A stretch of 29,820 bases of DNA, taken from IMG/VR virus record IMGVR_UViG_3300034012_002143, positions 1 to 29,820 of that record; one strand, given 5' to 3'. Under the pieces are notes generated by a model. It was not told the origin of the DNA. It ran no database searches and saw only the letters and a list, made by a program, of their open reading frames with translations. Position 1 is the first letter of the stretch; the number at the start of each line of letters is the position of its first letter. The translations under genes were made by a program, and so were the position numbers. Below are positions 1-29,820 of this stretch, piece by piece. This DNA is from a virus.

Positions 1-30
1 GCCCTCGATGCGATAGCTCACAGTCTTCAT
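1..30 (-). CDS. Start of an unknown minus-strand gene (partial)
   Basis: The first ten codons of a minus-strand gene are visible, reading MKTVSYRIEG before the window ends. The start is well supported: on the minus strand an AAGGAG ribosome-binding site lies about eight bases upstream of the ATG. It points the same way as the left operon and may be its distal member, separated from it by the repeat block. Ten residues are too few to assign a family. Confidence 0.55.
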   Translation of the reverse strand, partial: MKTVSYRIEG

Positions 31-105
31 GGGTCGAATCTCCTTGTTCAGTGCGTCAGCGCACTAGGTAAGCCACCGTTGCCGTTGGCCTGCCTGCTGT
101 ACTGA

Positions 106-564
106 CAGCCCTTGCCATGCCATGCCATGCCGAGCCGGGCCAGGCCCTGCCGGGCCGCGCCCTGCCGAGCCGTGCCATGCCGCGCCTCTTCGGTGCAACC
201 GCACCGGGAAGAGCGGCACGCCGCCCAACCCGCTGCATTCGCAGCCCTTGCCTTGCCTTGCCGGGCCTCGCCATGCCTGGCCGCGCCATGCCTCGCCTCT
301 TCGGTGCAACCGCACCGGGAAGAGCGGCACGCCGCCCAACCCGCTGCATTCGCAGCCCTTGCCTTGCCGCGCCTCTCCAAGCCGCGCCTCTCCAAGCCGT
401 GCCTCGCCGAGCCATGCCTTGCCTCGCCACGCTGGTGCAACCGCACCGGGAAGAGCGGCACGCCGCCCAACCCGCTGCATTCGCAGCCCTTGCCTTGCCG
501 TGCCTCGCCGGGCCTTGCCGTGCCGTGCCTGGCCACGCCTTGCCACGCTGGTGCAACCGCACCG
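106..564. repeat. Composite repeat: CCNNG pentamer runs alternating with a conserved hairpin spacer
   Basis: Runs of a degenerate 5-base unit CCNNG (ccttg, ccatg, ccgag, ccggg and so on) occupy about 109-187, 249-300, 359-432 and 490-549. They alternate with a conserved spacer at 192-252, 303-363 and 434-494, with a truncated fourth copy at 550-564. The spacer starts GGTGCAACCGCACC, a 5-bp stem with an AACC loop. In the first two copies the stem extends outward, CTCTTC pairing with GAAGAG. Copies start 111, 131 and 116 bases apart, so the pentamer runs vary while the spacer is constant. A 5-base unit with few stop codons keeps many frames open, so long reading frames here (rich in Ala-Arg-Gly on the minus strand) are probably not genes. 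The rest of 31-608 shows no gene that I can support. Confidence 0.9.
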
Positions 565-608
565 TGCTGCGCCGCAAGCGACGCAGCCCGCTGGAGTCGC
601 GCAACGGC

Positions 609-815
609 TCAACGCCGAGCCTCCTCGACTGACTCCACCCGCCCATCGCGCCACACCAGCCGCGAGCCCATGCGGCTGGGCAGCTGCATCGCATCCATCG
701 CCCCAGGCCGCAGCACCGGGGCCTTGCGGTCCCCGTTGCCCATGGTCACGCGGCGGCTCTGGGTCAGCAGCTCGCGCTGGCCGGGCGCCAGGGCCTGCAG
801 GTCGAAGGTGCTCAT
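609..815 (-). CDS. Hypothetical phage protein, 68 aa, last gene of the packed left operon
   Basis: Small protein beginning MSTFDLQALAPGQRE and ending SVEEARR. The ATG at 813-815 overlaps the TGA of the upstream gene by one base (TGATG), and a GGGAG motif precedes it on the minus strand, so translation is probably coupled. A GTG one codon upstream (816-818) is an alternative start. The middle (GNGDRKAPVLRPGAMDAM) is Met-rich and looks globular; there is no signal peptide or membrane segment. Family not recognised. It is the last gene before the repeat block. Confidence 0.6.
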   Translation of the reverse strand: MSTFDLQALAPGQRELLTQSRRVTMGNGDRKAPVLRPGAMDAMQLPSRMGSRLVWRDGRVESVEEARR

Positions 816-1093
816 CACTCGTCTCCCAGCACGTGGCGGCGGATGCCGGCGATGCCGTTCTCCAAGCGGCGGCCCGGCAGGGCGGCAGCGGGCTGCGCGT
901 CCACGATGCCCAGGAAGCGGCTGTCGCGGCGCTCGGTGGCGCGCACGAAGTCCACCTCCACCTTCGCCGTGTTCACGATGACCTGGCTGAGTTCGCTCAC
1001 GGTCTTGGCCTGCTCGACGCTGACGCTGCCGTCACGCACGCCCTGGATGGTGGCGAACAGGTGTTCGCGGAGGTCTTCGATCGTCTTGCTCAT
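815..1093 (-). CDS. Hypothetical phage protein, 92 aa
   Basis: Protein beginning MSKTIEDLREHLFATIQG. Its predicted helices carry an ALA/VAL-rich central stretch (SELSQVIVNTAKVEVDFVRA). The start is set by an ATGA overlap with the stop of the HNH gene at 1090-1093, and a much longer upstream-extended frame is only a shadow of that gene. The first 60 residues resemble small helical proteins that often accompany HNH endonucleases in betaproteobacterial and pseudomonad phages. No catalytic motif is visible, so I assign no function. Confidence 0.7.
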   Translation of the reverse strand: MSKTIEDLREHLFATIQGVRDGSVSVEQAKTVSELSQVIVNTAKVEVDFVRATERRDSRFLGIVDAQPAAALPGRRLENGIAGIRRHVLGDE

Positions 1094-1782
1094 GGTGCTT
1101 CGGCCTCGCGGCCCTCCTTCTTCTTGCGGCTGTTGATCGCCCGGTGTAACGACCCGCGCATGCGGGCCAGCTCTGCAAAGACAGGCGGCAGGTTGTGCAC
1201 CGTGTTGCGGCGCATCAGCTCCTGGCGGGTGATGAGTTCGACCGCGTCGAGCGTCACGTCTTCGGGCCTGGTGCTGCGGCGGCCGGGCTTGAAGACGACG
1301 ATGTGGTCGGCCGGCACGGGGCCGTGCGCCTGCTCCCACACGTGGCGAGCCATGGGCCGCCAGCGCCCCGAGTTCGGCCCGGGCTCGTCGTTGACCTTCA
1401 CCTGCAGCTCAGGCCCCCCGTTCTTCTGGTCGACGACGCGGTAGCTGCCCACCGGCACCCAGGTTGGTGGCTTGTTGCCGGGCTTGAAGCGCGTTTCGGC
1501 ACTGCGGCCGCCGGCCACGTAGTTCCTCCCCTTGTTCCACGGCGCGTTACCCGACTTGAACTGGTGGAGCTGGCCGCCGTGCCCAGGCGCGGCCGACTTC
1601 TCGCGGGCGATCTCGGCGATCAGCTCGCGGCTCTTGTAGAGGCCCATGGCATTGGCCTTGGCCAGCACGCGACGCGGGTCGCGGTTGAACATGCTGGCCA
1701 GTACCTCGATGCGAGTTGTGGCGTAGTGCAGGCTGAGGGCCTGCTCCTCCGCCGGCGTCCAGTAGCGGCGCTTCGCCTTCAT
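1090..1782 (-). CDS. HNH homing-type endonuclease
   Basis: About 230 aa. Residues about 1-60 begin MKAKRRYWTPAEEQAL and form a Myb-like helical region (EEQALSLHY...LASMFNRDPRRVLAKA). A KSGNAPWNKG motif follows, then a beta-rich segment (VPVGSYRVVDQKNGGPELQVKV). The HNH core reads RHVWEQAHGPVPADHIVVFK, with the metal-binding histidines in RHVWE and ADH. This order is typical of phage HNH nucleases with an N-terminal DNA-binding part. Such enzymes cut double-stranded DNA; in phages they act as homing nucleases or assist packaging or recombination, and the sequence does not say which here. The ATG at 1780-1782 overlaps the previous stop as ATGA. It lies far from the terminase genes, which makes a packaging role less likely. 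The C-terminus is very basic (SRKKKEGRE). Confidence 0.88.
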   Translation of the reverse strand: MKAKRRYWTPAEEQALSLHYATTRIEVLASMFNRDPRRVLAKANAMGLYKSRELIAEIAREKSAAPGHGGQLHQFKSGNAPWNKGRNYVAGGRSAETRFKPGNKPPTWVPVGSYRVVDQKNGGPELQVKVNDEPGPNSGRWRPMARHVWEQAHGPVPADHIVVFKPGRRSTRPEDVTLDAVELITRQELMRRNTVHNLPPVFAELARMRGSLHRAINSRKKKEGREAEAP

Positions 1783-2294
1783 GCGGCCTCCGGCGTGCCC
1801 AGCACGCCCACGCACACGCGGGCCTTCGGGCTGGCGTTCCCGGCCAGGGCAGCGGCCACGCGGCGCTGCACGGTCTTGATGGCGTCGCTCACCTCGCCCT
1901 GGCTGGCAAAGCGCAGCTGGATCCCGTGGATCAGCACGGCTTCCTCCAGCGCCTGCAGCTCGGTAGCGCGGAGCGTCCAGCTCTGGCGGGCAGCGTGGCG
2001 CGCGTGCACTTCCGCCAGCGCGGCCTGCGCGGCGTCAATCGCGGCGGTGCGGTCGCTGGCGATGCCCAGCGAGCAAAGCTGCTCGGCCACGTTCATGGCG
2101 TCGGCCAAGCTGCTCCAGGCCGTCCAGCCGCCGGTGCCGGTGCGCAGTCCCTGAAGGGCGCTGCGCACGGGCGTGATGAGGTCGCGGCGCTGCGAGTCTT
2201 CCAGCGCGGCGGCGCGGCTCATGGCCAGCGTGATCGGGTTGCCGTCGACGACCCGGGGCCGGTACGCGCGGCGCGGCTTGGCGGTGCGACCCAT
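1779..2294 (-). CDS. Conserved-type hypothetical phage protein, 171 aa
   Basis: Begins MGRTAKPRRAYRPRVV, a basic Arg/Pro-rich N-terminus, followed by a largely helical body (SLADAMNVAEQLCSLGIAS, then long Ala-rich helices). It has no transmembrane segment and no recognisable catalytic motif. The ATG at 2292-2294 lies two bases after the stop of the HD-domain gene, and its own stop overlaps the HNH start. Proteins with this kind of N-terminus are frequent beside HNH and HD genes in phages of Burkholderiales, but their role is not known to me. The basic head suggests nucleic-acid contact, which is inference only. Confidence 0.75.
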   Translation of the reverse strand: MGRTAKPRRAYRPRVVDGNPITLAMSRAAALEDSQRRDLITPVRSALQGLRTGTGGWTAWSSLADAMNVAEQLCSLGIASDRTAAIDAAQAALAEVHARHAARQSWTLRATELQALEEAVLIHGIQLRFASQGEVSDAIKTVQRRVAAALAGNASPKARVCVGVLGTPEAA

Positions 2295-2296
2295 GC

Positions 2297-2887
2297 TCAG
2301 GCCCCCCGCCCACCGGCCAGCACCGCGGCAGCCAGCTCGCTCCACTTGTCCAGGAACGCCTGCCGCCAGTGCTCCCAGCCCAGGCAGGCGCGGCTGCCCA
2401 GGCGCACGCAGTCGGTCGGCTCGATGCCGGTCAGGGCCAGCCAGAGAGCTTCGCTGCGCGGCAGCACGTCGCGGCGCTCGGTGGCCAGCGCGACCATGTC
2501 GGCGTGGTGCACCTCGTGGCGCCACCCAGCGCTCACGGCCAGCACGCCCAGGGCGCCGCGCACGGCGTGCTGGATCCGTGCCTCGCACGCCTCCCAGGCC
2601 GGGCCGATGACGCGTTTCATGGGCGTGGCCAGGTCGGAGCAGTAGGCCTCGTGGGCGTCGTGCGTCAGGCCGGCCAGGAGTGCGCCGGGCTGGGTGATGC
2701 CCATGTCGCGCTCCATGATCTCGACGACCAGGAGGCTGTGCTCGGCGACGCTGTACGGGCGCAGCGTGTGGCCGTGGAAGCGGTTCTGAATGGCCAAGCT
2801 GTGGGCGATGTCCTCGATGCAGACCTCGTCCGCGCGGAGCCACTGCAGGTCGAAGGTGTTCCCGCTGGCGGTCAGCATCCAGGTCAT
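2297..2887 (-). CDS. HD-domain nucleotide phosphohydrolase (YfbR-like)
   Basis: 196 aa beginning MTWMLTASGNTFDLQWL. It shows the metal-binding pattern of HD phosphohydrolases: RFHGHTLRPYSVAEHSLLV, with the first His in the AEHS motif, then LAGLTHDAHEAYCSD, carrying the HD pair and a following EAY, then LATPMKR. This matches the YfbR/5'-deoxynucleotidase group, which removes phosphate from deoxynucleoside monophosphates. In a phage it would reshape nucleotide pools, though substrate specificity cannot be read from the sequence. The start is fixed by the ATGA overlap (2884-2887) with the upstream gene. The protein is cytoplasmic, with no signal peptide. Length fits the family. Confidence 0.85.
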   Translation of the reverse strand: MTWMLTASGNTFDLQWLRADEVCIEDIAHSLAIQNRFHGHTLRPYSVAEHSLLVVEIMERDMGITQPGALLAGLTHDAHEAYCSDLATPMKRVIGPAWEACEARIQHAVRGALGVLAVSAGWRHEVHHADMVALATERRDVLPRSEALWLALTGIEPTDCVRLGSRACLGWEHWRQAFLDKWSELAAAVLAGGRGA

Positions 2888-3102
2888 GCGAACGCCCTCC
2901 GGTTCAGCAGCAGCTGCTCGGCCTGCAGGCGCTGCAGCTCGCGCTGGCGGGCCTGCTCGAGCCACGCGGCCTCGCTCTCCGCGGCCTTCAGCGTGGGGCA
3001 GTCGGCGTCGATGGCCAGGCTTTCGCGGGTGCCCGGCAGCGGGTGGCACACGTACCAGCGCCCCCCGGCGCCCGGGTGGATGGAGTAGTAGGGGCGGCTC
3101 AC
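2884..3102 (-). CDS. Hypothetical phage protein, 72 aa, GTG start
   Basis: Begins VSRPYYSIHPGAGGRWYVC and ends LLLNRRAFA. I chose the GTG at 3100-3102 because a strong GGAGG lies six bases upstream on the minus strand, and because it overlaps the previous stop as GTGA. An ATG further upstream would run deep into the neighbouring membrane-protein gene. The N-terminal half is aromatic and beta-like. The C-terminal half is one charged helix (KAAESEAAWLEQARQRELQR), likely a short coiled coil. Family not recognised. Confidence 0.75.
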   Translation of the reverse strand: MSRPYYSIHPGAGGRWYVCHPLPGTRESLAIDADCPTLKAAESEAAWLEQARQRELQRLQAEQLLLNRRAFA

Positions 3103-3335
3103 GGCTGGCCTCCAAAGACGACCACCGCCGTGGCCGCAACGATCACGATGCACACCAGTAGGTAGCGCAGCAGCGCGTTGCGGGCCTGCCGGCGAAAGTC
3201 GGGCGCTTCATCAGCGCCGATGTCGTTGGCAGCCTCCGCGGCCTGAATGAAGCATCCAGTACGCAAGCGGCCTTGCTGGTCGGCCCCGGCCGGGATGTAC
3301 GCCGAAGAGCGGCGCGGGATACGCGGGGCGGTCAT
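3099..3335 (-). CDS. Small membrane protein, one C-terminal helix
   Basis: 78 aa beginning MTAPRIPRRSSAYIPAGA. Residues about 1-53 are soluble and Arg-rich. They are followed by a clear hydrophobic segment near the C-terminus (LLRYLLVCIVIVAATAVVVF) ending GGQP. This suggests a tail-anchored inner-membrane protein with most of its mass in the cytoplasm. The start overlaps the upstream stop and its own stop overlaps the next GTG. No family recognised. Small membrane proteins in the early left operon of temperate phages sometimes act in superinfection exclusion; that role is a guess here. Confidence 0.72.
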   Translation of the reverse strand: MTAPRIPRRSSAYIPAGADQQGRLRTGCFIQAAEAANDIGADEAPDFRRQARNALLRYLLVCIVIVAATAVVVFGGQP

Positions 3336-3517
3336 GCCACGCTCCCGGCAAGCGCGTGAACGAGGAGCACGCCGCCGGCAATGCCGATGACGACGGCTAG
3401 GGCGATGCCTCCCAGGCGCTCCATGGTCGGCACCACCGTCTCGGGGGCGCTGACGTAGCCGGCCGTCCAAATGCCGTCCCGCAGCTGGCGCGGGGTGTGC
3501 AGGTGGCTGGGCTTCAT
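3332..3517 (-). CDS. Small single-pass membrane protein, 61 aa
   Basis: Begins MKPSHLHTPRQLRDGIW, then has a polar stretch (VSAPETVVPTMERL) and one hydrophobic helix (GGIALAVVIGIAGGVLLVHA) close to the C-terminus. The ATG at 3515-3517 overlaps the upstream stop (ATGA). It has the same layout as the next gene downstream (a soluble head and a C-terminal helix), so the two may work as a pair in the inner membrane. Family not recognised. Confidence 0.7.
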   Translation of the reverse strand: MKPSHLHTPRQLRDGIWTAGYVSAPETVVPTMERLGGIALAVVIGIAGGVLLVHALAGSVA

Positions 3518-3879
3518 GCGGCCACCCTCAGCAACTCACGCGGCTCGCGCCGCAGGGCGGTGATACCGGCCCCAAAAGTCTTCAGCAGCTCGCGCCGGCC
3601 GCCTTCGCGCGCCACGCGCTCGATGATCGTGGCGACGGTGCCCCGGTTCCACGTCACCACGCGCGGGCCGGTCTTGCCAGATGCGGCAAAGCGCACCGCC
3701 TCAGCGTAAAAGCCTGGGCTGGCGCGCTGCGGGTTGCGGCCGTGCGCGCAGTCGACCGTGAGCATCGGCGCTGCGGTGACAGCCGCGAGGCGGCAAACGC
3801 GGCCCTTCGTGTAGCGGTTCAGCTTGACGCTGGCCAGCACCAGGCCCAGATCGCTGGCGCGGATCGTCTTGTCTTCCAT
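3514..3879 (-). CDS. Hypothetical protein, first gene of the left operon, 121 aa
   Basis: Begins MEDKTIRASDLGLVLASVK and ends ALRREPRELLRVAA. I chose the ATG at 3877-3879. The only longer alternative would start at 3970-3972, inside or upstream of the promoter found at 3937-3965, so it could not be translated from that transcript. A GAGGGG run precedes the chosen start. Basic residues are spread through the protein (KLNRYTKGRVCRLAA, REGGRRELLKTFG), which is consistent with nucleic-acid binding. As first gene under the left promoter it occupies the position of lambda N-type genes. No N-like motif is visible and I do not assign antitermination. Confidence 0.65.
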   Translation of the reverse strand: MEDKTIRASDLGLVLASVKLNRYTKGRVCRLAAVTAAPMLTVDCAHGRNPQRASPGFYAEAVRFAASGKTGPRVVTWNRGTVATIIERVAREGGRRELLKTFGAGITALRREPRELLRVAA

Positions 3880-3936
3880 CTGCACCCCTCGCGCATCCGG
3901 CAGCCCGGCGGGCTGGCTTCGGTGCGATGGGGTCAA

Positions 3937-3965
3937 ACGATAGCGATACCTAACTGCTAAGTCAA
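3937..3965 (-). promoter_or_regulatory. Promoter of the left operon (P_L equivalent)
   Basis: On the minus strand, TTGACT (3960-3965) and TATCGT (3937-3942) are separated by exactly 17 bases. The -35 differs from consensus at one base. Transcription would start near 3930, about 50 bases before the first gene's ATG. The segment is much richer in A+T than its surroundings. Operator-like sequence covers its spacer and -10, so it should be repressed in the lysogen. Confidence 0.7.
3939..3954 (-). promoter_or_regulatory. Left operator candidate
   Basis: The minus strand reads GTTAGGTATCGCTATC. It matches GTTAGCTATAGCTATG at 4708-4723 at 13 of 16 positions. It sits over the spacer and -10 of the left promoter, where bound repressor would block RNA polymerase. 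A weaker copy lies at 3964-3979 (minus strand GTTAGCGTTGCCTATT, 11 of 16) next to the -35. Confidence 0.6.
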
Positions 3966-4087
3966 TAGGCAACGCTAACGCTAGATGGGGGAGTGGTCAG
4001 AGAGACGCCCGAAGTGAATCGGAATGACGACTGCGCCGGCAGTTGGGCCTGCATCGGCCTTTGGGGATTTCGGGGTATTCGGCCGGC

Positions 4088-4111
4088 GCCTGCCGCGTGG
4101 CCGTGGCAGGC
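4088..4111. other. Hairpin downstream of the repressor gene
   Basis: A perfect 7-bp inverted repeat, GCCTGCC and GGCAGGC, with a 10-base GC-rich loop. It lies about 25 bases past the repressor stop codon in the 170-base gap before the left promoter. There is no T-run on either side, so it is not a standard intrinsic terminator. It may limit read-through from the repressor gene into the left operon. Confidence 0.35.
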
Positions 4112-4135
4112 TGTACACGTGGGCGGTGCTGCGTT

Positions 4136-4660
4136 TCAGCCCGCCGCAGTTTCCGGCGGCGGAAGTTGCCGGCGTTCCTTGTGGTCTCGGCGATTGGTCA
4201 CGCCGTCCCATTCCTGGGCGCCGATCAGGCGGCGAAGGCCCTGCAGCACCGCTTCCTTCTCGAACCGCCCCTCGGAAAGGCCGTCGAGTTGCACGCGCAG
4301 GCTGGCCCACTCGTTGGGCGGCAGGACCTCGACCAGCTGCACCAGAGTCTGCAGGAACGTTTCACGGCGCGATGCCTCGCGGTACTCCGGTGGTGCCGGC
4401 TCCTGTGCGATCTGCACCACCTCGGCCATCGGCAGGCCAAGACGCATCGGTCCCTCGCCCGCCGCCAGCCAGAGCGGCCTGACTCCAAGGTACTCGGCGG
4501 CGCGCAGAAGGTTCAAGCCCTCGATGCTTTTGGTCTTCCCGCTGAACCAGTTGGAAACCGACGCATTGCTCACTTTGCAGGCGCGCGTCAGCCCGGCCTG
4601 CGAGCCCCTGGGGTACATGGTGCTCAGAGCAAGGTGAAGGCGATCAGCTAGAGAGGACAT
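4136..4660 (-). CDS. Phage repressor (CI-like), HTH-XRE, without a visible S24 peptidase domain
   Basis: 174 aa. The N-terminus has a five-helix XRE-type fold: SLADRLHLALS, then TRACKVSNASVSNWFSGK with the recognition helix around NASVSNWF, then LNLLRAAEYLGVRPLWLAAG. The LGVRPLWLAAGEGP motif is characteristic of CI-type repressors. The remaining 100 residues are acidic/basic helical sequence (FLQTLVQLVEVLPPNEWASL) with no Ser/Lys S24 autoprotease signature, and the protein is shorter than the 210-240 aa of cleavable CI proteins. It is divergent from the Cro-like gene and presumably keeps both early promoters off. There is no Shine-Dalgarno upstream of the ATG; a TAGGCT -10 at 4667-4672 would start transcription at the ATG itself, suggesting a leaderless message. 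Confidence 0.85.
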   Translation of the reverse strand: MSSLADRLHLALSTMYPRGSQAGLTRACKVSNASVSNWFSGKTKSIEGLNLLRAAEYLGVRPLWLAAGEGPMRLGLPMAEVVQIAQEPAPPEYREASRRETFLQTLVQLVEVLPPNEWASLRVQLDGLSEGRFEKEAVLQGLRRLIGAQEWDGVTNRRDHKERRQLPPPETAAG

Positions 4661-4666
4661 TAGGGA

Positions 4667-4695
4667 AGCCTAGCGCGAAGTCTGTTAGCTTCTGC
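4667..4695 (-). promoter_or_regulatory. Candidate promoter of the repressor gene (P_RM equivalent)
   Basis: On the minus strand TAGGCT (4667-4672) is a plausible -10, and the A of the repressor ATG is the seventh base after it. The -35 region (about 4690-4695) is poor. A weak -35 fits a promoter that needs activation by repressor bound at a neighbouring operator, as in lambda. No experimental support is visible. Confidence 0.35.
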
Positions 4696-4725
4696 TTGCA
4701 TTTAGACGTTAGCTATAGCTATGAT
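4696..4725 (+). promoter_or_regulatory. Rightward early promoter (P_R equivalent)
   Basis: TTGCAT (4696-4701) and TATGAT (4720-4725) are separated by 18 bases. The ATG of the Cro-like gene starts at 4732, seven bases past the -10, so the message is probably leaderless. The 12-bp operator palindrome overlaps the -10, consistent with repression in the lysogen. Confidence 0.65.
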
Positions 4726-4731
4726 GTCGGC

Positions 4732-5004
4732 ATGAGCGACCTCATCCGACAGATCGGTGGACCGTCTGCAGTCGCGCGGATGCTCGGCATCAAGCCGCCC
4801 TCCGTGATCGGCTGGCGCGGCCGGGTTCCGCCGGATCGGTGCCCGAGCCTGGAGCGCGCCAGTCTCGGCGCCGTCACCTGCGAGCAGCTGCGCCCCGACG
4901 TTCGTTGGCATCGAGTCCCTGACCCTTCCTGGCCGCACCCCGGCGGCCGGCCCCTCATCGACGTGGCCGCGCCCGCGGCCGAGGAGACTCCGCATGCTGC
5001 GTGA
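4732..5004 (+). CDS. Cro-like regulator of the YdaS family
   Basis: 90 aa. Residues 1-65 match the YdaS/Cro-like pattern: MSDLIRQIGGPSAVARMLG, then a recognition helix in KPPSVIGWRGR, then VPPDRCPSLERASLGAVTCE and QLRPDVRW. This signature is common for the gene divergent from a CI-like repressor in phages of Gram-negative hosts. It would bind the shared operators and commit the phage to lytic growth. I preferred the ATG at 4732 to the one at 4696, because the latter would lie within the promoter. A Pro/Ala-rich tail of about 25 residues follows the domain. Its stop lies four bases from the stop of the convergent zinc-ribbon gene. Confidence 0.82.
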   Translation: MSDLIRQIGGPSAVARMLGIKPPSVIGWRGRVPPDRCPSLERASLGAVTCEQLRPDVRWHRVPDPSWPHPGGRPLIDVAAPAAEETPHAA

Positions 5005-5008
5005 CTCC

Positions 5009-5386
5009 TCAGGCTGTGACGGGGATCTCGAAGAACGTGTCGGTACCGCACCTGTCGCACCGGAACACGGCCTCCTTCAGCCCGACGCGGCCGAACGTGG
5101 GGTGTGGCCGGGTGCCGGTGCGGCGCAGCCCGCCGGCGCCGCACTGCGCGCACACCCGGGCGCTGACATCCCCACCCCGAAGGGCCTGGAGCTCTTCTTC
5201 GGCCGCTTGTATGTGGCGTTCGTGCTGCTCGATGCGGCGCTGAAGCTGCGCGTTCTGCGCCTGCAGATCACGGCAACGAGCCTCAAGTGCCGCTTGCTGG
5301 GCCTTCAAGAGCCCAAGGTGCTCGCGAAGCACCGTCGCACTGCCGTGCTCGTTGATGAGCTTCTCGATCAGTTCCAGTGGGTTCAT
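5009..5386 (-). CDS. Coiled-coil protein with C-terminal zinc ribbon
   Basis: 125 aa beginning MNPLELIEKLINEHGSATV. Residues about 25-72 form a heptad-rich coiled coil (LKAQQAALEARCRDLQAQNA and onward). The C-terminus carries two cysteine pairs, CAQCGAG and CDRCGTD, separated by about 30 residues, a typical zinc ribbon. AGGGG precedes the ATG on the minus strand. Such proteins occur in many lambdoid phages near the immunity region with unknown role; DNA or protein binding is likely. It lies antisense to the expected early rightward transcript. A plus-strand frame across the same bases has no recognisable features. Confidence 0.78.
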   Translation of the reverse strand: MNPLELIEKLINEHGSATVLREHLGLLKAQQAALEARCRDLQAQNAQLQRRIEQHERHIQAAEEELQALRGGDVSARVCAQCGAGGLRRTGTRPHPTFGRVGLKEAVFRCDRCGTDTFFEIPVTA

Positions 5387-5444
5387 GGGTTGCCCCTGCA
5401 GAAGGTTCACAAACGGGCCGCCCGCGCGGCCGAGGAGAGTGCAC

Positions 5445-5762
5445 GTGGCTGACGCCCGCATCACGATTGCCCTGGACCGCGAAGACCGCGAGCGCATTGA
5501 CGCGCTGACCCGCGAGCTGGTGAAGCTCAGCGCGCTGCTGGCGGGTAACGAACCGCCATGCCCGCATGTCGTCGATGTGCTGGAAGGTGTCCAGCCCAAC
5601 GGCAATACGAAGTGGGGCAAGCGCTGCTTGCTGCTGGCCGGGCAGGCGCGAGGTGAGGGCTGCGGGCGCTGTGGCTCCGTAGGCGCCTCCACGACCGTCG
5701 AGCACCGTTTCAACGACTGGCGGGCCAGCCGCCGCGCCGTCGTCAGCGACGAGCCGCGTTGA
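5445..5762 (+). CDS. Hypothetical phage protein, 105 aa, GTG start
   Basis: The protein starts VADARITIALDREDRERIDAL, a helical N-terminus, and continues through a middle with four cysteines (EPPCPHVVDV, KRCLLLAG, GEGCGRCGS) that could bind a metal. I chose GTG 5445-5447 because GAGGAG lies seven bases before it; frames extending upstream run into antisense of the zinc-ribbon gene. The last 20 bases overlap the stop end of the convergent gene 5743-5949. It is probably in the early rightward transcript from 4720. No family recognised. Confidence 0.65.
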   Translation: MADARITIALDREDRERIDALTRELVKLSALLAGNEPPCPHVVDVLEGVQPNGNTKWGKRCLLLAGQARGEGCGRCGSVGASTTVEHRFNDWRASRRAVVSDEPR

Positions 5763-5949
5763 ACAAGTCGATCAGCATGGTTTCGAGGGTTCGCAGGCCC
5801 TTGGCTTCGGCGTTGCGCGCCAGCCGCGCCAGGTTGTCGGCAAAGCGTGCCTTCTGCTCGGCCGGCATGGTGTCGGCCAGGGCCATGACGACGGCCGCCA
5901 GGGCGTCGTGCTGTGCGTTGATGGCCTCGGCCGGTGGGATCGGTTCCAT
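5743..5949 (-). CDS. Small helical phage protein, 68 aa
   Basis: Begins MEPIPPAEAINAQHDALAAV and is predicted entirely helical (ALADTMPAEQKARFADNLAR). The ATG is preceded by AGGAGG on the minus strand at good spacing, one of the best ribosome sites in the window. Its 3' end overlaps the convergent plus-strand gene by 20 bases. Similar short helical proteins are common in the early regions of siphophages; function unknown. Confidence 0.7.
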   Translation of the reverse strand: MEPIPPAEAINAQHDALAAVVMALADTMPAEQKARFADNLARLARNAEAKGLRTLETMLIDLFNAARR

Positions 5950-6039
5950 GGGCGCCCTCCTGGCGTCGTTGGTTGGGGTGAGAGCCGCCAGCGTACACCG
6001 GGCAGGGCGCCCGCCCTTTGCCGGCCTGCGGCGCCGCCA

Positions 6040-6240
6040 TCACGGCCGCGCCTCGGCAGCCATGGTGCGCAGCGCATCCAGCGTGCTGGCCAGCTGCTCG
6101 ACCAAGCAGACGCAGGCCTGCGGGTCGCGCCGGATGGGCGCCAGCAGCCGCGCCAGCCGGTGCAGCTCGGAAGCATCAAACCCGGCCCCCCGGGCCGCGT
6201 GGCCGGCGATGTGCTGGCCGAGTAGGTGATCAGGAGTCAT
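6040..6240 (-). CDS. Hypothetical phage protein, 66 aa
   Basis: Begins MTPDHLLGQHIAGHAARGA and continues as charged helices (SELHRLARLLAPIRRDPQAC). The ATG at 6238-6240 overlaps the possible start codon of the divergent CII-like gene. There is no clear ribosome site on the minus strand, so the start is uncertain; a TTG at 6277-6279 would give a longer form running into the CII-like gene. It is the third minus-strand gene set between the Cro-like and CII-like genes. No family recognised. Confidence 0.55.
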   Translation of the reverse strand: MTPDHLLGQHIAGHAARGAGFDASELHRLARLLAPIRRDPQACVCLVEQLASTLDALRTMAAEARP

Positions 6241-6556
6241 GGCAGCAATGTCGCAGTCCCTCAGCGAGAAGGCACGCAACCTCGAAGCGCACCTGATGCG
6301 CTTGATTGCTCAGCGATCGCAGACCCGCGTGGCCGACGACCTGGGCGTCGACGACAGCACCGTCAACCGCTGGATCACCAGCGACAGTGGCCTGCGGCGG
6401 GCGTGCGAGGTGCTGGCCGCGCTGCGCCTGCGGCTCAAGCATGACGACGAGCCCGATTTCAGCGACAGCTACGTCGGCGCCTTGGAGACGCTGGCCCGGG
6501 TGCAGCTCGATGAGCGTCGCAAGGTGGCGCGGCCTGGCGTAGGGGAGTCTGCATGA
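6239..6556 (+). CDS. CII-like transcriptional activator
   Basis: About 105 aa, with MSQSLSEKARNLEAHLMRL, then an HTH in TRVADDLGVDDSTVNRWI and a following helix (LRRACEVLAALRLRL). The sequence order and the DDSTVNRW recognition helix match the lambda CII family, whose members bind DNA as tetramers and switch on the establishment promoters for repressor and integrase. Two starts are possible: ATG 6239 (CAGGAG only two bases away) and ATG 6248 (the same motif 11 bases away). The usual family start favours the second. Position between Cro-like and replication genes also fits. Its TGA overlaps the next ATG (ATGA). Confidence 0.78.
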   Translation: MAAMSQSLSEKARNLEAHLMRLIAQRSQTRVADDLGVDDSTVNRWITSDSGLRRACEVLAALRLRLKHDDEPDFSDSYVGALETLARVQLDERRKVARPGVGESA

Positions 6557-6843
6557 CGACAGCCATGCACCTGCTGCGCCCGATGGAGCGGGCAGTTGCC
6601 CGGCGGCGCAAGGCCCAGGCGGCGCCGGCGCCGAGCAGCTACCCGCGCGGCTACTTCACTGCGCCTGTGCTGGCCTGGTGGCCGGATTGGCAGTCGCGCA
6701 TCCAGGTCAACAGCAACGGCCGCCTCGCCGCTGCGCAGCTGGCCGACGCCTGGAGCCGCGCCGAGACCGGCACCGGCTGGGGCACCGGCACGACGCTGAT
6801 GCCGGGCACGCCGAAGAACGACCGCCCGGGGTGGATGCGCTGA
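6553..6843 (+). CDS. Hypothetical phage protein, 96 aa
   Basis: Begins MTTAMHLLRPMERAVARRRK, a basic N-terminus, then a Pro/Tyr-rich stretch (SSYPRGYFTAPVLAWWPDW) and a Gly/Thr-rich C-terminus (GTGWGTGTTLMPG). The ATG overlaps the CII-like stop. It lies between the regulator and the primase, where lambdoid phages often carry small replication accessories. No domain recognised. Confidence 0.7.
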   Translation: MTTAMHLLRPMERAVARRRKAQAAPAPSSYPRGYFTAPVLAWWPDWQSRIQVNSNGRLAAAQLADAWSRAETGTGWGTGTTLMPGTPKNDRPGWMR

Positions 6844-7058
6844 TGTCTGCAGGCGACCGCTGGCAGCTGCCCGACGGCCGCAAGGCCCTGGAGCTCGACG
6901 GCTCGAAGGGTGGCCTGCTGCGCGTGGCGCCGATCCGCGACGGCTGGCCGTTCCCGTGCCCGCCGGAGGTCGCAGTGCGGCGGCTCTGCCAGCGCCTGCC
7001 GTCGCGCTACCTGCATGGCCAGGTGCCGGCCGAGCCCGTCGAGGAGGCGCGCTGGTGA
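6843..7058 (+). CDS. Hypothetical phage protein, 71 aa
   Basis: Begins MSAGDRWQLPDGRKALELDG and ends EPVEEARW. Start (TGATG) and stop (GTGA) both overlap the neighbouring genes, showing translational coupling from the CII-like gene to the primase. It is a compact, mixed beta/alpha sequence with a conserved-looking RYLHGQVP stretch. It has no cysteines beyond two scattered ones and no membrane segment. Function not recognised. Confidence 0.7.
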   Translation: MSAGDRWQLPDGRKALELDGSKGGLLRVAPIRDGWPFPCPPEVAVRRLCQRLPSRYLHGQVPAEPVEEARW

Positions 7059-8017
7059 CGCCGCAAGACGTGGTGGGCCAGATGATTGCCGCGGGCCTCG
7101 AGGCGCCGCCGCAGCCGCTCGACCTGACCGGCAAGGTGCGCCGCTTCGGGCCGAAGAAGACGCAGTGGTACAGCCTGCGCGAGATCCGCACCGACGGCGG
7201 CAGCTACGTGGTGGTGGGCAGCTTCGGCGACTGGCGCGGGGCCAAGCACCGCGTCGACGTCGACTGGAAAGGCATCAGCCAGGCCGAGCGCGAGGCGCTG
7301 GAAGCCAACCGCCAGGCCGCCGCCGCGGCCGAGCAGCGCGCCCGGGCCGAGGCCGCCGCGCTGGCTGCGTGCACCGCCGCCGATCTGTGGGCACGCGCCG
7401 CGCGCACTGGCGAGAGCGCCTACCTGCAGCGCAAGGGCGTCGAGCCCGAGGCCTGCCGTTACCTGCCTGACGGCGCCATCGTGATCCCGCTGCTGCGCTA
7501 CGACGCGCGGCGAGAGGACGCCCTACGGGGTGCGCAGGTGATCCAGGCCGACGGCACGAAGCGCTTCACCAGGGGCTTCGCCAAGGTGGGCGCGGCGCTG
7601 CGCCTGGGGCATGTGTCTGTGGGCGAGCCCATCCTGATCTGCGAGGGCTACGCGACCGGGCTGACGCTGCGGATGGCGGTAGACCGCCGGCTGCCGGTGT
7701 TCGTGGCCCTGGACGCCGGCAACCTGCTGCCGGTGGCCGAGCTGCTGCGCGGCATGTACCCCGACAGCCGGCTGCTGATCTGCGCCGACGACGACTTCCG
7801 CACCAAGGGCAACCCCGGGCGTGAGAAGGCGCACAAGGCGGCCCGCACGGTGCCCGACACGGCCTACACCTGGCCCTACTTCCGCCCAGGCAGCCGTGGG
7901 CCGAAGGACACCGACTTCAACGACCTGCACGCGCGTGAAGGCCTGCGCGTCGTGCGCCGGCAGCTCATGCACGTGCTGCCCCTCATCGGTTCGGATTTGT
8001 TGAATGCCGCAGCCTGA
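7055..8017 (+). CDS. Toprim-domain DNA primase
   Basis: 320 aa from the GTG at 7055-7057, which overlaps the previous stop and follows GAGGAG. The N-terminal third holds a small beta-rich DNA-binding-like domain (KTQWYSLREIRTDGGSYVVV) and an Ala/Glu-rich helix. The Toprim core is clear: GEPILICEGYATGLTL near residues 190-205 gives the catalytic Glu, and RLLICADDDFR near 240-250 gives the Asp triad. A zinc-binding primase domain is not obvious. It would synthesise primers for phage replication together with the helicase encoded immediately downstream, whose start overlaps its end by 14 bases. Confidence 0.85.
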   Translation: MTPQDVVGQMIAAGLEAPPQPLDLTGKVRRFGPKKTQWYSLREIRTDGGSYVVVGSFGDWRGAKHRVDVDWKGISQAEREALEANRQAAAAAEQRARAEAAALAACTAADLWARAARTGESAYLQRKGVEPEACRYLPDGAIVIPLLRYDARREDALRGAQVIQADGTKRFTRGFAKVGAALRLGHVSVGEPILICEGYATGLTLRMAVDRRLPVFVALDAGNLLPVAELLRGMYPDSRLLICADDDFRTKGNPGREKAHKAARTVPDTAYTWPYFRPGSRGPKDTDFNDLHAREGLRVVRRQLMHVLPLIGSDLLNAAA

Positions 8018-9461
8018 GAACGTCATCCCGATGCCAGAGACTCCCCCACCCTCGAATGGCGGCGCTGCCGCGCCCAAAGGGGGGAGGGGCCAGCAGCGCA
8101 AGCGAAAGACCGGGATCAACCTGGGCAACTACTCGCGGCTCATGGAGGGCTTTGCGCTGATCTACGGCACGAAGACCGCCTGGGACGAGGAGACGCACCG
8201 GATCGTCACCATCGAGTCGCTGCGCCTGGCGATGACGTCGGACAGCGTGAAGGCCTGGCTCAACACGCCGACGCGGCGCATGGTGCTGCCCGAGCAGCTG
8301 CTGTTCGAGCCCGGGCAGGTGCTGCCCGAGGGCTGCATCCAGCTGTTCGCCGGCCTGGAGCTGGAGGCGTTGCAATGCGGCATCGAGGACGTGCGGCCGA
8401 TGCTGGACCTGCTCAAGCACCTGTGCTCGCAGAGCGCGCCGACGCCCGAGGGTGTACGCGACGTGATGCACTGGATCCTGTGCTGGCAGGCGCTGCCGCT
8501 GCAGAACATCGGGGCCAAGATGCAGACGGCGGTGGTGATGCACGGCCCGCAGGGCACGGGCAAGAACCTCTACTGGGACGTGTGGCGCGACATCTACGGC
8601 CGCTACGGCGTGACGGTCGGCCAAGTCGAGCTCGAAGACAAGTTCAACGGGTGGCTCTCGCAAAAGCTGGCGATCATCGGTGACGAGGTGGTCAGCCGGC
8701 AGGAGATGTTCCACAACAAGAACCGGCTCAAGCTGATCGTCACCCAGGAAACCAAGTTCCCCATCCGCGAGATCCAGCAGCCGACACGCTGGGAGAGCAA
8801 CCACGCCAACGTGGTGTTCCTGAGCAACGAGAGCCAGCCCCTGGCGCTCGAGGAGCGCGACCGGCGCTACATGGTCATCTACACGCCGCTGGCCGACGAA
8901 ACAGGCCTGTACGCCCGCGTGCGCGACTTCCTCGCCAACGACGGCGCCCGCAAGTGGCTGCACTTCCTGCAGCAGTACCCGACGAAGGGCTTCGACCGCC
9001 ACACCAAGCCGCTGATGACGGCGGCCAAGACGGCGCTGGTGCAGGCCGGCTGGCGGCCCGAGGAGCGCTTCGCTCACGAGTGGATGGATGGCCTCCTGCC
9101 CCTCCCGATCAGGGTCTGCTCCGCGGAGCAGCTGTACCGCGCGTTCCGGCGCTGGTGCGACGTGAACGGCGAGCGCTTCCCGCCGGCCCAGGGCAAGTTC
9201 ACCGAGAGCGTGCGGCGCTGGCTGGCCGAGAACTCTGGCGCTGACAGCGACGGCCCGCGGCTCATCTACAAGGTGGTCGCCCTCGACCGCGAAGACGGCG
9301 CCGGCCGCAAGGCGGTGCGCTGCTGGCTGCCGGCCAAGCTGCGGCCGCCCGAGGGCGTCAGCGAGGGCGCCTGGGCCGCCGACAGCGTGGCCACCTACGA
9401 GCAGGCGCTGCGCCAGTACACGCGTGCCACCAGCGGGAGCTTCGACGATGCAGCGCAGTGA
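8004..9461 (+). CDS. DUF5906-type replicative helicase/ATPase
   Basis: 485 aa. The Walker A motif MHGPQGTGKNLYWDVW lies near residues 179-195 and Walker B, KLAIIGDEV, near 221-229. Then come sensor-type segments (RLKLIVTQETKFPIREIQQP and NVVFLSNESQPLALEERDRR, with an arginine-finger-like DRR). This organisation is that of the SF3-like helicases found after Toprim primases in many phages. The first 40 residues are Pro/Gly/Lys-rich and disordered. The C-terminal part (EQLYRAFRRWC) resembles a primer-helicase C-terminal winged domain. With the primase it should open and prime the origin. A symmetric repeat array starts 11 bases after the stop. Confidence 0.86.
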   Translation: MPQPENVIPMPETPPPSNGGAAAPKGGRGQQRKRKTGINLGNYSRLMEGFALIYGTKTAWDEETHRIVTIESLRLAMTSDSVKAWLNTPTRRMVLPEQLLFEPGQVLPEGCIQLFAGLELEALQCGIEDVRPMLDLLKHLCSQSAPTPEGVRDVMHWILCWQALPLQNIGAKMQTAVVMHGPQGTGKNLYWDVWRDIYGRYGVTVGQVELEDKFNGWLSQKLAIIGDEVVSRQEMFHNKNRLKLIVTQETKFPIREIQQPTRWESNHANVVFLSNESQPLALEERDRRYMVIYTPLADETGLYARVRDFLANDGARKWLHFLQQYPTKGFDRHTKPLMTAAKTALVQAGWRPEERFAHEWMDGLLPLPIRVCSAEQLYRAFRRWCDVNGERFPPAQGKFTESVRRWLAENSGADSDGPRLIYKVVALDREDGAGRKAVRCWLPAKLRPPEGVSEGAWAADSVATYEQALRQYTRATSGSFDDAAQ

Positions 9462-9471
9462 CCGCCGCGCG

Positions 9472-9665
9472 TTACGCGCCCGCCCTCCTGTTACGCGGCC
9501 CATTACGCGCAGAACCCGCGCCGTTACGTGCGTTACGCGTGTTACGGGGCTCCGCGCGCATACACGTGTGCGCCCGCGTGTGCATGTGAAGCCCCAACGC
9601 GTAAACCCCGTAACGCACGTAACGACGCGGGTTTCACGCGTAACGCTCGCGTAACGCCCGCGTAA
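9472..9665. repeat. Mirror-symmetric array of 12 TTACG elements; candidate phage origin
   Basis: Six TTACG copies start at 9472, 9491, 9503, 9524, 9533 and 9542. Six inverted CGTAA copies start at 9600, 9609, 9618, 9639, 9650 and 9661. The four inner pairs share exactly the same axis, at 9573. Within them, 9513-9537 and 9609-9633 form a 25-bp inverted repeat with one mismatch. GGGGCT and AGCCCC (9546-9551, 9590-9595) and an ACACGTGT palindrome (9562-9569) fill the centre. The array lies immediately after the helicase gene, where replication proteins of several phages recognise iterons. Origin function is inference; a dyad regulator site or boundary element is the alternative. Confidence 0.85.
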
Positions 9666-9682
9666 TCACTCACTCCATACCC

Positions 9683-9970
9683 ATGACCATGAACGAGACG
9701 GGAAAGAAGACAGCGAGAGAAGCGATGCCGGCGACGGCTGCGCTGGTCGATGAGCTTCGCCAGGTGCTCGGGCGGGAGTTCGTCGACGGCGCCATTGCCG
9801 CCGGCCAGCGGGCGCGACGCGAGCACGCTCGGATGGTGCTCACCGTGGGCCAGGAAGCGGCCGACGCCTGGCTGCGCCGCCAGCAGTTCCCCGGCGGCGC
9901 CTTCTTCGCCGAGGAGAACGGGCACGAGGTCGGGGTGCGGTTGATCCATGGCGAGGTGGCCAAGTGCTGA
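9683..9970 (+). CDS. Hypothetical phage protein, 95 aa
   Basis: Contains KTAREAMPATAALVDELRQVL and then IAAGQRARREHARMVLTVGQ, ending GVRLIHGEVAKC. Starts at 9683 or, two codons later, at 9689; neither has a clear ribosome site. The body is helical with a probable short loop (QFPGGAFFAEENG). Proteins of this pattern are found before terminase in several betaproteobacterial siphophages; the role is unknown. Its stop overlaps the GTG of the next gene by seven bases. Confidence 0.7.
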   Translation: MTMNETGKKTAREAMPATAALVDELRQVLGREFVDGAIAAGQRARREHARMVLTVGQEAADAWLRRQQFPGGAFFAEENGHEVGVRLIHGEVAKC

Positions 9971-10764
9971 AGATCCAAGCCAAGGGGGTGGACGAGCTCA
10001 AGGCAAGCCTGCGCGAGTTCAGCGAGCGCCGCCTCAACGCGGCCATCGCCACCGCGCTCACGCGCACGGCCGTGCAGGTGCGCACCGCCGCGCAGCGCGA
10101 ACTGCAGCGCAGCATCGACCGGCCGACGCCCTACACCGTGCGGCAGCTGCGCTACGTCGCGGCCACGGCCGAGCGCCCGGTGGCGGTGGTCGGGTTCAAC
10201 GTCGCAGCGATCCAGGACGAGCGCGGCAACGTCGTGCGCTACCAGGATCTCGGCCCGGGCGAGACGCCGGCCGGCAAGTACCTGGCCGTGCAGATCGAGG
10301 GCGGCACCCGACGCATGAAGCGCCTCGAGGAGGCGCTGGTCGCAGCCGGCGCCATGCCCGCGGGCTACCGCGTCGTGCCGGGCGCTGGCGCGCGGATCGA
10401 CACCTACGGCAACGTGAGCCGCGGGCAGGTGATCCAGGTGCTCTCGCAGTTGCGCCTGCAGCTGGTGGCCGGCACGAACCGAAGCATGAGCGAGCGCACC
10501 GCCATCGCGGCGCAGCGTCGCGCAGGTGGCCGGTTCTTCGTGATCCCGCCCGGCAGCAAGGTGCAGGCCGGCATCTACCAGCGCGAGTTCGTCGGCCGCA
10601 ACATCACGCCGGTGTTCATCTTCGTGCGCCGCGCCAGCTACCGGCCGCGGTTCGACTTCTACGGCGCGACCAACCGCGAAGGCGACCGCGTGCTGCCCGA
10701 GCAGATGCGCCGCGCCATCGCCGAGCAGGTGCGCCGGCTGGCCGACCGCGGGCGGGGTGCCTGA
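9964..10764 (+). CDS. Minor tail protein Z-like (putative)
   Basis: 266 aa from GTG 9964. The N-terminus reads LKIQAKGVDELKASLREF, then a helical stretch TALTRTAVQVRTAAQRELQR followed by RPTPYTVRQLRY. This order resembles the lambda gpZ / gp10-like group: a 'sequence then paired helices' start, a beta-rich middle (RPVAVVGFNVAAI) and a basic C-terminal helix. A closing RFFVIPPGSKVQAGIYQREF segment is beta-rich. In lambda, Z lies between FII and U and acts in tail completion. Here that slot is empty and this gene sits upstream of terminase instead. The family call is tentative. Confidence 0.5.
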   Translation: MLKIQAKGVDELKASLREFSERRLNAAIATALTRTAVQVRTAAQRELQRSIDRPTPYTVRQLRYVAATAERPVAVVGFNVAAIQDERGNVVRYQDLGPGETPAGKYLAVQIEGGTRRMKRLEEALVAAGAMPAGYRVVPGAGARIDTYGNVSRGQVIQVLSQLRLQLVAGTNRSMSERTAIAAQRRAGGRFFVIPPGSKVQAGIYQREFVGRNITPVFIFVRRASYRPRFDFYGATNREGDRVLPEQMRRAIAEQVRRLADRGRGA

Positions 10765-10917
10765 TGCGGCCCGCGGCGCCCGGCCGGCCCGGTACCCCGG
10801 CCCCTACCCCCACCCCCCGGTCTGGGTCCACCCTGGCCGCCGCCGGCGCGGGTAATTCGGACCCCGCTGTTTCGCTAGTGGGTCAACCTGCCGCTTTGTA
10901 CGGCTGAAGGTGCGACG
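10765..10917 (+). other. Intergenic segment before terminase; candidate cos region
   Basis: About 150 bases between the Z-like and terminase genes. A C-rich block at about 10795-10820 is followed by an unusual segment with GACCC and GGGTC arms (about 10860-10885). Lambda-type terminases, which this phage encodes, recognise cos immediately upstream of the small-subunit gene, so the segment is the best candidate. No cohesive-end sequence or terminase-binding repeats can be read with confidence. A 47-codon frame from the ATG at 10764 crosses it but is Pro/Ala-rich and featureless. Confidence 0.3.
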
Positions 10918-11442
10918 ATGCCAGTAGGTACGGTCGAACTCATCACGCAGACGGAGTACGCGCGCCGGCGCGGCTGCACCGAGGGCGCTGTGCGTCGGGC
11001 CGTGCGCGACGGGCGGATCTCGCTGATCGACGGGAAGATCGACCCGGTGGCTGCCGATGCGCAGTGGGCGCGCAACACTCGCGTCCGCGCTGGCAGCCGC
11101 TCGACCGACGACGCCAACCTGCAGGCCCCGGCCGGCCCGGCGCGCGGCCGCGCTGACGAGGAGGGCGACGACGGCTACTGGGCCAGCAAGGCCCGGCGCG
11201 AAAAAGCCGAGGCCGATCTGGCCGAGCTCAAGCTGGCCGAACAGCGCAGCGAGCTCGTGCGCGCGGCTGACGTCCGCGCCGCCCAGGCCCGCCGACTGGC
11301 GGCGCTGCGCGAGAGCCTCCTGCAACTGCCCGCCCGTTTGGCGCCGGTGCTGGCTGCCGAGGCCGACGCCGCCCGCTGCCACGACACCCTGCAGGCAGAG
11401 CTGCACGCCCTGCTTGAGCAGATGACCGAGGGCACTGCCTGA
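10918..11442 (+). CDS. Terminase small subunit (Nu1-like)
   Basis: 174 aa. The N-terminus is a winged helix: VELITQTEYARRRGCTEGAV then RRAVRDGRISLIDGKIDPVA, where the recognition helix and wing specify the packaging site. Next comes a Gly/Asp-rich linker and a helical C-terminal half (YWASKARREKAEADLAELKL) used for multimerisation and contact with the large subunit. This layout is that of Nu1-type subunits, which bind cos. GAAGG lies ahead of the ATG. It is immediately followed by the large subunit with a TGATG overlap, a strong context argument. Confidence 0.83.
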   Translation: MPVGTVELITQTEYARRRGCTEGAVRRAVRDGRISLIDGKIDPVAADAQWARNTRVRAGSRSTDDANLQAPAGPARGRADEEGDDGYWASKARREKAEADLAELKLAEQRSELVRAADVRAAQARRLAALRESLLQLPARLAPVLAAEADAARCHDTLQAELHALLEQMTEGTA

Positions 11443-13529
11443 TGGGCGCCCGCGACGACTCCACCGCGCTGCTCGACGCCGAGCAGCTGGTCGCTGAACT
11501 CTGGCGCCAGTACCTCGCGCCGCCTCCACGGCTGAACGTGACGCAGTGGGCCGAGCGTCACCGGATCCTCAGCGGCAAGGACAGCGCCGAGCCCGGCCCG
11601 TATCGCGCCGCGCGCACGCCCTACGCCCGCGAGCCGATGGACTGCCTCAGCCAGCACAGCCCCGTCGAGGAGGTCGTGCTCATGTGGGGGGCGCAGACCA
11701 GCAAGACCACCATTGGCAGCAACTGGCTCGGCTACCTGGCCGACACCAACCCCGGCCCGATCATGATCGTCCAGCCGACGATCGACATGGCCAAGCGCTA
11801 CAGCCGGCAGCGCCTGTCGCCGATGATCGAGGAGAGCCCGCGCCTGCGTGAGCGCGTCAAGGAGAACCGCAGCCGCGACGAGGCCAACACCACGCTGCTG
11901 AAGGAGTTTCCGGGTGGCTTCATGGCCGTGGCCGGCGCCAACTCCGCGGCCGGCCTGCGCTCGATGCCGGTGCGCGACCTGTTCCTCGACGAGATCGACG
12001 GCTACCCGCTCGACGTCGACGGCGAGGGTGACCCCATCGCCCTGGCCGAAGCGCGGCAGACCACCTTCGCGCGGCGCAAGCGCCTGAAGACCAGCACCCC
12101 GACCACGCGCGGGTTCAGCCGGATCGAGACCGCCTATCAGGCCAGCGACCGCTGTCGCTTCCACGTGCCGTGCCCGCACTGCGGCGACGCCCAGGCGCTG
12201 GAGTGGGGCGCCGACCAGGCGCACGGCATCAAGTGGGACCGCGACCCCGTCACCGGCGCCGCGCTGCCCGACACCGTGCGCTACGTCTGCCGGGCCTGCG
12301 GCAGCGAGATCCGCGAGCACCACAAGCCGGCCATGCTGGCCGCCGGCGCCTGGGTGCCCGAGCGGCCGGGCGCGCAGGCCGGCCGCGTGCGCGGCTTCCA
12401 CCTCAGCAGCCTGTACTCGCCGCTCGGCTGGCTCAGCTGGTCCGAGCTGGTGATCGAGTGGGAGCGTGCCCACACTGCCGCCCGCGCGGGCGACGTCACC
12501 CTGCTGCGCGCCTTCATCAACACCCGCCTGGCCGAGACCTTCGAGGAGCAGGGCGACAAGGCCGACGAGCACGCACTGCGCAAGCGCGCCGAAGACCTCC
12601 CGCTGCGCGTCGTCACGTGGGGGCACTACGTCATGACCATGGGCGCCGACGTCCAGGGCGACCGCCTCGAGGCCTACCTCTGGGCTTGGGGCCGCGGAAT
12701 GGAGCGCCAGCTCGTGGACCGTGCCGTGTTCTACGGCGACCCGGCCATCCCCGAGGGCGAAGCCGGCAGCCCCTGGACGGCGCTCACCGAGTACCGCCGC
12801 ACCCCGGTGCTGCACGCCAGCGGCAAGCCCGTGCCCGTCCTGGCCAGCTTCATCGACTCCGGCGGCCACCACACACAGGCCGTCTACGACTACGCGCGCC
12901 GCCACCAGCACGCCCACGTCTACGCCGTGAAGGGCAGCAGCATCGGCGGCAAGGCCATCCTCGGCAAGCCGACCGATCAGGACATCAGCTGGCGCGGCCA
13001 GCGGCTCAAGCACGGCGTCAAGCTCTGGCCGATCGGCACCGACACCGCGAAGGCCGAGATCTACGGCCGGCTGCGCCTGACCGAGCCCGGCCCCGGGTAC
13101 GTCCACCTCAGCCGGCACCTGGCGCCCGAGGTCTTCGAGCAGCTCACCGCCGAGCGCCTGGTCACCAAGTTCCAGGCCGGCCGCCAGCGCCTGGAGTGGG
13201 TCAAGCCCGCGGGTCGCCGCAACGAAGCGCTCGACTGCGCCGTCTACGCCCTGGCCGCGGCCATCTTTGGCGGCATCGACCGCTGGAAGGAGGGCGACTG
13301 GGAGAAGTGGCAGGGCAGGGTGGAGTCGCGCGACCTGTTCGACGCCGCGCCGGCGCCGGCCGGCGAGCCGGCCGCGCAGCCCAGCCCTGCGGCTGACCCC
13401 GCGCCTGAGGCCTCAGTTCTGCCGCCACCGCCACCGGCCCCGCCTCCTGCGGCCAGCGCTTCGTCGGCCGCCGCCCCCGATCCCGCTCCCCCACCACCCC
13501 AGCCTCGCCCGTTCTCCCGCGCCTGGTGA
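11442..13529 (+). CDS. Terminase large subunit (GpA family)
   Basis: 695 aa. It has an atypical Walker A (MWGAQTSKTTIGSN, about residues 81-94), then Walker B with catalytic Glu (LFLDEIDGY, about 180-188). A zinc site is formed by CPHCG (about 244) and CRACG (about 283). The nuclease domain has MGADVQGD (about 399), FIDSGGHHT (about 470) and NEALDCAVYA (about 593), the acidic residues of the RNase-H-like fold. This is the lambda GpA arrangement: ATP-driven translocation plus cos cleavage. Residues about 630-695 are an unusual Pro/Ala/Ser-rich tail (PPPPPAPPPAASASSAAAPD) not needed for the enzyme core. Confidence 0.93.
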   Translation: MGARDDSTALLDAEQLVAELWRQYLAPPPRLNVTQWAERHRILSGKDSAEPGPYRAARTPYAREPMDCLSQHSPVEEVVLMWGAQTSKTTIGSNWLGYLADTNPGPIMIVQPTIDMAKRYSRQRLSPMIEESPRLRERVKENRSRDEANTTLLKEFPGGFMAVAGANSAAGLRSMPVRDLFLDEIDGYPLDVDGEGDPIALAEARQTTFARRKRLKTSTPTTRGFSRIETAYQASDRCRFHVPCPHCGDAQALEWGADQAHGIKWDRDPVTGAALPDTVRYVCRACGSEIREHHKPAMLAAGAWVPERPGAQAGRVRGFHLSSLYSPLGWLSWSELVIEWERAHTAARAGDVTLLRAFINTRLAETFEEQGDKADEHALRKRAEDLPLRVVTWGHYVMTMGADVQGDRLEAYLWAWGRGMERQLVDRAVFYGDPAIPEGEAGSPWTALTEYRRTPVLHASGKPVPVLASFIDSGGHHTQAVYDYARRHQHAHVYAVKGSSIGGKAILGKPTDQDISWRGQRLKHGVKLWPIGTDTAKAEIYGRLRLTEPGPGYVHLSRHLAPEVFEQLTAERLVTKFQAGRQRLEWVKPAGRRNEALDCAVYALAAAIFGGIDRWKEGDWEKWQGRVESRDLFDAAPAPAGEPAAQPSPAADPAPEASVLPPPPPAPPPAASASSAAAPDPAPPPPQPRPFSRAW

Positions 13530-13547
13530 CCCCAGCCCACCGCTGCC

Positions 13548-14003
13548 ATGCCGAACGACAACACCCGCCCCGCCCATCGCCCGTCCCGCCCGGTGCTGCG
13601 CCGCCAGCGCGAGCCCGACCTCGTGGATCGCATCTTCGACTTCCTGGCCGACGACCCCAGGCTCAGGGGCCTGCCGCCGGCCGAGCTTGAAACCCTGCAG
13701 GCCGCCGTGCGTGCCGAGTTCGCGGGCGAGGAGTGCTACATCACCAGCCAGCCCGCCACCGCGCGCCAGGAGCTTGCCGCCAGCGTGCTGCGCCTGTTCG
13801 ATGGACGCAACGCCACCGAGGTGGCGCGCTGCCTGCAGATCAGCCGCGCCACCGTCTACCGCGTGCTTAAGCAGGCGCGCAGGCCTGCCGCTGGCCAGAG
13901 CCCCTTCCACGTGCCGGCCGCATCCCGTCTCACGTTTCCTGGAAATGAGACAGCCCAGCCCGTAGCTTCGGAGCCGCCATGCCCTTCACTGCCGCAGACC
14001 TGA
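13548..14003 (+). CDS. Mor-like transcription activator
   Basis: 151 aa. A basic N-terminus (MPNDNTRPAHRPSRPVLRRQ) leads into a helical dimerisation-like domain (DLVDRIFDFLADDPRLRGL), and an HTH near residues 97-118 reads RNATEVARCLQISRATVYRV. Length and order fit the Mor/C family that activates middle or late promoters in Mu-like phages as a dimer binding a dyad. It sits inside the head operon, between terminase and gpW, and its 3' end overlaps gpW by 25 bases. That 3' end contains a 25-base imperfect palindrome (13927-13951) that may be its own binding site. No clear ribosome site precedes ATG 13548, so the start is not certain. Confidence 0.72.
   Translation: MPNDNTRPAHRPSRPVLRRQREPDLVDRIFDFLADDPRLRGLPPAELETLQAAVRAEFAGEECYITSQPATARQELAASVLRLFDGRNATEVARCLQISRATVYRVLKQARRPAAGQSPFHVPAASRLTFPGNETAQPVASEPPCPSLPQT
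13927..13951. repeat. 25-base imperfect palindrome, copy 1
   Basis: Outer arms GTCTCA and TGAGAC flank inner arms TTTCC and GGAAA, the two pairs being offset by one base. A copy identical at 24 of 25 positions, in the same orientation, lies at 15699-15723. This copy is inside the end of the Mor-like gene, 28 bases before the gpW start. It could be an operator or activator site for the gpW-portal transcript. Confidence 0.75.
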
Positions 14004-14197
14004 CCGCCATCGAGACCGCCCTTGCCTCGGGCGAACTCTCCGCGAAGGTGGGTGACCGCGAGGTCACCTACCGCAGCGTGTCCGACCTCGAGCGGGCGCG
14101 GCGCCTCATCAAGGCCGAGCTCGATGCCCAGGGCAACACCGCTGCGGTGCGCCGTGGCTCGTACAGCGTGCGCTTCACCACCGCCCGCGGGGACTGA
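13979..14197 (+). CDS. Head-tail connector gpW-like
   Basis: 72 aa beginning MPFTAADLTAIETALASGEL, then VTYRSVSDLERARRLIKAEL and a beta-like C-terminus (RRGSYSVRFTT). Size and sequence order match lambda gpW, a small connector that joins the portal to the tail attachment protein (compare the gpW segments 'SVSDLKKYIAEL' and 'RRRGPAGFYV'). It lies directly before the portal, as in lambda. The start is the ATG at 13979, overlapping the end of the Mor-like gene. A portal ATG follows its stop after three bases. Confidence 0.85.
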   Translation: MPFTAADLTAIETALASGELSAKVGDREVTYRSVSDLERARRLIKAELDAQGNTAAVRRGSYSVRFTTARGD

Positions 14198-14200
14198 TCC

Positions 14201-15679
14201 ATGGCCGACGCCACCGCGCCCAACCTGCTCGACCGCCTCGTCGGCTACCTCGCCCCGGCCACGGCCATTCGCCGCATGCGTGCGCGCGAGGCTCTCACGC
14301 GGGCCTACGAAGGTGCCAGCCAGCGTGACGGCTGGCGGCCCCGGCGCAGCGGCGCCAGCGCCAACACCGACCACCTGGCCGATGCTTCCAGCCTGCGTGC
14401 CCGCTCGCGTGCCCTCGTGCAGAACGTTCCCTATGTGCGCCGCGGCCTCGACAGCCTGGTCGCCAACATCATCGGCACCGGCATCACCCCGCGCAGCCTC
14501 GCGCAGAACGCCTCCGCCATTGACCGCCTGTGGAACGACTGGGCGCAGGTGGCCGACGCCGACGGCCGCCTCGACCTCTACGGCATCCAGGCCGCCGCCT
14601 ACCGGGCCATGGAACAGGACGGCGAGGTGCTGATCCGCCTGCGCACGCGGCGCCGCGAAGACGGCCTGCCCGTGCCCCTGCAGCTGCAGCTGCTCGAGAT
14701 CGACTGGCTCGACACCTCCAAGACCGGCGTCGCGCCGAACGGCAACACCATCGTCGGCGGCATCGAGTACGACGTGCTGGGCCGCCCGCTGGCCTACTGG
14801 CTGTGGGACCAGCACCCGGGCGACATCACCGTGCCGCGGCGCGGCCGTGCCGCGAGCTACGCCGTGCCGGCCAGCAGCATCATCCACCTCTACAACCCCG
14901 AGCGCCCGGGCCAGGGGCGAGGCTTCCCGCGCCTGGCGCCAGTCATCGCCCGCGTGCGCGACCTGCAGCTCTACGAAGACGCCGAGCTGCAGCGCAAGAA
15001 CCTCGAGACCCGGCTGGCCGTTCTCGCCAGCGGCGACCCCTCCACCATGTCGCTGTCCGAGAGCCAGGAGCAGAGCGCCGTGCGTGCCAATGGCGAGCTC
15101 GGCACCCTGGCCAGCGGCAGCATCACTCAGGTGCCGACGGGCATGTCGCTCACCGTCGTCGAGCCCAAGGCCGCGCCGGGCTACGTCGACTACCTGCGTT
15201 TCAACCTCCACCTCATCGCCGCCGGCATGGGCGTCACCTACGAGATGCTCACCGGTGACGTCAAGGAGGTGAACTTCTCCAGCGCCCGCGTCGCGCTGCT
15301 GGAGTTCCGCCGCGGCGCCGAGCAGCTGCAGTGGCTCACCGTCATCCCGCGCCTGTGCGTGCCGATCTGGCGGGCCTTCATCGACGCTGCGGTGCTCGGT
15401 GGCGCGCTGCCGCGTGCCGACTACGCCGTCGACTGGTCCACGCCGAAGTGGGACTACGTCAACCCCGAGCAGGACGTCAAGGCCGACCTGGCCGAGATCT
15501 CCGGCGGCCTGAGCACCATCAGCGAGAAGCTGCGCCGCCGGGGCTACAAGCCCGACCTCGTGTTCCGCGAGCTGCGCAGCGACTTCGAGCGCCTGCGGGC
15601 CGATGGCACGCTCGACCTGCTGCTGCAGCTGCAGACCGGCCAGGCTGCCACGGCCGAGCCGGCGCCGCCCGCAACCTGA
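14201..15679 (+). CDS. Portal protein (lambda family)
   Basis: 492 aa. The N-terminal segment reads LTRAYEGASQRDGWRPRRSG, then RARSRALVQNVPYVRRGLDS and LVANIIGTGITPRS, the standard start of lambda gpB-type portals. Later segments include EVLIRLRTRR, LLEIDWLDTS and LLEFRRGAEQLQWLTVIPRL. It forms the dodecameric ring at the capsid vertex through which DNA is pumped by the terminase. Length is close to gpB (about 530). The start at ATG 14201 follows gpW closely. A palindrome follows its stop, at 15699-15723. Confidence 0.92.
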   Translation: MADATAPNLLDRLVGYLAPATAIRRMRAREALTRAYEGASQRDGWRPRRSGASANTDHLADASSLRARSRALVQNVPYVRRGLDSLVANIIGTGITPRSLAQNASAIDRLWNDWAQVADADGRLDLYGIQAAAYRAMEQDGEVLIRLRTRRREDGLPVPLQLQLLEIDWLDTSKTGVAPNGNTIVGGIEYDVLGRPLAYWLWDQHPGDITVPRRGRAASYAVPASSIIHLYNPERPGQGRGFPRLAPVIARVRDLQLYEDAELQRKNLETRLAVLASGDPSTMSLSESQEQSAVRANGELGTLASGSITQVPTGMSLTVVEPKAAPGYVDYLRFNLHLIAAGMGVTYEMLTGDVKEVNFSSARVALLEFRRGAEQLQWLTVIPRLCVPIWRAFIDAAVLGGALPRADYAVDWSTPKWDYVNPEQDVKADLAEISGGLSTISEKLRRRGYKPDLVFRELRSDFERLRADGTLDLLLQLQTGQAATAEPAPPAT

Positions 15680-15698
15680 ACGCGCAGTTCTACAAGTT

Positions 15699-15723
15699 GT
15701 CTCACGTTTCCTGGAATTGAGAC
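15699..15723. repeat. 25-base imperfect palindrome, copy 2
   Basis: GTCTCA and TGAGAC arms around TTTCCTGGAA, differing from copy 1 (13927-13951) at one base. It is the main feature of the 59-base gap between portal and capsid genes, 16 bases before the first possible ATG of the capsid gene. Position suggests regulation of the capsid operon, or a boundary repeat of the gpW-portal module. Confidence 0.75.
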
Positions 15724-15738
15724 ACGCGGCGCCCGAGC

Positions 15739-17805
15739 ATGGGCGCCATGACAACCCCGCAGACCTCTGCCGGCAATTCGCACCTGCTGCCCACGCAGCA
15801 GCGCGCCGCCAGCATCGCGCCGAGCAGCTTCAACGCTGCCGAGCGCACCGTCGACGTCATCTGGACCACCGGCGCCAAGGTGCGCCGAATGGACTGGTGG
15901 ACCGGCCAGGCCTATGACGAGGAGCTCGTCGTCAGCGCCGAGGCCGTCGACCTCTCCCGCCTGGCCAGTGGCGCCGCCCCGGTGCTGGACTCCCACCGCG
16001 CCTACGGCCTCGACTCGCAGATCGGCGTCGTGCTGCGCGCCAGCGTCGAGGGCGGAGAGGGCCGCGCCACCCTGCGCCTGAGCGAGCGCGAGGAGCTTGC
16101 CGGCCTCGTGCGCGACATCGAGGCCGGGATCATCCGCAACATCAGCGTGGGCTACAACGTCCAGCGCTACGAAGTGGTGGCCGCGGCCAACCGCACCGAC
16201 GGCGGCACCGTGCCGCTGTACCGGGCTGTCGCCTGGCAGCCCGCCGAACTCTCCTTCGTCCCCATTCCCGCGGATGCCGGCAGCGGCACCCGTGGCGACC
16301 CTGCGCATGGCGGCACGCCGTGCCTGTTCGTGTCGGCCCCTGCTGCCGACGCTACCCGGGCACCTGCCCAACCCACCACCTCGAGGACTTCGATGGACGA
16401 CTCGCTCCAGCCCGGCAGCGCCGCCCCGGCCGCCGACACCAATCCCGCCCCGGCTGCGCAGCCTGCGGCGCAGCAGCGCGCCGACGCGCAGCCCGCGCAG
16501 ACCGCCGCCGACATCACCGACCTGTGCGTGCGCCACGGCGTGCCGCAGCTGGCCGCCGGCCTGATCCGCTCCGGCCAGGGCCTCGACGGCGCCCGCGCCG
16601 CCGTGCTGGCCGAGCTGGCCGTGCGTGACGCCGCCTCGGGCGGCCACCGCAACGTCGGCGCCACGCGCGTCGAGACTGTCTCCGACGAGATGGCCACGCG
16701 CATGGCGGGCATCGAGCAGGCCATCCTGCACCGCATCGCCCCGCGCACCCAGCTCGACGACAACGGCCGCCAGTACCGCGGCATGTCGCTGCTGGAGATC
16801 GGCCGCGCCTTCCTCGAGGCCCACGGCCAGCAGACCCGCGGCGTGGACCGTGTCACCCTGGCCGGCCGCATCCTGCACTTCCGTGCCGGCGGCATGCACA
16901 CCACCAGCGACTTCTCCTCGCTGTTCGCCAACGTCGCCAACAAGCGCCTTCGCGGCGCCTACGACGAGAACCCCGGCACCTACGCCATGTGGGCTCGCCG
17001 CGGCCCGAACGCGCCCGACTTCAAGAACGTCAGCGTGGTGCAGCTCTCTGGTGCCCCGGATCTGCTGCAGACCAACGAGCACGGCGAGTTCAAGTACGGC
17101 ACGATGCGCGACGGCGCCGAGACCTACGCCGTCATCACCTACGGCCGCATCGTCAGCCTGACCCGTCAGGCCATCATCAACGACGACCTGCGCGCCTTCG
17201 ACCGCCTGGTCACCGCCTTCGGCTTCGCGGCCCGCCGGCTGGAGAACCGCACGGTCTACAGCCAGCTCACCGCCAACGCCAACCTGGCCGACGGCGGCGC
17301 GCTGTTCAACAGCACCGCCATCACCACGGCCGGCGGCCACGCCAACCTCGGCACCGGTGCCGGCAGCGCGCTGCAGCTGTCGAGCCTGTCCACGGCGCGC
17401 GCTGCCATGCGCGTGCAGAAGGGCCTGGCCGGCGAGGAGCTCAACCTCGCGCCGAGCTTCCTCATCGTGCCGGCCGCGCTGGAGCAGACCGCCTACCAGC
17501 TCACCAGCAACCAGTACATGCCGGCCCAGCCGAGCAACATCAACGAGTTCCGCACCGGTGGCCGCACCGCGCTGGAGCCCGTGGTCGAGCCGCTGCTGGA
17601 CGCCTCCAGCGCCTCGGCGTGGTACCTGGCCGCCGCCAGCTCGCAGGTCGACACCGTCGAGTACTGCTACCTCGACGGCGCCGAAGGCCCGGTCATCGAG
17701 AGCGACGTCGGCTTCGAGGTCGACGGCGTCTCCTACAAGTGCCGCCTGGACTTCGGCGCCAAGGCGATCGACTTCCGCGGCCTCTACAAGGCCAACGGCG
17801 CCTGA
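15739..17805 (+). CDS. Prohead protease / major capsid protein fusion
   Basis: 688 aa. Residues about 1-175 resemble the S78 (HK97-type) prohead protease: His in DSHRAYGL (about 86), Ser in RNISVGYNVQRYE (about 136) and acidic residues in PAELSFVPIPAD (about 170). An Ala/Pro/Gln-rich linker (about 185-260) follows, likely scaffold-like and removed on maturation. The rest is a capsid domain (MHTTSDFSSLFANVANKRLR, RIVSLTRQAIINDDLRAFDR, SFLIVPAALEQTAYQL). Fused protease-capsid proteins are a recognised family. Two starts are possible, 15739 or 15748, with no strong ribosome site. An internal ATG at 16393 with a GAGGA motif may give a separate scaffold-capsid form. Confidence 0.88.
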   Translation: MGAMTTPQTSAGNSHLLPTQQRAASIAPSSFNAAERTVDVIWTTGAKVRRMDWWTGQAYDEELVVSAEAVDLSRLASGAAPVLDSHRAYGLDSQIGVVLRASVEGGEGRATLRLSEREELAGLVRDIEAGIIRNISVGYNVQRYEVVAAANRTDGGTVPLYRAVAWQPAELSFVPIPADAGSGTRGDPAHGGTPCLFVSAPAADATRAPAQPTTSRTSMDDSLQPGSAAPAADTNPAPAAQPAAQQRADAQPAQTAADITDLCVRHGVPQLAAGLIRSGQGLDGARAAVLAELAVRDAASGGHRNVGATRVETVSDEMATRMAGIEQAILHRIAPRTQLDDNGRQYRGMSLLEIGRAFLEAHGQQTRGVDRVTLAGRILHFRAGGMHTTSDFSSLFANVANKRLRGAYDENPGTYAMWARRGPNAPDFKNVSVVQLSGAPDLLQTNEHGEFKYGTMRDGAETYAVITYGRIVSLTRQAIINDDLRAFDRLVTAFGFAARRLENRTVYSQLTANANLADGGALFNSTAITTAGGHANLGTGAGSALQLSSLSTARAAMRVQKGLAGEELNLAPSFLIVPAALEQTAYQLTSNQYMPAQPSNINEFRTGGRTALEPVVEPLLDASSASAWYLAAASSQVDTVEYCYLDGAEGPVIESDVGFEVDGVSYKCRLDFGAKAIDFRGLYKANGA
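16383..16395 (+). promoter_or_regulatory. Possible internal ribosome site and start in the capsid fusion gene
   Basis: GAGGA (16383-16387) lies five bases before an in-frame ATG at 16393, which would begin MDDSLQPGSAAPAA. This falls in the linker just after the protease domain, so a shorter protein of linker plus capsid could be made. The nested in-frame start in lambda C/Nu3 is a known parallel. Confidence 0.45.
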
Positions 17806-17812
17806 TGACCCA

Positions 17813-17836
17813 CCGGGCGCCCGCACGGGCGCCCGG
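17813..17836. terminator. Strong hairpin after the capsid gene
   Basis: CCGGGCGCCCG (17813-17823) and CGGGCGCCCGG (17826-17836) form an 11-bp perfect inverted repeat a few bases after the capsid stop. No T-run follows, so it is not a standard intrinsic terminator. It may protect the 3' end of capsid mRNA or attenuate transcription into the next gene. Confidence 0.5.
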
Positions 17837-17873
17837 CTGACGCACACCACGCACAGCAGCAAGGAACAGCACC

Positions 17874-18203
17874 ATGCGCAACTTCATCCAGGACGGTGAC
17901 GTGCTCACCGTCGCCGCCCCCTACGACGTCGCCTCGGGCGCCGGCATGCAGGTGGGCTCCCTGTTCGGCGTCGCCTCTGCGGCGGCGCTCAATGGCGCCA
18001 CCGTCGAGATGGCTCTCGAAGGCGTCTACGAACTGACGGCCCTCGGTACCGACACCGGCAGCGTCGGCACGGTCGTGTACTGGGACAACACCAACAAGCG
18101 CATCACCACGACCGTCGGCTCCAACCTCAAGGTCGGCGCACTCTGGGTCGCCAAGACCAACGGCCAGACCACCGCCGTCGTGCGGCTGAACGCCACGGTC
18201 TAA
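17874..18203 (+). CDS. DUF2190 capsid decoration/stabilisation protein
   Basis: 109 aa beginning MRNFIQDGDVLTVAAPYDV, then SGAGMQVGSLFGVASAAALN and VEMALEGVYELTAL, an all-beta protein typical of DUF2190. Its members are capsid cement proteins occupying the position of lambda gpD. It immediately follows the capsid gene. AAGGA is eight bases before the ATG. No signal peptide or cysteines. Length is right for the family. Confidence 0.85.
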   Translation: MRNFIQDGDVLTVAAPYDVASGAGMQVGSLFGVASAAALNGATVEMALEGVYELTALGTDTGSVGTVVYWDNTNKRITTTVGSNLKVGALWVAKTNGQTTAVVRLNATV

Positions 18204-18218
18204 GCCGCGCCCGCCACC

Positions 18219-18527
18219 ATGCCCGCCGCCCCGTTCGCCGCCCTCGAAGCCCGCGTCAACGCGGCCGTCTTCGCGCGGCTGGCGAACGTGGTGGTGCAGC
18301 TCGGCGGCATCCAGCGCGCCGGCATCTTCGACAACGGCCACACGGTGGCCAGCGTCGCCGGGCTGGGCATGGCCTCGCGCGGCCCCGCGCTGCAGCTGCC
18401 CACCGCGCACGTGCCGCCCACGCCGGAGGGCCGACCGGTCGTCGTGCAGGGCAGGGCGTACACCATCGTCGAGCACCAGCCTGACGGCACCGGCATCAGC
18501 ACGCTGCTGCTGGAGGTGGCCGCATGA
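18219..18527 (+). CDS. Head-tail attachment protein (FII-like)
   Basis: 102 aa with LEARVNAAVFARLANVVVQL at the N-terminus and RPVVVQGRAYTIVEHQPDG near the C-terminus, a beta-rich pattern typical of small head-tail joining proteins (lambda gpFII group). Order in the operon (decoration protein, this gene, tail terminator, tail tube) supports the call. Its end overlaps the tail terminator start by four bases (ATGA), so no room exists for a Z gene in the lambda position. Confidence 0.65.
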   Translation: MPAAPFAALEARVNAAVFARLANVVVQLGGIQRAGIFDNGHTVASVAGLGMASRGPALQLPTAHVPPTPEGRPVVVQGRAYTIVEHQPDGTGISTLLLEVAA

Positions 18528-18964
18528 CCACCGTCGTCTCGCAGGTCGTCGGCGCCGTCGTGGCTGCCCTGCAGGCCGCGCCGGCCGTCTCGGCCAACGT
18601 CGCGCGGGTTCGCCTGCGGCCCTGGAGCGAGGCCACCACCTCGGCCGTGGCCGTGCGCCCCATCGACGCCACGCGCGAGGAAGCCTCGCTCTACGGCTTC
18701 GGCGGCCCCGAGGCCTGGCAGGTCCGCGTGGCCGTCGAGTGCTACGCGCGCAGCACCACCACCGCGCCCGACGCCGCCATCGACTCGCTCGTCCAGGCCG
18801 TCTACGGCCGCCTCATGGCCGACCCGACCCTCGGCGGCGTCATCACCGCCGGGCTCGAGCCCCAGGGCATCACCTTCGACTTCGACGCCGAGGCCGAGAA
18901 GTTCGCCGCCGCCACCTTTGTCCTTGCCGCCCGCATCCGCACGGCGGGCACCAACCTTTCCTGA
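18524..18964 (+). CDS. Tail terminator (gpU-like)
   Basis: 146 aa beginning MTTVVSQVVGAVVAALQAAP, then ARVRLRPWSEATTSAVAVRP, WQVRVAVECYAR, and AAIDSLVQAVYGRLMADPTL, a pattern shared with gpU/tail-completion proteins: an N-terminal helix, a beta-hairpin carrying the receptor surface, a second helix, and a final beta segment (FVLAARIRTAG). It caps the tail tube before joining to the head. The start overlaps the FII-like stop. A tail tube gene follows immediately, as expected. Confidence 0.75.
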   Translation: MTTVVSQVVGAVVAALQAAPAVSANVARVRLRPWSEATTSAVAVRPIDATREEASLYGFGGPEAWQVRVAVECYARSTTTAPDAAIDSLVQAVYGRLMADPTLGGVITAGLEPQGITFDFDAEAEKFAAATFVLAARIRTAGTNLS

Positions 18965-18979
18965 CAGGAGCCCGCCACC

Positions 18980-19624
18980 ATGGCTTTCTACTTCGCCGAA
19001 GGCTCGAAGTTCTACCTCTCGCAGACCTTCGCCACCGCCAAGACCATCACCGGCATCAGCAACGCCAACCCCGGCGTGGCCACGGCCACCGCGCACGGCT
19101 ACGCCGACAACGACGAGATCCTGCTCGCCTCGGGCTGGGAAGACGCCACCGACAGCGTCTACCTCGCCGACCAGCTCACCGCCGACACCTTCGGCATCAA
19201 GGGCCTGAACAGCTCCGACACCACCTGGTTCGCCGCCGGCGCCGGCGCCGGCTCGGCGCAGAAGATCAGCTCCTGGGTCGAGATCCCGCAGGTGCTGAAC
19301 ATCAGCGCCAGCGGCGGTGACGCGCGCTTCACCAACGTCGAGCTGCTGGCCCGCCGCAACAGCATCGCGGTGCCCACCGGCTTCAACCCGACGCAGCTCA
19401 CGCTCAGCCTTGCGCACGACCCCAACCTCGCTGGGTACCAGACGATGCTCGACATCTCGCGCCGCCTCGCCAAGGTCGCGTTCAAGGTCGTGATGGCCGG
19501 CGGCGGCACGGGCTACGGCTACGGCCACCTGACGGTCTCCGAGATGCCTGCCATGCAGCGCAACCAGGTCAACACCGTGCAGTGCGGCATCGCCATGCTG
19601 GGCCGGTTCATCACCTACGCCTGA
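18980..19624 (+). CDS. Major tail tube protein
   Basis: 214 aa with an N-terminal strand (MAFYFAEGSKFYLSQTFATA) and a Gly/Ala-rich region (WFAAGAGAGSAQKISSWVEI). A core follows reading FTNVELLARRNSIAVPTGFN then LTLSLAHDPNLAGYQTMLDI. This fits tail tube proteins of the lambda gpV type, which stack as hexamers. A good CAGGAG ribosome site precedes the ATG. The gene lies between the terminator and the G/GT pair, exactly the lambda order. No Ig-like C-terminal domain is visible, so it corresponds to the core of gpV only. Confidence 0.82.
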   Translation: MAFYFAEGSKFYLSQTFATAKTITGISNANPGVATATAHGYADNDEILLASGWEDATDSVYLADQLTADTFGIKGLNSSDTTWFAAGAGAGSAQKISSWVEIPQVLNISASGGDARFTNVELLARRNSIAVPTGFNPTQLTLSLAHDPNLAGYQTMLDISRRLAKVAFKVVMAGGGTGYGYGHLTVSEMPAMQRNQVNTVQCGIAMLGRFITYA

Positions 19625-19631
19625 CGGTTTC

Positions 19632-19737
19632 GGGGCGCGGCACGCGGCTTCTCCTCCCGCGCGCCGGATCCGATGGGTCCGAGTCCGGCACGCCGCGCCC
19701 CACCTCCTGATCGGACCCGTCAGCTATCGGACCCATC
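19632..19737 (+). promoter_or_regulatory. Leader with nested inverted repeats before the G/GT genes
   Basis: The 116-base gap before the G-like gene carries GGGGCGCGGC (19632-19641) paired with GCCGCGCCCC (19692-19701), and GATGGGTCCGA (19672-19682) paired with TCGGACCCATC (19727-19737). TCGGACCC at 19711-19718 can also pair with GGGTCCGA at 19675-19682, so two stems are mutually exclusive. The distal arm ends three bases before the ATG at 19741, where no ribosome site is evident. An attenuator or translation control is plausible. Confidence 0.6.
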
Positions 19738-19740
19738 CTC

Positions 19741-20067
19741 ATGTCGATCAAGATCAACGTCAGTGACAAGGTGCGCTGCAAGGTCAGCGGCACCATCGCC
19801 GACGCCAGCGGCCCGCAGCCGTTCGACTTCTCCTTCGTCGCCCGGCGCCTGTCGGCCGACGAGCTCGCCGACCAGCTCACCAACAGCGACCAGCTTGTGG
19901 AGGAGTTCCTCGCCGGCGTCATCGAGTCGTGGCAGGGCGTCAAGGCCGAGGCCGGCGAGATCCCCTACAGCCGCGAGGCGCTCGCCCAGCTGCTGCAGAT
20001 CCCGGGCATCGGCCGCCTGATGCTGGGCGCCTACATCACCGACTGCGGCGCCCGCGCAAAAAACTAG
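19741..20067 (+). CDS. Tail assembly chaperone G-like
   Basis: 108 aa beginning MSIKINVSDKVRCKVSGTIA, then PFDFSFVARRLSADELADQL and EEFLAGVIESWQGV, and ending CGARAKN. The sequence fits the small upstream chaperone of siphophages (lambda gpG), made in excess over the frameshifted G-T form. Ribosomes reading normally stop at TAG 20065-20067. Those that slip at 20058-20064 continue into the T reading frame. It lies between tail tube and tape measure, the conserved position. Confidence 0.85.
   Translation: MSIKINVSDKVRCKVSGTIADASGPQPFDFSFVARRLSADELADQLTNSDQLVEEFLAGVIESWQGVKAEAGEIPYSREALAQLLQIPGIGRLMLGAYITDCGARAKN
20058..20064 (+). other. Programmed -1 ribosomal frameshift site (A AAA AAC)
   Basis: The zero frame reads GCA AAA AAC TAG, so the slippery heptamer A AAA AAC sits one codon before the G stop. 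A -1 slip makes the next codon CTA (from 20064), giving ...RAKN-LADVARAAAEHA. It is the classic position for the G/GT shift, and an identical heptamer is efficient in bacteria. No downstream stem could be judged by eye. Confidence 0.88.
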
Positions 20068-20417
20068 CAGACGTCGCCCGTGCAGCAGCCGAGCATGCCC
20101 AGCGCCGCCAGCAGCCAGCCCACGCCTTCGAGCAGGCACTGGCTGCGCTCGGCCCTGGCGGCACGGGCGACGACGAGGTCTTCCTCTGGCGGTGCAACCT
20201 GCCGGCCTGGGAGACCTGGTGCGCGCTGCAGACTCAGTGGCGCACCAGCATGGCCGGCGCCACGGGTCTGGACTACGCCGCCGCGCTCGCGTGGCTGCGT
20301 GACGTGGAAGGCCTCGCGGGTGACGAGCTGCGCGAGCGCATGCACCTGCTGCGCGGCTGCGAGCACGCCGTCCTGGAGGTCTACGCGCGGCGCGACGACG
20401 ACCAGCCGATGGGGTAG
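20064..20417 (+). CDS. T part of the tail chaperone G-T (made only by -1 frameshift)
   Basis: 117 codons continuing after the slip, LADVARAAAEHAQRRQQPAH then EVFLWRCNLPAWETWCALQT, ending ARRDDDQPMG. There is no plausible independent start, so the product is G-T, about 225 aa with G at its front. The T-part binds the tape measure, which is encoded six bases after its stop. Translated with an ATG elsewhere, the frame would begin inside G and give nonsense. Confidence 0.85.
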   Translation, partial: LADVARAAAEHAQRRQQPAHAFEQALAALGPGGTGDDEVFLWRCNLPAWETWCALQTQWRTSMAGATGLDYAAALAWLRDVEGLAGDELRERMHLLRGCEHAVLEVYARRDDDQPMG

Positions 20418-20423
20418 CGACTG

Positions 20424-23400
20424 ATGCAGCAGAACATCGGCATTCGCATCAGCGCCGAAGGCGCCGCGCAGACCAGCGCCGAGATCGACCGCGCCGCGCA
20501 GAGCCTAGGCCGCCTGGGCGGCGCGGCGCAGTCGATCGACCGCACGCTCGGCACGCTGCGTGGCGCGTTCGCCGGCCTCGCCGCCGGCCTGTCGGTGCGT
20601 GAGTTCTTCCAGGCCGCCGACGGCATGGCCCAAGTCAACGCGCGGCTGCGCCTGGCCACCACCAGCGCGCAGGAATTCGCCGCGGCGCAGGCCGATGTCT
20701 ACCGCATCGCCCAGGCCAACAACACCGCCCTGGCCGACACCGCCACGCTCTATTCGCGGCTGGCCGACCCGGTGCGCCGCCTGGGCGGCAGCGCCCGCGA
20801 CACCGCCGCCATCACCGAGGCCGTCGCCACCTCGCTGCGCATCGTCGGCGCGTCGAGCGCCGAGTCCTCGTCGGCCATCCTGCAGTTCAGCCAGGCGCTG
20901 GCCGCCGGCGCGCTGCGCGGCGAGGAGTTCAACAGCGTCAACGAAGCCGCGCCGCGGCTCATGCAGGCGCTGGCCGACGGCCTCGGGCGCAACCGGGGCG
21001 AACTTCGCGCCATGGCCGAGGCCGGCCAGCTGACCGCCGATGTGGTGGGCAAGGCCCTGATCGGCCAGCTCGGCCGCCTGCAGGCCGAAGCCGCCACCCT
21101 GCCGCAGACAATCGGCGGCGCCTTCCAGCAGCTGCGCAACGACGCCACCCTCCTGGCTGCCAGCCTCGACCAGATCACCGGCTCCAGCGCCGGCATCGCC
21201 AGCATCGTGGGCGGTGTGGCCGGTGTGCTGGGCGAGTTCGGCCGCGCGGCGCAGCTCGTGGCCAAGGACACCAAGACCATGGCCGGCGAGTTCAGCGCGG
21301 CCGAGGGTGTCGTGCTGGCGCTGGGCACCAGCATGGAGGCCCTGGTCGTGCTGGGTGCCAACGTCGCCTTCACGTTCGACCGGATCGTGCAGCAGATCGT
21401 CGCCACCCAGCGCGTGCGCGAGCTGCTGATGCAGGGCAAGTTCGACGAGGGCATGGAGCTGCGGGAGCGCTTCAACCGCGAGAGCGAGACCGCCCGCGCC
21501 CGGCTCGACGCCTTCACCGAGCGCGTGATCGGCTCCACCGCCCGCATCATTGCCCAGCGCGACGCTCTGCGACAGGGAACGCTCAGCCTGAGCGAGTACA
21601 ACGCCGAGATGTCCAAGCTGCTGCGGCAGCAGGGCGTGCAGGGGGCCAACCTGCAGGCGCCTCCGGCAACCGGAGGAGTCAGCAACAGGGCGACCCGCCG
21701 CACCGGCCCCACCGAAGCCGAAATCTTCGCCGAGCGCAGCCTCCGCGCCATCGCCGCCTACGAAAAGGCCGAGGCCGACCTCGAGGCCCAGCTGCGCCGC
21801 AGCGCCCAGGCCGAGCGCGAGCTGGCCGCGGCGCGTGACCTGCGCGACGTCGCCAAGTATGAAGAAGCCGAAGCCGCCATCGACCGCTCGCTCAAGAGCG
21901 CGGCCGACATGGTGCAGGCCATCGAAGACGAGACCCGCGCCCTGACGCAGACCAACACCGAGCGTGAGGTCGCCATCGCCCTGCGTGAGCTGGAGCGCAC
22001 CGGCCTGGAGCGCGGCAGCTACGCCTACGAGCAGTACGCCGCCAAGATCCGTGCGGCCGTAGTCAACCGCGAGACCGTGCGCGAAAGCGTCGAGCAGACC
22101 CGCGAGATCGAGGCCCAGTGGCAGCGCACCACCGACAACATCGAGCGCGCGCTGACCGACGCACTGATGAACGGCGGCAAGAGCGCGTGGGAGTACATCA
22201 AGGGCCTGTTCCGCAGCGAGGTGCTGCGGCCCATCATCCAGGCCGTCGTGCGGCCGGTTGCTGGCACTGTCTCTGGCATCGTCTCGTCGTTCCTCGGCCT
22301 GCCCAGTTCGGCCGGAGCTTCGACCGGCAGCGGCGCTGGCTTCGGCGGCTACAACTGGGGCGGCGGCGGGACGATCGGCGTCGGTGGTCTGCCGGGCATG
22401 GGCGGCGCCGGCAACATGCCCGGGTCCAACTGGTTCACCGACTTCGGCGGTTCGGTCTCCAATGGCGTGAACCGGATCGGGCAGCAACTCGCATCGTCCC
22501 GCGAGTGGGCGGACTTCGGCACTTCGCTGATGGACGCCTCCGACACCATCGGCAAGGTCGCCGGCACGCTGGGCGAGGTCGCCAGCTACTACCAGGCCTT
22601 CAAGGCAGCCGAAGACGGAAAGTGGGGGCAGGCCATCGGCCAGGCCGTGGGCACCGCGATCGGCGGCCCGCTTGGCGGGATGATCGGCAACACCATCGGC
22701 TCCTGGCTCGACAAGGTGTTCTCCGGCGGCGCCGGCACCCCGCACCGCGGCTCCATCGTGCGCACCATGGCCGACGGCACCCAGTCGCTGGCCCGTGATG
22801 CCGACTGGGCCGGCATCTTGAACAACTACGACCAGGGCACCGACCAGGGCCTGCGCACGCTGGCCGGCATCGCCACGGGCGGCTTCAACCGCTTCGCCAG
22901 CGCCTTCGGTGCGCAGGGCACCGCGCAGTCGGTCATCAGCTTCGCCGCGGATGGCCGCGACGCCTCGATCGGCAACTTCCAGCTCAGCGCCGACGGCCGC
23001 TCGCTGGTGAACCTCGGCGGTGCCGACTTCGCGCGCTACGGCAGCGACGGCGCGCAGGCCTTCCAGGCATTCGGCCTCGACGTGCTCAAGCAGACCCGGG
23101 CCGCGCTCGACACGCTCGACCTCTCGCAGTGGGCGCGCGACGAGCTGAAGAAGTTCGACGAGAGCATCGCCACGCTGGGCGAAGGCAACCTCGAACGCGC
23201 CACCGACCTGTTCAACAACACCGTCGAAGGCATCGCCCGGCTGCAGGCCGGCATGGTCGAGCTGCAGCGCTTCATGGAGCCGCTCGGCGGCGTGTTCCTG
23301 CGCGTCTCCGACCTGTCGGGCGACGCCATGAAGGAGCTGGTCGACTTCGCGGGCGGCTTGGAAAACCTCGCCAACCAGACCCAGAGCTACGTCCAGAACT

Positions 23401-23870
23401 TCTTCCGCCGCGAGGAGATCGCCGGCCTGCAAGCGCGCGAAGTGCGCGACACCCTGCTCGGCGCCGGCCTGACCGAGGACCAGCTTCGCGGCCTCGACAC
23501 CCGCGAGGAGTTCCGCGCCCTGGTCGAGAGCATCGACCCGACGACCGAGGCCGGCCGCAAGCAGCTCGCCGCGCTGCTGGGCGTGTCGGGCACGTTCGCC
23601 GGCCTGAGCGACTACTTCGGCACCGACGGCGGCGACCTGCTCAGCGCTGCCGGCCAGGCGCCTAACACCGGCCCGCTGACGCCACCTGGCGCCGCGCCGG
23701 GTGCGCAGTCCGCCGAAAGCCCTGCCGTGAGCGTGCTCACCAGCATCAACGCCGGCATCGACCAAGTGGTCACCACGCTGCGCGAGCTGCTCGAGCTGAA
23801 CCGCAGCACGCCGCGCGTGGCCATCACGGCACCGGGCGGCACCGAAGTCAACGTGAACTGGAACCCGTGA
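20424..23870 (+). CDS. Tape measure protein
   Basis: 1148 aa. The N-terminus has repeated helices (IDRAAQSLGRLGGAAQSIDR) then the conserved tape-measure domain (REFFQAADGMAQVNARLRLA, ALADTATLYSRLADPVRRLG, ILQFSQALAAGALRGEEFNS, about residues 55-240). The rest is helix-rich, with a Gly-rich stretch around 610-700 and hydrophobic segments (GTAIGGPLGGMIGNTIGSWL) that may insert in the host membrane. Length sets tail length, so a tail of roughly 170 nm is expected at the usual 0.15 nm per residue. Located between the chaperone pair and the tip genes, as expected. Confidence 0.9.
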   Translation: MQQNIGIRISAEGAAQTSAEIDRAAQSLGRLGGAAQSIDRTLGTLRGAFAGLAAGLSVREFFQAADGMAQVNARLRLATTSAQEFAAAQADVYRIAQANNTALADTATLYSRLADPVRRLGGSARDTAAITEAVATSLRIVGASSAESSSAILQFSQALAAGALRGEEFNSVNEAAPRLMQALADGLGRNRGELRAMAEAGQLTADVVGKALIGQLGRLQAEAATLPQTIGGAFQQLRNDATLLAASLDQITGSSAGIASIVGGVAGVLGEFGRAAQLVAKDTKTMAGEFSAAEGVVLALGTSMEALVVLGANVAFTFDRIVQQIVATQRVRELLMQGKFDEGMELRERFNRESETARARLDAFTERVIGSTARIIAQRDALRQGTLSLSEYNAEMSKLLRQQGVQGANLQAPPATGGVSNRATRRTGPTEAEIFAERSLRAIAAYEKAEADLEAQLRRSAQAERELAAARDLRDVAKYEEAEAAIDRSLKSAADMVQAIEDETRALTQTNTEREVAIALRELERTGLERGSYAYEQYAAKIRAAVVNRETVRESVEQTREIEAQWQRTTDNIERALTDALMNGGKSAWEYIKGLFRSEVLRPIIQAVVRPVAGTVSGIVSSFLGLPSSAGASTGSGAGFGGYNWGGGGTIGVGGLPGMGGAGNMPGSNWFTDFGGSVSNGVNRIGQQLASSREWADFGTSLMDASDTIGKVAGTLGEVASYYQAFKAAEDGKWGQAIGQAVGTAIGGPLGGMIGNTIGSWLDKVFSGGAGTPHRGSIVRTMADGTQSLARDADWAGILNNYDQGTDQGLRTLAGIATGGFNRFASAFGAQGTAQSVISFAADGRDASIGNFQLSADGRSLVNLGGADFARYGSDGAQAFQAFGLDVLKQTRAALDTLDLSQWARDELKKFDESIATLGEGNLERATDLFNNTVEGIARLQAGMVELQRFMEPLGGVFLRVSDLSGDAMKELVDFAGGLENLANQTQSYVQNFFRREEIAGLQAREVRDTLLGAGLTEDQLRGLDTREEFRALVESIDPTTEAGRKQLAALLGVSGTFAGLSDYFGTDGGDLLSAAGQAPNTGPLTPPGAAPGAQSAESPAVSVLTSINAGIDQVVTTLRELLELNRSTPRVAITAPGGTEVNVNWNP

Positions 23871-23871
23871 C

Positions 23872-24381
23872 GTGAAGTCCCTCACCGCCGCCATGAGCGC
23901 CGCGCTGGGCGCTCCCGTCACCCGGCCCGGCATCCTCGTCGAAGCCGGCTTCGACACCGTGCGCCGCTGGTCGTCGCGCAGCGCCGTGACGTGGAACGGC
24001 TACACCTGGGGCGCCCAGGCCATGCGGCTCGACGGCCTGCAGGTCAGCGCGCTGCAGGTGCGCGGCACGCTGGTGCTCGACAACCGCGACGGCAGCGCCG
24101 GCACGCTGGTACTGTCCGAGGGCGTGCAGGACCGCAGCATCCGAATCTGGGGCTTCGACGCCTCCGCGACCTCGTTGACCGATGTCGTGTGGCTGGCCGA
24201 CGCCGTGGGCGCCGCCGCGCAGATCAGCGCGACCGAGGTCTCCATCAGCCTGCGTGACGCCGCCGAGGCCACGCTCACGCCGCGCACCTTCGTCAACGCC
24301 GCGAACGGCTTCACGCAACTGCTGCCGGCCGGCGCCGTGCTGCGCATCAACGGCATCGACTACCGCCTGGAGCGCCGATAG
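23872..24381 (+). CDS. Tail-tip protein L-like / DUF2163-like
   Basis: 169 aa from GTG 23872, one base after the tape measure stop. The pattern SAVTWNGYTWGAQAMRLDGL, then VRGTLVLDNRDGSAGTLVL and RIWGFDA, is beta-rich and resembles the N-terminal half of lambda gpL and the DUF2163 family. These form the hub at the end of the tail tube. It lacks the cysteine-rich iron-sulphur C-terminus of gpL. Ends INGIDYRLERR. The next gene starts directly after the stop. Confidence 0.6.
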   Translation: MKSLTAAMSAALGAPVTRPGILVEAGFDTVRRWSSRSAVTWNGYTWGAQAMRLDGLQVSALQVRGTLVLDNRDGSAGTLVLSEGVQDRSIRIWGFDASATSLTDVVWLADAVGAAAQISATEVSISLRDAAEATLTPRTFVNAANGFTQLLPAGAVLRINGIDYRLERR

Positions 24382-24705
24382 ATGGCCGCCTACCCCTCGC
24401 TCCTCACCCTGCGCGAGAGCGCGATGGAAGTCGAAGGCGGCTTCGACCCGGCCCGCGCCACGAACGGCAGCCTGCGCGTGCGCCGTCTCTACGACCACGA
24501 CAAGGCCAGCTTCGAGGTGCGGCACCTGCTCACCGCGGCCGAGAAGACCACGCTCGACACGTTCTACGCTGCCGAGCGGCTGGCCGATGTCACCTACACC
24601 TGGCCGGCCGACCGCAGCACCTACACCGTGCGCTTCGTCGCCGCGCCGCAGTACCGGCGCGTGGGCAACTTCTTCGAGGCCACCGTGCGCCTCGCCGAGG
24701 TGTGA
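24382..24705 (+). CDS. Tail-tip protein M-like
   Basis: 107 aa with ALMEVEGG-type N-terminus (LTLRESAMEVEGGFDPARAT), then VRHLLTAAEKTTLDTFYAAE and TYTVRFVAAPQYRRVGNFFE. The order (helix with 'LDTFYAAE', a beta strand, and a closing beta strand 'FEATVRLAEV') fits lambda gpM, a 109 aa tip protein. It follows the L-like gene, which is the reverse of the lambda order. No gap separates it from the upstream stop. Function: part of the tail-tip hub below the tape measure. Confidence 0.6.
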   Translation: MAAYPSLLTLRESAMEVEGGFDPARATNGSLRVRRLYDHDKASFEVRHLLTAAEKTTLDTFYAAERLADVTYTWPADRSTYTVRFVAAPQYRRVGNFFEATVRLAEV

Positions 24706-24708
24706 CGC

Positions 24709-26772
24709 ATGAACGGCGTCTCGCTGCGCTACGGTGACCTGACGATACCGCCCGCCTCGGCCCTGAACGGCGCCGCGCGTGGTGATCGGCAGCTCGCCGC
24801 CGCCGGCCAGCGCTCGGTCGTGCCGCTCGTCTACGGCCGCGACCGCATCGGCGGCCTGCTGCTCAACGTCATCCGGCCCAGCACCGGCAGCACCAACATT
24901 CTCGTGCAGGTGCTCTGGTGCTTCGCCTGCGACGCCGTGCAGGACGTCTACCTGTCCGACCAGGCGCTACCCACGGGCGCCACCGTCACCACCTACCTCG
25001 GTACGCAGACCACCGCCGACGCCGCGCTGGTGGCCGCCTTCGCCGCCGCCGGCATCACCTACCCCGACACGCTGGCCGGCTACGCCTACAGCGTGATCGA
25101 CCTGCCCATCCGCGCCTTCGAGGGCCGGCTGGACTTCACCGCCACCATCCGCGGCCGCAAGGTCTACAACCCGCAGGCCGACAGCACCATGCCAGGCGGC
25201 TCGGGCTCGCAGCGGCTGAACGACCCCAGCACCTGGGCCTACAGCAACCTGCCGGCGCTGGCGCTGGCCGACTGGCTGAGCAACAGCCTCTACGGCTGCG
25301 GCCGCACCGTGGACTGGGCCAGCGTCAAGACGGCGGCCGACGCCAACGAGGCGTTCGTCGGCGCGTCGTCGCAGCGCCGCCGCCTGATGGGCCTGGCCTT
25401 CGTGCAGCCGACCGGCGCGCTCGAAATGCTCGAAGCCCTGCGCGCCTACGCCGGCTGCTGGGTCGTGCCCAGCGGCAACGGCATGCGCCTGATCCCTGAC
25501 GCCGCGGGCTCGTCAGTGGCCACCTACAGCCACGCCAGCGGCCACATCGCCAGCCTGGAGCCGCTGGCGCTGCGCGACATGGCCAACAGCCCGACCGCCG
25601 TCGAGGTGCTGTGGACCGACACCAGCATCATCCCGTGGCGCGAGCGCAGCGCGCTTGTGAGCCTGACCGGCGCCGGCAGCACGCGGCCGTGGCGGCTGAG
25701 TTCCGTCAAGCTGCCCGGCATCCAGCGCAACGCGCAGGCCCGGCGCGAGGCCACCGAGCGGCTGAACAAGCTGACGCTCACCGATCGCACGACCAGCATC
25801 GAAGTCTTCGACCAGGGGATCGCGCACGACATCGGCGACATCATCACCGTCAACCACCCGTTGGGCCTGACAAGCGCCAAGTTCCGCGTCACGGGCATCG
25901 AGATGCCCAGCGCCGGCCGCTGGCGCCTGGGCCTCACCGAGTACGACGCTGCGGTCTACTCCGACGACCTGGCCGTCGACCCCACTACGGTCGACCCGCC
26001 GAACACCGCGCCTGACACCACCGAGGAAACGCTCACCAGCGCCACGGTCACCGTGCCAGCCAACAGTGCCGGCGTCGTCACGTCGTGGGCCGGCACCGGC
26101 ACGCAGATCCGCGTCACCGAGGGCAACCGCCCGCTCACCTTCCACGGCACGACGCTGGCCAACGGGCGTTTTACGGTCGGCACGCCCACCGTCTCGCCAG
26201 CCGGCTACCTGGTCGTCGGCGCGCGCAGCGGCAGCGGCTCCAAGCGCTGCGTCGTGGCTGACCACGCCGCAGGCGCATCGCACCCCGGCACCCCGGCGGC
26301 CACGCTGGTGACCGTCACCTACCCGCTGACCATCCGCGACTCTGCCGGCACCGAAACGACCGTCAGCCTCACGCAGACGCTGCAGATCGTCAACGCGCAG
26401 CCCTCGGCCGGCGGCGGCGGCGGCGGCTCCAACAAGGTCACCAAGACCGCCGTCTCGCTCGGCACCCAGGCGGCCAACCAGTCGGCCTTCGCCTGGACGG
26501 CTGTCTCCACCGTCTGCACCCGCGGCCTGCTGAGCCGGCTGCACATCACCGCCACCGATTCGGGCGTCTTCGACGTGCAACTCCGCGACGCCGCGGCCGG
26601 CGGCGGCAACCTCTGGCTCGAAGCCATTGACGTCAACGGCCCGGCCTTTGACCTCACGGCGCCGGTCTACATCGAGGGTGCCGCCGGCACCGTCTACGTC
26701 GGCATCCGCAACCGCGCCAGCAGCTCGCGCACCTTCACCCTGGCCACCCTCCGCGTGGAGGCGTTCGCATGA
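24709..26772 (+). CDS. Tail-tip / central hub protein (J-like)
   Basis: 687 aa. The N-terminal part resembles the hub of gpJ-type proteins (RSVVPLVYGRDRIGGLLLNV, LVQVLWCFACDAVQDVYLSD, FTATIRGRKVYNP). The middle has the conserved tip segments (PALALADWLSNSLYGCGRTV, GLAFVQPTGALEMLEALRAY, KLPGIQRNAQARREATERLN) and domain ends such as GDIITVNHP. The C-terminal 250 residues are beta-rich, with Thr/Val repeats and a Gly-run (SAGGGGGGSNK) that may act as a hinge to a receptor-binding end. It is shorter than lambda J (about 1130 aa) and probably needs the downstream fibre-like genes. Confidence 0.78.
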   Translation: MNGVSLRYGDLTIPPASALNGAARGDRQLAAAGQRSVVPLVYGRDRIGGLLLNVIRPSTGSTNILVQVLWCFACDAVQDVYLSDQALPTGATVTTYLGTQTTADAALVAAFAAAGITYPDTLAGYAYSVIDLPIRAFEGRLDFTATIRGRKVYNPQADSTMPGGSGSQRLNDPSTWAYSNLPALALADWLSNSLYGCGRTVDWASVKTAADANEAFVGASSQRRRLMGLAFVQPTGALEMLEALRAYAGCWVVPSGNGMRLIPDAAGSSVATYSHASGHIASLEPLALRDMANSPTAVEVLWTDTSIIPWRERSALVSLTGAGSTRPWRLSSVKLPGIQRNAQARREATERLNKLTLTDRTTSIEVFDQGIAHDIGDIITVNHPLGLTSAKFRVTGIEMPSAGRWRLGLTEYDAAVYSDDLAVDPTTVDPPNTAPDTTEETLTSATVTVPANSAGVVTSWAGTGTQIRVTEGNRPLTFHGTTLANGRFTVGTPTVSPAGYLVVGARSGSGSKRCVVADHAAGASHPGTPAATLVTVTYPLTIRDSAGTETTVSLTQTLQIVNAQPSAGGGGGGSNKVTKTAVSLGTQAANQSAFAWTAVSTVCTRGLLSRLHITATDSGVFDVQLRDAAAGGGNLWLEAIDVNGPAFDLTAPVYIEGAAGTVYVGIRNRASSSRTFTLATLRVEAFA

Positions 26773-26969
26773 CCACCTACGTCCAGCTCTACAGCCTGCA
26801 CGGCGCGCAGCCCGCGCCGCTGCCGGCCGACCTTCCGCCCGACGCCGATCTCGCCGCGCTGGGCTACGTCATCGCCGCGCCGCGGCCCGGCGTCGCCGAG
26901 GGCGAACAGGCCCACTGGAACGGCCGCTACTGGGTGGCGCGCCCCATCGCGCAGGAGGCCCAGCCGTGA
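26769..26969 (+). CDS. Small tail-associated protein, 66 aa
   Basis: Begins MTTYVQLYSLHGAQPAPLPA and ends ARPIAQEAQP. Pro/Ala-rich ends flank a short globular middle (QAHWNGRYWVARP) of the kind seen in small accessory proteins next to tail fibres. Its ATG overlaps the stop of the hub gene (ATGA) and its stop overlaps the next GTG (GTGA), so all three are translationally coupled. No family recognised. Confidence 0.65.
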   Translation: MTTYVQLYSLHGAQPAPLPADLPPDADLAALGYVIAAPRPGVAEGEQAHWNGRYWVARPIAQEAQP

Positions 26970-27889
26970 CCTACAAGACCGGCAGCATCACCAGCGCCAC
27001 GCCCGCCAAGGCGCTGTTCGACTTGCTCGACCCCGACATCACCGGCGTGGGCTACGTGCGCGTGGAGACGGGCCACACGGCCGGCGGCGTGACGTGGAAC
27101 GTCTACCGCAGCCCGGCGGCCAGCAACTTCTTCGGCAGCGACTGGTACTTCGCCCTGGGCTACGACACGACCGGGCAGACGACGCTCTACTCGTGCGTCA
27201 TGGAAGACTGGGACGCCACCAACAAGCTCGCCATCCGCTTCGCGCCCAACACCGCAAGCCTGGTTCCCGGCGCGGGCTACATCAACCCCCAGGCCAACGC
27301 CGCGCTGCCGGCCGGGTTCACCCTGTCGCATGCACTGCCGACGACGGCGTTCACCTACGCCTACAGCACGCTGATCGACCGCCTGGCCATTGGCGTGTGG
27401 ACAGCCTCGGCGGGCCGCATGGGCTGGTATGTCGGCCTCTACGACAGCTTCTACTCCACTACGGACGACCCCTTCCCACTGTGCTTGTGCCTGATCGGGC
27501 AAGAAGCCAACTCACAAGTCACGACCCGCGGCGCATCCACGCGCGAGCCCATGACCACCCTGGCAACGCCATTCAACTTCTACGTCACACAGGGAGCATC
27601 GACTGGAGCCAGCTCCTGGTCGCAGTCAGCCATCAACAACGTCTACCAGGGAAACCGCCCCTGGGTGTCGCGCGTGATGCTCGGCGGCCGCGGCGGCTGG
27701 CGCGACGGCGTCGGCGATGTGCGCGCGCCACGTGGCCTGTTCCGTGACCTGTTCATCTGCAGCGCCAACGTGGGCACCAACGGGGATCGCATCACCTGGT
27801 CTGCCAACGGCCAGAGCTTTGCCGGCGTCGTGTACCAGACGACGGGCACCGGTTCAGGCGCGCGTATTGTCCTGATCCCCGAGTACTGA
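26966..27889 (+). CDS. Putative tail fibre / receptor-associated protein
   Basis: 307 aa from GTG 26966, preceded by GCAGGAGG. The N-terminus reads VTYKTGSITSATPAKALFDL. The body is rich in Tyr, Trp, Thr and Ser (NVYRSPAASNFFGSDWYFAL, WTASAGRMGWYVGLYDSFYS), typical of an extracellular beta protein. Codon use and composition in 27400-27650 are less GC-biased than in neighbouring genes, hinting at exchange. It is placed downstream of the hub, so a fibre or base-plate-like part is likely. No enzyme motif seen. Confidence 0.6.
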   Translation: MTYKTGSITSATPAKALFDLLDPDITGVGYVRVETGHTAGGVTWNVYRSPAASNFFGSDWYFALGYDTTGQTTLYSCVMEDWDATNKLAIRFAPNTASLVPGAGYINPQANAALPAGFTLSHALPTTAFTYAYSTLIDRLAIGVWTASAGRMGWYVGLYDSFYSTTDDPFPLCLCLIGQEANSQVTTRGASTREPMTTLATPFNFYVTQGASTGASSWSQSAINNVYQGNRPWVSRVMLGGRGGWRDGVGDVRAPRGLFRDLFICSANVGTNGDRITWSANGQSFAGVVYQTTGTGSGARIVLIPEY

Positions 27890-27892
27890 CCC

Positions 27893-28102
27893 ATGGCGAC
27901 CTACGACGGCCACTTTCCGACGCTGCGCGACGACGGCACCACTGACGCGGATACCGGGATCGCCGCCGCGCGCTGGGACGACCGGCTCGCCACCTTCCAC
28001 CGGCGCGACATCGAAATCGCCGCCCAGTACGCCCTCGTCGGCCCGGCCAACGTGCGGCTGCCCGTCGTGCCCCGGCAGACCCGCTTCCCGAGGACGCCCT
28101 GA
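27893..28102 (+). CDS. Small hypothetical protein, 69 aa
   Basis: Begins MATYDGHFPTLRDDGTTDAD and ends RQTRFPRTP, charged and with a Pro/Arg tail. It starts three bases after the previous stop. No membrane helix or signal peptide. Its position between the fibre-like gene and the lysis cassette does not reveal a role. Confidence 0.6.
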   Translation: MATYDGHFPTLRDDGTTDADTGIAAARWDDRLATFHRRDIEIAAQYALVGPANVRLPVVPRQTRFPRTP

Positions 28103-28104
28103 CC

Positions 28105-28536
28105 ATGAGCCTGCCGCCAATAGACGACGTCGCCGCGCTGCACGACCGCATGGACGCCGCCGAGCGGCAGCACGAGGTCTGGGCCACGCACCACCACATG
28201 CTGGCCACGCAGATCGCCGAGCTGACGGTCGGGATCCGCGCCATGGCCGAAAAGAACGCCGAGATGCAGCAGTCGCTGCTCGACATGGAGCGCCGCATCC
28301 CCGAGCTGATGGCCGCCGGCATCGTCGCCGCCGTCGGCAACCCGGCCACCTGGCAGGCTGGCCGCGAGGCAATGAAGCGCCAGGCGCGCGACGCTGCCGG
28401 CGGCTGGCTGCTGGGTGGCCTGCGCTTCGTCGCAGACAAGCTCATGTGGGCCGGCGTCGCGCTGCTGGCGGTCTACATGCTCGGCGGCTGGCCCGCCATT
28501 GCCGCGGCCCTCAAGGTCAAAGGAACCACGCCATGA
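28105..28536 (+). CDS. Membrane protein with coiled coil (lysis-module associated)
   Basis: 143 aa. The first 70 residues are a heptad-rich helix (LHDRMDAAERQHEVWATHHH, IAELTVGIRAMAEKNAEM). A hydrophobic helix at the C-terminal side reads KLMWAGVALLAVYMLGGWPA. It resembles small phage proteins that precede holins in betaproteobacterial phages; its layout would fit a membrane-anchored cytoplasmic coiled coil, a possible antiholin or pinholin partner. The stop overlaps the holin start (ATGA). Confidence 0.65.
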   Translation: MSLPPIDDVAALHDRMDAAERQHEVWATHHHMLATQIAELTVGIRAMAEKNAEMQQSLLDMERRIPELMAAGIVAAVGNPATWQAGREAMKRQARDAAGGWLLGGLRFVADKLMWAGVALLAVYMLGGWPAIAAALKVKGTTP

Positions 28537-28757
28537 AGCTCATCGACAACATCCGCCAGGCCCCCCGCATGTGGAGCGTGCAGCTCGCCTCGCTGCTCGT
28601 CGCCTGGAGCGCGCTGCCGCTCGACATGCAGGCCGCGCTGGTGCAGGCCGTCGGCATCCCGCAGGAGCGCGTGGCTGCGGTGCTTGGCCTGCTGGTCATC
28701 CTCGCGCGCCTCGTCCAGCAGCCTGCGCTGCAGAAGCCGCAGGAGCCGCAGCCGTGA
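28533..28757 (+). CDS. Holin-like membrane protein
   Basis: 74 aa beginning MKLIDNIRQAPRMWSVQLAS, with two likely membrane helices (SVQLASLLVAWSALPLDMQ, and VAAVLGLLVILARLVQQ) and a Pro/Gln tail (KPQEPQP). Size, N-terminal 'MKLIDN..RQA..MWSVQ' pattern and the place directly before the endolysin match a known holin group of phages. It would form membrane lesions to release the endolysin. The stop overlaps the endolysin GTG (GTGA). Confidence 0.78.
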   Translation: MKLIDNIRQAPRMWSVQLASLLVAWSALPLDMQAALVQAVGIPQERVAAVLGLLVILARLVQQPALQKPQEPQP

Positions 28758-29377
28758 GCCTCCTGATCACGGTGCAGCGGCTCATCGCCGCAGGCGTGCC
28801 GCCCACGCAGGCCCGCCAGTTCGCCGAGTCGCTGGCCGCCGCGTGCGCGCGCTTCGACATCACCACCCCGGCGCGCGTCGCCGGTTTCGTCGCGCAGTGC
28901 CGGGTCGAGAGCGCAGACTTCACGCGGCTCGAGGAAAACCTGCACTACACCACGCCCGAGCGCATCCGCTCCGTCTTCCCGTCGCGCGTGCCCAGCCTGG
29001 CCGACGCCGCGCGCCTGGTGCGCAACCCGCAGGCCCTGGCGAACCGCGTCTACCAATCGCGCCTGGGCAACGGCCCCGAGGCCAGCGGCGACGGCTGGCG
29101 CTACCGCGGCCGCGGCATCGTGCAGCTCACCGGCCGAGCGAACTACGCCGACGCCGCCGAGGCGCTCGCGCGGCCCTACGTCGAGCAGCCCGAGCTCGTC
29201 GCCCTGCCGGCCGATGCCTGCCTGACCGCCGCCTGGTACTGGCACTCGCGCAAGCTGTCCATCCTGGCCGACTCGGCGCAGTGGGACGCCATCACCCGCG
29301 CCGTCAACGGCCCCGCCATGCTGCACGCCGACTTGCGGCGGCAGCACGCCGAGCAGGCCCTTACCGCCTTCGCCTGA
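28754..29377 (+). CDS. Endolysin, glycoside hydrolase family 19 (chitinase-like muramidase)
   Basis: 207 aa from GTG 28754. It contains the family core: ARVAGFVAQCRVESADFTRL with the catalytic Glu in RVES, then ENLHYTTPERIRSVFPSRV and GNGPEASGDGWRYRGRGIVQ followed by LTGRANYADA and AAWYWHSRKL. It cleaves the glycan strands of peptidoglycan. There is no signal peptide, so it depends on the holin for export. The usual HES motif reads VES here, keeping the acid. Length is standard for a phage GH19 lysin without a binding domain. Confidence 0.9.
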   Translation: MSLLITVQRLIAAGVPPTQARQFAESLAAACARFDITTPARVAGFVAQCRVESADFTRLEENLHYTTPERIRSVFPSRVPSLADAARLVRNPQALANRVYQSRLGNGPEASGDGWRYRGRGIVQLTGRANYADAAEALARPYVEQPELVALPADACLTAAWYWHSRKLSILADSAQWDAITRAVNGPAMLHADLRRQHAEQALTAFA

Positions 29378-29388
29378 CTGAGGCCACC

Positions 29389-29751
29389 ATGCCCGCCACC
29401 AACTACGACATCATCATCGAGCAGGGCGCCACCTTCACGCTGCAGCTCGTCTACAAGACCTCGGCCGGCGTCGCGGTGGACCTGACTGGCTACAGCGCCC
29501 GCATGCAGGTGCGTGAAAGCTACCCTGCAGCCAGCCCGCTGCTGTCGTTCACCTCCGCAGCGGGCGGCGGCATCACGCTGGGCGGCGCGGCCGGCACCAT
29601 CCTGATCGAGGCCAGCGACGAAACCACCGCGGCGATCAACACGCGCCAGACCATCTGGGGCGTCTACGACCTCGAGCTCGTGCCCACAGACGGCAAGGCC
29701 CTGCGCCTGCTCGAAGGCGCCGCGCAGATCCGCCCGGAGGCCACGCGATGA
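29389..29751 (+). CDS. Tail fibre / upper base-plate protein (BppU-like N-terminus)
   Basis: 120 aa beginning MPATNYDIIIEQGATFTLQL, followed by VDLTGYSARMQVRESYPAAS, GGGITLGGAAGTILIEASDE and IWGVYDLELVPTDGKALRLL. This beta-sandwich pattern with 'GATFTLQLVYK' and 'DLTGYSARMQVR' is common at the N-terminus of phage base-plate or receptor-binding modules. It is placed after the endolysin, so receptor-binding parts lie on both sides of the lysis genes. The stop overlaps the next ATG (ATGA). Confidence 0.7.
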   Translation: MPATNYDIIIEQGATFTLQLVYKTSAGVAVDLTGYSARMQVRESYPAASPLLSFTSAAGGGITLGGAAGTILIEASDETTAAINTRQTIWGVYDLELVPTDGKALRLLEGAAQIRPEATR

Positions 29752-29820
29752 GCAACGTCGTCGAGGTCATCCAGCAGCCGGCACCCATCGTCCAGGTCGT
29801 GCAGCAGCCGGCCATGGTCG
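29748..29820 (+). CDS. Start of a further tail-side gene (partial)
   Basis: Twenty-four codons are visible, MSNVVEVIQQPAPIVQVVQQ, repeating a V-x-V-x-QQPA pattern. The ATG overlaps the preceding stop. Short proteins starting this way follow the BppU-like gene in many phages, but the rest lies outside the window, so no family is assigned. Confidence 0.55.
   Translation, partial: MSNVVEVIQQPAPIVQVVQQPAMV

Follow-up and report, generated by a model that had tools for sequence, protein, structure and literature searches.

The repeats at the left end of the window (the whole stretch of viral DNA analysed here, 29,820 nucleotides) are, with high confidence, a set of four vrRNA genes of a phage-encoded Viral Interference Programmable Repeat (VIPR) system, a type with which competing phages appear to be repressed; the genes lie on the minus strand, directly upstream of a putative vipr gene. 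The block is assigned to a vrRNA array because arrays of this kind are associated with the protein family phrog_4652, listed as of unknown function in PHROGs, and because the profile of this family matches PDB chain 36pp_D, 'SUSP1 Vipr protein' (E value of 3.7e-81). VIPR systems are the subject of a preprint of April 2026 (PMC13142463), and a literature search found no second paper on them among the results listed. According to the text of the preprint, a vrRNA consists of 9–16 YNNGG repeats and an invariable structured 3' tail, the VIPR loci of SUSP1 produce vrRNAs of ~100 nt and the vrRNA copurifies with Vipr, a single-domain RAMP (PMC13142463). DNA is recognised there by the NN dinucleotides with a one-nucleotide skip, repression follows and the targets are competing phages (PMC13142463).

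In the proposed mechanism, each unit would be transcribed on the minus strand as a GGY/NN pentamer run followed by a structured tail. Vipr would coat the pentamer run, the NN dinucleotides would pair with double-stranded DNA in the pattern NNxNNx, with one base skipped, and the Vipr–vrRNA complex would repress transcription of competing phages. The array of the window is presumably expressed and active, with rival phages as its likely targets.

Anatomy and phage context of the array

The features of the left end are listed in Table 1. The sense strand of the block is the minus strand, on which the pentamers read GGCNN. The four runs contain 11, 14, 10 and 15 pentamers, all within the 9–16 tandem YNNGG units of a vrRNA, with GGY fixed and NN variable: 48 of the 50 slots are GGC, and the two GGA slots, which are not GGY, both lie in the second run (guide 2), which also contains an internal 15-nt duplication. 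In exact register and in plus-strand coordinates the GGY runs extend from 544 to 490 (11/11 slots), from 428 to 359 (12/14), from 297 to 248 (10/10) and from 186 to 112 (15/15). Nowhere else in the 29,820-base window, on either strand, does a GGY register run reach six slots. Pure chance was rejected as their source, with a maximum of six slots in 200 first-order (dinucleotide) resampled windows. The runs alternate with a constant module of 56 nt that is present in three identical copies; a fourth copy, nearest the left end, retains the GGGCTG..CAGC hairpin and is divergent afterwards. A GGTGC..GCACC hairpin lies in the leader, 5' of the first run.

Table 1. Features at the left end of the window, in plus-strand coordinates and in order of the minus strand.
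Feature	Position	Strand	Basis
Minus-strand early operon, last gene upstream of the array (68 aa, MSTFDLQ...EEARR); stops just before it	609..815	-	Translation
Leader: stem-loops including GGTGCGGTTGCACC hairpin ahead of guide 1	549..608	-	Fold z -1.2 (whole not better than shuffles); hairpin from sequence
Guide 1: 11 GGC slots, NN = GT AA GT CA AC AC AA CC GA AC AA AA	490..546	-	Register run
vrRNA tail 1: 56 nt; hairpins H1 GGGCTG..CAGC, H2, H3 GGTGC..GCACC	434..489	-	Sequence, fold, H2 covariation
Guide 2: 14 slots (12 GGC, 2 GGA), NN = GT GA AA AT TC GA AC TT GA GC TT GA GC AA AA	359..430	-	Register run
vrRNA tail 2: same sequence as tail 1	303..358	-	Sequence
Guide 3: 10 GGC slots, NN = GA GA AT GC CA AT GA CC AA AA AA	248..299	-	Register run
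vrRNA tail 3: same sequence as tail 1	192..247	-	Sequence
Guide 4: 15 GGC slots, NN = GA GC AT AC TC AG GC CC AG CT CC TC AT AT AT AA	112..188	-	Register run
vrRNA tail 4: H1 kept; other sequences in H2 and H3	50..111	-	Sequence, fold
AAGGAG, probably the ribosome-binding site for the gene that follows	40..45	-	Sequence
First ten codons, MKTVSYRIEG, of a gene cut by the contig end; putative vipr (phrog_4652)	1..30	-	Similarity to Vipr starts

A preliminary description made from the letters of the window had placed a composite block, with pentamer runs alternating with a constant spacer, at 106–564. The block is present at that location and its four register runs lie beyond anything in the 200 resampled windows; its extent is larger, about 50–608, and its sense strand is minus. 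The near-identity reported for the spacers is borne out by the three identical copies, the length being 56 nt rather than about 60 and the fourth copy having diverged, and the proposal that constant and variable parts evolve differently fits the fixed structured module and the variable pentamer run. The 5-base unit does open spurious reading frames, as had been anticipated: frames of 162–440 aa traverse the block, and in mycobacteriophage DRBy19 the annotated CDS gp51 lies inside such a pentamer tract. The last hairpin copies had been said to lose an outer arm, which was taken to suggest decay. As sequence this is correct, CTCTTC preceding the GGTGC hairpin at 191 and 302 and not at 433 and 549. 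The 'outer arm' is, however, made up of the slots with which guides 3 and 4 open (GAAGA GG..), where guides 1 and 2 read AGCGT GG... Because this stretch is guide sequence of the variable run, outside the constant module, the missing arm is no evidence of decay. The advice in the same description to look for small RNA is apt in view of the ~100-nt vrRNAs of SUSP1 (PMC13142463).

The window is a virus record with a minus-strand early operon and a repressor-like gene at 4136–4660; on its plus strand a PHROGs scan identified primase, terminase, portal, head, tail and tape-measure genes. The array is thus carried by a phage, in keeping with the phage or mobile-element carriage of VIPR. For both the head and the terminase genes, distant relatives are present in genomes from the order to which G001 belongs (G001 being the genome with locus L045, a Paraburkholderia record). 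The array has the final complete gene of the early operon on one side and a ten-codon gene remnant at the contig end on the other. The remnant, MKTVSYRIEG, is identical at 8/10 residues to the Vipr start in L050 (MKLVSYRIVG) and at 7/10 to that in L014, from which we infer that it is the start of vipr (phrog_4652), represented in the window by these ten codons only. A search of IMG/VR for the same vipr start gave 0 matches. No vap gene is present in the window; its place would be to the left of the contig end. Searches of the window found no Rfam family and no tRNA gene, and no plasmid relatives of it were found. An integron attC reading was weighed by eye on the GCCCAAC motif and set aside.

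Structure and covariation of the vrRNA tail

The claim that the spacer is centred on a hairpin was confirmed. As RNA, the 56-nt module folds better than shuffled sequences (z of -3.5, 0/200); as DNA the z score is -2.6. To the 130 distinct tails found overall, short ends and near-duplicates being dropped to leave 115, even thinning was applied, and the resulting alignment of 71 tails was selected by the search pattern and this thinning only. In helix H2 all 13/13 pairs change on both sides somewhere among the 71 tails. Over the whole structure 94.6% of cells are paired, compared with 70.8% in shuffles, and the covariation score is 0.618, compared with 0.179 in shuffles and at most 0.147 when the structure is slid. 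Because the 54 tails of alignment A4 (53 of the 71 plus one copy from the window) were hand-chosen, the count was redone on all 71 tails, with the same result. Helix H1 does not vary among the 71 tails, which is uninformative because the H1 hairpin is part of the selection pattern. With three identical copies and the covariation of H2, the tail has the constancy and conserved secondary structure of a vrRNA 3' tail.

In the thermodynamic fold preferred by the window tail (434–489) alone, the H1 and H3 segments, which are mutually complementary, pair as a rod around H2. This suggests an alternative fold or a kissing contact between the two.

Related arrays and the phrog_4652 gene

Related loci were collected by two routes, one by DNA only and one by protein only. 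In the first, a gapped pattern derived from the GGGCTG..CAGC hairpin was searched against IMG/VR and returned 37 stretches, of which 29 are arrays; L033 was counted among these by eye, since an insertion breaks its register. The other eight (L007, L021, L025, L026, L032, L034, L035 and L038) have no pentamers upstream and were rejected as chance matches. Within the DNA fetched, a phrog_4652 gene adjoins 26/29 of the DNA-found arrays. It is absent from the fetched stretches of L008, L019 and L027, L019 sharing a contig with L139, which has the gene. Mycobacteriophages of cluster F, identified through their pentamers, also carry phrog_4652 (gp52 of DRBy19).

In the protein-only search, 561 relatives of phrog_4652 were found in IMG/VR and 80 were kept (L062–L141). 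At least one sense-strand GGY/NN run lies no more than 1.5 kb upstream or 2.5 kb downstream of the gene in 77 of these 80 loci, and none lies within these distances in L116, L127 and L132. Runs are present in every one of the 11 annotated phage records examined (L005 and L052–L061). When all loci, which are partly redundant, are pooled, 116/122 have a run, with 303 runs on the sense strand and one antisense. In the order of G001 the phrog_4652 family is present in 5/399 genomes, with runs beside the gene in four of the five; in G046 the gene and a terminase match to the phage of the window are ~12 kb apart.

Several further features of these loci were observed. The gene following vipr in five phages belongs to phrog_5926 (L057:3091-3528, L052:3082-3570, L053:3042-3497, L054:3082-3645 and L055:2345-2881). 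Owing to this position phrog_5926, of unknown function in PHROGs, is probably the vap1 of the preprint (PMC13142463). The deposited record of Escherichia phage wV8 (L057) marks a repeat 'DR_4' at 2259–2316 and 3652–3709, flanking the vipr–vap pair; it lies within the noncoding DNA in which the vrRNA runs are found. In L005, L059, L060, L061 and L172 the runs nearly abut, with a short GGCAGGC-like frame slip between them and no long tails, and these probably correspond to what the preprint calls 'staggered arrays' (PMC13142463).

The actinophages LittleE, MakoManhole and Trine (L054, L055 and L056) have guide runs that alternate with tRNA-like minihelices, each with an acceptor-like stem, a ~10-nt linker and a T-arm with TTCGANT (L054:2250-2291, 2386-2425, 3706-3747 and 3850-3890; L055:1651-1691, 2984-3024 and 3102-3142; L056 about 3076-3356). 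A perfect minihelix is present at 7/550 TTCGANT sites in the loci then assembled, all seven beside runs in L054 and L055; those of L056 were recognised by eye. We presume that the run-associated minihelices may be processing sites for RNase P or tRNase Z. Similar sequences lie between ordinary genes in Gordonia phage Cafasso, Streptomyces phage Dagobah and Mycobacterium phage Konstantine (L173, L174 and L175); the minihelix may belong to a general class of intergenic elements in actinophages of which VIPR arrays make use. The word tRNA is absent from the main text of the preprint (PMC13142463).

Reading of the guides

The skip rule was assessed with 229 distinct guides from 122 loci and the window, which were searched against the same loci on both strands, with arrays masked and with 0–4 skipped bases between dinucleotides. 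The loci had been collected before PMC13142463 was known and the skip test was run afterwards, so that it forms an independent check of the noncontiguous code. With one skipped base 33 guides have a target, 14 of them at two or fewer mismatches. The corresponding numbers are 4 and 0 for no skipped base, 3 and 0 for two, 18 and 12 for three, and 7 and 0 for four. Five shuffles of the NN order at skip 1 gave 3, 4, 4, 6 and 5 guides, none at two or fewer mismatches, and reversed guides gave three. The skip-3 matches are read as array copies that escaped masking, since the arrays have a period of 5. Codon phase was assigned for 30 of the 33 guides, the rest having no long ORF at the target or being the one window guide; the skipped base falls on codon position 3 (wobble) for 21/30 guides and for 12/14 among the best. 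Several guides match the vipr gene of a rival (L110, L122, L072 and L068 among others) or the gene just after (L091). The preference for a single skipped base agrees with the recognition described in the preprint (PMC13142463).

For the guides of the window itself, one exact nine-NN core per guide was searched against IMG/VR, matching 2, 3, 1 and 2 loci (eight in total). None of the eight matches extends beyond the core and they are therefore read as chance; the best extended matches are 19/24 bases for guide 1, 21/30 for guide 2, 19/22 for guide 3 and 21/32 for guide 4. Guide 4 has 0 matches in the 399 genomes from the order of G001, where guide 2 has two weak matches, with two mismatches each, in homologous copies of one chromosomal gene, at which the flanking NN do not fit. 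No convincing target was thus found for the four guides in IMG/VR or for guides 2 and 4 in the 399 genomes.

Alternative explanations

The preliminary description regarded the block as host-derived and dispersed, which would make it a REP/BIME-like repeat picked up by the phage. A modular hairpin repeat in noncoding DNA is what such an element would look like, but a search for the module pattern in 84,980 genomes gave only 12 contigs, ten of them without pentamers, and the two real arrays (L050 and L051) both lie beside phrog_4652. The sense strand of the arrays is moreover fixed relative to vipr (303:1), and as a general explanation a host repeat is already refuted; for the window it is scarcely credible. 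It is also very improbable that the pentamers and hairpins act only in cis, regulating the downstream gene as, for example, a protein-binding autoregulatory 5' UTR. Runs do lie directly upstream of the gene and on the same strand in the window and in many relatives, but many other loci (L053, L056, L093 and L110, for example) have runs only downstream of the gene pair, and a cis-acting leader is at odds with NN positions from which, under a single skip rule, DNA targets elsewhere can be predicted.

A further possibility, a special case of the VIPR array rather than a competitor to it, so that its probability is not to be added, is that the array is intact in form and no longer used, its guides drifting without targets. 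The searches described above, none of which gave a convincing target for the window guides, would fit such disuse, as would the duplication and the two GGA slots of guide 2. On the other side, GGC is kept in 48/50 slots while the NN vary and three tails are identical, a constancy that suggests maintenance, and the targets may simply be unsequenced. Across 224 guides, moreover, adjacent slots share their NN no more often than expected (180 such pairs at lag 1 against 182), and slippage was accordingly rejected as a source of guide variation. At lag 4 the same guides give 151 pairs against 130 expected, about 2 s.d. Disuse is considered unlikely.

Exchange of tails between phages

The 56-nt tail of the window has an identical counterpart in each of L002, L003 and L004. 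Blastn comparison of the window with eight loci (E value of 1e-4) gave matches only between 106 and 553. L002 and L004 each have several different tails in one array. An identical tail without similarity outside the array, together with the diversity of tails and the mixed arrays, makes it plausible that vrRNA tails move as cassettes between unrelated phages, independently of vipr and of the remaining genome. This is put forward tentatively, as a possibility that we hold to be somewhat less probable than its converse. If it is correct, array units would spread and be rewritten by recombination at the tails. The observations raise a testable question, left open by the main text of the preprint (PMC13142463), namely the route by which guides and tails are swapped and rewritten.

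Comparison with known systems

The case adds a GC-rich phage with four guides to VIPR, and it shows that arrays of the VIPR type are recognisable from raw sequence. The window resembles the published VIPR systems (type II of SUSP1 and the P. fulva prophage; PMC13142463) in its GGY/NN runs of 9–16 units, in the invariable structured 3' tail and in the arrangement of several vrRNAs as an array in a phage, here beside a putative vipr gene. As far as the contig shows, the array of the window lies wholly upstream of the gene, unlike type II, and, vipr being cut by the contig end, the likeness is drawn at the level of the system and not of the type. The vap family phrog_5926 is present in wV8 (Felixounavirus), in LESphi2 and, weakly, in L004, one tail of which equals that of the window; phiSUSP1 has a 39%-identity-class match of the family. 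The tail sequence of the window differs from that of Felix-type phages.

VIPR has been proposed as an ancestor-like relative of CRISPR. The window shares with class 1 CRISPR arrays a constant structured unit that alternates with a variable guide, and a RAMP-family protein is common to both (RAMP assignment from PMC13142463). The guides of the window, however, are pentameric, with a fixed GGC, unequal in length and read with skipped bases. A CRISPR array proper was rejected for the window on the fixed-register GGCNN pentamers of unequal length that make up the variable parts, and no cas gene was found in a PHROGs scan of 19 different window ORFs. TIGR-Tas arrays (PMC12045711) are likewise tandem, phage-borne and associated with RNA-guided DNA recognition. 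By name, their protein family is a different one.

Follow-up and report, generated by a model that had tools for sequence, protein, structure and literature searches.

Anatomy of the array and its gene context

The question raised by this locus is why twelve short repeats should face each other directly behind a phage helicase gene. In the window, by which we mean the whole 29,820-nt stretch analysed, six TTACG elements face six CGTAA elements at 9472-9665 (no strand assigned), in agreement with the original prediction, and all 12 positions were located. The left arm (9472-9546, + strand) has TTACG at 9472, 9491, 9503, 9524, 9533 and 9542 with gaps of 19, 12, 21, 9 and 9, and the right arm (9600-9665, - strand) has CGTAA at 9600, 9609, 9618, 9639, 9650 and 9661 with gaps of 9, 9, 21, 11 and 11, that is, 11, 11, 21, 9 and 9 when read from the outside inward. 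The recomputed positions placed the inner four pairs (pairs 3-6, numbered from the outside) on a common centre at 9573.0 with mirrored spacings of 9, 9 and 21, and the 25-bp inverted repeat was recovered with 24 of 25 matches, both as first described. The exact symmetry claimed for the whole 194-base block held for these four pairs but not beyond them; the second pair was centred at 9572.5 and the outermost at 9568.5, and the outermost left gap of 19 had no mirror, its right counterpart being 11. Only one TTACG and one CGTAA were found in the rest of the 29.8-kb window.

Between the stop of the helicase gene (9461) and the following ORF (9683) there is a gap of 222 bp, which holds the array, the first TTACG beginning 10 bases past the end of the stop codon. 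Of 2000 dinucleotide shuffles of this gap, 13 gave a facing count of 12 for the best of any 5-mer, so the count by itself is only moderately rare, suggestive and not decisive. These shuffles speak for the reading that the repeats are incidental, or the remnant of a coding sequence; that reading is contradicted by dozens of relatives in which the geometry is kept although the letters have changed (see below), and we give it next to no credence. It is because of this conservation in helicase relatives that the array stands well above chance, and on its anatomy and conservation we regard it as a candidate replication origin.

The centre of the array (9547-9599, no strand assigned) contains a 21-nt run of alternating purines and pyrimidines, matched by 0.17% of the 51-bp windows of the same sequence. 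It is a candidate melting region that is not AT-rich, with a GC content of 0.69 against 0.67 for the region. A significantly long alternating tract, each judged against its own locus, was present in 57 of 64 array loci from close and distant families, and no tract of that kind was found in SaPI PT1028, P4, THSA-485A or Mcat9. Alternating tracts such as those at the array centres are prone to form Z-DNA, and the tract may act as a melting site or in a Z-DNA role.

The gene upstream (8004-9461, +) encodes an SF3-type helicase of the P4-alpha type with a DUF5906 domain (Pfam PF19263), a candidate self-loading initiator. The best structural match of its model was the NrS-1 helicase (6k9c), followed by the SaPI5 primase-helicase (7ola), with PriRep1 lower down. 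A C-terminal winged-helix domain (residues 366-443; 9099-9332, +) was predicted from the AlphaFold2 model and, with the co-variation reported below, is the candidate reader of the iterons. The split partner of the helicase is a TOPRIM primase (Pfam Toprim_3) at 6956-8017 (+; ORF as listed, start codon not fixed), and the early region also carries repressor-like, Cro/YdaS-like and CII-like (6239-6556) genes. Beyond the array lie the genes for the small and large terminase, portal, capsid/protease, major tail protein, tape measure, tail fibre and endolysin. No direct nucleotide match to known phages was found.

Conservation of the array beside related helicases

Relatives of the helicase were drawn from genome and viral collections, and 108 were kept as non-redundant at 90%. 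At each locus the 400 bp after the helicase stop codon were scanned, with 3733 windows from the same loci as controls. At least nine facing copies were obtained at 80 of 108 loci against 31 of 3733 control windows, and at 79 of 108 loci the count was higher than in any of the locus's own control windows. The modal total of the best facing 5-mer was 12 (27 loci), and the commonest split was 6+6 (20 loci); the totals ranged from 5 to 16 and two loci had none, so 12 is the mode and not a rule among these 108.

Conservation of the spacing in related phages had been named as a check on the original prediction, and when it was run the spacing was found to be kept while the letters had changed. In the first 34 relatives the dyad and its spacings were usually preserved, with letters such as GTTACGC, GTTTCGC, GTTGCGC, GTTCCGC, GTCCCGC and CTCCCGG. 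Spacings of 9, 9, 21 and 11-12 accompanied lineage-specific letters (TTACG, GTTGC, TCCCG, GTACC, TGTGC and others), and distant helicase families showed similar layouts with the unrelated letters TGTGC, GTTAG, CCACG, ACTAC and GACAC. Among 59 close family members, the distance between elements 3 and 4 was 21 in 94 of 105 arms and that between elements 4 and 5 was 9 in 100 of 105, within spacing ranges bounded by the fitting procedure; layouts of exact 5-mers, read with no spacing model, concurred with the fitted spacings. The centre varied from 46 to 111 bp in the same 59 members. Comparable arrays were present in the gap 3′ of the helicase gene in phages of Pseudomonas, Moraxella and Thermoanaerobacterium.

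We also performed a pattern-only scan with the TTACG triplet alone, blind to the helicase, which returned seven loci where five or more copies on one side face five or more on the other. All seven adjoin a helicase of this superfamily, six of them a member of the window's family and the seventh a DUF927 helicase; two of the seven (L058 and L069) are contigs already in the relative set. Weaker facing TTACG clusters were seen in AT-rich phages (L044 at 7380, L088 at 2630 and L056 at 9710) and also in L054; at L054 and L056 the adjacent ORF that was examined showed no helicase domain.

Several smaller features of the relatives deserve mention. Element 4, the outermost of the inner triplet, remains GTTACTT where the others have become TCCCG, GTACC or TTGCG (L001, L002, L005, L028, L188 and others, usually in both arms), and may be a site that is weaker or read in another way. 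A second conserved symmetric motif lies in the 21-bp spacer that separates elements 3 and 4, where each arm frequently reads CTAAGTNNTTGT (many loci, for example L021 and L028). An extreme change of letters was seen at L019 (a close relative with 62% helicase identity, the helicase match ending at 2990), where the dyad reads TTGCACGG and TTATTGG. In Stenotrophomonas phage S1 (L155), a 16-copy GTGCG array follows the helicase stop at about 2454 and overlaps gp2, a hypothetical gene annotated as beginning at that stop; this gene call may be spurious.

A strand of the array folds at -114 kcal/mol (z -6.9 against shuffles), which would suit a transcript forming a giant hairpin, a terminator or attenuator between the replication and late genes. 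It would also suit a hairpin that the two arms co-vary between loci and that the spacer letters are partly symmetric as well (0.64-0.75). However, the spacings of the two arms were identical at only 10 of 49 loci, while a continuous stem would favour identity, and the symmetry of the elements (0.87) exceeds that of the spacers. A stem needs neither six direct copies per arm nor letters that track a helicase residue, and one element is inverted within the arm in phage L106, P4 and SaPI. The RNA hairpin, although possible in energy terms, accords poorly with arms that differ in spacing, with the direct copies and with the co-variation with the helicase, and is in our judgement very unlikely. An Rfam search gave nothing above threshold, only microRNA matches caused by the inverted repeat.

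Co-variation of the iteron letters with the helicase

Whether the array co-varies with the helicase gene was the second check carried over from the original prediction, and the letters were found to follow the C-terminal winged helix. Motif similarity correlated with similarity of the C-terminal winged-helix region at a partial rho of 0.49-0.50 given the ATPase domain, and with that of the N-terminal part at 0.04. The observed correlation was reached by 0 of 500 free permutations; with the shuffling of motifs confined to helicase clades it was reached 17 times in 500, and a large part of the signal therefore lies between clades. The free Mantel permutation was accordingly set aside as proof, being undercut by the within-clade shuffling.

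At the level of single residues, a pattern at residue 424 was spotted by eye first and an unbiased column scan was run afterwards, in which this residue ranked first of 375 helicase columns for iteron base 4 (z 11.5, next 6.4). Val424 occurred with A at base 4 in 31 of 35 cases, Gln424 with C in 5 of 6, and Ser, Thr, Asn or Ala424 with G in 5 of 5; the exceptions to the association are L020, L203, L205, L206, L006 and L004. In the window the residue is Val424 (GTG, 9273-9275, +). On a tree from which the C-terminus was left out, base 4 underwent six changes, and up to four supported independent pairs were concordant (in most pairings) and none discordant, too few for significance with a minimum p of 0.125. 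In the AlphaFold2 model, residue 424 falls in the wing strand, after the presumed recognition helix, where it may touch DNA. With some 200 bp separating the codons of the wing from the array, the two could be inherited together through recombination and so give an appearance of co-evolution; such linkage has to be taken seriously as an alternative to direct reading.

The co-variation also bears on the idea that the array is an operator for a phage regulator (the CII-like, the Cro/YdaS-like or the repressor protein), acting as an early/late switch, in autoregulation of the replication genes, or solely as a replication control locus in the manner of P4 crr. In favour of this, the array is placed where the early genes give way to the late ones, the gene of a CII-like regulator is found upstream, and regulation is also possible for origin arrays. 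Against these points, the letters follow the helicase C-terminus and the arrays adjoin helicases in very different phages. We therefore hold an operator to be very unlikely as the explanation of the array; a role as operator for another regulator may be a second function. The dyad of iterons loaded by the adjacent helicase, which the original prediction had put forward as one option, is well supported by the conserved spacing, the co-variation and the known relatives, whereas its other options, an early/late switch and a CII-like binder, gained no support.

Comparison with known origins and a proposed mechanism

The original prediction knew of no described phage origin with this layout, a statement that did not survive comparison, as the same kind of design is seen in the P4 ori, at SaPI/PICI origins and at the origin annotated in Sfi21. 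SaPI/PICI origins (PMC6092414, PMC7581432; tested on PT1028) lie, as in the window and likewise in its relatives, directly 3′ of the helicase/initiator gene, and carry short iterons in two oppositely oriented sets, with an outer triplet, inner sites 9 bp apart and letters that vary among elements. The C-terminal domain of Cch2 binds iterons downstream of its own gene (PMC7581432), two hexamers are loaded head-to-head at SaPI origins (PMC9894130), and the fold of the SaPI5 primase-helicase (7ola) is matched by the model of the window helicase. In contrast, SaPI/PICI iterons flank an AT-rich region and the window has the alternating purine-pyrimidine tract instead; compared with SaPI, its array is 6+6, with no inverted element in the arms and only 21 bp between triplets. 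A PICI is moreover a satellite that needs the head and tail of a helper phage, while the window has its own head, tail and lysis genes. Because the centre is not AT-rich, the array is better said to work like a PICI origin than to be one.

The domains that are fused in P4 alpha (TOPRIM, DUF5906 and D5) have their counterparts in the window as Toprim_3 and DUF5906 on two ORFs. The P4 ori has a single arm of six iterons (annotated repeats, >10>11>22<43>10>), distant from alpha and with one iteron inverted, whereas the window array has two arms and none inverted; the P4 type I iterons, TGTTCACC, in their 10/11/22(inverted)/43/10 arm differ from the window in letters as well as in arm. The arms of SaPI PT1028 and of phage L106 both read >9>11>23<44>9>, closely resembling the P4 ori arm, with different iteron letters. 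The origin of the Streptococcus thermophilus phage Sfi21 (an annotated 302-bp non-coding region) is again directly 3′ of a Pox_D5/DUF5906 protein and has facing repeats (GTTAC), but its centre is AT-rich and its array of 11 copies less regular. At the SV40 origin, two SF3 hexamers are loaded head to head by short sites that face each other (PMC9894130), as proposed here; unlike the window, its DNA is not homologous and T-antigen binds through an N-terminal origin-binding domain.

We consider the array very probably to be a phage replication origin on which two head-to-head helicase hexamers load themselves, a reading that draws on the observed anatomy, conservation, helicase association and co-variation. 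Seen as such, it is an origin variant with no inverted element in its arms and a centre that is not AT-rich, and not an undescribed system. Binding, hexamer loading and origin firing would follow the precedents of SaPI, P4 and SV40. The helicase encoded directly upstream would bind each 5-7 bp iteron through its C-terminal winged-helix domain, and about six molecules per arm would form a closed hexamer, giving one on either side of the centre, face to face. These two hexamers would then move toward one another and open the central tract, with the TOPRIM primase and host polymerase coming next. The conserved signal would be the number, orientation and spacing of the sites, and their letters a lineage-specific key that drifts with the DNA-binding end of the helicase. 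The GC skew fits the origin reading poorly without deciding against it: immediately to the right of the array (about 10 kb) it passes from slight positive values to negative ones, with the cumulative maximum near the array, the sign being opposite to that usual at an origin.

A broader proposal, which we hold with somewhat more doubt than belief, is that a single origin architecture extends across DUF5906/DUF927 phages, PICIs and P4. It would comprise roughly one iteron for each subunit of the two head-to-head hexamers, a frozen geometry with free letters, a reading of these letters in part by wing residue 424, whose identity would set base 4, and, in many phages, an AT-rich melting element replaced or joined by a Z-DNA-prone alternating purine-pyrimidine tract at the centre. 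Arrays of this type are widespread beside phage helicase genes, and the natural variation of letters at fixed geometry makes it directly testable how many sites are needed by a double hexamer that loads itself, and in what way such a helicase reads its origin. A rule for computational origin finding in phages also follows, namely to inspect the gap 3′ of a P4-like helicase gene. Apart from the array, GCC-rich tandem repeats with periods of 5, 15, 111 and 131 bp were noted at the left end of the window (113-570).
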